NCBI RefSeq assembly: GCF_029633865.1
Contig: NC_079220.1
Coordinates: 56,078,477 to 56,142,476, forward strand
Length of the DNA stretch: 64,000 bases
DNA from: Lampris incognitus
Lineage: Eukaryota; Chordata; Actinopteri; Lampriformes; Lampridae
Direction of reading: 5' to 3'
Positions 1 to 64,000 of the stretch are shown one piece after another. Position 1 is the stretch's first letter. Every line of letters starts with the position of its first letter. The position numbers were made by a program, and so were the translations under genes. The notes under the pieces are model-generated. The model was not told the origin of the DNA. It did not search any database and saw only the letters and a list, made by a program, of their open reading frames with translations.

Positions 1-2
1 GT

Positions 3-1316
3 GTGGATTTCTCCGCTATGGCTGCCGACCAGCCCAGCGACCCGGACGTCCTTGCCCTTAGGTCAACGCGTTCCGGCCTCAAGCTAGAGGACGCTGTGAT
101 GCAGGACTGCCTTCCTCTGCGAAGTCTCCACCGGCCGTCCCCGCCCCGTTGTTCCAGTGGCCTGGCGCCGTCGAGTTTTCGAATCGATTCACTCCCTCTC
201 GCACCCTGGAGTTCGGGCGTCGGTGAAGTTGGTCGGTTCCAAGTTCGTCTGGCCTGGCCTCCGCAAGGACGTCAAGGGGTGGGCGGCTGCATGTGTGGCG
301 TGCCAGCGCACTAAGGTCCACCAGCACAAGTCGCCCCTTAAACCGTCTCCGATCCCGGCCAGACGTTTCGACCACGTGCATGTGGACCTGGCGGGCCCTC
401 TACCTTCTTCACAGGGTTTTACGCACCTGCTCACAATGGTAGATCGGACCACCAGGTGGCCAGAGGCTGTCCCTCTGTCCTCCACAACATCCTCGGATGT
501 TGCACGCGCGTTTCTTTCCTCCTGGGTCGCCCGTTTCGGCACTCCGTCAGATATCACCTCAGACAGGGGCCCCCAGTTCGTGTCAGAGCTCTGGTCGGCA
601 CTTGCGCGATCCTTGGGTGTGCAGGTACACCGCACTAACGCGTACCACCCTCAGGCTAACGGCTTGTGTGAACGTTTTCACCGGTCGCTCAAGGCAGCGC
701 TGCGCTCTCGAATGGTAACTGGGTGGAGCGTTTACCTTGGGTTATGCTCGGGTTGCGTTCGGCTCCTAAGGAGGACTTCGACGCGTCACCCGCTGAGCTG
801 GTGCTCGGTCAGCCGCTCCGCGTCCCTGGGGAATTTTTGCCTGGGAGTTCCGCTCCTCGACCCCGTCCGGCCGTTTATCCTTTTTTGTCCGACAGCACTC
901 GGGTTCCAGGCCCCGTTCGCCACTGTTTTCCGCGGTCGTTCGTGCCTGCGGAGCTCATGTCGGCTCGTTTTGTTTTTGTACGGCATGATGCTCACCGCTC
1001 ACCCCTCCAACCCCCATACGATGGCCCATTTCGGGTTCTTGAGACGGGTCCTAAGGGTTTTGTGCTGGATATGGGTGGGCGTACGGAGCGTGTCACGCTT
1101 GGTAGGCTTAAACCGGCACACAGGGTGGCAGGCGAAGTTGTGTTTCCGGCCCAGGTTCCCCGTCGGGGTCGTCCTCCTTCCAGGACCCCGGCAGTGTCTT
1201 CACGGGTTCAGCGTTCTGCTTCTCAGCCGGCATTGGACTGTGTTTCACCTACTGTTTCGGCTGAGGGACGGCGCAGCTGTTATGGCAGGCTGCTTAAGCC
1301 TCCAGTGAGACACTGA
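3..1316 (+). pseudogene. Ty3/gypsy pol 3' part (integrase), frameshifted
   Basis: This is the integrase end of a Ty3/gypsy LTR retrotransposon, which would insert the element's cDNA into chromosomes. From position 157 the reading frame shows an H2C2 zinc-binding region ending in CVAC, then the catalytic core: D in HVHVDLAGPLP, D in TSDRGPQF, and E in NGLCERFHRS, with 35 residues between the second D and the E (DD35E). The frame is broken at least twice. Positions 3-110 continue the pol sequence in frame 3, and the frame moves to frame 1 between about 96 and 118. Near 711-715 it shifts again to the frame that runs to the stop at 1314-1316. The upstream part of pol lies outside the window. It is a dead copy. 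Confidence 0.9.
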
Positions 1317-1358
1317 TTTTCTTTCCAGGAGTCCCTTCTGGGTGTTTGGGGGGGGCTG

Positions 1359-1524
1359 TGTGGCGGACACTAGGGGCTATGCCTCTCACCCAGCAGGGCT
1401 GTGAGCTGGGGGCGTGGTTTACGTTCCCGGGTGAAAGGTTGGTCCTGTTTCAGTTTGGTTTTGGAGCTGAGGAATAAAGTTCAAACTCGCCTTCGTATCC
1501 TGTGTTTTTCTTCATCCTGCCACA
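1359..1524 (+). repeat. 3' LTR of the Ty3/gypsy element
   Basis: It begins TGTGGC and ends GCCACA, a perfect 6-bp terminal inverted repeat, and lies directly after the pol end. A G-rich polypurine tract at about 1346-1355 precedes it, as expected for plus-strand priming. It carries AATAAA at 1473-1478. At 166 bp it is short for a gypsy LTR. The 5' LTR is outside the window, so the pair cannot be compared. The sequence to the right is the L1-like LINE, so the gypsy element probably inserted into it. Confidence 0.7.
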
Positions 1525-1796
1525 ATACCAATCAAAAGCAATGCAGGTGGAGCATCTGGGGTATTTCCTCCACCACAACATACGTGACTCCTAATAAAAT
1601 GGATTAGACCAGAAGGAATGGCTTTGACAACGGAGTTGTGCTCTTTAAAAGGAATTGGAAAGTTGTGTCTCGTTCTAAAAAGCTCATAGGACAGTATACA
1701 GCCATGTTCATCCACAATGGATAAAACGTTGACAATATTTCTTTGGAACCACTTGGGATAAAAAAGAGACTTATTCCTAATAGTTATATAATCACT

Positions 1797-1985
1797 GAAG
1801 TAATACTTGGGGTAGTATTGGTCGAGGATCAATAACCACACTGGGTTATAGAACTCAGGTTTAATCGTGGCTCAGTAGGCAGACGTAATAACCATACATG
1901 GTAGTGGTGTAACCGTAATAACAGTCCGGGTAGTACATAACACCTAGTGTAGTTCAAGTGGATATACATGGCGTTATATCACTAC
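1797..1985. mobile_element. Unclassified 189-bp insertion in the LINE
   Basis: The insert is flanked by AATCACT at 1790-1796 and 1986-1992, a 7-bp target-site duplication. Deleting the insert with one copy restores the LINE reading WNSDYITIRNKS on the minus strand. The ends are weakly inverted (about 7 of 10 bases). No coding sequence is seen. It could be a small nonautonomous DNA transposon or a SINE-like piece. Confidence 0.55.
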
Positions 1986-2121
1986 AATCACTATTCCATA
2001 AGAAGGTTTTATGAGGAGAAACGTTGTGGATGAAGCATAACTTCCAGGCAAGAAGGGATTGCTGATGAAACTTAGCTAAAGCCACGGGAAGTTTGTTAGG
2101 TGAGTAATTACATGTTAATAT

Positions 2122-2278
2122 TGTAGCGAATTCGGGGGACAACGCAACCACAGGAACTACCGCGGCCGGGAAGCGAACCCGTATCGCCCGCACCGCAGAA
2201 GACATCGCTAACCGCTAGACTAAAGGGTCAGACCCGCGAGCCAGCGGCCAGCGTGTCTTCTTATCCATGCACGTTACA
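2122..2278 (-). mobile_element. 157-bp solo LTR-like element with tRNA-like promoter core
   Basis: On the minus strand it starts TGTAACG and ends CGCTACA. It is flanked by ATAT on both sides (2118-2121 and 2279-2282), and precise removal restores the LINE reading SVLYLTCNYSP. The interior is tRNA-like: an A-box-like TAGTCTAGCGG, a B-box-like GGTTCGCTTCC, and a CGGG/CCCG T-arm stem around it; the D-arm region resembles tRNA-Glu/Asp. TG...CA ends and a 4-bp duplication point to LTR-integrase insertion rather than LINE-driven SINE insertion. A second copy at 58003-58134 has a polypurine tract beside it, supporting the LTR reading. Confidence 0.65.
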
Positions 2279-2726
2279 ATATAAAACAGAGACCACCAAT
2301 TTTATCAAAAATATGATTTGGGATGAAGAACCACAGAGAATCTGGGTTTGCCAGACAATTTTTAGCCAATTAACTTTAAAAGTGTTTACAGTATCAATGA
2401 AATTTAAAACTTCAGGACCTCCCTCCGCTCTACTGTTAGAACGTACTGCCTTTTGAAGTTGGTGAGACTTATTTTTCCAGATGAAGTCAAGGAATAACTT
2501 GCTGATGTCATTAACTGTGGGGTCATTAACAAAAAGGGAAAGGGAAGGATAAACGAAGCGAGGAAGGCCCTCAGCCTTAGATGAAAGGACTCTGCCGTAT
2601 AACGTCAAGTCTCTCTGAAGCCGGAGGTTAAAGACATTCTTGCTTTTCTTAATCCTTCCCTTAAAGTTCAGTTACTGTCTGGCTGCAAGGTTTTTAGCTT
2701 TAGAAATGCCCAAATATTTAACTGTG

Positions 2727-3425
2727 TGTTGTGGTTACACCGCCCCGACCTGCCTCCCCGGCACGTTCAAACCACGCCCCCTGCTCGGACGTGCCGGAAA
2801 CATCCGAGCGCTCGGACGTGCCGGAAACATCCGAGCGCTCGGCTCGCGCTCTGAGGAGACGAGCGCTGCGCTGCACCAGGTGTTTGCCATCATCCATCAG
2901 GCACACCTGCGGCCATCAGGCAGCCCTCTACAAGAAGCCTCCCAGAACACCACTCCGGGCTTCGACGTACTGAACCCTGCGACTCTCTCTCCGCGACTTC
3001 TACGGCTCCCAGCGTCTCCAGCGACCTTCACGGTTTTCCCCCGGACCTCTCCTGCGATCTCGTCCCTCTACCTGGACTCCTCCTTTCGGACTCGACTTCC
3101 CGGATCTCGGACCCGGACTTCCTCGGACAACCCCTCTTGGATCACGGACTGGACTTTCTTGCCAGGTGCACGGACATTATTTCAACACCTCCTGGTCGTT
3201 TACATACCGCGCCACACATATAGGCTAAAAACACTCACGCATAGTTATACACACAAACCACGGGACACCACACATAGTTTATTCACACACCCCACTAACA
3301 GGACGCCGTTAGCACCATACATTCCCCTCCCACAATAAAACCACCTTTTGGATTTTGAAGTCATCCTGTGCCTGTCTGCCTTGGGTTTCGCCACACGGGT
3401 CGGGTTCTGGTGCGCGAGCATAACA
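2727..3425 (+). mobile_element. Solo LTR, 699 bp
   Basis: It begins TGTTGTG and ends CATAACA, a near-perfect inverted terminal repeat. The flanks are CTGTG (2722-2726) and CTGTT (3426-3430), a 5-bp target duplication with one change. Removing it rejoins the L1-like LINE. AATAAA is at 3334-3339, giving plus-strand orientation. A 27-bp unit starting GCTCGGACGTGCC is tandemly duplicated at 2783-2836. The open frame at 2640-3338 crosses the LINE-LTR border and is not a gene. The parent LTR family is not identified. Confidence 0.75.
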
Positions 3426-3566
3426 CTGTTCTTTACAGGAACATTTTCAGTTAATGTATCTTCACAATCATGTATGGGCAATAACTCGCATTTAGGTTTC
3501 AGACCAGAAGCTAGTGGAAACTGTTCAGCTAGGTTTATAACTTGGCCGGGAAAATATTTACCCTGA

Positions 3567-3795
3567 GAAGATCGTGCCGTGACACCGGTCGCTGCTCCAC
3601 CCCCTCTCTGCCGATCGGGGGGGGGGGGCGCCCCGACCGACCAGAGGAGGCGCTGGTGCAGCAACCAGGACAAATACCCACATCCGGCTTCCCACCCGCA
3701 GACACGGCCTGTAGGGGCGCCCGACCAAGCCGGAGGCCGGGATCCCGTGTTGGTGGGCGACGGAATAGCCCGCTGCACTACCCGGATGCCAGTTG
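3567..3795 (-). repeat. SINE family A copy, internally deleted
   Basis: The reverse complement matches the tRNA-head SINE seen complete at 34765-35200. The head (GGGCGTCC-type start) is near 3790 and the body runs leftward. A poly-G run at about 3617-3628 marks an internal deletion that removes the middle of the element, including the AGCGTGATCCTCCCACGCG region. Confidence 0.75.
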
Positions 3796-4509
3796 GCCGT
3801 CTTTTTACAATCGCTTCCTTTCCGCGATGACTGCGGCGGGGACGAAGCTGGAGTACTGTTCATATTGTAACGAACTTGACCAACTGTTGTCTTGATTCAT
3901 TGCCAGACAATATTAAACGGGACATCAGTCACTGTGGACAGTGACACAAGTGACCAAGAGCTCAGCCCAGCCAGGCAAACTGACCTGCCTCAGCCCATAG
4001 GCAAATCACCACTCTCAGCGCACTACAGGACAGCTAGTGGCAGGTTAGTGAAAGCGCCAAACAGGCTGAACCTATAGAAAAGACTGGATTCTGGGGTACG
4101 GGTTTAGTAAAAGCTGGAAAAGTTGAGAGGGGTCGAAGAAGTTCTGAATCCAAAAAATGTGGTTTTTGAGAGACTTAAACTCAGTGTATAGGTGGTTAGC
4201 CTTCCATTGGAGGTATTCAGGGAATCGGTTATATAAGGGTTAATGTTAACTATAAAAAGGGAGCTGTTGGATGGGACCGTTGGTCTAAGCCCCTCCCCAA
4301 GCGTTGTGTGTGTGAGTGGTACACCCCAGCAGGAAATGGGGATTGAGGTGTTACGTCATATTCACGACAATAAAGCGGTCATGCGTTGTACATACACTGC
4401 GGTCTCCGTTGTGATTATTTACACAAACATACATTTGTCACCTGGACCCAAAGTATCTGCGTGGGTGTGGTTTCTGCTTTGGTGTCGTGACCAGAATATT
4501 GAGGTTACA
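3796..4509 (+). other. Possible 3' end of an LTR element (pol tail plus LTR-like DNA)
   Basis: An open stretch ends at 4077 with a basic tail, TASGRLVKAPNRLNL, resembling C-terminal tails of retroelement polyproteins. Downstream are a TATA-like CTATAAAAAG near 4250 and AATAAA near 4370, the order expected of an LTR. No clear terminal repeat or target duplication was found, so this is a weak call. The right edge abuts a SINE A fragment. Confidence 0.3.
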
Positions 4510-4700
4510 CTACGTCCCCCTGGTAAAACTCCTCACTGTCAGGTGAAAAGAAGCGGCTGGTGACTCCACATGTATGGGAGGAGGCATGTGGTGGTCTGCA
4601 GCCCTCCCCGGATCAGCAGAGGAGTGGGGCAGCGACCGGGACGGCTCAGGAAATAGGGTAATTGGCCAAGTACAAATAGGGAGAAAAGGGGGAAAATCCA
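4510..4700 (+). repeat. SINE family A, 3' part
   Basis: It matches the 3' half of the family A consensus from the CTACGTCCCCCTGG segment to the GGGAGAAAAGGGGG tail. The tRNA-like head is missing, consistent with 5' truncation. Confidence 0.8.
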
Positions 4701-5211
4701 CACAAAAAAGTTTAAGTTAAAGCAAAACTGCTACCTCTAGGTACAAGTGTACTTGCTTGTAACTAGAGGGTTACTGGGTTAAGTCCCCTGGACCTACTGG
4801 GAAAGTGTGGGTGGGTAGTGTGAACGAATAATGGTCTCCATTCACTCAACAGACCGTAAGTGTCACCGGAGCAGCGCATTTGTGCTCCGTTGACCTTTCA
4901 TAGATAAATAGAGGTTAGAAAAAAATCAGCACCTCCGCAGTTGCCTCGAAATCTCAAAAGCCTGGTCTACCTGTGATCCTCAACAGCCATCATCATACTT
5001 CACATATAATTGTATATCAAACAGCAAACTGGATCCTAATTATAAGGTGGAAACAATGGCAAACACGGGACAACTGATATTTTAAGTCAAAGTATGTGTG
5101 AAGATATAAAGCTGTTTTTTTTTAACCTATTGAGACCATTTTGTTAGTTTTACTTAAATTGACATGTATTCTTGATGGCTCCTGAGGTGAGATTGTGAAA
5201 CTGTTGATTAC
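4701..5211. other. Non-coding spacer
   Basis: No gene is seen. About 4725-4900 has a weakly repeat-like look, with a GGGTTAAGTCC segment near a B-box consensus, but no convincing tRNA fold was found. Confidence 0.4.
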
Positions 5212-6020
5212 CGTCTGTTCCAGAGAAGCTTGCGTACAACACAGACAGGGGATTAAGAGACGACTTCTGATACAGTTGCACAACAGACTCATTCAGCGAG
5301 TCCTTGTTCTTCTCTAGCCAGCTGAGCCGGTGTTGTTGTAATCCACGGTGCCGGCATAATGCACCAGGGAAAAGTGGGCCTCGCTCTTGCCTCTGACAGC
5401 TTTGTGCTCCAGGAAACAGTTGTTCTTGCCAAGATGCTGGTCATAGAGTATATTCTTAAACGACACATCCGTTGACTTGGGGAACATGCACTCTTCCTCG
5501 AGGATTGAGAAGATCCCCATCGGCTATGAAACAAGAGAGATTATTTTTCAACTCTTACCATATGACTGGGCTCTCCCAACTTTATTATCAGTCAGAAGTA
5601 TTGTTAGTATGTACTTTTTCAATGAGTTCAATACAGGCAGCCAAGTCCATGCCGAAGTCGATGAATTCCCAGTAAATTCCTTCTTTTTTTATACTCTCTG
5701 TGCTCCAATGCAAACATGCGGTGATTGAAAACTGTTGCAGCTTTTCATTAGTGAAGTTGATGCACAGCTGTTCCAGTGTATGGAACTGGAGAATGAAACA
5801 CCATATTCAGTACAAGTGATTATAAAGAAATCATGTGGTGAACCATTAGGCATGAGCGATGTGCAGCACATACATCAAAGATCTCAAAGCCAGCAATATC
5901 CAGAATGCCGATAAAGCGTTGCCTGGATTGCCCTGTGTCTAGTTGCTGGTTGAGCCGCGCGACCATCCAAAAAAGCATCTTCTCATCCACTGATTTTGCA
6001 AGGGCTCCAGTTGAGTTGTA
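5212..6020 (-). pseudogene. Class II myosin heavy chain fragment (motor domain exons)
   Basis: Three minus-strand exons match the myosin II motor domain. Exon 1, 5874-6020, reads GALAKSV, NQQLDT and [10 protein letters not shown] and ends at a GTATGT donor. Exon 2, 5615-5785, reads [16 protein letters not shown] and [19 protein letters not shown]. Exon 3, 5212-5523, reads [14 protein letters not shown] and [14 protein letters not shown]. Introns keep GT...AG ends, so this was a genomic gene copy, not a processed one. Exon 2 has a 1-base loss and a compensating 1-base gain that scramble about 13 normally invariant residues. Exon 3 has a 5-base insertion after the NNTG segment, giving an early TAG. 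Upstream motor and rod exons were not found. MYH genes lie beside GAS7 in mammals, so this is probably a relic of that cluster. Confidence 0.85.
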
Positions 6021-6071
6021 CACAAAGAGAGAAGGAAAGTTGAAGAGAAAGTGGTTTTCCTGACTTGATTA

Positions 6072-7185
6072 TTAAAGACAATATAATAATAATAATAATA
6101 AATCAATCTTATATAGCGCTTTTCTAGTACCTAAAGTCGCTTTACAATAAATGGAGTGAAACAAGACGACAGATGAACATAACACAGACATACAGGGGTG
6201 GATGGGAAGAGGGGCTACGAGAGGGAGAAGCGGCAGCCACAGACGACGCCAGCAGTACTCTCCGACTAGGACAGATATAAAGGGAAAGAAAAACAAACAT
6301 CATAAATCACATAAATCACAGATGCAGGTCAAGCGCTCAGTCCCCAGCCTGCCCCAGACCAGGGGTGTATGAGCAGGCGGACGGGGGCACGAGAAGGCAA
6401 TGGAGAAAAGTTGTGTCTTGAGATGGGATTGGAAGAGTGAGAGGGATTCTGAGTCTCTAATGATTTGGGGAAGTGAGTTCCAGAGCCTGGGAGCTGCTCT
6501 GGAGAAGGCTCGGTCACCAAAGCCGCAGAGGTTGGACCTGGTAGAAAAAAGGGAGACTGAGGTGGACCTGAGAAACGAGAGGGTTGGTAGGGGGAGAGGA
6601 GATCGGTGAGGTATGGGGGAGCCAGTTTGTGGAGGGCTTTATAAGTAAGAACCAGGAGTTTGTAATTGATCCGATGGGAGATAGGTAGCCAGTGGAGGTC
6701 TTTTAGGACTGGGGTGATGTGGTACCAGGATTTGGTGAAAGTTAAAAGTCGGGCGGATGCATTCTGGACCAATTGGAGTCTCTTGATAGAGCTAGCACTG
6801 ATGCCATAGAGGAGTGAATTGCAGTAATCAAGGCGGGAGAAGATGAAGGCATGGATCAGAATCTCAGCAGCAGGGCGTCTGAGAGAGGATCTTATTTTTG
6901 CAATGTTGCGAAGGTGGTAGAAGGAGGATTTGACCATTTGGTGGATATGTGGCTCCAGAGAGAGAATGGGATCAAGGATCACACCAAGGTTACGTGCCTG
7001 GGGGGAAGGGGAGACAGTAGTGCCATCAATGGTGAGTGCAAGGTTGTTGATTTGGCTGAGAGTGGACTTGGAGCCAATGAAGAGGAGTTCAGTTTTGTCA
7101 CTGTTGAGTTTGAGAAGGGTTTGCTGCATCCGGACTTCAATTCTTGGCAAGCCATATCAGACAGAGAAACATTTCAGACCCAGTC
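6072..7185 (-). mobile_element. L2-like LINE, 5'-truncated 3' end
   Basis: A minus-strand open frame from 7150 to 6329 (273 residues) is the C-terminal part of an L2/CR1-type reverse transcriptase ORF: LNSDKTELLFIG, NLGVILD, RLDYCNSLLYG, LQNA-like LVQNASARLL, and LHWLPISHRINYKLL. It continues into a 3' UTR and the tail GCGCTATATAAGATTGATTT followed by TTA repeats at about 6078-6100. The catalytic RT motifs are missing because the copy is truncated near 7185, a common outcome of LINE insertion. Confidence 0.9.
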
Positions 7186-7394
7186 TGAGTGATGTCCGTC
7201 TCAATAATATGCTACAGGACATGTCCTTTATAGAGTTATTTAATTTGGATTGAGGCTAAACGGGTGAGATCATTTCAATTTGTTTTCCAAGGATATGTTC
7301 ACATATTGCCGGACGATTCTTAGAAACAAACGACAATATCTTGAAATAAGGCAGATTGCTCAACTAGCATAAATATGATGTCATATGATTTGTA

Positions 7395-7625
7395 CAGCTT
7401 ACTCCCCCCCCTTTTTCGACCCAATTGTATCTGGCCAACTACCCCACTCTTCCGAGCCGTCCTGGTCGCTGCTCCACCCTCTCTGCCAATCCGGGAGGGC
7501 TGCAGACTACCACATGCCTCCTCCCATAGATATCGAGTTACCAGCCGCTTCTTTTCACCTGACAGTGAGGAGTTTCACCAGGGGGACGTAGCACGTGGGA
7601 GGAGCACACTTTTGCCCCCTGTTCC
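7395..7625 (-). repeat. SINE family A, 3' part
   Basis: The reverse complement matches the 3' half of family A, including the TCACTGTCAGGTGAAAAGAA segment (reversed at about 7555-7575) and the GGCCAG...AATTGGG tail. The tRNA head is missing. Confidence 0.75.
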
Positions 7626-8283
7626 CCCTCCCCCGTTTCTGAGGTTTGCCAGAGCATTTCATTGCCACTAATATCTGCAACTGCCGTATTTTTGGGCATT
7701 TGGTAAATAAATGCGCTTGAAGAAAGGGAGGTGTGCATGCAGTTATTATGCCCTTGCATCAGCTCTTGGACAATAAATCAAGTAAATTATGGACAGCATT
7801 TAGAATATCTTAATTTCATTACAATTAATACAATCATTGCAAATCCCAACCATTGGTATGTTACATATCTGCATGTTTGTGTTTGTTTATATTCACTCAT
7901 ATCAAATAGAAATACATCAAGACACATACACACATAAACATACATTTTTAAAAAGGTTTAGAAAAAGCTATTTATTTTAATCTATTTTAACGCCCCCCCA
8001 CCCCCCCAAAACAACAGAGCAAATCCTCTGCAATTCTCTTGTAGCTGTACTCCTGCAAATTGAGGAAGGCCAATCCGAGCCACAGCTTACAGAACTGACA
8101 CGAGGCTATAGGTTATTTAAACATCTATAAGATCCCCTCAAAGATAACCTGTCACACAGTGCTGCGCCTCTCTACAAGTCTGCTAAATATTCTCCATTAT
8201 CCAGTGTGTCATCACGGACTTACACGAGCTGTTTCTGAGGGTGTAAACACTAACGTGATTAGTGCCTGCGAACAAGCAAACAA
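7626..8283. other. Non-coding DNA
   Basis: AT-rich unique-looking sequence with a short C run near 7993-8007. No gene or known repeat was recognised. Confidence 0.4.
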
Positions 8284-8530
8284 GCCAAGTCAAGTCAATG
8301 TTATTTGTATTGCCCAGTATCACAAATTACAAATTTGTCTCAGGGGGGCTTTACAGCAACACAACATCCTGTCCTTAGACCCTCTCATCGGATGAGGAAC
8401 AACTCCCTAAAAAAAAAAAACCCTTTAACAGGGAGCAAAAACAGGAAGAAACCTCAGAGAGAGCACCAGAGGAGGGTCTCGCTCCCAAGACAGACGACGT
8501 GCGATGGAGTGGATGACCTTGGAAACAAGA
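8284..8530 (+). repeat. Interspersed repeat family E (teleost LINE-tail-like)
   Basis: It starts with a short TCAAG repeat, then TTATTTGTATTGCCCAGTAT and CACAAATTACAAATTTG, and includes the CCCTTTAACAGGGA segment. This pattern is a very common teleost interspersed repeat. A partial copy lies on the minus strand at 60135-60265. There is no coding capacity. The name of the parent element is uncertain. Confidence 0.6.
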
Positions 8531-8954
8531 CAACCTTGAAAAGAGGGATTGATTCTATTCTTCTTAAAGGATTATTGGGAGTCAGCTGGGGCGGAAACGC
8601 CGTGTGAGGAAGCCCGGGTGGGATACAGTTACTTCAACAACGAGAACATGGCCACGTCCCAACAGAAGCGGTGCTCCAGTTACAAGAGCCCTATGACAGT
8701 GTTCTGTAATCCTTCATATTACTGGGTAGACATGCTTGCTGAAGGTTGTGAAGTCATTTGCCTGTGCTCTGCAAAGTCAATACAAGGGGAGGTAAGGCAA
8801 AGAGTGTAGCCAACAAGGACATTTAAAATATGCTGTAGCCAGAAGGATTAAGAAATTGGCATGTTACTGACAATTTCCTCCGAACCAGTCAGAAAAATCT
8901 GGATAGAAAAAAGTAAGTTGTGCATTCTTCTCCTACTTGACTAATAGAAAACAA

Positions 8955-9345
8955 GGATGTTGCCGCTCTGGTGGCCGAGCGGACTAAACCGTCGTTCTTG
9001 CAACCTGCTCGTCACGTGGCTGGGTGGTTCGTATCCCAGACCGCCGTAACCGGTCGCGGCCAGAGCGTCCACGGGGTAAGGCCTTCATTAGACCACCCTT
9101 ACCCGAGGGATAGTGGGTGTAGATCGGTGTAGTGTTCGGGGACTCGTCGTTCTCCAGCGACCCCTCTGGCCCACCCGGGCGCCTGCAACCAAGCAACTGA
9201 AGGGATTCTCCCTACGCCTCCTTCGAGGCCTGAAGGTGATGCAATCCATGCGAGGAGGCTTCAGCGTGTAAAAGAGCGAGAGCAGCCGACACGAGTTTGA
9301 AGGAAGCTGGTGTTACGACTATCTCCTTCCTGTGGAAACGTGAGC
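8955..9345 (+). repeat. SINE family C, tRNA-Leu/Ser-like head
   Basis: The head contains TGGCCGAGCGG (A box, as in tRNA-Leu/Ser) and GGTTCGTATCC (B box), spaced as in a tRNA gene. A unique body of about 300 bp follows. It is the only copy in the window and differs from families A and B. It might be called by a tRNA finder, but the flanks do not form a clean acceptor stem. Confidence 0.6.
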
Positions 9346-9494
9346 CAGGGGAGTTATTCGACAAGAGTTCCAGCCATATGCCATCATTGGGTTAATCGGG
9401 TGGGATAAGAGGAAAAACTAGAAATACATTTAGAAAGAAAACAAGATGTTGGCTATGAATGTTCATATGTAGCGTAATCTGTCAAACCGAAAAT

Positions 9495-10381
9495 CTAGCC
9501 GTTCGACCGGAAGCAGGGCAAGCTAAGCTAACTGCAAGCCCCTGCAGACCGGCAGTTCCAATAACACCGAGGGCGGTCTGGCGGCGGCCTCACCCAGCCT
9601 TGTCTGTGTTTTTGCTGTCGTCATGTGGAGTGCGGGGAGGTGTGTCGAAGGTGTCAGGCTGGGAGAGCTGGCGTTGGATCAGCTGAGGGAGTCTGGTCTG
9701 CTGCATCCTGTAGGCCCAAGGACCACGGCCCTGACTGGCACTGTGGGCAGTCTGACAGGACACGGAAGCGGGGCAGGCTAAGCTAACTGCTAGCCCATGC
9801 AAACCGGCAGTTCCGATAACACCGAGGGCGGTCTGGCAGCGGCCTCGCCTGGCGTTGACTGTGTTTTTGGTGTCGTCGTGTGGAGTGCGGGGAGGTGTGT
9901 CGAGGGTGTCAGGCTGGGAGAGCTGGCGTTGGATCAGCTGAGGGAGCCTGGTCTGCTGCATCCTGTAGGCCCAAGGACCACGGGCCTGACCGGAGCTGCG
10001 CCTGAAGAGGAAACGCTGAGGGTGGTCTGACAGGACGTGGAAGTGGGGCAGGCTAAGCTAACTGCTAGCTCATGCAGACCGGCAGTTCCGACAGTCATCC
10101 TGGCTGGCGTTCATTCTCCTGGACTGATTTTTTTTTTTTTAGTTTGGATATATGTGTTAGTTTGGATATATGTGTTAGTTTGAATATATGTGTTAGTTGG
10201 GATATATGTGTTAGTTTGAATATATGTGTTAGTTTGGATATATGTGTTAGTTTGGATATATGTGTTAGTTGGGATATATGTGTTCTTGTAGTTTTTAGAT
10301 ATGTGTTTTTGTCTTTGTGTTGCACTGCTTTGGGCTGGGGGAAACAAATAAAGTGTTCCTGATTCTGATTCTCCTGATTCT
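9495..10381 (+). repeat. Family D retroposon with internal tandem units
   Basis: Units beginning near GGGGCAGGCTAAGCTAACTG occur at about 9508, 9762 and 10038, so the repeat period is about 254-276 bp. The 3' end has AATAAAGTGTTCCTGATTCT repeats. Just before it, 10140-10290 is an 18-bp tandem array (TTAGTTTGGATATATGTG). The AAGATGGCGGCGC-type 5' end seen in the copies at 29831 and 48850 is missing here. Confidence 0.65.
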
Positions 10382-13014
10382 AAGTAAGTAATAGGGCTGG
10401 GTGATATTGACAAAAATCAAATTTACTTTTGTCCGACTATCTCAGTATCGATAATGTGACAATATTTTGAGGATGTCTATTGATGCATACAGATGTGGAT
10501 ATGATGACCAAGCAGATAGAGGTAGTCATTTTACATTTCACTAAAACAGAAAATTGCATCAGTTCACTTCAATTTCAGAAAATTGCATCACTTCACTGTA
10601 ATGCAGACAATATTTAGTTGCATATTAGAATACTGGTATCATATCAATACACTGCCCAACTCTGGCAGGTAATCCTGTTCATGTACTTAATGAGTGTGCA
10701 TGCAACTCACATCATCCACTAGAGGGCAATAACACACAAGTAAGAGTGTGGAGGCTGCAACAGCACATTTGTTAGTCTATTTTAAGATTATTAAACCGAG
10801 AAGAATCGTATCGTTCAACATTGCCAGTAACGCAATAAACTCATTTATCCCAGTAATGCTGCCCCATGGTGTTGAGCAGTTGATCATTTTAAAGGATAGT
10901 CATGATATTTTGTGCACTGCAAAGTATCTTCTGCTGCATATGAAGTCTTGTCAATCCCTGATATATGTCACATCTGTTCCACCGGCTCAGTAAGCTGTTG
11001 CTAGGCATTCCAAAATGAAGCCCAAATCAGTCAATGAATGAATGAGTATGTATTGTATGCATAAAAGACACAATACATTTTCTTATACGTTTAAAGAGGA
11101 GAATATTCTCTCCTTACACATGTTGGGAAATGTCATGTTACCCAAATTAACCTGGACTTGTCCAGAATGAGACATCCAATGTTGATTTTCCTCATCAAGA
11201 ATAACCTTGTCTGTGTGACTCAATTTTCGCACAATGTGGTCACCATTTCATGGATCCAGTCTGGGTCACATCCCGATCAGAAACCGATAGGAGAAGTGCC
11301 GCGTTAACAGTCTGACATTGTGTGACAAGGCCCGGTTTCTGAAGCTGGGAGATGTCTTTCTTAACCCTAATTTATGTGCATCAGTGTCTGTCCGGCTGTG
11401 GCCTGAGTGGCTGCATTCTGCTTAGAGAGATGGCCCTCATCTGTTTGAATCAGTGAGGAGCACAACCAGACGGAAACACACTATATGAAGGGGTCAATCT
11501 GATTTAGCTGACGAGGGGGCGACTGCAAGACAGAACAGTCCTTGTTGTGTCTGACTACATCACCGCTCAGTGCGACAGTGTCAGCTTTTGTGCAGCCTGG
11601 CGTGAAGGAAAAGTGTCTGCCCACGCCTGGGTGAAGGCCGTTAGACCCTAACATCTGTTATGTACCAAACAAAGACTTATAGAAAATGACTTGAACTGAT
11701 TAAACCAAGGCATTTCCCTCTCCAAACCCCTACATATATATATAAATATAAGTCAAAAGATTTCTGCTTTCCATTTTTAGGAATTCTTGTCCCCTCCTTG
11801 ACATTACCATTAGCTTGTTAACGGACACAGTGGATTTCCGCTGAGGCAGGCTGAGTATAACGGCGTAGCACCATGGTAAGAACATGTTATTAAGGACCTT
11901 ACTATGCATTATGTGGTATTCAGATTGGTGAAGGGCTGTTTAGCCGGCGGGAGTGTATCACCAGAGCTGCGGTGGCTACAGTTAGATGGAATAGAGGATC
12001 TATACAGCAGACTAGGGGAGCGTGTTGGACTCTCATATAGACCTTTAGTTGACTTTTATTGCTAAAATCTTTGAAATCATCACGTGTCATGTATCTTTTT
12101 CGGTCGTTGATTGAGTTTTGTTGCGTGAAATGGAGTGATGTAAATACGGACGATGATTTTTTTCCCTGTCTGTTACATATGCAGACAAATGTATGACCGA
12201 AACAAATCATTCATGCGTATTAACTTTGCACGTTTGTACCATTACCTGTTATAAGAACTAGTTGAAGCACTCCCTCTGTCCCATTTTGTGCACGTTTTAT
12301 CTTTATCATATTGTAGATTTGTGACTAGCCTTCACCAGAACAGTCTTCAATAACACGTCTTTACAATTAATATGATTCTATTTCATTGCATAGTTTTAAA
12401 ACTTTGTCTTCTTACATTATTCAGCATTGCCTGGACTGGCTCATCATTTTCTGTCCAAATCTTCGTCGTCTTCTTTGATAGCACATCTTCTGAACACATT
12501 TTGTGCTTTGTGGGAGCCTGCCAAAACACTTTAATCCCCCCGGTTAGCTTTAGAGACGCCAAATGTTCTTTGTTGACAACAGCTGTGCATTAAGGCTTAG
12601 TAAATACCCCTTCTTCCTTTATGTCTTCACTAAAGCTTCCTTTCCCTTGGAGTAAGAAAAGACAACGTGTCAAGCTGGGCTGAGATTATTTATTGCCATG
12701 CACTCATTAGCCAGTGTAAAAATGAAGAACATGTTGCTTTTTCAACGCACATAACTTCTTGTCATCTTCCACGGATTCACTGCAGATTCGTCTCCCACGT
12801 TCCCCCTTTTTTTTGTTATGACGGGTGCAGCGTGAGAGTCCCGGTGCGGTCAGGGCTTGCTGGCTGTGGGGCTCTGAAAGACGTTCTCGGTGAAAAAGCA
12901 GCTGTAGTTTTGTTTGAGCTTGTTAGGAATGACACACAAAGTAACCTGCCTTTTGATTGTTTGAAACTATGTTTAGAGTCCAAGATAAAAATTTGCCAGG
13001 ATGATAACATTGTC
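10382..13014. other. Non-coding DNA
   Basis: Mostly unique-looking sequence. A short GGGCTGGGTGATATTG segment at about 10393 resembles a dispersed fish repeat. No exon with splice sites and conserved protein was found. Confidence 0.4.
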
Positions 13015-13016
13015 CA

Positions 13017-13079
<63 letters not shown>

Positions 13080-13097
13080 TATTATTATTATTTATTA

Positions 13098-13133
<36 letters not shown>
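13015..13133. repeat. TTA/ATT microsatellite
   Basis: About 119 bp of nearly pure ATT repeats with a few extra T bases. The open frames here encoding runs of Leu or Tyr are products of the repeat. Confidence 0.95.
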
Positions 13134-14954
13134 TCTTTCGTGTTTCCTGTTTTACATCCTGTAGAGCCGGGTCCAAACTATGGACCTGAGGCACTATAGG
13201 GCAGATGTCACTTGATTGACGGTACTCCTTGTAATATGTGGGCAGTCAGTTTTCATGCTTCATAGTCTGGTGAAAACTATTTGAGGAGTTGCCCTGAGTA
13301 GAGCATCCCTTGGGATGTTGGCTGTGTTGGTTGTGTACTGTTGCTTATTCCACACCACTGCCATTCTTGAGTAAATAATCACATCTAATCCAGAAAGCTT
13401 TAATGTGTTTTGGAAACAAAACCATTTTATTTATTTACTTTTGCCGTTATTACTGATATCTGTGTTCTTTCAAAGTGGTCAAAATAGGGAGTTTGCTGGA
13501 CGAGGTCGGGGTCGTCTGTTACTCTGGGTCTTCTCTCAGAAGCTCCCGTCTTTCAGCGCCACGGGGAGGCTGGGGGGTCATTTAATCCTCTTTTCCAGGT
13601 ACAGCGTGGGTTCAGTGCTTTCCTTTATTTCCAGTCAATCCTTTGAAGCAGCTAAAGCACAGTAAAGCGGTAAGAGGAGTCCTCCCCTCCGTGGGACGTT
13701 GACAGAGCTTGTCTTGTTGGTTTTTAGGCAGTCAAAGAAAACTCAGTAGACGTGAGTGGAGAGTCTGCTCTCCGGTTCCCATTTGGGTGGAGAAAAAACA
13801 ACAAATTCTGAGCATAAAAGAAGGACTTTGCAGCAGTATCTTTAGGATATGTGTTGTACAACAACCTGTGTGGAAGCTGGAAGTAGGCAATGTCTGTGAG
13901 ACTTACCAGAGGAAGATTGAAATACTCTAGAAATGGAAATGATGTTAAAAAAAAGAGAAGAAGAACTCAAAACAGGAGTCTGTTTATGAAATATATGAAG
14001 GCAAGTCATTTAGTAATGAATTGTTTGATTCTTTTGATTTATTTTGTGGCTTTGATGAGACGAATTTTGTTTTTTTTTAAAGTTATTCACAGGCATGTGT
14101 TGAGTTTGGAGCTACAGCCTGAGATAAAACTGGAGGATCTCACAAGGCCGTTGGTGACTAGGACAGTCAGGGGAGCTGACTTGTCTGTTTCGTGCACTAA
14201 ACGACCTCTCAGTGTGAAGCCCGTGGCAGAGATACGCTCCCGCATGGCACGGCTCTCTGTGGTGGATTCTGGGATCGCTATCTTTTGCACTCACAGCAAA
14301 CTCCGGGACCAGTTCCTTAAATCTGAGAGAATGAGAGAGATAGAAAACGAGTGGGAGCAAGACACGGCCCTTTTATGCTATACATCAAACTGCATGCGCC
14401 CACTCTGCTTTCACGATAAAGAGGACACGATCTTTGTCTGCTCTCTCGTTCCATTAAAAAGCACCCATTAATCAGTCTGTCCATTCAACCCACGGCCACC
14501 GTCCCATCCCCGCCCCCTTCCCCTGGATGCCGCTGTGGAAATGAGTGGCCTGTCCTGCAGGACAGATAGAGTTCAGCAGGCCCACGCTCAGCCTCAACAG
14601 GCAGGCTCCACATGGGCTTTACACTTTTGCATCTGAAAGTGAACAGTCAGAAAGCAGTCTCCAAAATTTGAGGCTAGTTTTTTTTTTCTTTTTAAAGTAC
14701 ATTGCAGTACTGTTTGGCCAATGTAGCGGGAAACTTTTTAAGCTTGTGTAATGCCTGTGTGGCAAAGGCTGCAGGGTTGTGCTGATAAGGGATGGCGAAG
14801 TTTTTTCTTTTTCATCCAGATAGTGAATCTGATTGCACCATCCAGTAACATGAAAGAGGCTGAAAAGTGGAACGTGAAACTGATGAACGTTAACATTTTT
14901 TACATGAACTGTTGTGAAGGCTACATTTTAAATTCACAGCACAATTTATCCAAG
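13134..14954. other. Non-coding DNA
   Basis: Several ORFs up to about 190 codons are present (for example 13890-14471), but they lack conserved motifs or convincing splice sites. No gene is called. Confidence 0.4.
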
Positions 14955-16030
14955 CTCTTGAAGTTGATGTGTTGGAAGCAGGAAAAATGGGCAAGCCCGA
15001 GGATTTGAGTGACTTTGACAATGGCCAAATTGTGATGGCTAGAAGACTGGGTCAGAGAATGTGGGGGTGTTCCCAGTATGCTGTGGTCAATACCTACTAA
15101 AAGAGGTCCAAGTAAGGATAACCAGTGAACCAGTGACTGGGTCATGGGCACCCAAGTCTCGTTGATGTGCGTAGGGAGTGAAGACTAGCCCATCTGGTCT
15201 GATCCCACAGAAGAGCTACTGTAGCTCAAATTGCTGAAAAAGTTAAGGCTGCCTTTGATATAAACAGGTGTCAGGACACATTGTGCACTGCAGCTTGCTG
15301 TGCGTGAGGCTGCATAGCCACAGACCGGTCAGAGTGCCCGCGATGACCCCAGTCCACTGGTCCACTGTGAGCATTAGAACTGGACCATGGACCAGTGGAA
15401 GAAGGTGACCTGGTCTGATGAATCACATTTTCTTTTACATCATGAGCGTCGTTTACCTGGGGAAGAGATGGCACCAGGATAAACTATGGGAAGAAGACAA
15501 GCTCGTGGAGGCAGTGTGATGCTCTCTTCAGTGTGATGCTCGTGGAGGCAGTGTGATGCAATGTTCTGCTGGGAAACCTTGGGTCCTGGCATTCATGTGG
15601 ATGTTAGTTTGACAGGTGCCACTTCCTAAACATCGTTACAGACCAGGTACACCCCTTTATGGCAACGGTATTTCCCGATGGCAGTGGCCTCTTTCAGCAG
15701 GATAATGCCTTTAAAAATGGTTTAGGAATGGTTTGAGGAACTTGAAAAAGAGTTCAAGGTGTTAGCTTGGCCTCCACATTCCCCAGATCTCAATCTGATC
15801 GAGCATCTGTGGGATGTGCTGGAAAAATGAGTCCGATCCATGCTGGCCCCTCCTCGCTACTTACAGGACTTATAGGATCTGCTGCTAATGTTTTTGTGCC
15901 AGATAGCAGTGGACACCTTCAGAGGACTTGTGGAGTCAATGTGTTGACAGGTCAGGGCTGTTTTGATGGCACGAGTGAGACCTACACAATATTAGGCAGG
16001 TGGTTTTAATGTTTTGGCTGATTGGTGCAT
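14955..16030 (+). mobile_element. Degenerate Tc1/mariner transposon
   Basis: Scattered frames match a teleost Tc1-like transposase: [19 protein letters not shown] near 15000, WSDESHF-like near 15410, GEEMAPG near 15465, FCWETLGPGIHVDV near 15570, DQVHPFMATVFPDGS near 15640, and NLIEHLWDVLEK near 15800. The frame is broken many times. The right end carries the terminal-repeat-like GGCAGGTGGTTTTAATGTTT and GGCTGATTGGTGCA. An internal segment around GCTCGTGGAGGCAGTGTGAT is duplicated at 15500-15560. The matching left inverted repeat is not clear. It is inactive. Confidence 0.85.
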
Positions 16031-16204
16031 CTATTTTTCAATAGTTTTTTTCTACCTTGGTTGTTTAGCAATTTGCAAAGTTGTTTTAAATGATGATTAG
16101 AGAATAAATATGGGTGGGATACAGACCAGATTATACCTGATTCTGTTGTCTTGCTTAAAGATGCTGTAGACTGTAGCGGTAAAACAAGTGTTTGTTTGTA
16201 GCAG

Positions 16205-16325
16205 AAGTCAGCAGCTGCAAGTCCATCACCAAGGGAGGAGACTGACATCAACCCTCTTCCCCTAGGCTGGAGCTGCTACCTCTCACCCCAGGGACAAAAA
16301 TATTACGTCAATGGTTGTAGCAAAG
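16205..16325 (+). CDS. gas7: gas7 exon: N-terminal half of WW domain
   Basis: The acceptor is TTTGTAGCAG and the donor GTAAGC; the exon enters in phase 0 and ends in phase 1. It encodes a Ser/Pro/Glu-rich lead, then LPLGWSCYLSPQGQKYYVN, with the first WW tryptophan and the paired aromatic residues of the second strand. It aligns with the GAS7 segment before and inside the WW domain. Confidence 0.88.
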
Positions 16326-19300
16326 GTAAGCCTTTGTCACAAACTCACACTGTACAAGAAAAGAAAAAAAATTCCAACAGGGTAGGGCTGGACAATAATT
16401 ATCATTGTTAATAAAACAAATTTCAATGTTTTTGATATCTTGCATATATCAGTAAAGTACAAAATGAACAGTTTTGGACCTAAAACCGACTCCTGGGGGA
16501 CGCCACAAGTAATATCCGTGCATGACGATTTATATTCACCTATCTTTACCAACTGCTACCTGTTGCTTAAATAATTCTGCATCACCACTCTGATTCCATA
16601 CCTTTCCAATTTTTCTATTAATCCATCGTGATCAATAGTGTCAAAAGCTTTTTTTAGATCTATAAATATTCCCACGGCAAGCTTTTTTCGGTCTATGCAA
16701 TTAGATTCAATGAGCGCCAGAGAGTTGAGCTGTTTGGTCAAAACCTGTACTGGCTATCAGTCAGGCGATGTGCTTCTCAGTGAACTCATCTAGTCTAGCA
16801 GCAAGTAGTTTGTCCTATATTTTGGAGAATTGTGACCATAATGAAATTGGGCTGTAGTTTGTAAATTGGTTTCTATAGGGTAGGACTTTTGCTATTTTCC
16901 TTTTGCTTGGAACTTTAGCAGATTGAAAGAGCACGTTATAGATGTGGGTGAGTGGTTTATCAATACTTTGGAATACTTTCTTAGCCGTTGTTATATCAGT
17001 ATCATTCCTGTCAGTAGATTTCTTTTTGTTCTCGCCTTCGTTTACAGCGTCCACTATTTCCTTCCCCTCTGTATCGTTTGATCCATGCTAATTAGATAAA
17101 CTCAACAGCGTCCATAGATATTACCATTTCCTGTTGTTTTGCTCTGTTACCGTGGCGTTGAGTTCTCACTCACTTAGCACTGTGCGTCCCTGAGGCTATT
17201 TACTACTCCTCCTACCCATCTTCCTCTTAGAGATCCATTCATGTTAGGAAAGGCCTCCACATCAGGCCTGCAGAGTATCTCAGAGGCACCAGCCATGCTC
17301 TGGGAGGTCCAGCGGGGGGGGGGGGGGGGTGTCTGTGCAGTCAGATGACTATTGCAAAACAGTAAATAGGCTAAACAGATGGGACATTTTAAATAAATGT
17401 GCCTGTTTTTTTGGGGGGGGGTTTATTCAACAAAACGATTCTTCACAACAGGGCAGTGGCGTGCCTGTGTTTTTGTGTGCCTCTGTGTGTGGGTGTGCGT
17501 GTGTTGTATTTGTACACTTCACCTGGGAAATGATTCACAGGAGAGGACAGGCTCCCACAGGACAGACCAAGGCTGCATCAACAACCACAGCTCTCTGGCA
17601 GTGAACTGTACCTTGGCACGCTTCACACTAAAGTAGAGAAAAATACACCGAGGCTGTTTTTATACTGAACATAACCATATGCTCTCACACAGTTTATTCT
17701 CTGCTCACATTTAAAGGTTTGTTTGTTTGATAATATAATATTGTTGCGTGACTTGGGAGCCAACATTATTTCAAAAAGCCTTACTGAGAGCAACGCAAAT
17801 TGTACATCTACAGATGGACAGATTTGCAAATGAGCACGGTCTCTAAATTTACTTAACGATCAGCAAAGCTCCAAAAGTAACTGTCACCATTGTTTATGCT
17901 AATGACAACAGCTGTCTGTTGAGGAAAAATGGCAACGATTTAAAGACAAATGTAAGAATTATTGGGTTGAAAAGTCCGAGCAGCAGTGTGGTTTCATGTC
18001 ACGAAAGAGCACCGCAGATGTGATGTTTGCTTTGAGAATGTTGATGGAGAAGTATAGAGAAGGCCAGGAGGAGGTATATTGTGTCTTTGTAGATTTAGAG
18101 AAAACATATAATAAGGTGCCGAGAGAGGAGGTGTGGTATTGTATGAGGAAGTCAGGAGTTGCAGAGGAGTATGTAGGAGTGGTGCAGGATATGTATGAGG
18201 GCAGTGGGACAGTGGTGAGGTGTGTGGTTGGAATGACAGATGGGTTCAAGGTGGAGGTGGGAATACATCAAGGATCGGCTCTGAGCCCTTTCTTGTTTGC
18301 AATGGTGATGGACAGGTTGACGGGCGAGATCAGGCAGGAGTCTACGTGGACTATGATGTTTGCGGAGGACATTGTGATCTGTAGGTTGCAGGTGGAGAAG
18401 AGCCTGGAGAGGTGGAGGTATGCACTGGAGAGAAGAGGAATGAAAGTCAGTAGGAGCAAGATGGAATACTATGCGTGAATGAGAGGGAGGACGGTGGAAT
18501 GGTGAGGATGCAAGGAGTAGAGGTGAAGAAGGCCTATGAGTTTAAATACTTGGGGTCAACTGTCCAAAGTAACGGGGAGTGCAGAAGAGAGGTGAAGAAG
18601 AGAGTGCAGGCAGGGTGGAGTGGGTGGAGAAGAGTGTCAGGAGTGATGTGTGACAGAAGGGTACCAGCAAGAGTTAAAGGGAAGGTTTACAAGATGGTTG
18701 TGAGACCAGCTATGTTGTGTGGTTTGGAGACAGTGGCACTGACTAAAAGACAGGAGGTGGAGCTGGAGGTGGCAGAGATGAAGATGATAAGATTTTCATT
18801 GGGAGTGATGAAGAAGGACAGGATTAGGAACGAGTATATTAGAGGGACCGCTCAGGTTGGACTGTTTGGAGACACAGAATACTTTAGTGGTAGGAAAAGA
18901 AAGACCACCATAGGCTGGACCATGCGTTGGCATAGGTAAATGGAAGAGGGTTGGAGGGAGTCAAGACTTTGCCAAGTGGATGAAGGAGAATGAGATGCAC
19001 GGGCTATACTGTAGTATAGCATTGCAGCACTGATGATGATTATAGCACTGTAATGTCGGTCATCGATCAACTCAACTCCAGTCCTAAGGAACTACGTGGC
19101 CATGTACTCCAGCTGTCCAAGTGCATTGCATTACATTTTAATGTACAAAACTTGCTATATGAAGAAAGTTTGATGATTGGTAATCGGGGAGTTCACAGTG
19201 GGAGCAAGAATTGAGGGCTCAAATGCAAACATGTGAAACAAGGTTTACGGTTAAGAGACATGAGGGCATCAGGAGCGAATATGACGAGAACATGGGACAG

Positions 19301-22300
19301 ATGTGGAACGTTCTAACAAACTTGCTTGCACAAGTAATTAGCGAAAGATTTGGGCTAAATGGGTAACGGGTAAACTGGACAGGACTAAGGACTGGGATGG
19401 TGTTGTCAGAGCAGGACAAGACATGTGGCCAGAACCAGGAGTGGCTATGACAGTTCCCTCCCCTCCCGCAAACGCCACCTGGCATCCGAGCCAGTTGGGG
19501 GGTGGGGGGGTGGGGGTGCAGAACGGTAACCGTGGCATGGATCAAAGCTAACTAGGCGAGGTAAATAGCTAGACATGACGAGAACCTTCAGCTAGACGTT
19601 ACAAGAAAATTGAACAGGACTGGAGTAGCTGGACTGGGAGCGGCCATGGTGGTACAACCCTCCCTCAGATGCCACCTGGTATCCTAGTTGATTGAGGGGG
19701 GTTCTGGTGCGTACATTCGCTGCAGGGGTTGGGGGTGTCAGAACAGGAATGGCACCTTCAGGCACAGGAGAACACACAGAGGTGGTCCTCAGCTGCAGGG
19801 GGAAGTCAGGAACAGGAGGGGCGGCGTCCACTGGGTCCAAGGATGGTCGGAGCGTTCTGCCACGGTGGGGGGCAGGAATTGAGGACCCAAATGCCGACGT
19901 GGTAACAGGTGAAACAAAAGGTTTAGTGGTAGGAACCGTGAGGGTATCAGAAACACACGTGGCGAGGACATGGTGGAGAAATGGTAATGTGGTACAGACG
20001 TGGACTGCTCTGACCACAAACAAAGTAGACAGCCAAACTGAAAGACAGAAACTTGAGCGAGTAATCGATAACAGCTTTGGGGCAAATGAGTCACGGGAAA
20101 GCTGGACAGGATTCAGGACAGGGATGGTGTTGTCAGAGCAGGACAAGACATGAGACAGGGGAACCGGGGCTGGAGAGGCCGGAATCGGGAGTGGCCATGG
20201 CAACAAAAAGTGAACGACTACCCAGCAGGACAGAAAGTCCGCAGTACCGGTGGTATCTGAGGACAGGAGTTGAGAACCTATGAATCATGATGATGCGGTT
20301 TGTGTTTACATTGTGTGTTAGGTGGTGAAGGAGGGAACGAGACGTGAGTGTTAATTCTGCGTCCTTTTGGCTCCTTCCAGAAACAACGTGGGACCATCCT
20401 GCCACGATCGTCGGGTCCCCGCAGCGACCGTCAGTTTGTCAGAGCTCCTTGCGACACGGTAATACCGAGCCTTCATCCCAGCACCCTCTCCACTGCGTTA
20501 GTGCTTCTGTTCTGTGGACCATATTATAACGAACGGTGGTTATTGCAGCCAGATTGAATCTTAAATTGCAGTAATGAGCAGGCTGTTGTGTGCCGTCGCT
20601 GACAACATCCTCAGCAGCAGCATCTTTAGATAACAGATGGTGCTCTTCTGCTACAGCGTTGCCTTGACCCCCACGAGGGTAAATTGAGTAAGGGGGCATA
20701 CCAGCAATGGGGGGTGGGGGGGTAAGTGTAAAACCAGGGTAAAGAGGACCTAACAACGGCCAGGTGTTCTGTAAGATGTTGTGTATTTTGTTGTACATGC
20801 ATCCGGACAGTTTCTCTTCACTGCATCTCAGGAGTGTAGAATTCATTTGCATTCACCACGAGGGACTGGTAAATACCGGTCCCTCGTGGTGATTGAAAAG
20901 CACGCTCCTGCCACAACTGATAACCAGAAATTGACGCCCATGAATCCCCATACAGAGGCAAGAAATGAGGGGTCTAATCAAAGAGAAGAACCGAACTGCG
21001 GCTAAAAGACGGAAAAATGCAACATGGGGCTCGCTGGTCCGAATCCCCGTGTTACCACCGGCTTGGTCGGGCGTCCCTACAGACACAACTGGCCCTGTCT
21101 GTGGGTGGGAAGCCGGATGTGGGTATGTGTCCCGCTCGCTGCACTAGCGCCTCCTCTGGTCGGGCTGGGCATCTGTTCGGGGAGGGGGAACTGGGGGGAA
21201 TAGCGTGATCCTCCCACACGCTACATCCCCCTGGCGAAACTCCTCACTGTCAGGTGAAATGAAGCGGCTGGCGACTCCACATGTATGGGAGGAGGCATGT
21301 GGTAGTCTGCAGCCCTCCCCGGATCAGCAGAGGGGGGTGGAGCAGAGACCGGGACGGCTCGGAAGAGCGGGGTAATTGGCCGAATACAATTGGGGAGAAA
21401 AGGGGGGAGGGGGGGTTCCTTAGAAGAAGAAAAAGACAGAAAAGGGATAGCTTTTCAGAATTAGTGTTTGACGTCACGTTGGACCATGTTTTCTAAACAC
21501 CCTCTCGGTCCGTAGCGGTATCACTTATATGGCTGTTTTGCACAAAAAGGAAACCTTGTTCCTGTGCAGCACAGGGAGACGTGAAATACTCAGAGGGGAA
21601 AAAAGCCATTTAACAAGTTGTGCAGTTTATAGACGGCTGCGACGCAGCAGAACGATGGGACGTCTCACTTTGGGACGTCTCCGAGAAGCCAAGTGTGGAA
21701 GGAACAGATGTGATGAAAATGGAAAAAGAGAGCCCTTCATGCATCCCCATGTGGAAACACAGCATCTGTGACACACAGTACATAGAACCAACTCATTTTT
21801 TTGAAAAATTTAACCAGTCGCCAAACGCATTAAATACCCGTGTAGTCCAGGGTGAAAAGGCCAACCAGGGCTGGCTCGACCTTCTCCCGGGGTCGTAAGC
21901 AGGATCTCCAGGGCCGTTATTGGAGAGAAATACGACTGACTCCTGAAAGCTGCACTGTCTCACATAAACACATAAATGATATGTGAAGAAAAGCATCAGC
22001 ACCCCCCCCACCCCCCGCGATAAACGAAGCCCACTGCATGCATTCACACCCGCCTCTCGTCAGCTTGCAGTGCCCTCAGTCTCCACAGGCTGGCGTCGTC
22101 CTTTACGAGCCAGTGTCCATGGCTGTGATGTGTAGCCTTGGGGTGGGGGTGGGGGGGGTCTAGCTCCTGCGGTCACGTGCTACACGGAGCTGACATCCCA
22201 TGAATCACAGGCCACGAAGAGTCGTTAGTAGCGTAGGATAAGACCCAGGACATTACTGGAGAGCTGTGCACAGGACTGTGGAAAACAGGAGATCCCCCCA

Positions 22301-25300
22301 GGCCGGTCTCATTACTGGGTTTTTCTCTTTCCTCCACTCGGTTGTTGAAGCATGGATGAAGTATGCAGCGCCCTACCTGAGATGAGTCTCCGTCAGTGCT
22401 GAGCAGCGGCAGAAAGACCCACCTTACCCTTGAAAATGTCCTGTGGCGTTAACCAATGTAGAACGCTCAATGCTGTGGCGTAGGGAAGAAACAAATCGCC
22501 ACCTGTCAGAAAGATGAATGGGGAGACTTGTTGGCACGCCAACTGCGGCTCGCCCACCCCGATATCAAGTCGTTGCGTTACAGCCTCTGCAGAATTTGAC
22601 CTTTTCACTTTTATTGAGTCTTACGCTTCCTCTCACATTGTCGATTTGGGGTTCCCCGCCGTCTCTTATCGTCACGTTATGTTACAAAAGTCAGACTTTA
22701 TCTTGGAGTAATTTTACTAACTGGCACATTATGATCTGTCCGTCTCCAGCCAACAGATGTCCCACCAGTAAGATGGCCATGCATCCTACAGAGTCTTCTG
22801 GCGTTGCTCTCCGGAAAGCCGCTGCGGGAAGACAGGTACGGCCCTAGTCAGAGGCAGCTACCCGGCAGAACAAACTGTCAGCTCCTTTAACTAACGCACT
22901 AATATATGCACAGGACTATCACCACAATGAACTCCACATGTCCATTAAGCTCTAGAAGTTGTGTGCTGTTGATTTTAAGAAAACGGTGCATGCTGCCAGC
23001 TCGTCCTGTCTTCTCTAATACCGGCCGGGCCTCCTTGTTTCTTCTGCATGCAGTGTAACCAGAACCATGACACCCCACTGCTTCACTGGGTTTGAGCTGC
23101 CGTTTTGTGTACAGTGAAACCAAGGCCACTCCCTTAGCACTACTGAGCCTGGGCCAAGACTGAATACATGCCAAACCACGTGACTAATTACGAGTCAGAT
23201 GAGGGCATACCGTGTCATCGTCACAACAGAGAGGAGATGGACGGACATTTAGGCCATATGTGCGGCTGAGATTTGGATGACACATCTCAGGGTTTGTCAG
23301 CTTTTGAAAGGAAGCCAGAACGTGAATCTGAGCTCACGCCAGGAGTGGTTGGGGAACCTGGGGCCCAGAACAGTGAACCCGCTGCTGAATCTCCATAACT
23401 CTGCTAGCAGCCCAGGGCAGATCGTAGGCGCCGGCCAGTGCAGCCGGACGCCATGTTCTGTGCGACGAAGGTGAGAGTACGAGTCCGTGGCAATTCGATG
23501 TAGCGTCCTTATATGCATAGGGTCTGCTCTGTCTCTGCTCATATGTATTTGCCCAGGTGGCTGTTGTAATGAGGCATGAACAGTGCAGGGAGCTGAAGCC
23601 CCTGCAGCAGTCACATATGTCTTTGCAGCTCTGCGCTGCATGCGGTGTGCGTTTGATGCCTCTGGCGTATGGAAAAGGGTGATAACGACGTAGCTGCTGC
23701 CGCCGTGCACACAGATTCTTAAATGTGAAGACGCTGCATGCATGCATTTTAGCATGGGCGGGCAAAAACAAACACACATGCATGCAGAAATGTCCAAGTT
23801 CTCACACAATATTTAGCTGCCAGTCTACCGGTCAATGCCAGTATTCTTCCTGCTTTCCACTTTTTAACTCTAAGAACTTAACAATCTCCGCTTAGCACTC
23901 TGTCCTCTAACACACACAATAAACTCTCAGCACCCACAATTAAACAGACACACATGCATCTTTAGATAGATAGACCACACACACGCACACACACCTAAAT
24001 GCATCACCCCAAAACCTTAAAAATGTCACAGGCTCATGAGCACAATAATAGAAGCTGATGATTGGTCGCTTTTCTCCCTGCCCTCTTTTTTGGCCCCCCT
24101 CCTCCCTCCCCAAATCATTATCAGTATTCGTGAAGACCATCATCGTTCAGCCATTTCCATCAGACCCCCACCCACCCCATCCCCCCCATCCAACAGTCTT
24201 TGCTCTCCTCCCACATTCAAGCATCTTCTCTCACACGCTCCGGAGAGGGAGCAGGGAGGTGTGGCAAGGGCTGTGTAAGTAAAACCCCCATCCCCCCCTC
24301 CCCCCCTTCTGTATTTTCTTCTAAAGCTTGTGCCCCTGCACTCCCCTGTTCTCCAGCATCTTTGTGTCCATGTGCTAGCAGCCAATTTTCTCTGCACGGA
24401 CGGTCCTTGCTGCATTCCCCCCTCTTCTTCTTCTTCTCCTCCAGCCCCCCCCCCCCCCAATTGATGGTGGCTTAACCATAGGCTAACCTCGTCACGCTCC
24501 CACAACCGCGACCAACCGCCCCCTCACACCCCCCCCCCAGCAGCTTCCATCTCCCCACTGAGCCCACCCCCACCACAACATACACACACGAATACACACA
24601 CGCACACACACACACTCCACTCAGCGTAGCTTGGCAAGCACAGCATTGTGAGACTGAAGGCAGCCTCGGTGTGTGGAGAAGGTTTTCCCAGTACAGAGGA
24701 GGAGGAGAGGGGAGATGATGGAGGCCAGCTTTGACACCGAGGAGAGCTTTGACGATCCCTCCTGTCTTGCCCCACAGCCCCCCGGCTCCGTCTCACCCGC
24801 CAAGAGGCAGATCAAGGAGGTCAAGGAAACCAAGATAACTGTGAGTACCTCAGAGACTCAACTTCATCCTCGCTCCCTCTTTCTCCTTCCTCCTCCTGTT
24901 TTCCTTTAGCAGGTGCTCCCTTTCTCTCCTTCTGTTGTTTTCCCTCGGGGGAAAGCCTACCCGTGCATATAGAGGTGACGTCTCTCAGCCGAATGCAGGA
25001 AAGAAAAGAAATTAAAATCCTCTGTTATTTTCTTGTTTTTGCCAGCATGTCACATCTGGAGACACCCACTCCGATTCCCCCTTTCGACAGTTTCTGGTCG
25101 TGAGAATGAATTTGTTGGACTCGCGTCCTCTCCGGCCACTATAGTACATCCAGACGTCTTGTTGGCTCCGGGGAAGTATGAGTGCGGAGCAGCATAGGGG
25201 ATCCTCTGTCGACGTGCTATTGCATACACTGGCGTGAATGAAGGACTGTCTGCGAGTCGTGCTAATTGTGTCTTGTGGACTGGCCGGGGTTTACTACATG

Positions 25301-28300
25301 GGATTGAAGAACAGCTGATTTTTTTTTTGAGGTAGGGGCGGGGGGTTGCAGACACCTGTCAGAGATCCATTTACCGTTTCCAGATGCATGCTGAAACTTT
25401 TTTTTTGTTGTTGTTATTTTTTCCCCCACCCTCCATCCCTTCCCCTTCCTGTTTGTGCAAAGCCACTGTAGACTTTAAGCAGGAGCAGATGCAAACGCAG
25501 CTGCCAGGTAGCCTATCAAGTTTCACTCCGCTGCCGCGGCTTTGAGACGTCTTATGCACACAAAGGCTTTGTAGTAGCGCTGCAGACAACTGCAGGTATT
25601 TTTAGTACCTTGCTGTCTCGTCTGTGTCAGATAGAGGACTCATCTGGGTCTTCAAGGTGTCGTTTTTCCATCCTTGTTTTGCTCGGTGTGGCGTGGCGTG
25701 TCCACCCCCCGACAAAAAGCGGTCCGTCCACTAATCCGCTGAGACCATGCAGGTCACACTACACTGCAGTTGTTGCCCGCTCAACGTTTTCAGTATTTAG
25801 AGAGTGAGAACTCCCTAGTTAGCTTACTTTAGCAACCGCTCCCACCTCCTAGTCTGTGGGAGCAAGCACTCAGACTATAATGTCTGCGCATATGCCAGTA
25901 CTGATGAGGCGTGTGGTGCTCGTGGTGTGTGACAGGTCATCTAGTAGACTTCAGGAGTTGAGTAATGTCTTTATTGTGTTCAGCAGGACACATCAGAATC
26001 CATGTGAAATTATGAATCCGTCTTGAGTTGCTCCAACACCGGTGCTGGTTACGTAATCCTTTGGTTCTTACTGATTAATGTGGGAGGCGAGGAGAGTGTG
26101 TGTTAGTGTGGCGGCGGCGGTGGCGACGGCGTGCTGGGCTCTGCAAGCAGACACAGAGGTGGTTCTGTGTCTCCCAGGGCTGATTTTGCACTCGGTGGGC
26201 TCCAGAGCTGACCTGCCAGAGCCACGGGTGCCGTCACTCCGGCTATTGTGAAAAGCCCACAGACCTGTGAGAGATGCAGCGAGTCCAGTTTCCATGGTGA
26301 CAAAAGCAATAGCACTGATTAATGGGTGTTGAGATGGAAAATACTGCCATGGGAAAGAAGAAACCACTCACATATTCCCTGAATACATACTGTGTGTGGG
26401 GGAAAAAAGAAAAGAGAAATCCCTTTTCTCTCCCTTTTTCCTTTCTTACTTTTTCAAAGGCTGTCTTTATACGTCTATTGTGGGCACATTTTGCTGTGGT
26501 TTTGTAGAAGCGGTAATACATTCCTTTGCAGCGTGACATCGTGAAAGTGGGTTTTCACAGCACATAACACATTTTTAAACACTTCAGATGGAGACGATAG
26601 AGCAAATGTGTGACTTCTGATAAGATTTTTTCCCAAAAAAAAATAATAATCAAACAGTCTTGCGGTGCAGTTTAAAATCACCCCCATTGCTCCTGCACCG
26701 TGCTGTAGTGACATGACATACGGTGTCATCGTGCTGTAGTGACATGACATACGGCGTCATCGTGCTGTAGTGACGTGACATACGGCGTCGTCGTGCTGTA
26801 GTGACATGACATACGGCGTCATCGTGCTGTAGTGACGTGACATACGGCGTCATCGTGCTGTAGTGACATGACATACGGCGTCATCGTGCTGTAGTGACAT
26901 GACATACGGCGTCATCGTGCTGTAGTGACATGACATACGGCGTCATCGTGCTGTAGTGACGTGACATACGGCGTCATCGTGCTGTAGTGACATGACATAC
27001 GGCGTCATTGTGCTGTAGTGACATGACATACGGTGTCATCGTGCTGTAGTGACATGACATACGGCGTCATCGTGCTGTAGTGACGTGACATACGGCGTCA
27101 TTGTGCTGTAGTGACATGACATACGGCGTCATCGTGCTGTAGTGACGTGACATACGGCGTCATCGTGCTGTAGTGACGTGACATACGGCGTCATCGTGCT
27201 GTAGTGACGTGACATACGGCGTCATCGTGCTGTAGTGACATGACATACGGCGTCATCGTGCTGTAGTGACATGACATACTGCGTCATCGTGCTGTAGTGA
27301 CATGACATACGGCGTCATCGTGCTGTAGTGACATGACATACGGCGTCATCGTGCTGTAGTGACATGACATACTGCGTCATCGTGCTGTAGTGACATGACA
27401 TACGGCGTCATCGTGCTGTAGTGACATGACATACGGTGTCATAAAGATAGCGTTGCAGCCTGATAATGGGTGATAACAGTTAAATCTATAGGGTGACGCC
27501 GGCCCACAAAGGTACCTTTTTGTTTGCCTGTGATACAGCTGGCATTACACAACCTTCTACACCTCCCGTTGTCATGGAGACATGCACACACATGATGGGT
27601 GGAATTATACAGTCCAGACACCATGCCTGATGCATCAGAGAGGACAGATGCTGTAACCTTGTCTTCACCTTGTCCTGTCTGTCACGATGACCAGCGGATC
27701 GCCAGGGGCTGAAGAGAATATGCATTAGTCCTCGATGTTTCCCATCATTACTGAATATTCGTGCCGGCGCGTTTTGACTTGTTGCTGTACCGTGTTCGGG
27801 TCAGACACTGGGAATGTCGGCGCATCATTTGGGCCCGGTGGGTGGCAGAACTTGGGTGCATTATTTTGACTTGAATCCAGGAGAGCAATCGGTCCTGATG
27901 GAATGAGCTTGTCTAAAACGAACGAGAGGAGAATAGTGCAGAAGTCTTAGGACTGTTTTGTTGCAGGAGGGTGAATTACGGCAAAAGTAATTTGTTGCAT
28001 AGCAACAGGGGCCGATGCACAGCAGCTGAGATCTGCAGCCCTTTTCTTATAAAAGGGTGAGCGAGCGAGTGAGAGAATACGCGAATGAGTGAATAAGCGA
28101 GTGATTCGGGGGGTGAGCGAGTGAGCAAGCGAGTGAGAGAGTGGGTGAGCGAGCTAGTGAGGGATGTGGACTAGTGTGGTGTGTAGAGCTTTTTGTTTTA
28201 AATGCTGCTCATGGGCCACTTGATCCCGCTGTTTCGTGTAATATTTCTGTCTATTCAGCAAAGGGGAAAAAAGCAAAACAAGAGCTACGGAGTGTGTAAC

Positions 28301-29373
28301 GCAGCATTATAGCTGTGTAGTCTGCATAAATATCCTCGGTAGTACATGTTTATGAGGACAAAATGTCCCGGTGTTAATCCTGCAAACTGGGACTGGTTGT
28401 ACCGTACACTGTGAATCATTCGCAGGCCACAACCTTTCGAGTCCCAGCGTGGGAGCTTGCATTGTCTTCATCAAAGCGAGTTTCCATCCTAGATCCACAA
28501 AATCACCCCCCTCATCACCAGACTCTTCCAAGCATTCATCGCTCATTGAGGTTCTCTGTGTCACGGCAGGGAATCTGTACTGATGTTTGAGTCCCAACTC
28601 CGCTGGAGCGCTCAAAAAGCCCCAAAAGGAGCACTCCGTTAAGGAGACAGACTTGCTTTAGATAAATGGTCTCGTTTTCTGCGAGACGTTGGAGGCAGAT
28701 AAACAATGGCTCATAACAGATGTGGAGCTGGTGTAATGGAAAATCTGGTGCCTATGACAATCAGTGTGATCTCTCAGGCAGAAAATGAACAAAGTGATGG
28801 TTCTCCACACACTCGCACATAGTGTAAATCACGGCGCCGTTGCCTTAGATAAGAAGGTGTCTCCAGTGTTTGTGCTTCTATTGAGGGTTGGTGTGCTGTT
28901 GTTCCTCTCCCGGTGTGTTTCTTTGTCAATAAAACTCACTCCCTCTGTGGGTCTTAGCATGCAGAGTCTGTCGATGGCCAAGAGGGAAGCGCCATTAACG
29001 CATCAGAACCAAGGACCCAGAATGCAAACAAGCAAAAGAATCTCAGCTCACGACCCCAGAAATGTGCGATTCATTGTGATTTCCGTCACAGGCCCGGCGA
29101 TGATTGATGGGATTTATTCAGACCAGGCGGCGCAGCAGCAGTGTTCAGCGCTTGAGTAAGACTGTCGTGAACAGATCAGACAATTCAAAGGAAACTTCAG
29201 CTTTGGTCATGCTGACTATTCTTTGACAGTTTTAAATGAGAAAATAGCTCAGGTTTACATTTTTACATAAATAAAATCTGTAGCTCAAAGACTGAAGATG
29301 CCCCAGTTCCGTTTTGGTCCTTGGTTCAAATTTGGAGGTGTGACGGGCTCATGCTTTTAACTCGGTAAGCAAG

Positions 29374-29425
<52 letters not shown>

Positions 29426-32400
29426 ATACCTTTAACATCTTGTTTGTATGTCTGTGTAGTTTACAGTAGTGGCTGAAATGGCACAGAGGGCATGTTGCTG
29501 TGCCAGGAGGAAGGCTTCACAGATGGCCACCATGACATAATAACAGCCCTCAGAGTAACTGGAGACAGTGTGGACGACAGTGTGTGTATGCAGTCTGAGT
29601 GTTGCTTATGTTTGTCTCCAAAAGCACATATGCATTACGAAGTGCCTAAAGCTAATTTATTTGATGTGTGTGTGTGTGTGTCTGGTCCTAAATAGAGATT
29701 TTCCTCTTGTTTGTAGCGGGTGCATGTGGCTCTCTTCCCTCTCTCTGATTCCCTCTGTCTGATAGCCTTTTGGTCACCATCTTGATGACCAACATCGCCA
29801 TAAGAGTTTGTGCACGCCTCTCTGATGGGTGGGAAGATGGCGGCGCGAATTCACGTTTGCAGCAGCCTCACCCAGTACCGTCCATGCAGTGTCTTTGTCC
29901 ACGTCTGCGTCTAAGTTTGTCTTCGTTTGATGGCTGGGAGAACTGGTGCCGGACTGGCTGGGAGAGCTGGTGCTGGACTGGCTGGGAGAGCCTGGTGTGC
30001 CCAGCTCCGGCCCTGACCGGAGCTGCGTCCAAAGAGGAAACACCGAGGGCGGTCTGATGGGATGCAGAAGCGGGGCAGGCTAAGCTAGCTGCTAGCCCAT
30101 GCAGACCGGCGGTTCCGACAGTCATCCCGGCTGGCGTCCGTTCTCCTGGACAGTGATTTATTTATTTATTTTTGTTTCATTTAGATGTATGTGTTAGTGT
30201 GGATATGTGTGTTCTTGTAGTAGTTTTGAGATATGTGTGTTTGTGTTTGTGGGCTGGGCGAAATCATGTTTCGTTTCTTTCGTGTGCACAAGTGCATGAA
30301 ATGAAATGACACATAAAGTGTTTCTGATACTGATTCTCGCTGTCTCACCAGCGAAACACAAAGGGGGGGGGGCTACAGTATGACCTCACTCTCCAGATGA
30401 TGTCATGCCAAACTACCACCGACCCCAACCTCGCCGCTGCCGCAGCTGTTAGCCGTCACCCTTTGTTAACTCTGAAACTTTTACCTTTTGAAACGGACTC
30501 AGTCTTGGTTTCGTTTTTGTTTCTTTAAATCTTTCTCTGATTCAGATCAACTGTGTCACTTTTCCCCTACCCGGAGAAGGCCCGGAGCAGCAGCTGCTCA
30601 AGCCCGAGGAATGGAGCTACTGCGACTACTTCTGGGTAAGAGGACATTTAGGTCTTACAGAAACTGCACTAAAATACCGCCTCTCTTTTTTCACCCCAAG
30701 CCGACGGTGATCCAAAAGGTTTCAGATATTTCAGTGTTTGTCGGTCTTTTTGAGATGGCCGTGCTTGTAAGGTGATCGGTCAAATCAAAAAACTTCAAGT
30801 CTTCCCTTTGAATGAATATTAATATGGTTTATATGTTGAAGAGGGCGGCGCAGTGGTTAGCGCAGTCGCCTCACAGCAAGAAGGTCCTGGGTTCGAGCCC
30901 CGGGGTAGTCCAACCTGGGGGTCGTCCCGGGTCGTCCTCTGTGTGGAGTTTGCATGTTCTCCCCGTGTCTGTGTGGGTTTCCTCCAGGGGCTCCGGTTTC
31001 CTTCCACAGTCCAAAGACATGTAGGTCAGGTGAGTTGGCGGTCCTAAATTGTCCCTAGGAATAAATGGGTGTGTGTGTGTGGGCCCTGTGATGGCCTGGC
31101 GGCCTGTCCAGGGTGTCTCCCCGCCTGCCGCCCAATGACTGCTGGGATAGGCCCCAGAATCCCCGCCACCCTGAGAGCAGGATGAGCGGTTAGGACAATG
31201 GATGGATGGATGGATGGATGTGTAGAAGACAAATCTGAATACGTAGCAGTCGGTATGCCTCTCACCAGGGCTGTGGGGGCGTGTGTGGTCACTACCACTG
31301 TTATTTCTGCTCCTCTACACAGCTTCCTAGCTGGTCCAACAATCCTCCCATTTCCATAAACTTCCCAACTTAAAGAGTTGGGAAGTTGGGTCAAATCGAT
31401 CAGTCAAGCATTTCTGGTCAACGATGGAGCTTTTTAGTGTAACATTGGTTATCCTGTGTTGATAATTGAGTCTGAGTGCATCGTGTTTGATGGTGTATCA
31501 GGTGTTGAATAAAGGGCAAATAGACACCCTGGATACAACACTTGCCCATCACGGCACCCACACACACACACACACACACAATGGGAAAATAGGATTTCTC
31601 CATTTACCAAACTTGTAAGTCAGTGGGCTGTGGAAGGAAAGTGGAATATGAACCAAACCAAAACACAGGAAATGTAAACTCCATTCAGGTGTCTGGCTTG
31701 CATGGAACCCAGAAATTTCTGTTTTGTGTAGTGCCAAGAAGTTTCAAGACAGCCCAGTGTAAGAAATAAGAAACAATATTACATCTAAAAAAAAGAGGAA
31801 AAAAGAAGGAAGACTGTTGTGTGGCGTTCAGGGTGGAGTTAAGACAGGCACTGGGTGGTAGTGAAGAGTTGCCAGATGACTGGAAAACCCCTGCAGAAAT
31901 AGTGAGGGAGACAGCTAGGAAGGTACTTGGTGTGTCAACAGGACAGAGGAAGGAAGACAAGGAGACTTGGTGGTGGAATGAGGAAGTACAGCAAAGTATA
32001 CCGAGGAAGAGGTTGGCAGAGAAGAAGTGGGATAGTCAGAGAGACGGACCGAGCTGGGAAGGATGTGCAGCAGGTTAGGGTGATCAAGGATAGAGATGGA
32101 AATGTGCTGACAAGCGAGGAGAGTGTGCTAAGAAGGTGGAAGGAATACTTTGAGGGGCTGATGAATGAAGAAAATGAGAGAGAGAGAAGGTTGGATGATG
32201 TAGGGATAGTGAATCAGGAAGTTCAGCGGATTAGCAAGGAGGAAGTGAGGGCAGCTATGAAGAGGATGAAGAGTGGAAAGGCAGTTGGTCCTGATGACAT
32301 ACCTGTGGAGGCATGGAGATGTTTAGGAGAGATGGCAGTGGAGTTTTTAACTAGATTGTTTAACACAATCTTGGAACGCGAGAAGATACCTGAGGAGTGG

Positions 32401-35400
32401 AGAAGAAGCATGCTGGTACCGGTTTTCAAGAACAAGGGTGATGTGCAGAACTGTAACAACTACAGAGGTATAAAGTTGATCAGCCACAGCATGAAGATTT
32501 GGGAAAGGGTAATAGAAGCTAGGTTAAGAGGAGGAGAGGTGATGATCAGCGAGCAGCAGTATGGTTTCATGCCAGGAAAGAGCACCACAGATGTGATGTT
32601 TGTTTTGAGAATGTTGAAGGAGAAGTATAGAGAAGGCCAGAAGGAGTCACATTGTGTCTTTGTAGATTTAGAGAAAGCATAAGACAGGGTGCCGAGAGAG
32701 GAGGTGTGGTATTGTATGAGGAAGTCAGGAGTTGCAGAGAAGTATGTAGGAGTGGTGCAGGATATGGATGAGGGAAGTGTGACAGCGGTGAGGTGTGTGG
32801 TTGGAATGATAGATGGGTTCAAGGTGGAGGTGGGACTACATCAAAGATCAGCTCTGAGCCCTTTCTCATTTGCAATGGTGATGGACAGGTTGACGGACGA
32901 GATCAGGCAGGAGTCTCCATGGACGATGATGTTTGCAGATGACATTGTGATCTGTAGTGAGAGTAGGGTGCAGGTGGAGGAGAGCCTGGAGAGGTGGAGG
33001 TATGCACTGGAGAGAAGAGGAGTGAAAGTCAGTAGGAGCAAGATGGAATACCTATGCGTGAATGAGAGAGAGGACAGTGGAATGGTGAGGATGCAAGGAG
33101 TGGAGGTGATGAAGGCGTATGAGTTTAAATACTTGGGGTCAACTGTCCAAAGTAACTGGGAGTGCAGAAGAGAGGTGAAGAAGAGAGTGCAGGCAGGGTG
33201 GAGTGGGTGGAGAAGAGTGTCAGGAGTGATGTGCGACAGCAGGGTACCAGCAAGAGTTAAAGGGAAGGTTTACAAGATGGTTGTGAGACCAGCTATGTTG
33301 TATGGTTTGGAGACAGTGGCACTGATGAAAAGACAGGAGGAGGAGCTGGAGGTGGCAGAGATGAAGATGATAAGATTTTCACTGGGAGTGATGAAGAAGG
33401 ACAGGATTAGGAACGAGTATATTAGAGGGGCAGCTCAAGTTGGACGGTTTGGAGACAAAGCAAGAGAGGCAAGATTGAGATGGCTTGGACATGTGTGGAG
33501 GAGAGATGCTGGGTATACTGGGAGAAGGATGCTGAATATGGAGCTGCCAGGGAAGAGGAGAAGAGGAAGGCCAAAGAGGAGGTTTATGGATGTGGTGAGG
33601 GAGGAAGATGCAGAGGACAGGAGGAGATGGAAACGGATGATCCGCTGTGGCGCCCCCTAACGGGAGCAGCCAAAAGTAGTAGTAGTAGTAGTAGTGGTAG
33701 TAGTAGTAGTAGTAGATTATATCTAGGAAAAAAACTACTTAACTACATTTGAAAAGTATCAACACATGCTGAGAATCTGAATATTTCCTTTTGCTTCACT
33801 TCTGTTGGTCCAGTTTCCCTGTGGTCATTTACAATGACGTGTGTACATGTCATGACCTGCTGCTCAAATCTACGGTTTTAAATAAGCTCGGCCCCGCTGT
33901 TCCACGTGACGCAGCACATCAAGTCCCCATCACAAACCAGAGAGGGTGCTACACTTCGCTGAGCCCCATTAGGCTTTCTGTCCCACACACACACACACAC
34001 ACACACACAAACCGTTACACACACCGACGCATGCCCTCCTCGACATGCACGTGTGACTCACAAATTCATACATGGCTCCTGACTCACTCCTCCATGCTGA
34101 TGCTCGACCCCCCGCCCCACGCACACTTCAGCGTAAGCAACACGGGGGGGGGGGGGCTGTTTGACGTTCTGTCCGTGAATTTAATTCCTATCTTCCTGAT
34201 TGATGGTCTCCTCTCCCTCAGGCTGACAAGAAAGACCCCCAGGGGGCCACCTCTGTGGCCGGTTTCGAGGTCCTGCTGCAGAAGCAACTGAAAGGCAAAC
34301 AGATGCAGAAAGAGATGGCGGAGTTCATCCACGAGAGGTAACATGCACGACAGCGTCGTGTCTGGACATCGCTGGAGGCGCTCCGGTGTTTGTTGACACG
34401 ACCAAGGGGAGACGGGTGCGTCGTTAAGGCCGCGAGGAGAACGGGCTATTATTAGCTGCCGACCGCCCGCCCGCCCGCCCGCCCGCCTCATGTCGAGGCA
34501 TGTCTAATGTGTCGATAACAGAGTGGCGTTATCACCGTGCCATCTCGGTATACATAATCCATCCCAGTCTTCTTCTGCCCTTCAGCTACGTGGCGCCGTG
34601 GATAATTTGAGATAATCATCTGTTTCTGTCCCGCGTTTGGGGTCAAGTCCAGCATTTTCATGTGAAAGCTCAGGTACTTGCCTTCAAACCATCCCAACTG
34701 GGGACACGTCTCCATCCCACACGGGGCTGGCTTTCACCGCCCATTACAGGTAGACATGTATAAGAGCAGGCGTCCGGGTGGCGTGGCGGTCTATTCCGTT
34801 GCCTACCAACACGGGGCTCGCCGGTTCGAATCCCCGTGTTACCTCCGGCTTCGTTGGGCATCCCTACAGACACAATTGGCTGCGTCTGTGGGTGGGAAGC
34901 TGGGTGAGGGTGTGTGTCCTGGTCGCTGCACTAGCGCCTCCTCTGGTTGGTCGGGGCGCCTGTTCAGGGGGGGAACTGGGGGGAATAGCGTGATCCTCCC
35001 ACGCGCTACGTGCCCCTGGTGAAACTCCTCACTGTCAGGTGAAAAGAAGCGGCTGGTGACTCCACATGTATGGGAGGAGGCATGTGGTAGTCTGCAGCCC
35101 TCCCCGGATCAGCGGAGGGGGTGGAGCAGAGACCGGGACGGCTCGGAGGAGTGGGGTAATTGGCCAAGTACAGTTGGGGATGAGGGGGGGGGTCAAAAAA
35201 AAGAAAAAGAACTGTATAAGAGCAGTGATATTTACTATATATTACATCCAATATGTTTTCTCTGTGTCGTGCTAAAAAATGATGTTCTCACTTTGTAGAA
35301 AATAACGAGTTCCTTCCACTCACCACTGCCAACTTTATCCCCAAATTATTTCTGGTATAGATCTTTTGTGTTTCCGACAAGAAGCTCGTCTTGATTTTAA

Positions 35401-38400
35401 ATCGGTGTTCATGCCGCTGAGTCTTTCATTATAAAATTCCAGCACGTGCTAAATAATTTCTGCCATCGTGAGTTGGAAGAAAGATCAGGGATTTGAACCT
35501 CCGGTTCATCATTCTGGGGGGCGTGTGGATGAAGACGTGACGAATGACACTTGGATGAATAAGCTAACAGCCTTTAAGGATCCCAGCAAGCTTGTGAAAC
35601 TAAACGATCGTGTGCCACAAGCCTCTCAGAAGCTGCAGTTGGGTCGGTCAGTCTCAGGGTAGTGGGTAATGAGAGGTCGACGTTACGTCTCGTCTATGTA
35701 GGATGAGCTCAGCGTAGATCTACAACATGCTAACTCCTACTTGCTAGTCCTGCAAAGTCAAGGAATGTTGTCCTTTCACTGTAATTTCCCATTTTATTCA
35801 AGGGGTTCCTGTCTCCCAAATCTGATGGCCTTACAGTACATGCAGTTACAGTACGCAGACAAACATTCACTGCTGGCCTTTACTCGTTGTTTGGGCGGGT
35901 GGCTTGCTTTTTGTGGGGAGCAGGCTGATGTAGAGCAGTGGTTCTCCACCTTTTTGGGGTCCTGGACCCCCTGCGGATTTTTGATCTACCCTGAGGACCC
36001 CTCCACCTGATCTTGAGGGAGGGGGGTTGCAATTTGATAGAAACAGTAGAAACTGCATTTTAAATTGCATTATAGCATTTATTCACTCTTTGGGGCAAAA
36101 ATAAGAGCTTTCAGTTGTAACTTAGATATAGTTAACAACACAGAATTCCTATGCAGTAACTTTCAGATATATGTAACAAAACAGAATATGTATTCAGTAA
36201 CTTTCAGACATATGTAACAACAAAATATGTATTCAGTAACTTTCAGATATATGTAACAAAACAGAATATGTATTCAGTAACTTTCAGATATATGTAACAA
36301 CACAGAATATGTATTCAGTAACTTTCAGATATGTGTAACAAAACAGAATATGTATTCAGTAACTTTCAGATATATGTAACAACAGAATATGTATTCAGTA
36401 ACTTTCAGATATATGTAACAAAACAGAATATGTATTCAGTAACTTTCAGATATATGTAACAAAACAGAATATGTATTCAGTAACTTTCAGATATATGTGA
36501 CAAAACAGAATATGTATTCAGTAACTTTCAGATATATGTAACAAAACAGAATATGTATTCAGTAACTTTCAGATATATGTAACAAAACAGAATATGTATT
36601 CAGTAACTTTCAGATATATGTGACAAAACAGAATATGTATTCAGTAACTTTCAGATATATGTAACAAAACAGAATATGTATTCAGTAACTTTCAGATATA
36701 TGTAACAAAACAGAATATGTATTCAGTAACTTTCAGATATATATAACAACAGAATTCTTATGCAGTAACTTTTAACAATGCAAATGGGAGCGAGATCTCT
36801 TATTAAAATACAATAAATTACATTTTTGAAACAGATGTAATTAGAGAAACAAGTCCTGTTACCCTTTATAGTTTAGGTAGATAAAGGTCTCAGTCACATT
36901 TGAGTAAAATAATCCTATTTCTATAAATGTCATAGGATCTTTTTTTTTAAAGATACTTTATTTTCACGGACCCCTTGCAATTACGCCACGGACCACTAGG
37001 GGTCCGCGGACCCCCGGTTGAGAAACGCTGGTGTAGAGGATGGGCTGTGTGGCCTCTCGCTGGCTGCTTTGCTCAGGTGGGGATAGTTCATGTGAAGTTG
37101 GTGGAGGGACTGAATGACAAGGACGGCGACGCAATGAGTAAAGTCTCCGGTTTCCGTCACACAGGAAGTAAATAGGAAATCTTGCTCGTGTCACCGGTTA
37201 GTTCCCCTGCCTCGTGCGGTGACGTTACAGAGGTGGAGGTCAGGACTGTGTCTGCCGTTTAGGATGTAGCCTCGGTCGTCTGCTCCGGTGCGCGCTGAAA
37301 ACGGTGTAATTTACTGCGCTTCCACAGTTTTCAGCTTCACTGAAGCAGCGTGTCAGCCAGCCCTTGAGCCAGGCACCACAGCATTTCATACACAGGGCTG
37401 TCTGTTTTCAGGATAAAGATCGAAGAGGAGTATGCCAAGAACCTGTCTAAGCTGTCGCTGAGCCCGCTGGCCTCGCAGGAGGAGGGGTGAGTGACTGTGG
37501 CGATAACACCACGTTCTCGAAGACGTTGACTCGCCGTCTCACTACTTAAACGACAAACCCTGGTCTGAAGGCAGAACTGTTTAAAAGAAAAAGAAACACC
37601 GCTATATCCCACCCCAGAGTGTTTTTGGTGCATGTGAAATGCTTTTGAGGGCATACCTAAAATGTGTTTTACTTTTTAACATTACCCACAAGAAAAGTAT
37701 GTAAGGTGATTTATTGAGGAGAGCTCTCAGCCGAGCATCTCACCCTTTGCAGGACTCTAGGAGAAGCTTGGGTGCAGCTGAAGAAGAGTCTTCATGACGA
37801 GGCTGAAGTCCATTTAAAGTTCTCCAACAAGGTACGGTCTCTCGCCATCTGTGGGGGGGAAAACAACAACACCTTTTCTGTTGAACCTAAAAGTTCCCTT
37901 TAAGTCGTTTAAAATAATCAGATCATTAATTCAACCTCCACTCGTGCAGAAACCCTGCACTGGCTTCATTCAGCAGTAAGTCCCGAGAATTTGTAAAGCC
38001 CTCAACTCTGCAGCTAATGAGGATAGGGTTGTGAAGCCAAGGGCATACAGGCAAAACTCGCCCTGCCTGGCTCACAGAGCTGTGAGACTGAGCTACACCT
38101 CATCATGGGTGGAGGGCACAGGTAACATGAAAAGCCCCCTGCAGCCTTTTGAAGGCTTGTGTGTGTGTGTGTGTGTGTGCATGTTAGTGTTTTCTCAGTT
38201 TCCTGTAAGCAGCTTGCATGACATTGTTTTGGCCCGAAAAAGTGTGCAAACCTTTTCCCGTTACGAGTTTCTGGTGAGATGGAGTAAAACTGGCGCCAAA
38301 AAAACGCCTCAGCAACTCTTCAAGGTGGGTGTTTGCATTCCATTACCAGCGCTTTCTCATTAGGCATCGTTACATTTGAGGTATAGTGTTCACTCATAGG

Positions 38401-41400
38401 TTTTAGGTGTCCCACTTCTATAACCTGACAAATCTGCTTTATCAAGGCCAGTTTCCTCACTAGCAGCTATGTGACTTGTGTTCCACAGCTCCACAGTGAG
38501 GTGGAGAAGCCCTTGCTGACCTTCAGGGCCGACAACTTCAAGAAGGACCTGAAAAAGTACGACCATCACATCGCAGACCTCAGGAAGCAGCTAGCTAGTC
38601 GCTATGCGAGTGTGGAGAAGGTACTGGAGCCATGCATGTCAGTGTAAATCCTGAATGTTACGAGAGTCAGAGGAGCTGCTCCCGAGTCATGTGAAACATT
38701 AGGCCGATTGCTCAGATGCACCACACTTAACAGCTGGCCCTCTGACTCATGTTGGACTGCTATGTCTCCAAAACGCCTGTAGCACCAATTGAACACATTG
38801 TCCCATCACTGCGTGCCAATATAGACTCTTATTTATCCCTCCCTCATCCATTTAATGGTGAGCTGGCTTGTCAAATGGTGTGTGTGTGGGTGTGTATTCG
38901 TGCATTGTTCATCTACATTGTGAGGACCAGTTTTGAGTTTTTAACTGTTAGCATAAGGACATTTTGCAAAGTGAGGCTATTCTGGCCGGTCCTCCCTTCT
39001 TCGAGGGTCTTTTTTAGGATTAGGATTTGGGTTTGGAGTTAAAATTGGAATTAGGATGAGGTTGAGGTAAGGGTTAGGATTAAGCATGTAGTTCTGATTG
39101 TTAAGGTTAGAGTTAGGGGCTAGGGAATGAATCAGTGGCAGCTGGCCAGTACAGGGCGCTGGGGCGCGCTCCCTTCAAACATCAAGAGATGAAAATCTAC
39201 TTAAACATGTTAAATATAATGTAGTTGTATAACGCAAATAATGATGAAATACAAATGTTGTCAGTCTGTGAGCGCCTGTCAGCAGCCATTAAATACAGGT
39301 CCAAATGGTATTTGGTTGATTTCTGTCTGAATACATATACTTCCTGGGTGAGGGGCACCGGCCAAACCATACCTTATGTAAGCCCTCGAACTTGTGGCGA
39401 GCAGGTGACCTGAGGCTGCCGTCTGATTGGTTTCTTCAGATTTTCCAGGGGGCGCAGTTCTGTGCACCCCAGACACGCCCACTTTTATTGGCAATGAATT
39501 GGTATTGTTTTACTGTTTTTTGCTCTAATGTGATTGGACGATTCTCGTTGCTGTCAGTCATGATCACACCCACCACCACGCCTCGTCTCGACTGTCAATC
39601 ATCCACCGTCTACAAACCCTGATAAAATCTATAGGCTACACTGTCCTTCGTAATAACTCTGTGACTGTGTGGACATAAAAGCAGCTGTCAGGTGTGCTGC
39701 AGCAAATTAAATTGTGCCCCCCCCCAAAAAAAAGTTTTTTAGCCGCCACTGGAATGAATGTAGTTGCGGCAACACGGGGGGTGTTGGGGAAGGACAGACT
39801 CAGGTTTGGTGGAAACACAGAGTTTGCATTTCTGTCTGTTTACAATGTCCTTGTCCACACGCTGCGTGGGCCGGTGCTCAGCGTTGCTGGAGTCTCCTCT
39901 CCATGCCGGGAGCCTCCCTGTCTCTCCTCTGTACTGTGTCTCCTGTGTTTGTGTAACAGAGATAAGAATTACATGTTATAAACTCGCTGAAGTTCGGCAG
40001 AATAGATTAAATGATTGTTCTTTATCTAATGACTTTCTCTTGTGCTCCCTATATTCAAACCTGCCATCTTTCACTTAGCACCCCCCCTAGTGGTGATGGT
40101 TGTGGTTAAGTGCAACACGTGGTGGCGTCTCTGTCCCTTCTTCACGTGACAACAGAGTTGGGCTGGAGTTGAGCTGACAATAAACGACCGCAACATCTAT
40201 TTGTTTATTTTGGGTTTTTTTTTTGCCAGAATTGAGTTGTGCCGGACATAAACGGGCCTACAGCAGCTACCCTGAATTCAGAGGACCGGTGCGGTTTCTG
40301 CACAGTACAGCCAGAACAGAGGGGGTGCATTTGCCCATTAAGTGCTGGTGACAGTCCAGGACCCACAGCAGAATATAAAAGGCGGTTTGTTAGTTTGGCA
40401 CACCTGAGACTGGTCAGTAATCAGCCACGCATCGCGTCTGCTCCCCCGCGCCCCATGCCCTCTCTCTCCACTTGCGGCCACAACCCACTACCATATACCC
40501 CCACCACCCGACTCGGGCCAGGGCCATAGCTGGCCGACAGCCAAAGTAACTTCTTCCTGAACAGTTCTCTTTTTGTGTTTGGGCGGTCGGTAGGGACGTG
40601 GGAGCACAGCTGGAAATGTCGCTACGCAGTGCTGTATGAGGTCTGTGTGTCCTGGCAGGGGGGGGGAACACGTCTACAAAGTGCTGTTGCAGTGCAGCGA
40701 CCTCGGCTTTCTGGAGGGATGAACGATGGTTCTCACAACGGAGGGAGGCAGGATTTTTGGATTTCTGTACCTCCGGCCCCGACTCATCTCCTCTCTCTGA
40801 TACCACCACGGCCAGAGAAACCAGGACTGCCTCTCTCCATGCTTTTAAGAGGTTGGAGTGGTAAATCTGTGTTAGACCTCCCCCCTCATTATGTTCACCC
40901 TCGTAGTCTACATCCCCCCCACTTGCTGTGTGACCATAAAGGGTCCTTGCCCCTTAGCGAGCAATTTGGAGCTGGATGTTGGAAGTTATGCGAGGACTTT
41001 CTCTTCCAGTGCACATTGGCGTAGTCGTGCTGCTGTTCTACAGGCACTGCTGCCGTCCCTGGGCCTGGGGCAGATTCTCCTGTCCTAACCGCCCCAGTGT
41101 ATGGAGCTTTGCATTCAGGTCCAGGATGTACTGGCACATGGACTGCTCTGCCAGCTTTCTCTAATCAGGTCCAACGCACCCCTCGATATTCTGCCAAACA
41201 GCAACTCCGAGAGGGGAAACCCCGTGGAGGCCTGGGGCACCTCCCGCACTGCAAATAACAGAGGAGCCAACACTCATCCCAACTGCGGCTAGCCTCGTGC
41301 ACGAACCTATGGATCAAGTTTTAGTGAATCTCTCCATGAGCGAGTCTGTTTGGGGGTGATACACACTCATGCGGATCGACTTTATGCCCAATAATTTGTA

Positions 41401-44400
41401 TAGTTTGCATACTGTATGTGACATAAACGATGTGCTCTGGTCTGTCAGAGTCTCTTTCATGGGAGTTTACATGAAACAGGGCCTGCGCAACGCTTTTAGC
41501 CTAGATGTTGTGCAACAGCGCAGCTTCGGGATAGCGCGGCGCGTAATCCACTATGACTAGCACAGAGTGCTCCGATCTATTGGCCCGATGAGGTCCGTGC
41601 CGATATGCTCAAACAGGACCTCAATTAACAGTAATGGGCACAATGGCAGTTTTGGGGTTGCCGGCAGGTTTACCAGTTGACATTTCCAGCAAGACGCACA
41701 CCACCGACACACGTTGCTGTGAATGCCCGACCAGTAAAACAGCCGTTATTTGTCTTGAGGCATGCTCAATAATCCAGGTGAGAAAACCCCAGAAGGTTGA
41801 GTCAGTTCATCTGGACACAACGGTTACTGACAGATACGTTTCATCACTCATCTAAGTGGCCTCTTCAGTCTGAAGCTCAAAAACGACATGCACGTTAGGG
41901 TCAGTACTCCCGTCTGTTCCCCTGACCAGGCCAGTGGGAAGAAATAACTGCAGTTGGTCCCCGGGTGCAGCACGGCGGCTGCCCACTGCTGCTAGCTATG
42001 CGGTTAGGACGGGTTAAATGCAGTGAGTAAATTTCATTTGTATGTATGTGCAAAATGACTAGTAAAGAGTATTCTGTTGTATGCTATTCTACGAAACGTG
42101 TCTGTCAATAGACAGCATATCCAGATTGAGAGCCGTTATTTGGTCGTGTTTTTTTTGTAACTGAGACGGCCTGCCATGGGTTTGTGATGGGTCGCCGGGA
42201 AGATCCAGTTTGAGTGTCAGGACTCACTTGGTATAACCAGTCTCTATCCATCCGTTATCTAGACCACTTTGTTATGTATGCCTTTGATGCTGTGTCAGTC
42301 TAAATAAAGAATGCCACGGAGAGGTTGTGTCGAGCGACAGCGCTGTGTCCTGACGTGATTTCTAAATACAATACACTTATCCTGCTCTCAGGGTCGTGGG
42401 GATGCTGGCGCCTATTCCAGCAGTCATTGGGCGGTAGGTGGGGAGACACCCTGGACAGGCCGCCAGGCCATCACAGGGCCCACACACACCCATTCATTCC
42501 TAAGGACAATTTAGTACAGCCGAGTCACCTGACCTACATGTCTTTGGGCTGTGGGAGGAAACCCACGCAGACACGGGGAGAACATGCAAACTCCACACAA
42601 AGGACGACCAGGGACGACCCACCAAGGTTGGACTACCCCGGGGCTCGAACCCAGGATTTTCTTGCTATGATGCGACCGCGCTAACCACTGCGCCACCGTC
42701 CCGCCCTAACCGGTCTCTCATAAGTGCAAAATATGGTGCAGTGAACACGGCATTATGTGCACCTGTTGACCATCGGTGGTCATCACACGGTCAAAGGCGA
42801 AGCACAGTGTGTCATCCCGAGTCTGCTTGATGGGGAAGTCCTCTGTTAGGCGGACCACTGGAGCCATGGTCGACTCCCCCGAGACATGCGAGGGGGATTT
42901 GTGTCACCACTTAGTACTGCACACCAGTCACACCACCCCGGCTTTCACTCAGCCTAATAAAAGGGGCCACAAAGGGCGGGAACTAACCATGGCCTGGACT
43001 TTATGCCCCCCCCCCCCCGATATATTATTTCGTTGGCCACCACCGGATCCTTGTGAATATCCCCATGCACACACCGAATTTCTTAATCATGATGCCTCTA
43101 AAAATTCCCCGGCCCAAACCAGGATTTGGTGGATGAGCATCTGCGTGCAGCCTGTGTCCACCAAAGCCTAATATAAACCCCTCTGCATACATACCAGTGT
43201 GCTGTATCTCCCATCTGGACCAGGCGAGGGGGCTGACGGGCCAAGAACCCAGACCACCTGGTCCACCTCCATTAAGGGGCACTCCTTCTGCCTGTGGGCC
43301 GGCTTCCTGCACTGGCAGCACTCCTGGCCTGATGATTGAGGAGCCCCCTGTGGGTCGGGGAGGGCAGATGCTGAACATGGGCCCTGGGGATTAGGGAAGA
43401 GGGAGGGGTTGGACCAGGGATGAGGTGTGGGGGGCATGTATTGCTACGTGGATGTCTATGTGGGTGCGTGTGTGTGTAATCTCCTTCTCGGAGCCGGGAT
43501 CGCCCGGTCAGTCCCGGGCGGGAAGGGCAAGGTGGTCCTCTGCCAGGGCGATGGCCCTGGGCATGCCCTCAGGACCGTGGCACTGGACCCAGTCGGCAGT
43601 TGCAGGGGTCAGACAGGCGACGAATTGCTCCAGTGCCACTCGGTAGATGATGTCATTGATGTTGTCTGAGCCTGGTTGTAGCCACCATCTCACCATGTTG
43701 GGGAGCTGCCGCGCCAGGATGAAGGGGCGGCCGACGTCCTCCAGGCTGTGTGTCCTGAACCGGCACCTCCTTCTGGCGTGAGCCCCATCAGGTCCAGGAC
43801 AGCTGAGCTAGGCTGTGCACAGTGGCTTGTACCTGTCTCTGCTTGCAGATGAGCCACACCCCACTACCACAGGAGTCAAAGAAGGTCCACACAAGTATAA
43901 AAGAACAAGTTTGTTTCTCAGATTTCAGGACCACTGTTTATTTTAGAGCTGCGACACATGCAGAACTTTGTTTTTTAAATCATAGTCCTCTGGACCTCCT
44001 CGTTGCCATCCTATTTCACAAATTCACTTAGAATCATGCCACTGTATTTGAACGCGTTATTCGTTGTCTGATTCCTTTAGGTCCAATTCCTCGAATTCGT
44101 GCCATTCAATCATCCCCAGTCTCTAAACAAACATCTCTACGCCGCTTTAAGAGTAAATGAATTAGTCGAGCACATCCCTTGTGTTTTATTTTAGCTGTCA
44201 TCCACTGAAAAAGTGATTTTTATGGATTAAAGGAGCATTGCTTGTTCCCTTTCAAACACTGTTACACCATGACCTTGTAGAGCAGCCTCAAACAAGACTA
44301 TGAGATAGGATTCGCTTACATGAATTGAGACCAGATTAACGGGGGAGACTGGGACCAGAGAGAGGAAACAGGTAGCCGACATGAAAAGGCTTTAATTATC

Positions 44401-44473
44401 CTTGTAATAGAGGCAAATCTGGGGATTAAGCTGAATGACTCATATTGTTAATTTAGTCACACATGCAATTCTA

Positions 44474-44555
<82 letters not shown>

Positions 44556-47500
44556 TACTGTAGGCCCGCAAGGCACTGGCAGATAGGCAGAAGGATCTGG
44601 AGGTAAAGACCCAACAACTGGAGATCAAACTCAGCAACAAGACAGAGGAGGATATAAAGAAGGCACGGCGGAAATCCACACAAGCAGGTGAGAGGCCCTG
44701 AAGGTCTGGATCAGGGAGTTGGATCAGGGAACTTCTGTTCCCAAGTGCAGATGGATGGTTCAGAACCAACCATTCAGAGCCATTGGGAGCCGGGTCACAA
44801 CTGTGGAGGTTTTCCTCACAATCCAAACACTATTCCAGCTAGCTAAAGTAATGACTAATCACCTGTCTGGTTAAAGGTGTGGTTGGTTGATGAAGCTTGC
44901 TGGTGTGGTTGGTTGGTGTCTAGCTCTTGATGACACTTGGTAAAGAACAATTGACGTAGACCCAAAAAATGAATCTAACTGAATGACCAAAGATTGCCGG
45001 TGGATCTTTGCTTGGCAAAAACACTTCGGCTAAGACCAAAAAGGTTTATTCATTTGCCTTTCTAACCGTGAAAAGGTTAAAAAGTCCCCACAAAAGCCGG
45101 TTCGAATCCCCGTATTACCTCCAGCTTGGTCGGACACAATTACTACAGATACAGTTACTACAGTTACTACAGACACAGTTACTACAGTTACTACAGACAT
45201 AATTACTACAGTTACTACAGACACAGTTACTACAGTTACTACAGACACAGTTACTACAGACACAATTACTACAGACACAATTACTACAGTTACTACAGAC
45301 ACAGTTACTACAGTTACTACAGTTACTACAGACACAGTTACTACAGTTACTACAGACACAATTACTACAGTTACTACAGACACAGTTACTACAGTTACTA
45401 CAGACACAATTACTACAGTTACTACAGACACAGTTACTACAGTTACTACAGACACAATTACTACAGTTACTACAGACACAATTACTACAGTTACTACAGA
45501 CACATTTACTACAGTTACTACAGACACAATTACTACAGTTACTACAGACACAATTACTACAGTTACTACAGACACAGTTACTACAGACACAGTGACTACA
45601 GACACAATTACTACAGTTACTACAGACACAGTTACTACAGTTACTACAGACACAATTACTACAGTTACTACAGACACAGTTACTACAGTTACTACAGACA
45701 CAATTACTACAGTTACTACAGACACAATTACTACAGTTACTACAGACACATTTACTACAGTTACTACAGACACAATTACTACAGTTACTACAGACACAAT
45801 TACTACAGTTACTACAGACACAGTTACTACAGACACAGTGACTACAGACACAATTACTACAGTTACTACAGACACAGTTACTACAGTTACTACAGACACA
45901 ATTACTACAGTTACTACAGACACGATTACTACAGTTACTACAGACACAGTTACTACAGTTACTACAGACACAGTTACTACAGACACAGTTACTACAGACA
46001 CAATTACTACAGTTACTACAGACACAGTTACTACAGTTACTACAGACACAAGTACTACAGTTACTACAGACACAGTTACTACAGTTACTACAGACACAAT
46101 TACTACAATTACTACAGACACAGTTACTACAATTACTAAAGACACAGTTACTACAATTACTACAGACACAGTTACTACAGACACAGTTACCACAATTACT
46201 ACAGACACAGTTACTACAATTACTACAGACACAGTTACTACAGTTACTACAGACACAATTACTACAATTACTACAGACACAGTTACTACAGTTACTACAG
46301 ACACAGTTACTACAGACACAGTTACTACAATTACTACAGACACAGTTACTACAATTACTACAGACACAGTTACTACAGTTACTACAGACACAATTACTAC
46401 AATTACTACAGACACAGTTACTACAGTTACTACAGACACAGTTACTACAATTACTACAGACACAGTTACTACAGTTACTACAGACACAGTTACTACAATT
46501 ACTACAGACACAGTTACTACAATTACTACAGACACAGTTACTACAGTTACTACAGACACAATTACTACAATTACTACAGACACAGTTACTACAGTTACTA
46601 CAGACACAGTTACTACAATTACTACAGACACAATTACTACAATTACTACAGACACAATTACTACAGACACAATTACTACAATTACTACAGACACAATTAC
46701 TACAATTACTACAGACACAGTTGCTACAGTTACTGCAGACACAGTTACTACAGACACAGTTACTACAATTACTACAGACACAGTTAGTACAGTTACCACA
46801 GACACAATTACTACAGTTACTACAGACACAGTTACTACAGTTACTACAGACACAGTTACTACAATTACTACAGACACAATTACTACAATTACTACAGACA
46901 CAATTACTACAATTACTACAGACACAGTTGCTACAGTTACTACAGACACAATTACTACAATTACTACAGACACAGTTACTACAATTACTACAGACACAGT
47001 TACTACAATTACTACAGACACAGTTACTACAATTACTGCAGACACAGTTACTACAGTTACTACAGACACAATTACTACAATTACTACAGACACAGTTACT
47101 ACAGTTACTACAGACACAGTTACTACAGACACAGTTACTACAATTACTACAGACACAGTTACTACAATTACTACAGACACAGTTACTACAGTTACTACAG
47201 ACACAATTACTACAATTACTACAGACACAGTTACTACAGTTACTACAGACACAGTTACTACAATTACTACAGACACAGTTACTACAGTTACTACAGACAC
47301 AATTACTACAGTTACTACAGACACAGTTACTACAGACACAGTTACTACAATTACTACAGACACAGTTGCTACAGTTACTGCAGACACAGTTACTACAGAC
47401 ACAGTTACTACAGTTACTACAGACACAGTTACTACAGACACAGTTACTACAGACAGAATTACTACAATTACTACAGACACAATTGGTCGTGTCTGCGGGT

Positions 47501-50500
47501 GGGAAACCGGATGTGGGTATGTGTCCTGGTCGCTGCACTAGCGCCTCCTCTGGTCGGTTGGGGTGTCTATTCGGGGGGGGGACTGGGGGGAATAGTGTGA
47601 TCCTCCCACATGCTACGTCCCCCTGGTGAGGCATGTGGTAGTCTGCAGCCCTCCTGGATCAGCAGAGGGGGTGGAGCAGAGACCGGGACGGCTCGGAGGA
47701 GTGGAGTAATTGGCCATTAGGGGGAAAAAAAAGGGGGGGAGGAGTTCCCACTACAGGTGTATATAATAAGAGTGGGTGTTACACACTAAAGCACATAACT
47801 TCTCTCACTTTTTCAGCTTGGTTAATTGAACCGCTCCTGGCAATTTACCGCCCTTACCAGTGTAGCCCTGTAGTTTTTAGCAGCCTGCTTCTATTTAGCA
47901 TGAAGTGTTTTTAGACACCTTGGGCTCAATTCTACATACCAGTGCTGCTTTATGCCGTGGTCATGCTAATGCTAAGGCTAATACTAATAATAAAGCTAAT
48001 ACAAATACTAATTCTAATACTAAAACTAATAATAATTGGCAGCACGGTGGCGCAGTGGTTAGCGCAGTCGCCTCACAGCAAGAAGGTCCTGGGTTCGAGT
48101 CCCGGGGTAGTCCAACCTTGGGGGTCGTCCCGGGTCGTCCTCTGTGTGGAGTTTGCATGTTCTCCCCGTGTCTGTGTGGGTTTCCTCCCACAGTCCAAAG
48201 ACATGTAGGTCAGGTGAATCAGCCGCACTAAACTGTCACTGTGAATGTGTGTGTGTGTGTGTGTGTGGGTCCTGTGTGATGGTCTGGTGGCCTGTCCAGG
48301 GTGTCTCCCCGCCTGTCGCCCAATGACTGCTTGGATAGGCTCCAGCATCCCCACAACCCTGAGAGCAGAATAAGCGGTTCAGATAATGGATGGATGGATG
48401 GATGGATTAGGTCCATATCGCCCAACCCTACCATGTGAACTTTATCACATACATATAGACAATAGTCAGAAAGGCATGACTCCAGAGGGAAATATTAATG
48501 AATAATATAACTAATATTTGAAATAATAATGCATGAGAAAAAAATCTGCATGGATTTATTGTATCCGCTTACTGATGTCTGCTTTATGTGAAAGCGATGC
48601 TTTCTCAACACCTGAGGCAGAGTACAGCTCTCAGGCATATTTCACAGCGTACATCTGTATGGAAGTTAAATGTGTTGATTGCACAGCCTGAGGTTTTAAT
48701 AAGCAGGTTCGCAAGTTTGATCTTTATTTGGTTTAGCATCTCACTCATCTGCTGAATGTGCCATCCCTCCATAATAAACTGTGCTGAAATGCGATTGGAT
48801 CTCAAGGTGGAGCCTAGGGACTGACGGGGTCCTATTCTCCGCTTCCGGTGGGGGAAGATGGTGGCACGAATCCACGTTTGCAGAGGCCTCACCCAGTACC
48901 GTTCATGCAGTGTCTTTGTCCACGTCTGCGTCTCAGTTTGTCTTGGTTTGATTGCTGGGAGAGCTGGCGCTGGGTCGGCAGGGAGAGCCTGGTCTGCTGC
49001 GTCCTGTGGGTCCAGGGACCACGGCCCCGACCGGAGCTGCGCCTGAAGAGGTAACGCCGAGGGCGGTCTGACAGGACGCGGAAGCGGGGCAGGCTAAGCT
49101 AACTGCTAGCCCATGCAGACCGGCAGTTCCAGTAACACCGAGGGCGGTCTGGCGGTGGCCTTGCCTAGCCTCGACGGTGTTTTTAGTGTTGTCGTGTGGA
49201 GTGCGGGGAGGTGTTTCGAAGGTGTCTGGCTGGGAGAGCTGGTATTGAATCGGCTGGGAGAGCTTGGTCTGCTGCGTCCTGTGGGCCCAAGGACCACGGC
49301 CCTGCCTGGAGTTACGCCCAAAGAGAAAACACCGAGGGTGGTCTGACAGGATGCCGTAGCGGGGCAGGCTAAGCTAACTGCTAGCCCATGCAGACCGGCA
49401 GTTCCGACAGTCATCCTGGCTGGCGTTCGTTCCCCTGGACAGTGTTTTTTTTTTTAGTTTGGGTGTTAGTTTGGATATATGTGTTAGTTTGGATGCGTTC
49501 TTGTAGTTTTTGGATGTGTTTTTGTCTTTGTGTTGTACTGCTGTGGGCTGCGGGAAACAGTATTTTGTTTCATTTCGTGTGCGCAAGTGCATGAAATGAA
49601 ACGACAAATAAAGTGTTCCTGATTCCTATAGGGGGTCAAGGGGTCCCCGGCAAGAGGGAGAGTTTAATATCACTTTAATGCTCTAGAAATAATCCCAAAT
49701 TAGAGAACACCTAAAGACAGTTTTTATTCGCAGGTTTCCCTTTCGTCACCACAGTCTCCCCACATACGCGACAGATAGTCTACAGACCACACCAGTGTCC
49801 CTGTACTGGAGTATTAAGTCCACTTTCTGTAAGTCCAAAAAGTTGGAGACATCTAAATTCAAATGGCACGTACCAGTCGAGACAGAACAAACCAAGGTAG
49901 GGATGCATTTGGAACGCCCCCTACTGATCATTAAAGATCCCGTGCACATGTGCTCCAGTCGATAATACCAACACCGAATTCCTTGAAATGCCAGCCAACT
50001 GTTCTAAAATGTAGAGGATCCGATTATTTTCTTTGTGCCATGATGAATGTTGGTCAACGGCTCATCATTCAGTGCTTTCAAAAATGCAACAAAAAAAATA
50101 AAATATGTATATGTTCTTGTCAAAACCTATTGGACTGGCCGCTGTTGATCCCTCAGCTGTTTCTGTCTGTGTTCTCCAGGAGATGACCTGATGCGCTGTG
50201 TGGATCTGTATAACCAAACCCAGTCCAAGTGGTTTGAGGAAATGGTCACTACGAGCATGGTAAACCACCTTCCCTTTGAGACAAAAACCGGCGTTGATAT
50301 TTTGTAGTATTTCCATGTGCTTCCTGTATCAACCGTCAGTGTCTCTCAACCATTCAGGAGCTGGAGAAACTGGAAGTTGACCGTATTGAGTGGATTCAAC
50401 AGCATCTTCGCCAGTACACAACCCTGAGGCACGAAACTGACATGTTCAACCAAAGTGTGAGTTCTGTGTCCCCTTTTCTCTCCATCCCTTTTGAGTCAGA

Positions 50501-51208
50501 CACTAATAATCTCGCTTGGATTGACATATCATGACAGGACTATCGCTGAACATTAACATACAAATACCTCAGCACCAAAGCTGATCTTGAGTCTGTAACA
50601 TGTGATGGTACACTTCACAGTGATTCAGATTTTCCACTGATACAGCTGGCGTTGAGGGGATTTGTGTGTAGGGTGGAGCTGCATACCTTGGCAAGAGTGA
50701 CAGTACCACTGAAGGATTTTATCACAACCCGTTATATCAGTTTCCCTTTTCTCAGGAAGCAATCCCTAGACTAGCTGTCACCCCCTTTCTGCACACCCAG
50801 GGGCGTAAAGGTACCTCACTCATTTGGGTGGTGTCAACACCTTTACATCTAATGGGTTGTGCAACCCATTAGAGCAGCAGCACTTCTGCAGTGGCTGGCT
50901 AGCTGGCAAGGCCGACGCCATTAAAATGACAGCCTCCTCTAGTGGAGAGACTCTATAGTAGGACTTGAGCAGGCATTCCTTCATACTCCAGTGCTTCTTC
51001 AGTTTTGTTCTCCCAAGAGGGTGGATGATATTCTTAATTCCAAACTATATCAGTACAGAAAACCGCACAGAGGGATTAAGTTTCTGAAGCAAGAGAGCTT
51101 TGGAAAACAACAGCTGGAGTTCAGTCAACTGTTTAATGCTCACAATGAATTTGTGACTAAATTAAAGCTACAACCCTGATGATTTACATACAACTGCCCT
51201 TTTTAATA

Positions 51209-51300
<92 letters not shown>

Positions 51301-52452
51301 CTTTGTTGAAAGATACACTCAATGGTAGGGAAAGTGCTCAACAAATGAGTAAAATAATCCAGTGAGTCAAGTAAATTCTTGATGAGACGGTACAAGCCTG
51401 TTTTGTGCCATAAGCAATCATCAGCTGATTGACAGCTGATGATTGGTCACCATAGCGGCCAAATGCAGAATTAAGCAGGTGGAGGTGAGTTTAAAAAAAA
51501 AAGAAGTGACGACGTGGCTAACAAGCAGATGTGGCAGAACAGGGCCGTAGAGAACCTTTACTAGCAGATAGTTCACCATCGGTAGTGAACCTGAAGTTTA
51601 ATTTTGAAGGTATCTCTGGGATTTACTGTAGTCAAGCACTGGTGTGGTTACCAGCATCATCATAGAGGTTACTACGTCAAACAAAAACAACAATATACAG
51701 TGTTGGAGCTTATAGGTCAGCGAATTTGCAAAAATACTATTGCTGGGGGTGTCTGGGTAGCATAGCAGTCTCTTCCGTTGCCCACCAACATGGGGATCAC
51801 TAGTTCGAATCCCCGTGTTGCCTCCGGCTTGGTCGGGCGTCCCTACAAACACAATTGGCTGTGTCTGCGGGTGGGAAGCCAGATGTGGGTATGGGTCCTG
51901 GTCGCCGCACTAGCGCCTCCTCTGGTTGTTCGGGGGGGTGTTTTGGGGGGAGGTGGAACTGGGGGAAATAGCGTGATCCTCCCACGCGCTACGTCCCCCT
52001 GGTGAAACTCCTCAGTGTCAGGAGAAAAGAAGCGGCTGGTGACTCCACGTGTATCAGAGGAGACGTGGTAGTCCGCAGCCCTCCCCGGATCGGCGGAGAG
52101 GGTGGAGCGGAGACCGGGACGGCTCGGAAGAGTGGGGTAATTGGCCGAATACAGTTGGGGAGAAAAAGGGGCAAACCCCCCCCCCCCCAAAAAATGCTAT
52201 TGCTATCACTGATGCTGCCATCATGAGACTTGGATAAGGCGATGACCATACTGTATCCAAGACGGTACCTTAATAATGACCAGTGTGCTAACCTTCTAGC
52301 ATGGCTATAACACAGCGTGTTTGGGTTTGTGCCGGCAGATGGTGGAGCCAGTGGACCAGCTGCTCCAGAGTGTGGACCCAGCAAAAGACCGAGAGCTGTG
52401 GGTCAAAGAGCACAAGACGGGTGAAGTGCGGCCCGTGGACATGGACATATAG
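16205..52452 (+). CDS. gas7: gas7, growth arrest-specific 7 (F-BAR protein); spliced gene
   Basis: GAS7 is a cytoplasmic F-BAR protein that binds membranes and actin and promotes neurite-like outgrowth. Exons in order: 16205-16325, 20381-20458, 22750-22835, 24715-24840 (alternative first exon; internal form 24778-24840), 30546-30635, 34222-34337, 37412-37486, 37753-37831, 38489-38620, 44564-44687, 50180-50259, 50358-50456, 52339-52452. All have AG acceptors, GT donors and matching phases. The long-form part here is 418 codons: a WW domain split over exons 1-2, a linker, then the F-BAR domain (QKQLKGKQMQKEM to HETDMFNQS) and the conserved tail DPAKDRELWVKEHKTG. The short form starting at 24715 is 344 codons. 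The N-terminal SH3 region of the longest mammalian form was not found and is probably upstream. Teleosts can carry gas7a and gas7b; which this is was not settled. Confidence 0.93.
16340..17085 (-). mobile_element. Non-LTR retrotransposon RT fragment (Jockey-superfamily type)
   Basis: Minus-strand pieces give reverse transcriptase motifs. GVFIDLKKAFDTIDH-like sequence (here VGIFIDLKKAFDTIDHDGLI) holds the motif A aspartate, LERYGIR follows, and ITCGVPQESVLGPKLFILY has the conserved G-P-Q block with G replaced by E after Q. Upstream pieces at 16815-17054 fit the linker before the RT. Frameshifts separate the pieces and the YADD box is lost. It starts 15 bp after the gas7 WW exon donor. Confidence 0.8.
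17086..17959. other. Non-coding intron DNA
   Basis: No supported exon was found. It includes a 15-base G run at about 17317-17331 and a shorter one near 17413, possible G-quadruplex sites. Confidence 0.45.
17960..18890 (+). mobile_element. RTE-type LINE fragment, copy 1
   Basis: The reading frame runs from QQCGFMSRKSTADVMFALRM through FVDLEKTYNKVPREEVWYC, GIHQGSALSPFLF and MMFAEDIVIC. The catalytic FADD box has become FAED. A 1-base deletion near 18470, relative to copy 2 at 31800-33715, breaks the frame at KMEY; the second piece continues to about 18880, covering KAYEFKYLGSTVQSN and ARVKGKVYKMVVRPAML. Both ends are truncated. It is inactive. Confidence 0.88.
18891..19189. other. Non-coding intron DNA
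   Basis: No gene or recognised repeat is seen. Confidence 0.4.
19190..20205. repeat. Direct-repeat pair of an unclassified element
   Basis: About 19190-19455 and 19855-20205 are related direct repeats. Both run from a GGAGCAAGAATTGAGG- or GGGCAGGAATTGAGG-type start through GGATGGTGTTGTCAGAGCAG and GACAAGACATG to AGTGGC(T/C)ATG. The DNA between them is GC-rich. The structure suggests non-coding parts of an LTR element or a segmental duplication, but no coding domain identifies it. Confidence 0.5.
20381..20458 (+). CDS. gas7: gas7 exon: C-terminal half of WW domain
   Basis: The acceptor is CTCCTTCCAG and the donor GTAATA, phase 1 to phase 1. Joined to the previous exon it reads YYVNGCSKETTWDHP, giving the second WW tryptophan and the closing proline. 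The rest is a Ser/Pro-rich linker. Confidence 0.88.
20459..21014. other. Non-coding intron DNA
   Basis: No supported gene. A short inverted pair, CACGAGGGACTGGTAAATA and CCGGTCCCTCGTGGTG, lies at about 20857-20892 and could form a hairpin. Confidence 0.45.
21015..21420 (+). repeat. SINE family A copy
   Basis: It matches family A from within the tRNA-like head (GGTCCGAATCCCCGTGTTACC, B-box-like) through the body to GGGGAGAAAAGGGGGG. The first 45 or so bases of the head are missing or diverged. Confidence 0.85.
21421..22749. other. Non-coding intron DNA
   Basis: No exon or recognised repeat is seen apart from short homopolymer runs. Confidence 0.4.
22750..22835 (+). CDS. gas7: gas7 exon: linker between WW and F-BAR
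   Basis: The acceptor is CCGTCTCCAG and the donor GTACGG; it enters in phase 1 and leaves in phase 0. It reads CPTSKMAMHPTESSGVALRK, comparable with the HPPETAHMSVRK linker of mammalian GAS7. An alternative AG seven bases downstream would put it out of frame. Confidence 0.78.
22836..24714. other. Intron and alternative promoter region
   Basis: No coding exon is supported. The last 600 bases are C-rich with CA repeats (24576-24615). Because 24715 is an alternative start, a promoter probably lies here; no TATA box was seen. Confidence 0.4.
24715..24840 (+). CDS. gas7: gas7 exon: alternative first exon with internal splice acceptor
   Basis: Two adjacent ATGs at 24715 and 24718 open a frame reading MMEASFDTEESFDDPSCLAP, ending at a GTGAGT donor in phase 0. 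Inside it, CTGTCTTGCCCCACAG at 24762-24777 is a strong 3' splice site exactly in frame; the remainder (24778-24840) reads PPGSVSPAKRQIKEVKETK and aligns with the SPSKKQSKENTIT segment just before INCVTF in long GAS7. The same exon can thus start a short protein without the WW domain or be spliced internally into the long one. An upstream in-frame GTG at 24673 is not a likely start. Confidence 0.85.
24841..26697. other. Non-coding intron DNA
   Basis: No gene is supported; small ORFs lack conserved content. Confidence 0.4.
26698..27443. repeat. 31-bp satellite array, about 24 copies
   Basis: A near-perfect head-to-tail array with a 31-bp unit containing GTGCTGTAGTGACATGACAT then ACGGCGTCATC. 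Nearly all differences between units are CG to TG or CA changes (for example GACGTGAC versus GACATGAC), as expected from methyl-CpG decay. The open frames on either strand are produced by the repeat. It lies in the intron between gas7 exons 24715 and 30546. Confidence 0.95.
27444..29375. other. Non-coding intron DNA
   Basis: It includes a degenerate GAGTGAGC-type simple repeat at about 28058-28160. No exon is supported. Confidence 0.45.
29376..29424. repeat. TG microsatellite
   Basis: About 24 TG dinucleotides. Confidence 0.95.
29831..30337 (+). repeat. Family D retroposon, short form
   Basis: It starts GGGAAGATGGCGGCGCGAAT, like the 5' UTR of many LINEs, passes through one GGGGCAGGCTAAGCTAGCTG unit, and ends with an ATAAAGTGTTTCTGATACTG tail. 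The whole element is about 0.5 kb with no ORF. It ends about 210 bp upstream of gas7 exon 30546. Confidence 0.7.
30546..30635 (+). CDS. gas7: gas7 exon: INCVTF segment
   Basis: The acceptor is TCTGATTCAG and the donor GTAAGA, phase 0 to phase 0. It encodes INCVTFPLPGEG, then EQQLLKPEEWSYCDYFW, almost identical to mammalian GAS7 just before the F-BAR domain. Confidence 0.95.
30841..31218 (+). repeat. SINE family B, complete
   Basis: The head carries GCGCAGTGGTTAGCGCAGTC (A-box region) and GGGTTCGAGCCCCGGGG (B box); the body includes GTTTGCATGTTCTCCCCGTG and CCAAAGACATGTAGGTCAGG; it ends in a TGGA tetranucleotide tail. This tRNA-derived SINE pattern is widespread in teleosts. Confidence 0.9.
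31219..31321. other. Short TG...CA element or LTR remnant
   Basis: It starts TGTGTAGA and ends TCTACACA, an 8-bp perfect inverted pair 103 bp apart. Inside, ATGCCTCTCACC and GGGCTGTGGGGGCGTG resemble part of the gypsy LTR at 1359-1524 (ATGCCTCTCACCC, GGGCTGTGAG). No target duplication was found. Confidence 0.4.
31361..31385. other. Perfect 10-bp hairpin
   Basis: CTTCCCAACT and AGTTGGGAAG are separated by five bases (TAAAG). Function unknown; an intronic hairpin. Confidence 0.5.
31800..33716 (+). mobile_element. RTE-type LINE, copy 2 (RT region to 3' tail)
   Basis: The upstream piece (frame from 31821) reads KETWWWNEEVQ. The main frame from 31927 to 33660 carries RT blocks KSGKAVGPDDIPVEAW, QQYGFMPGKSTTDV, FVDLEKA, GLHQRSALSPFSFAMVMDR and MMFADDIVIC, then the RTE C-terminus RRRGRPKRRFMDVVREED and the stop at 33658-33660. 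A nonsense TAA at 32680-32682 replaces the Tyr codon after EKA. The two frames join at about 32030-32060 where roughly 100 bases are lost. The 3' end is a TAG repeat (33676-33713). It is inactive. Confidence 0.9.
33717..34221. other. Non-coding intron DNA
   Basis: CA repeats at 33985-34008 and a 13-base G run near 34145 precede the next gas7 exon. No other feature is seen. Confidence 0.5.
34222..34337 (+). CDS. gas7: gas7 exon: start of F-BAR domain
   Basis: The acceptor is TCTCCCTCAG and the donor GTAACA; it enters in phase 0 and leaves in phase 2. It encodes ADKKDPQGATSVAGFEVLLQ and then KQLKGKQMQKEMAEFIHE, the first part of the F-BAR helix bundle. Confidence 0.95.
34765..35200 (+). repeat. 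SINE family A, complete copy
   Basis: The head is tRNA-like: TGGCGTGGCGG (A box) and GGTTCGAATCC (B box), followed by CCGTGTTACC. The body of about 360 bp ends GGGATGAGGGGGGGGTC plus A-rich DNA. This is the best reference copy for family A in the window. Confidence 0.9.
35201..35927. other. Non-coding intron DNA
   Basis: No exon or known repeat is recognised. Confidence 0.4.
35936..37030. mobile_element. Nonautonomous hAT (Charlie-like) transposon with internal minisatellite
   Basis: The left end is CAGTGGTTCTCCACC and the right end, reversed, is CAGCGTTTCTCAACC, the hAT-Charlie type of terminal repeat. The flanks ATGTAGAG (35928-35935) and GTGTAGAG (37031-37038) are an 8-bp target duplication with one change. 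There is no transposase. Most of the interior is a tandem array listed separately. Confidence 0.85.
36125..36765. repeat. 41-bp minisatellite inside the hAT element
   Basis: About 15 copies of a unit containing CAGTAACTTTCAGATATATG and TAACAAAACAGAATATGTAT. Units vary mainly in AACA versus AAACA and G versus A in TGTGACA. Confidence 0.95.
37412..37486 (+). CDS. gas7: gas7 F-BAR exon
   Basis: The acceptor is CTGTTTTCAG and the donor GTGAGT. It completes an Arg codon from the previous exon and encodes IKIEEEYAKNLSKLSLSPLA and SQEEG, very close to mammalian GAS7. Confidence 0.95.
37753..37831 (+). CDS. gas7: gas7 F-BAR exon
   Basis: The acceptor is CCCTTTGCAG and the donor GTACGG. It encodes TLGEAWVQLKKSLHDEAEVH and LKFSNK, ending in phase 0. 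Confidence 0.95.
37832..38488. other. Intron
   Basis: A short TG repeat at 38158-38179. No other feature is seen. Confidence 0.5.
38489..38620 (+). CDS. gas7: gas7 F-BAR exon
   Basis: The acceptor is TGTTCCACAG and the donor GTACTG, 44 codons in phase 0. It encodes LHSEVEKPLLTFRADNFKKD and KYDHHIADLRKQLASRYASV. Relative to the mammalian sequence as I recall it, TFRADNF has one extra residue. Confidence 0.95.
38880..39124. repeat. Teleost interspersed repeat with telomere-like GGTTAGGATT motifs
   Basis: It runs from a TGTGAGGACCAG segment through GGCCGGTCCTCCCTTC to irregular TTAGGATT/GGTTAGGG-type repeats. This is a recognisable, common fish repeat and not a true telomere tract. Confidence 0.55.
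39133..39751. mobile_element. Nonautonomous hAT transposon, 619 bp
   Basis: The left end is CAGTGGCAGCT and the right end, reversed, is CAGTGGCGGCT (10 of 11 bases). GAATGAAT occurs exactly on both sides (39125-39132 and 39752-39759), a perfect 8-bp target duplication typical of hAT. No transposase is present. Confidence 0.9.
39760..40974. other. Intron, possibly part of the degenerate gypsy element
   Basis: No gene is supported. The right part (about 40560-40974) may be the downstream pol/chromodomain end and non-coding tail of the minus-strand gypsy copy that begins at 40975, but reading frames are too broken to be sure. Confidence 0.35.
40975..41765 (-). pseudogene. Ty3/gypsy integrase, degenerate
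   Basis: Minus-strand pieces read LVIVDYAPRYPEAALLHNI, AKSVAQALFHV, ELLFGRISRGALDLIRESW and PCPRPP-like linker in several frames, matching gypsy integrase and the region after it. Stops and frameshifts are frequent and the DD35E triad is not intact. The same degenerate element probably continues at 42715-43800. Confidence 0.75.
41766..42377. other. Repeat-like intron DNA
   Basis: The segment AGTTCATCTGGACACAACG and ACGTTTCATCACTCATCTAA at about 41803-41856 is a recurring teleost repeat pattern; its class was not determined. No gene is seen. Confidence 0.4.
42378..42706 (-). repeat. SINE family B copy, inside gypsy remains
   Basis: The reverse complement matches family B: the head (GGTGGCGCAGTGGTTAGCGC) is near 42700 and the CCAATGACTGCTGG segment near 42420. 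The TGGA tail is short or missing. It separates two parts of a degenerate gypsy element. Confidence 0.88.
42715..43800 (-). pseudogene. Ty3/gypsy gag and protease region, degenerate
   Basis: Minus-strand frames give a SCAN-like gag segment (YRVALEQFVACLTPATADWV at about 43655-43600), then a CCHC zinc knuckle with exact C-x2-C-x4-H-x4-C spacing (CCQCRKPAHRQKEC, about 43321-43280), then ECPLMEVDQVVWV and a broken protease-like region. RT and RNase H are not seen between here and the integrase at 41765, so a large part of pol is deleted. Confidence 0.7.
43801..44476. other. Intron
   Basis: No gene or recognised repeat. Confidence 0.45.
44477..44554 (+). repeat. gas7: GT microsatellite at a splice acceptor
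   Basis: About 39 GT units ending nine bases before the gas7 exon at 44564. It occupies the place of the polypyrimidine tract; only GTACTGTAG lies between it and the exon. Confidence 0.97.
44564..44687 (+). CDS. gas7: gas7 F-BAR exon, 124 nt
   Basis: The acceptor is GGTACTGTAG after the GT repeat and the donor is GTGAGA. It encodes ARKALADRQKDLEVKTQQLE and IKLSNKTEEDIKKARRKSTQ, the highly conserved centre of the F-BAR helix bundle. The length is not a multiple of three, so skipping it would shift the frame. Confidence 0.95.
44688..45089. other. Intron
   Basis: No feature recognised. Confidence 0.45.
45090..47735 (+). repeat. SINE family A copy split by a minisatellite
   Basis: The left part, 45090-45135, is the end of the family A head (GCCGGTTCGAATCCCCGTAT then CTCCAGCTTGGTCGGACACA). 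The right part from about 47484 (AATTGGTCGTGTCTGCGGGT) continues the same consensus to the 3' end. In intact copies these parts are joined by GTCCCTACAGACACAATTGG. Confidence 0.88.
45133..47483. repeat. 2.35-kb minisatellite (24-bp and shorter units)
   Basis: Built from a 15-bp module (ACAGACACARTTACT) and a 9-bp module (ACARTTACT), usually alternating to make 24 bp. Because both are multiples of three and lack most stops, five of six frames stay open across it, giving false ORFs of up to 839 codons. The module matches the SINE A segment CTACAGACACAATT at the array border. Confidence 0.97.
47736..48034. other. Intron
   Basis: A short stretch of irregular CTAATACTAA-type repeat at 47965-48032. 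Nothing else is seen. Confidence 0.5.
48035..48408 (+). repeat. SINE family B, complete
   Basis: Head GGCAGCACGGTGGCGCAGTG and GGGTTCGAGTCCCGGGG; body as in the copy at 30841; TG repeat at 48247-48268; tail of TGGA units at 48388-48406. Confidence 0.92.
48850..49626 (+). repeat. Family D retroposon, two-unit form
   Basis: It starts GGGGAAGATGGTGGCACGAA. Units at GGGGCAGGCTAAGCTAACTG occur near 49085 and 49361, about 275 bp apart. The tail is GACAAATAAAGTGTTCCTGA. It is complete at both ends and contains no ORF with recognisable domains. Confidence 0.72.
49627..50179. other. Intron
   Basis: No feature recognised. Confidence 0.45.
50180..50259 (+). CDS. gas7: gas7 F-BAR exon
   Basis: The acceptor is TGTTCTCCAG and the donor GTAAAC. 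After completing a Gly codon it encodes DDLMRCVDLYNQTQSKWFEE and MVTTSM, ending in phase 0. Confidence 0.95.
50358..50456 (+). CDS. gas7: gas7 F-BAR exon
   Basis: The acceptor is AACCATTCAG and the donor GTGAGT, 33 codons in phase 0. It encodes ELEKLEVDRIEWIQQHLRQY and TTLRHETDMFNQS, the end of the F-BAR bundle. Confidence 0.95.
50457..51746. other. Intron with TC and TA repeats
   Basis: A TC run (about 51212-51250) is followed directly by a TA run (51251-51298). No other feature is supported. Confidence 0.6.
51747..52195 (+). repeat. SINE family A, complete copy
   Basis: Head TGGGTAGCATAGCAGTCTC and AGTTCGAATCCCCGTGTTG; it ends in a GGGGAGAAAAAGGGGCAAAC tail plus C and A runs. It lies about 143 bp upstream of the last gas7 exon. 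Confidence 0.9.
52339..52452 (+). CDS. gas7: gas7 terminal coding exon
   Basis: The acceptor is TGCCGGCAG. It encodes MVEPVDQLLQSVDPAKDREL and WVKEHKTGEVRPVDMDI, then TAG at 52450-52452. The tail is nearly the same as the C-terminus of mammalian GAS7. Confidence 0.96.
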   Translation: MVEPVDQLLQSVDPAKDRELWVKEHKTGEVRPVDMDI

Positions 52453-54286
52453 AGCGCACCCCCCTGGGAGTCAGCCACGCTAACTTTCGATAGCAGCGCC
52501 TCCGTAGCGTCAAGAACCCCTGGGCACCTTCACACCAGATCCAGGGCCGTGCATGTCCGGGCCACCGTGGGTTTTGCTCATCGTGTCTCGGACGTTAGGT
52601 GGAGGGCAATTCATGTGTAATGCAGCTTCCGTCCATGACCGAGAACCTGAGTGGACACACCGCAGAAGTATACCAGCATGTTCCTTCTCCATTTAAGTGT
52701 TATAATCTGCATTAGCTCATCGGACGCCACTTCACTCATCTTATTGTTTACCTGTTGTGAAGCTGAGACTTAAAAATGCTGTGTACTCTGAATTGTTTAG
52801 CTTAGATTTTATTCAGGACACTTCTAGTCAGGCATTTCTAATGAGGGTAAAATGGAAGAAACGCAAATTATCGATATAAACTTTTATTTTAGATATGGAA
52901 AAGGAAAAGTGAAAAGTGTCTCTGAGTGGGAACGGTATATTTTCCTATTTTGCTGGTTTGTTTTGGTGGAGAGGCATGTTTTGAGTATCTTGCTGTTGTT
53001 GTACATGGGCAGGTGCAGTTTGTGGAGTCACGGCGGTGGTTGTGTCGGCGTAGCGCAGGTTGACAGATTGTATTACTGCGAGGTGGTATACTGTGGTATA
53101 CTGTGGTGTACTGTGGTATACTGTGGTGTACTGTGTCAGAGTTACCCACTTTACCCACGCTGATAGAGTAGGGTGTACTGCTGTTTTACATTAACCTCAA
53201 CTGAGCTCCAAGGGAAAACACACACACAAGAAGTGTAGCAATGACAACTCGCTACACTTACCACCAGGCACAACCTGTGGAAAACCTGAACCCAGGCCAG
53301 GCCAGGTCTGGTCTGGGTGAGTGCAGAGGAAGAACATGATCCGCGTGACAACGAACACCTTTTAGTGCCTAACGGTCATACACCTGGAATGTGCTTGACA
53401 TGTTCTGTTCTGCAGCCGTGTACATTTGTACATACAAACTAGATGTGTTGTGCTGTCTCGTGTCTCGCAGGCCGCTGAAGCGTTCGTACACTGGTGCTTG
53501 TTTAATAGCGAAGGGACAACATTCCACAAATGTCACTGCACGGTGGCGAGTGGTGACTATCTGACACGTTCCCAGGGAGGTGCCAATTACCTCAAACACT
53601 TCCCGCTTTTATCAGTTGATTGTACAAGTGAAGCACTGCAGAGGATGTGTTCATTTAGGCCGGAAGCAAGAAGACCTGCATGGACGCCGTGCTGTGGTTC
53701 GGTGTTCTGGCAGGAAACCACAAGTCTTTCTTGTAGACCTCGGGTGGACACGGTCAGTGACGTGGGAAATAATCGGAATCAGAAATCAGCCGGTCAGTTG
53801 TCATTTTGGCTAGAGTTGACGTTGTCTGAGTCGTCTGTTTTCGAGATACAGACGCGCGAAATATATCGAACGGAGCGGCTCGGCCCCACCCAGTTGCTAC
53901 ACCACCGACGCCTCAAACAACGCCAACTTTGCATTAACGATGACATAACTGACCAAATGACACTTAATGAGTCGTGAACATTCATAAAGACTCCTTCATG
54001 TTCATAACTGGTGTCATGTCAAGTCTTATGACTGGTGTCATGTCGGTTCATAAGACTGGTGTCATGTCAGTCTTATGACTGGTGTTATGTCGGTTCATAA
54101 GACTGGTGTCATGTTGTTCTTATGACTGGTGTCATGTTGTTCTTATGACTGGTGTCATCAGTCTTATGTCACCCCTGCAAGCACTGTTCTTATGCACCAA
54201 CTCAAGTTGCTACGATAAAAAGGTTTATTGCTTATGCATACATGCTATGTAATATGCATCTAAATTTGCCAGATTTGGGGGCGTCC
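52453..54286 (+). other. gas7: Probable gas7 3' UTR with small tandem repeats
   Basis: No further coding exon is expected. An 11-bp TATACTGTGGT-type repeat is at about 53085-53138. A tandem array at about 53990-54165 is built on ATGACTGGTGTCATGT and CATAAGACTGGTGTCATG. The position of the real poly(A) site is not known. Confidence 0.45.
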
Positions 54287-54712
54287 AGGTGGCGTAGCGG
54301 TCTATTCCATTGCCTACCAACACGGGGATCGGCGGTTTGAATCCCCGTGTTACCTCCGGCTTGGTCGGGTGTCTCTACAGATACAATTGGCCGTGTCTGT
54401 AGGTGGGAAGCAGGATGTGGGTATGTGTCCTGGTCGCTACACTAGCGCCTCCTCTGGTCAGTCAGGGCATCAGGGGGGAGGGGGAACTGGGGGGAATAGC
54501 GTTATCCTCCCACGCGCTACGCACCCCTGGTGAAACCTCCTCGCTGTGTCAGGTGAAAGGAAGCGGCTGGCGACTCCACATGTATGGGAGGAGACATGTG
54601 GTAGTCTGCAGCCCTCCCCGATCAGCAGAGGGGGTGGAGCAGCGACCGGGACGGCTCGGAAGAGTGGGGTAAGTGGCCAGGTACAGCTGGGGAGAAAAGG
54701 GGGGAAAATACA
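54287..54712 (+). repeat. SINE family A, complete copy
   Basis: Head GGGGCGTCCAGGTGGCGTAG with the B box altered to GGTTTGAATCC; body and GGGGAGAAAAGGGGGGAAAA tail as in the other copies. Confidence 0.9.
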
Positions 54713-54899
54713 AGATTCAAAAAAGGACTGGTTGTTAACATCCCTAGTGTTTGCACTGCAACAGATTCAGTGGAGATCAAACTGGAGATGTCTGCCAAGG
54801 TGACATTGCCACCACCAGGACACATCATCAGTTGTGTACCTCAGCATCACAGGGTGTTTCGGCCTTTTATCACAAGACACCCTCCGCTGAGGCAGGCCT

Positions 54900-55581
54900 A
54901 CCACAGGTTGATCGGTCCTGGGTGTGTGACCTGTGGTTAGCTGTTCACCCTGGCAGCCCAGACGGCGTCTCTCCTTTTGATCCAGATCCAGTGGCTAGTC
55001 CTCTCAGCAGTGTTGGCTAGCTCTTTGATCACTCTCCTGTGGGCCTGCCCCCTGACTCCTAGTTCCCTCAGGAGTTTTGCTGTGGAGCTGTCAACAAAGC
55101 CCCTGCAACCCACCTCCACAGGGCGCACCTTCACCTTCCAGCCTCTGTCCTCTGCTTCGGCTGCTAGGTTGGCGTACCGCAGCTTCTTACTCTCGTACGC
55201 TTCATCGACTGCATCCTCCCAGGGGACTGTCGGCTCGATGATGTAAGCGAGCTGGTTAGAATTGGACCGGAGGACGAGGTCTGGTCGCAAGGTGGTTGTT
55301 GCGATCTCTGTCGGGAAGATGAGCTTCTGGCCTAAGTCCACTCGCATTTCCCAATCCCTGGCTGAGTTTAGTGAGCCCAAGTTGGGAAGTGAAGGGTTGG
55401 CCTTCAGTTTATCCCCCTCCCCAACGAAAGCTGGAAATCGCCAGGGCCCTTCCTGGTTGTTGAAGGGTTGGGCATTGATGGAAACCCTCTTGCAATCGAG
55501 TTTAGCTGCCAAGCACCTGAGCACCTGATTGTGTCGCCAGGTGTATCTGCCTTGGGTAAGGCTGGTCTTGCAGCCAACCAA
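54900..55581 (-). mobile_element. LINE 3' end with restriction-like endonuclease domain
   Basis: A 214-codon minus-strand frame (55581-54937) matches the C-terminal region of fish LINEs with a REL endonuclease (R2/R4/HERO-like group): TWRHNQVLRCLAAKL, LRPDLVL, then IIEPTVPWEDAVDEAYESKK and VKVRPVEVGCRGFVDSSTAK. The P-D...E-x-T pattern fits a PD-(D/E)XK nuclease. The RT domain is missing; the upstream edge abuts a TA repeat. The exact clade is not certain. Confidence 0.7.
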
Positions 55582-55606
55582 AAAAAATTTGCCACCAGAT
55601 TTGACA

Positions 55607-55664
<58 letters not shown>
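55607..55664. repeat. TA microsatellite
   Basis: About 29 AT units next to the LINE end. Confidence 0.95.
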
Positions 55665-55667
<3 letters not shown>

Positions 55668-56629
55668 TTTTTTAGCCATGTCAATTTGAATCCTGTGCAG
55701 TGGCCTCGGCGTGTTCAGACTTGTGTTACTGCTGTCCCAGACTGCTCCAGGTCTAAATGGCGTTGCTGTTGTAGAGCTGTAAGTGTGTATCAGTGTCGTG
55801 CACCACATGTGACAAAGTTATTATGTTGCAGTTAAATGTTGGTACCAGCATCAGAGTTCCATCAGCGTGCACGTGATGAGTTAGCGGAGCGTCGTGTGTC
55901 TCTTCACCGTGTCATCAACTCACACGTCAGCAGGATGTTTCTCAGCTGACGGGCGTCCGGGCTGTGTGCGGCGGAACGCAGAGTCGGAAACACATCTCTT
56001 CCTTGAACGTTAAACAACCCATTGTGTCGTTATATAATCTTTATGGTTGCGTGGCATTGCACCAAGGGATAAACACGTTTTTTTTCTCTCTTTTTGTAAA
56101 TTTCTTAAATATTGTTCTTAAATATTGTTGCTGTCGTTTTATTAGTATGAGTTAATGCCTCCTGTCCCGCTGCCAGATATAATCTTCGGTCTTTTGGGTC
56201 GGCTTAGTTGGTTATAAAACACCCTGGATTCAGTCCAGTGCTGATTACAATGGACATTAAGGCTTCGTTATCCTCCTCGGCCAAAGCAGGATTTGGTGGA
56301 CGACAGGAGTACGCCCCCTCCACTCGAGAGCAGTTCACTTCTGCAGGGGACTCAAGAGGTCTTGAGTATTAATACGGGCTTCACGTGAGTCATCATGTGG
56401 GACATTTACATTGGAGTATTTACTCATATGGCTCAATTTCACCTGTAAAAGCTATGGGACGAACTCCCCAAGTAGTCCACTGGAATGTAATTACTCGTGT
56501 TAATGTGGTATTATAGTGTGTTAGAAAAATATTATGGAATGCAGGCGCGCCGGAATCATGTCAGAAGTGTGGTGGGGGTGTACTGTGTAGTGCTATAAGA
56601 GCGTATGCCTGTATTTGCGGTTTTAATAC
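55665..56629. other. Non-coding DNA
   Basis: No gene is supported. It could be far gas7 3' UTR if the poly(A) signal at 56630 is used. Confidence 0.35.
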
Positions 56630-56635
56630 AATAAA
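56630..56635 (+). terminator. Candidate poly(A) signal AATAAA
   Basis: An AATAAA on the gas7 strand, 4.2 kb after the stop codon. No transcript evidence is available; it may be chance. Confidence 0.25.
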
Positions 56636-57689
56636 GCACGTTATTGAAGACACGCGTCCGCCTCATCGTTTTACTTTGTTGCAGTTAGGCAATCTCAATG
56701 TAGCGTTCTGTGTTGAGCCTGAGCGCTTGGGCGATACATTGTATCCAGTTTTGGAATCCCACGCTTTCTGCTGCCTGTCCACGGGCTGGCGGAATAATTC
56801 AAACAGAAACCAGGCCAGCTAGTGCGCGTGGGTTAGATAGACACATGTCTTGTTGAGTTAGCCTACACTACACAAGGCAGCAACACTGCAGCAGCAACAC
56901 AGCATAGCAGCTAGCAAGCATAGCAGCAATCAAGCATAGCAGCAAGCAAGCATAGCAGCTAGCTAGCATAGCAGCAAGCATGCATAGCAGCTAGCAAGCA
57001 TAGCAGCAAGCATGCATAGCATTACTTGTTAACAAGTAATGTTTTTACATGTTAACACGAATTCAAATATTACGAAAAGCATTTTGCTGGCGCTTTCAAC
57101 AGTCTCAGCAGTTCCGGTCCCGGCGGGACTGCTGCTGTGCAGGTTGTTGTTGGGGTTTTTTTGTGTTTTGTTTTATGAGCTGATTTTGGACAGTCGATTG
57201 GACAAGTCGCCAGCGGACGCTTGGCAGACGAGCAGGGGGCGTGAAGAGGAACATCTCGCCAGCAGCCGGAACTGTTCTGCTCCACACCTGCTCATCTCAT
57301 CCTGCAGATAAGCGCTGAGCTCTCACCACACACCTAATACAAAAACACACTACCCGGGTAGATGGACATTGTTTATTTTATTTTATTATTTTTTTTTTGG
57401 GGAGGGGGGGTTATTTCATCAGAGCTCTGGAAGGCTTTTTCATTTTCTGTTTTTTCCTCAACTCATGTTGTTTAAAGACTAAAAAGAGAAAACATTGATT
57501 TTCACAGCTAAAAGGACAGCACAACACACACACACAGGAGAAGACAGGATCACAACATGTTGAATGGTGCGGTAAGATAAATGCCGGCTGTTTGGGGAAA
57601 ACGTAATAGGTGTTTTCAGTCCGCTACTCCTCTTTGAAAAGTACCTTAAACAAGCACTTGCAGTTTATAGTGTTTCTATCAAGTGCCCC
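56636..57689. other. Non-coding DNA with a small tandem repeat
   Basis: About 56890-57025 is a degenerate array of CATAGCAGCWAGCAAG-type units rich in AGCT and GCATGC palindromes. No gene is supported. Confidence 0.5.
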
Positions 57690-57985
57690 TTACACATCCA
57701 TTCTGGGCGGGCAGGTGGGCAGACACCCTGGACAGGCCGCCAGGCCGTTACACAGGGCACACACACATTCATACGTGCCTAGCAGCAATCTAGTCCGGCC
57801 GATTCACCTGACCTACATGTCTTTGGACTGTAGGAGGAAACCCACACAGACACGGGGAGAACATGCAAACTCCACACAGAGGACGACCCAGGACGACCCC
57901 CAAGGTTGGACTACCCCAGGACTCGAACCCAGGACCTTCTTGCTGTGAGGTGATCACCCTAACCACTGTGCCACCGTACCGTACA
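57690..57985 (-). repeat. SINE family B copy
   Basis: The reverse complement matches family B: the head (GTGGCACAGTGGTTAGGGTG) near 57955-57975 and the GTTTGCATGTTCTCCCCGTG segment near 57860. The TGGA tail is missing and part of the body is deleted. Confidence 0.88.
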
Positions 57986-58002
57986 GCCCTAATATAGTAT
58001 AT

Positions 58003-58134
58003 TGTAGTGGATTCGGAGGGTAGCCGCAACACGAACCCGTGTCACCCGCACCATGGGCGACTACGTTAACCAGTCAACTAAAGGGTCCGACCCGTTAGCT
58101 AAGGGCCCACGAGTCTTCATACGTGATCGTTACA
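58003..58134 (-). repeat. LTR with tRNA-like core, second copy
   Basis: The minus strand starts TGTAACG and ends near CCACTACA. It shares with 2122-2278 the segments GACCCTTTAGT, a GTTAACGTAG-type A-box region, GTGCGGG and the B-box-like GGGTTCGTGTTGC. On the minus strand the bases just before it are GGCGGGGGGTAG, a polypurine tract, as at the 3' LTR of a Ty3/gypsy element. No target duplication is seen, as expected if this is one LTR of a truncated element. Confidence 0.6.
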
Positions 58135-58430
58135 CTACCCCCCGCCTTACGGGAACGTGCTTCAGCATATCAGCTCCCTCACGCCTCGTACATAACCGTG
58201 GAAGTCAAATTCCTCGTATGTGCAAATGTACTGAGCACAGCGACACATCCAGCAGTGCCACAGCATGCAGGCGACGGGCCTGTACTGGCCATCCATCGAT
58301 AAGCCAGCTCTGTTATGGAAGGCATCTCCCTTATGTGAACGTTGGTGGTAGGGAATGTTTTTCGATGAAGACCTTGCTTGCTAAAACAGTGTTCTCCATG
58401 AATAAAAAAAAAGACCATGATGCTTAATTC
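58135..58430 (-). other. Polypurine tract and possible internal end of the LTR element
   Basis: 58135-58146 reads as a purine-rich tract on the minus strand next to the LTR start. Beyond it a minus-strand open stretch (58418-58179) contains WMASTGPSPACCG; its identity is not known. Confidence 0.35.
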
Positions 58431-58490
58431 ATCTGAAAGACGTGTTAAAACTGGCTGACCTGTATGGGCCGTTTTTGCTCATACAATTAG

Positions 58491-58496
58491 TTTATT
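58491..58496 (-). terminator. rcvrn: Candidate recoverin poly(A) signal
   Basis: AATAAA on the minus strand about 690 bases after the recoverin stop codon. Not tested by any transcript. Confidence 0.3.
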
Positions 58497-59185
58497 TAAA
58501 GAGCATTTCCCTCACTGTGCCAATGCCTTATTGGCCTGGCAAGATGTCCCAGTAAGGAAGCTGCTTGTTTCAGCTGACCTTCAGCTCCTAATGGGATTGG
58601 TTGACACAGACGGGTTGTTAACTTGAGCCTAATTCCCACCATAAGAAGCTTTGGCCTCAGCCTGCTCGCTATCGAACTAATTACATGAATCAAAGTGTGA
58701 TCAAACACAAACGTGCCGGTACACCACCAAGGCTACTTGGACGCAGGGGGCAGGGAATCAAGTTTCTTCTGCGGAGAACAAGCGGCGTAAAATGCACATG
58801 GGAATCAAATGTGGAGCTAGAGACCTTTAATGAGACGTTGACCATATGTGTACAGTCCATCATACATTCATAACACTATTCAGGGGACAGACACACCGTT
58901 TCTCAGACGTGTGGCCGTGACCTCCGGTGAGCCTCTCAGATGTTACAGTGTTGTCCAGAGAGCTCATTATGTTTTATAGAAATGGACAAACACTCTAGAA
59001 TGAAAAGAAACAGTCCACCAGCTAGCGGGCAGGAATATAACAACACCACTGCTTGCTGGTCTCTGAGACCAGGAGGAACAGAAGTAGCTGGTGTAGAGGA
59101 CAAGCAGCTGAGTCACGTTAACATGTAAACAGTCATGATTCCAGTAGTCCATAAAGAGGAGGGGACCTTTCTGGCTTCCAGAAGG

Positions 59186-59304
59186 CTAGTGTCTTTTCTC
59201 CTTGAGCTTATCCTTGATTTTCTGAGGCTCGTCATATTGAATCAGACGAAGGATGTCCTTGTTGTCCATCACCCCCTGAATGAATTCCCCCTCGGAGATT
59301 TTAT
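59186..59304 (-). CDS. rcvrn: recoverin exon 3
   Basis: The acceptor is GTCGACTCGCAG on the minus strand. It completes an Asp codon and encodes KISEGEFIQGVMDNKDILRL then IQYDEPQKIKDKLKEKRH, with TAG at 59188-59186. Confidence 0.95.
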
Positions 59305-62300
59305 CTGCGAGTCGACAGAAAGAAAAACAGAATGACGGGTTTACTTTCTGGCGCGCTAACAGCCAGGTCTAGACTTGCAGGTGGACTACTCACACTGCAC
59401 ATGAGAAGTCACACATAGCCATGCTGAGTTATGGCGTTATCACCGTTAGAGGGGACTGTCAATAATAATTACCGTTTTCCTTCTTTCCAAAGAAGTCCCA
59501 TATTTTCTCTGCCCTCTTCTCGGGTGTGTTCTCGTCCTCGGGCAGGTTCTTCTGGTCTTCCGTAGGGATCATGTTGAAAATGGACTGCACAAGAGCCATG
59601 ATCAGATAATGTCCGCATCACATTATGAACAATCCCTCACACTAGCAGCCTGAGGGACATACAGCCACTCCTCCCTTCACTAGACACATTTCGCTACCTC
59701 CCTGTAGAGTGGGCCATGCAAAGGTATTCCAGATGCACATTAACCTACCCGGGTTAAGGGTTTTATTTTTGTAATGCGTGATGTACTTGCAAGGGTTTAG
59801 CAAAGCCGTGTTAGCAATGTACCACTTTCTGTGCTGTGCTGAAAACAGACTGGACCGAGTGTTCTGATACCTCGTGATTCCGGGGTGTCCAAACTGTCAT
59901 ACAAGTTTAGCAGCTAACCGAATGGTTGCCTAAAGTCGCTTATCATGAAAGAGGGGGTGCCACAATAAATAAGGTAGTGTCTAATCTGCTCAAGTTGAAA
60001 GTTTTGGTAAGGGTTTACGTTAACTACATTACACAGCTACAGACAGTCTGTAGATGTCCCGTAACTGATGCGGTGGGAGTCATAAAGATGTTGTTCATAT
60101 GGGATGATGCCACCTCGCAGGCCGATAATTCTCGTGTTGAGTTAAAGGGTTTTTTTAGGGAGCTGATCCTTATCCGATGTGAGGGTCTAAGGACAGGATG
60201 TTGTGTTGCTGGAAAGCCCCCTGTGATATTGGGCTGTACAGATAACATGGACTTGACTTGACTTTGGTGGAGGCAAGAAACCAGCCAGTAGGCCTAACAC
60301 AAGAGTCACCAGCCTGCACAGTGGAATGACTGATAACGCCACGACAGCGCCACCATGCTCTGAAACCATTATTTCCAGCTGCTTGTGCCACTCATGTGCC
60401 AGCACGCCGTGATGAATGCCCACGCAGCCAATAGGCAGCCAGCCAGGCACGGAAGGCAAAATGGAGGAAAGGGTACTGTTGTGTCAGAATTCTCTGAATT
60501 ATGCAACACAAGTCTGCAGTTGTCTGCAGACCTCAGGCTGGGACGTGTTTCCAACTAAGTCGGCATCTCAGGTGTGTTTGAACAGTCAGGTAGCTTGTAG
60601 GTAGCTAACGCGTGTACCCTATATGATACACATAGCTTAGGTTTGTTATATGGTTTACAGCGTTCACCCTCAATAGCTCTACAAGAACTACTGAAGTTTC
60701 TTAGTTGAGGATTGGTGTAGTTTTTTTTTTTGGCAACAATAAAATGACCGAGTGTCCCACTAAGAAGTTTTGAAAAGTCTGCCTGTTTGGCTCTGACCTC
60801 CACGCTGACTCAGCGGCGAGTGCAGCTCACATCAGACTGGGTCTGCAAGCAGCTTATGACTCATACTGGATCAGTTATGACTCAGTTATGACCCATACTG
60901 GATCAGTTATGACTCATACTGGATCAGTTATGACTCAGTTATGACCCATACTGGATCAGTTATGACCCATAGTGGATCAGTTATGACTCAGTTATGACCC
61001 ATACTGGATCAGTTATGACCCATACTAGATCAGTTATGACTCATACTGGATCAGTTATGACCCATACTAGATCAGTTATGACTCATACTGGATCAGTTAT
61101 GACCCATAGTGGATCAGTTATGACTCAGACTGGATCAGTTATGACTCAGTTATGACCCATAGTGGATCAGTTATAACTCAGACTGGATCAGTTATGACTC
61201 AGTTATGACCCATACTGGATCAGTTATGACCCATACTGGATCAGTTACGACTCAGTTATGACCCATACTGGATCAGTTATGACCCATAGTGGATCAGTTA
61301 TGACTCAGTTATGACCCATACTGGATCAGTTATGACCCATACTAGATCAGTTATGACCCATAGTGGATCAGTTATGACTCAGACTGGATCAGTTATGACT
61401 CAGTTATGACCCATACTGGATCAGTTATGACTCATACTGGATCAGTTATGACTCAGTTATGACCCATACTGGATCAGTTATGACTCATACTGGACCAGTT
61501 ACGACTCAGTTATGACCCATACTGGATCAGTTATGACTCAGTTATGACCCATACTGGATCAGTTATGACTCATACTGGATCAGTTATGACTCAGTTATGA
61601 CCCATACTGGATCAGTTATGACTCATACTGGATCAGTTATGACTCAGTTATGACCCATACTGGATCAGTTATGACTCATACTGGATCAGTTATGACTCAG
61701 TTATGACCCATACTGGATCAGTAATGACCCATACTAGATCAGTTATGACTCATACTGGATCAGTTATGACTCAGTTATGACCCATACTGGATCAGTAATG
61801 ACCCATACTGGATCAGTTATCACATATCTCCAGACTGTCCACACTTGAAACCAAATTAGAATTTGTGTTCAGATTATTTTCATTGCAGTCAGGTTTCTTA
61901 CCATTTTAGCAGCTAAAATCACTCTGGGTTTACCTCGGGTGCAAAAGATTTGCAATCTAAATTTAGATTAAAGAATGAAATGTTACTTAGAAATAAATTA
62001 TACTGTTTATGTACAATAATACACAACGCAAAGTCAGTCTGTCAACCCCTGATGGCTGAATCGAGTGGTTACCAAGAAAAGACGGGTAGAAAATGTGCCT
62101 TGTCCTGTAATGTAGTTCATGCAGTAAATGGTTGCGAAGTTCTGCTGTAGTTCGCATGTTAACACATTCAGCTTGTAACGATATCAACCTGCACTTTACT
62201 GCGGTCCCCCTCACTATGTGACCTGCATGTATTGGACATTTAGCATGTTAATTGACAATTATAAGTGATCAGTACCTTAACAATTTCTTGGATTTCGTTT

Positions 62301-62656
62301 TTGCTGATGGTTCCGTTCCCGTCCACGTCGTAGAGAGCGAAGGCCCACTCCAGCTTCTGCAGCGTCTTGCCGCCGGAGGTCAGGTGCAAAGCCACGATGT
62401 ACTCTTTAAAGTCTAAAGTGCCGTCTGCGTTGGTGTCGAAACTCCTGAACACGTGGCGCGCATACGCTGTGGGGTCTGCATCTGGGAAGAAGCTGGCATA
62501 GATGCCCTCAAACTGCTCCTTGCTGATTTTGCCACTGGGGCACTCCTTGAGAAAGGACTGGTACCAGGTGCAGAGCTCAGTCTCCGAGTATTTGGTGTTG
62601 GACTTCAGATCCTCCAGAAGCTCCTTTGACAGCGCTCCACTTTTACTATTTCCCAT
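59186..62656 (-). CDS. rcvrn: Recoverin, complete three-exon gene
   Basis: Recoverin is a myristoylated neuronal calcium sensor that inhibits rhodopsin kinase in photoreceptors. Exons on the minus strand are 62656-62276, 59584-59473 and 59304-59186 (381 + 112 + 119 nt), giving 203 residues plus stop; mammalian recoverin is about 200. MGNSKSGALSKE carries the Gly2 myristoylation signal. Cys39 is present in ECPSGK, the inactive first EF hand. EF2 (D74-E85, DTNADGTLDFKE) and EF3 (D110-E121, DVDGNGTISKNE) are canonical calcium loops. EF4 is degenerate (GKKEND...). The C-terminus RLIQYDEPQKIKDKLKEKRH resembles fish recoverins. It is convergent with gas7. Confidence 0.96.
59473..59584 (-). CDS. rcvrn: recoverin exon 2
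   Basis: The acceptor ends GTGCAG and the donor is GTAATT. It encodes SIFNMIPTEDQKNLPEDENT and PEKRAEKIWDFFGKKEN, ending in phase 1. Confidence 0.95.
60135..60265 (-). repeat. Repeat family E fragment
   Basis: The reverse complement matches 8284-8410: the CAAGTCAAGTCCATGTTATC start, GCCCAATATCACAGGGGGCT and CCTTAGACCCTCACATCGGA. It lies in recoverin intron 1. Confidence 0.6.
60266..60854. other. Recoverin intron 1 DNA
   Basis: No gene or recognised repeat. Confidence 0.5.
60855..61822. repeat. Minisatellite in recoverin intron 1
   Basis: About 970 bp built from a 21-bp module (GGATCAGTTATGACYCATACT) and an 11-bp module (CAGTTATGACT) in varying order. It contains about 25 TGACTCA heptamers by eye. 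Confidence 0.95.
61823..62275. other. Recoverin intron 1 DNA
   Basis: AT-rich, no feature recognised. Confidence 0.5.
62276..62656 (-). CDS. rcvrn: recoverin exon 1
   Basis: It starts with ATG at 62656 and ends in AAG before a GTACTG donor (62275-62270), 127 codons in phase 0. It carries the myristoylation signal, EF1 remnant, EF2 and EF3. The open frame continues 11 codons into the intron (to 62240), which is read-through. Confidence 0.96.
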
Positions 62657-62687
62657 GCTGCCAAGACACTCGGAAACGGTGATAATG

Positions 62688-62690
<3 letters not shown>

Positions 62691-62723
<33 letters not shown>

Positions 62724-62726
62724 CGC
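62691..62726. repeat. TC/CT repeat in recoverin 5' region
   Basis: A TCTCTC run followed by GCTC repeats about 35-70 bases upstream of the start codon, probably in the 5' UTR. Confidence 0.9.
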
Positions 62727-62852
62727 TCGCTCTCTTGTCTTGTTTCTATATTCGCCCCCTAACTCTCTCTGAAGGGTTGGTCAAATCCTCGGCAGCACTT
62801 CGTGGTTGGTCTGTCTCACACTCTCCCTGACAACTCCGCAAAGTGCTCAGTA

Positions 62853-62902
62853 GGATTATAGTCATCACTACCTTAATCCAGGGAGGCCTTTCAGGATTAA
62901 GG
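62853..62902 (-). promoter_or_regulatory. rcvrn: Cluster of three CRX/OTX-type motifs
   Basis: GGATTA at 62853-62858, TAATCC at 62874-62879 and GGATTA at 62894-62899, about 200-245 bases upstream of the recoverin ATG. The last two are arms of a perfect 9-bp inverted repeat, CCTTAATCC...GGATTAAGG (62871-62879 and 62894-62902). TAATCC is the core site of the photoreceptor homeodomain factor CRX and of OTX2. Confidence 0.55.
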
Positions 62903-63714
62903 GGATGACCTAATCACACTGCTATGGCACATATTTGGACGACACAGTTGCGCAGACACGGACGCATCTTTAATCGTGCTGGTGATGCACCAGAGGTGCT
63001 GACGCACGTGGCGTTTAGCAGAGAGGGAAGAATTAAAGTCACCGAGGGCCCGGTGACTGCAACTGTAAAGGTCAACATCTGGTTCATGTCTTTTGACCTT
63101 TTGACACAACACTTCTTAAACTATGAGCTTCACTCACACTACAGTATTTAACAAAAACGCTCTGAAAACACTGTGGACAAAACCTGTGGTGGAGATGTTC
63201 ATCCCCAGTCTCAAATGTCTTCAGTTCACGTCTCAAGAGTTCAGCCCAGGTGTGTTGTGAAGAAGGAGCCACACGGAGGGAGGGAGGGAGGGAGGGAGGG
63301 GGGGAGGAGGGGGGGTGGGCTTGGTGTGAAATGCAGCAGCGAGCATTAGGGGCCGGTATCGAGGGCCCGGTGTGAGCTGCTCCTCTACAATAGGATGAGA
63401 TTATCTGTGTCTCCAGTGTAAATCTCAAACCAGATTACAAGACCATCTGCTGTGGTAAGCAGACCGCAGAAAGGGAAGGTAATTACTCGGCCGGCCTTGT
63501 GTAACCACCAGCCCTGCTGCTGTGTCCAGACCCAAAGCTGGGGCGCTCCTCTTAAACCACTCCTCCTCCTCCTCCTCCTCCTCCTCCTCCTCCTCCTCCT
63601 CTCCAAACCCGGGCAGATCAGACGGTCCAGAGACGGTCAGATCTGGCCAACCGGTCCTAAGAATCACGCTGGCGTGACTCGGGTTTAGTTAGCCGGTCTG
63701 AAAAACCTGCGTTT
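62903..63714. other. Upstream DNA with simple repeats
   Basis: GGGA repeats at about 63276-63300 and a TCC run at 63560-63602. No gene is supported; the Arg- or Glu-run ORFs come from the TCC repeat. Confidence 0.6.
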
Positions 63715-63815
63715 TAGATGAGACTCATTTAAATTAGGCTGATTTAAATTAGACTGATTTAAATTAGATTGATTTAAATTAGACTGATTTAAATTAGACT
63801 GATTTTAACGAGGCT
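63715..63815. repeat. 15-bp tandem repeat
   Basis: About five units of GATTTAAATTAGACT with single-base changes. Confidence 0.85.
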
Positions 63816-64000
63816 GAGTTTAACCAGATCATCGTCACATCAAGTAACACCGGAACCCACCTCGGCCTGCTTGTGGGACGACGGCGAGACAAAACAGCAC
63901 GACTGACACGGTTCCGGGTGTACTCCAGAACCTCTCCCCGGCTGAGACGGGCTCAGGAAGGATGGATCAAACCGGTCTGAACCAGACGACACAAGCTGTT

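Follow-up and report, generated by a model that had tools for sequence, protein, structure and literature searches.

The 157-bp insertion at positions 2122-2278 of the window (the whole stretch of 64,000 nucleotides that was analysed) is very probably a solo LTR of a Helenus-type TRIM, here labelled 'TRIMp3'; an RNA polymerase III (Pol III)-dependent cycle is proposed for it below. Helenus is the name for TRIMs with tRNA-like LTRs (Kojima 2024, PMC10886601). The full element is a non-coding retrotransposon of ~430 bp, in which two 157-bp LTRs surround an internal part of ~117 bp. LTR pairs, a primer site (PBS), a polypurine tract (PPT), 4-bp target duplications, tandem as well as solo forms, and conserved promoter-like boxes were all observed. 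The original prediction, that of a solo LTR carrying a tRNA-like promoter in its interior, proved to be the best reading, since LTR pairs were found, the duplications are of 4 bp and A tails are lacking in the 16 LTRs with perfect duplications.

The insertion and its target site

The insertion and its borders were assigned as follows:
2122..2278, minus strand: solo LTR of 157 bp, reading TGTAACG...CGCTACA in the sense direction (from the sequence and genomic copies)
2118..2121, no strand: left copy of the target duplication ATAT (read from the sequence)
2279..2282, no strand: right copy of the target duplication ATAT (read from the sequence)

On the plus strand, positions 2118-2282 thus read ATAT, then TGTAGCG...CGTTACA with its TG..CA ends, and then ATAT again. 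The minus strand of the window was taken as the sense strand because of the PPT beside a relative at position 58003, together with the PBS seen in genomic copies. When the empty site was rebuilt by fusing the flanks and dropping one ATAT, a minus-strand frame spanned the junction, with ..NHIFDKIGGLCFIL on one side of it and TCNYSPNKLPVALAKFHQQ.. on the other. This LINE-like frame measures 84 codons from stop to stop, while in the filled site a stop lies at the element border. The borders first proposed, with TG..CA ends, an ATAT duplication and a LINE frame restored by exact excision, were thereby borne out. The host LINE-like sequence is also broken elsewhere, with a longer upstream stretch in another frame. 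We take the interrupted LINE to be L1-like; a Pfam search with two pieces of it gave zero matches.

LTR pairs, primer sites and polypurine tracts in the genome

Copies were sought in the assembly to which the window belongs (1.48 Gb, 537 contigs). The LTR at 2122-2278 gave 879 candidates, and the 40 that were scored showed 97-100% identity, save for one short fragment. For a census of LTRs, a profile of five LTRs was run on 90 loci, resulting in 198 LTR matches, 126 of them near full length with repeats collapsed; four loci that share one segment (L015-L018) were counted once in the tally of paired and solo LTRs. Paired copies, by which an LTR can be told from a SINE, were indeed present: the 90 loci contained 28 LTR-internal-LTR units, typically of 157+117+157 bp. 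Within these units the two LTRs were 78.1-98.7% identical and the internal part ranged from 86 to 121 bp, measuring 116-118 bp in 18 of the 28. At locus L007, three LTRs and two internal parts stand in tandem, with ATAT on both flanks. At L102, L103, L100 and L094 the internal part is shorter (72 bp, measured in L102), with the same PBS start and divergent sequence thereafter.

The internal part opens with T-TGGTGTCAGAAGTGGGAT, which matches a tRNA-Leu 3' end at 18/18 positions; this tRNA-Leu is presumably the primer. A word covering the LTR/PBS junction, CATTGGTGTCAGAAGTGGGATGG, had 3111 exact matches in the genome (1598 + 1513), and its reversed control had none. When A, C or T stood after the 21-base LTR/PBS core, 506 further matches were obtained (control 0). 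A non-random sample of 45 PBS-anchored places, consisting of the first listed places and 12 picked ones, was then inspected. An LTR adjoined the PBS in 40 places, a further LTR lay no more than 260 bp away in 35, and 30 places had both; the respective counts for a 30-place subset were 26, 22 and 18. One or both LTRs were missing at 15 of the 45 places, which counts against the TRIM reading. A PPT such as GGAGGGGGGTAG was found at 25/45 places, the candidate at L092 being a GT repeat that was excluded. The PBS was absent from the 64-kb window at up to 3 mismatches, the PBS word was absent from IMG/VR, and the LTR gave zero matches to phage records.

A second, incomplete element lies further along the window:
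58003..58134, minus strand: 3' LTR from a related subfamily with greater divergence (by alignment to the LTR at 2122-2278)
58135..58187, minus strand: PPT adjoining the LTR, and 53 bp of internal part; the 5' remainder of the element is absent

The copy is truncated and belongs to a related subfamily. Its LTR is 72% identical to that at 2122-2278 over 105 bp, and the 53 bp of internal sequence beyond it show 79-81% identity. In agreement with the claim that this relative abuts a PPT as a 3' LTR should, the LTR borders on the tract on the minus strand, with internal sequence adjoining. In the genome this LTR had 2348 candidates, of which 40 were scored.

A sister family with a second primer site

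A sister Helenus-like family was found at L042, L049, L050, L078, L009, L014, L082, L086 and L090. Its LTR of 135 bp (TGTAAA...TTACA) has the block GGGTCTKACCCTTTAGYC and the boxes in common with the first family. The PBS of the sister family, TGGTGGCAGCGGTGGGAT, matches another tRNA-Leu 3' end at 18/18 positions, and this second tRNA-Leu is presumably its primer. The sister-family word CATTGGTGGCAGCGGTGGGATCCGG had 1680 exact matches in the genome (843 + 837; control 0). Two loci are chimaeric: in L086 a family-2-like LTR stands ahead of the PBS of the first family, and in L097 family 1 sequence continues into family 2.

Conserved promoter-like motifs in the LTR

Within the LTR at 2122-2278, the following motifs were located:
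2212..2222, minus strand: box A-like motif TAGTCTAGCGG, LTR positions 57-67 (box scoring)
2169..2179, minus strand: box B-like motif GGTTCGCTTCC, LTR positions 100-110 (box scoring)
2166..2182, minus strand: T-arm-like hairpin, LTR positions 97-113 (four of five pairs kept)
2225..2235, minus strand: palindrome GGGTC-N-GACCC immediately upstream of box A, LTR positions 44-54 (conserved arms, variable centre)

Boxes were scored against consensus motifs with a maximum of 17, taking the best A/B pair per strand and 2000 dinucleotide shuffles as the control. The minus strand of 2122-2278 reached 16/17, a score equalled by 0/2000 shuffles, while the plus strand reached 12/17, which is at chance level (811/2000). 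A third LTR, from L025, was weaker than that at 2122-2278, its score being reached by 52/2000 shuffles. The LTR at 58003 scored 13/17, which is not significant (207/2000) and counts against the promoter reading. The A and B boxes that had been proposed for the interior of the insertion are thus confirmed at the motif level, without a covariance match: Rfam at the gathering score gave 0 tRNA and no 5S matches in the window, and the 6 matches obtained for five genomic loci at up to E 10 included neither the tRNA family nor 5S. ARAGORN, run with the bacterial code, returned 0 tRNA genes.

The proposed T-arm stem also held, in that four of its five pairs are retained in most of the LTR copies counted (110/119, 110/123, 120/123 and 118/123 of at most 126 LTRs), the fifth being retained in 43/119. 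Across the 126 LTRs, mean column conservation was 0.856 for box A, 0.900 for box B and 0.795 for the other columns, and the 11-mer with the highest conservation begins at LTR position 50, just upstream of and into box A. At the LTR ends conservation is as high as in the boxes, a point against the main reading, and five box A columns differ between subfamilies. The arms of GGGTC-N-GACCC are conserved at the same place across the 126 copies, with a variable centre; this palindrome beside box A looks like a putative dimeric binding site. TTTT occurs in just 4/126 LTRs. The usual internal Pol III terminator is therefore missing, and Pol III would read through into the flank.

Conceivably, the element could be an ordinary TRIM with a Pol II-transcribed LTR, in which the tRNA-like motif survives as a relic or has another role. 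The lack of a cloverleaf in the ARAGORN search and in the Rfam searches of the window and five loci speaks for this, as do the 122/126 LTRs without TTTT and the copy at 58003 without significant boxes. It is opposed by the score of 16/17 that none of the 2000 shuffles reached, by box columns that exceed the mean conservation of the rest, and by the sister family, which retains the box A block while the rest of its LTR differs. On balance, we regard a Pol II-transcribed TRIM as unlikely and favour an LTR with a tRNA-like Pol III promoter.

Target duplications and the absence of A tails

A perfect 4-bp duplication flanked 7/28 pairs and 16/45 unpaired LTRs, i.e., LTRs without a recognised PBS or PPT, and a duplication agreeing at three of four bases was seen for 8/28 and 6/45, respectively. 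The 45 unpaired LTRs include a few that are followed by TTGG and are probably pairs with a damaged partner. ATAT accounted for 9 of the 16 perfect duplications of unpaired LTRs. The 21/28 pairs without a perfect duplication, some of which are links of tandem arrays and others diverged, count against the TRIM reading. Read across copies, the duplications were of 4 bp and neither long nor variable. A-rich tails, which would mark a plain SINE if present in most copies, were not seen: 0/16 LTRs with perfect duplications had an A6 run in the 20 bp beyond them, where the mean A content was 0.33. The 4-bp duplications and the lack of A tails together indicate insertion of the integrase type, not that of a SINE.

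In the case of a plain tRNA-derived SINE, a LINE would have copied a single unit, and a tail and duplications that vary would be expected. The insertion resembles one in its tRNA-like boxes A and B and its short length, and SINE insertion, proposed by Kojima as the origin of the Helenus LTR motif (PMC10886601), is also the likely source of the motif here. This reading is nevertheless very improbable in view of copies that occur in pairs and enclose a fixed internal part with PBS and PPT, the TG..CA ends, the fixed 4-bp duplications and the A6 run found in none of the 16 clean copies. A MITE-type DNA transposon whose short inverted ends would be TGTARCG has practically no likelihood, the near-inverse ends TGTAGCG...CGTTACA notwithstanding, as direct LTR pairs, PBS and PPT, and solo and paired forms fit retrotransposition. 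For the insertion at 2122-2278, the SINE, the MITE and the ordinary Pol II TRIM were considered and rejected on the LTR pairs, PBS and PPT and on the box evidence.

Relationship to Helenus and a proposed cycle

Helenus elements are 311-1263 bp long and occur in fishes, bivalves, wasps and other hosts, the fishes being coelacanth, sterlet, paddlefish, seven carp-like fishes and zebrafish, one catfish, and milkfish (PMC10886601). Animal members have 4-bp target duplications, a PBS and a PPT, vertebrate members use tRNA-His, -Leu or -Lys as primers, and box A starts with TRGCY in most families (PMC10886601). Zebrafish LTR-11_DR, with 5575 LTRs and 2618 internal parts, forms tandem arrays (PMC10886601). 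The original prediction had offered a tRNA-like fish LTR as a novel animal parallel to the plant element Cassandra; this novelty falls away, since such elements have already been published as Helenus (Kojima 2024, PMC10886601). In the open-licence literature, we found no other relevant paper on such elements.

Four traits of Helenus were found in the present elements: two LTRs in a short element, tRNA-like boxes, a 4-bp duplication, and PBS and PPT. They share with Helenus and LTR-11_DR the short LTRs, boxes A and B, PBS, PPT and 4-bp duplications, as well as a probable tRNA-Leu primer, tandem arrays and thousands of LTRs. Box A here starts with TAGTC rather than TRGCY, which counts against the assignment. 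Compared by description only, LTR-11_DR differs from the at least two families found here, which have two putative tRNA-Leu-type primer sites. Cassandra is likewise a TRIM whose LTR contains a promoter of the Pol III type, but carries 5S rRNA sequence including terminators (PMC10886601), whereas the motif here is tRNA-like and gave no 5S match in the window or, at up to E 10, in five loci. Among animal TRIMs, Ajax of nemerteans also has a small-RNA promoter in its LTR; it is 5S-derived with 5-bp duplications (PMC10886601), in contrast to the tRNA-like motif and 4-bp duplications described here.

From these data we infer a cycle in which Pol III would bind boxes A and B of the 5' LTR and start transcription near LTR position 50. 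The RNA would be processed by the proteins of an autonomous LTR element, possibly Gypsy-like, as Kojima has argued for animal Helenus (PMC10886601). Among 15 places read out of the 506 further core matches, no non-Helenus element with the same PBS was seen; all looked Helenus-like by eye, with no helper. First-strand DNA would be primed at TGGTGTCAGAAGTGGGAT by the tRNA-Leu 3' end and the second strand by the PPT, upon which the integrase of the helper would insert the DNA, producing the 4-bp duplication, often ATAT. Later recombination between both LTRs would have left the solo LTR at 2122-2278. Copying of read-through RNA beyond the LTR would presumably not be required, since the first strand would move to R in the 3' LTR.

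Set against Helenus by description only, the element probably represents an undescribed family or subfamily. We suggest, tentatively and with considerable doubt, that two related Helenus families share a Pol III promoter core, use two tRNA-Leu primer sites and have LTRs nearly without TTTT, so that they would be terminator-free Pol III-transcribed elements whose flank RNA is lost at first-strand transfer, in a host whose fish group is possibly absent from the Helenus list. Possibly new points are that two families differ in their putative tRNA-Leu primer site, that their LTRs have hardly any TTTT and that copies are abundant. These abundant families join a group that was named only in 2024 and in which Pol III transcription was inferred but, according to the paper itself, unproven (PMC10886601). 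Many copies are young, with LTR pairs up to 98.7% identical, and thousands of sites with two primer types provide a good setting in which to address Pol III use, the helper and the need for a terminator. Caution is also warranted in such genomes, where tRNA-like repeats are element ends, not tRNA genes.

Other features of the window

At positions 1-1524 a long LTR retrotransposon is present with its 3' end, comprising integrase-like sequence (by eye) and a TGTGG..CCACA LTR at ~1359-1524. An LTR-like sequence at 3866-4512, with uncertain borders, begins with TGTAACG and has TATA-like and AATAAA motifs. Positions 45081-47600 form a 2.5-kb low-complexity tandem array in which several frames are open. 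On the minus strand at 59200-62758, the translation, read by eye, revealed exons resembling recoverin, a retinal calcium sensor.
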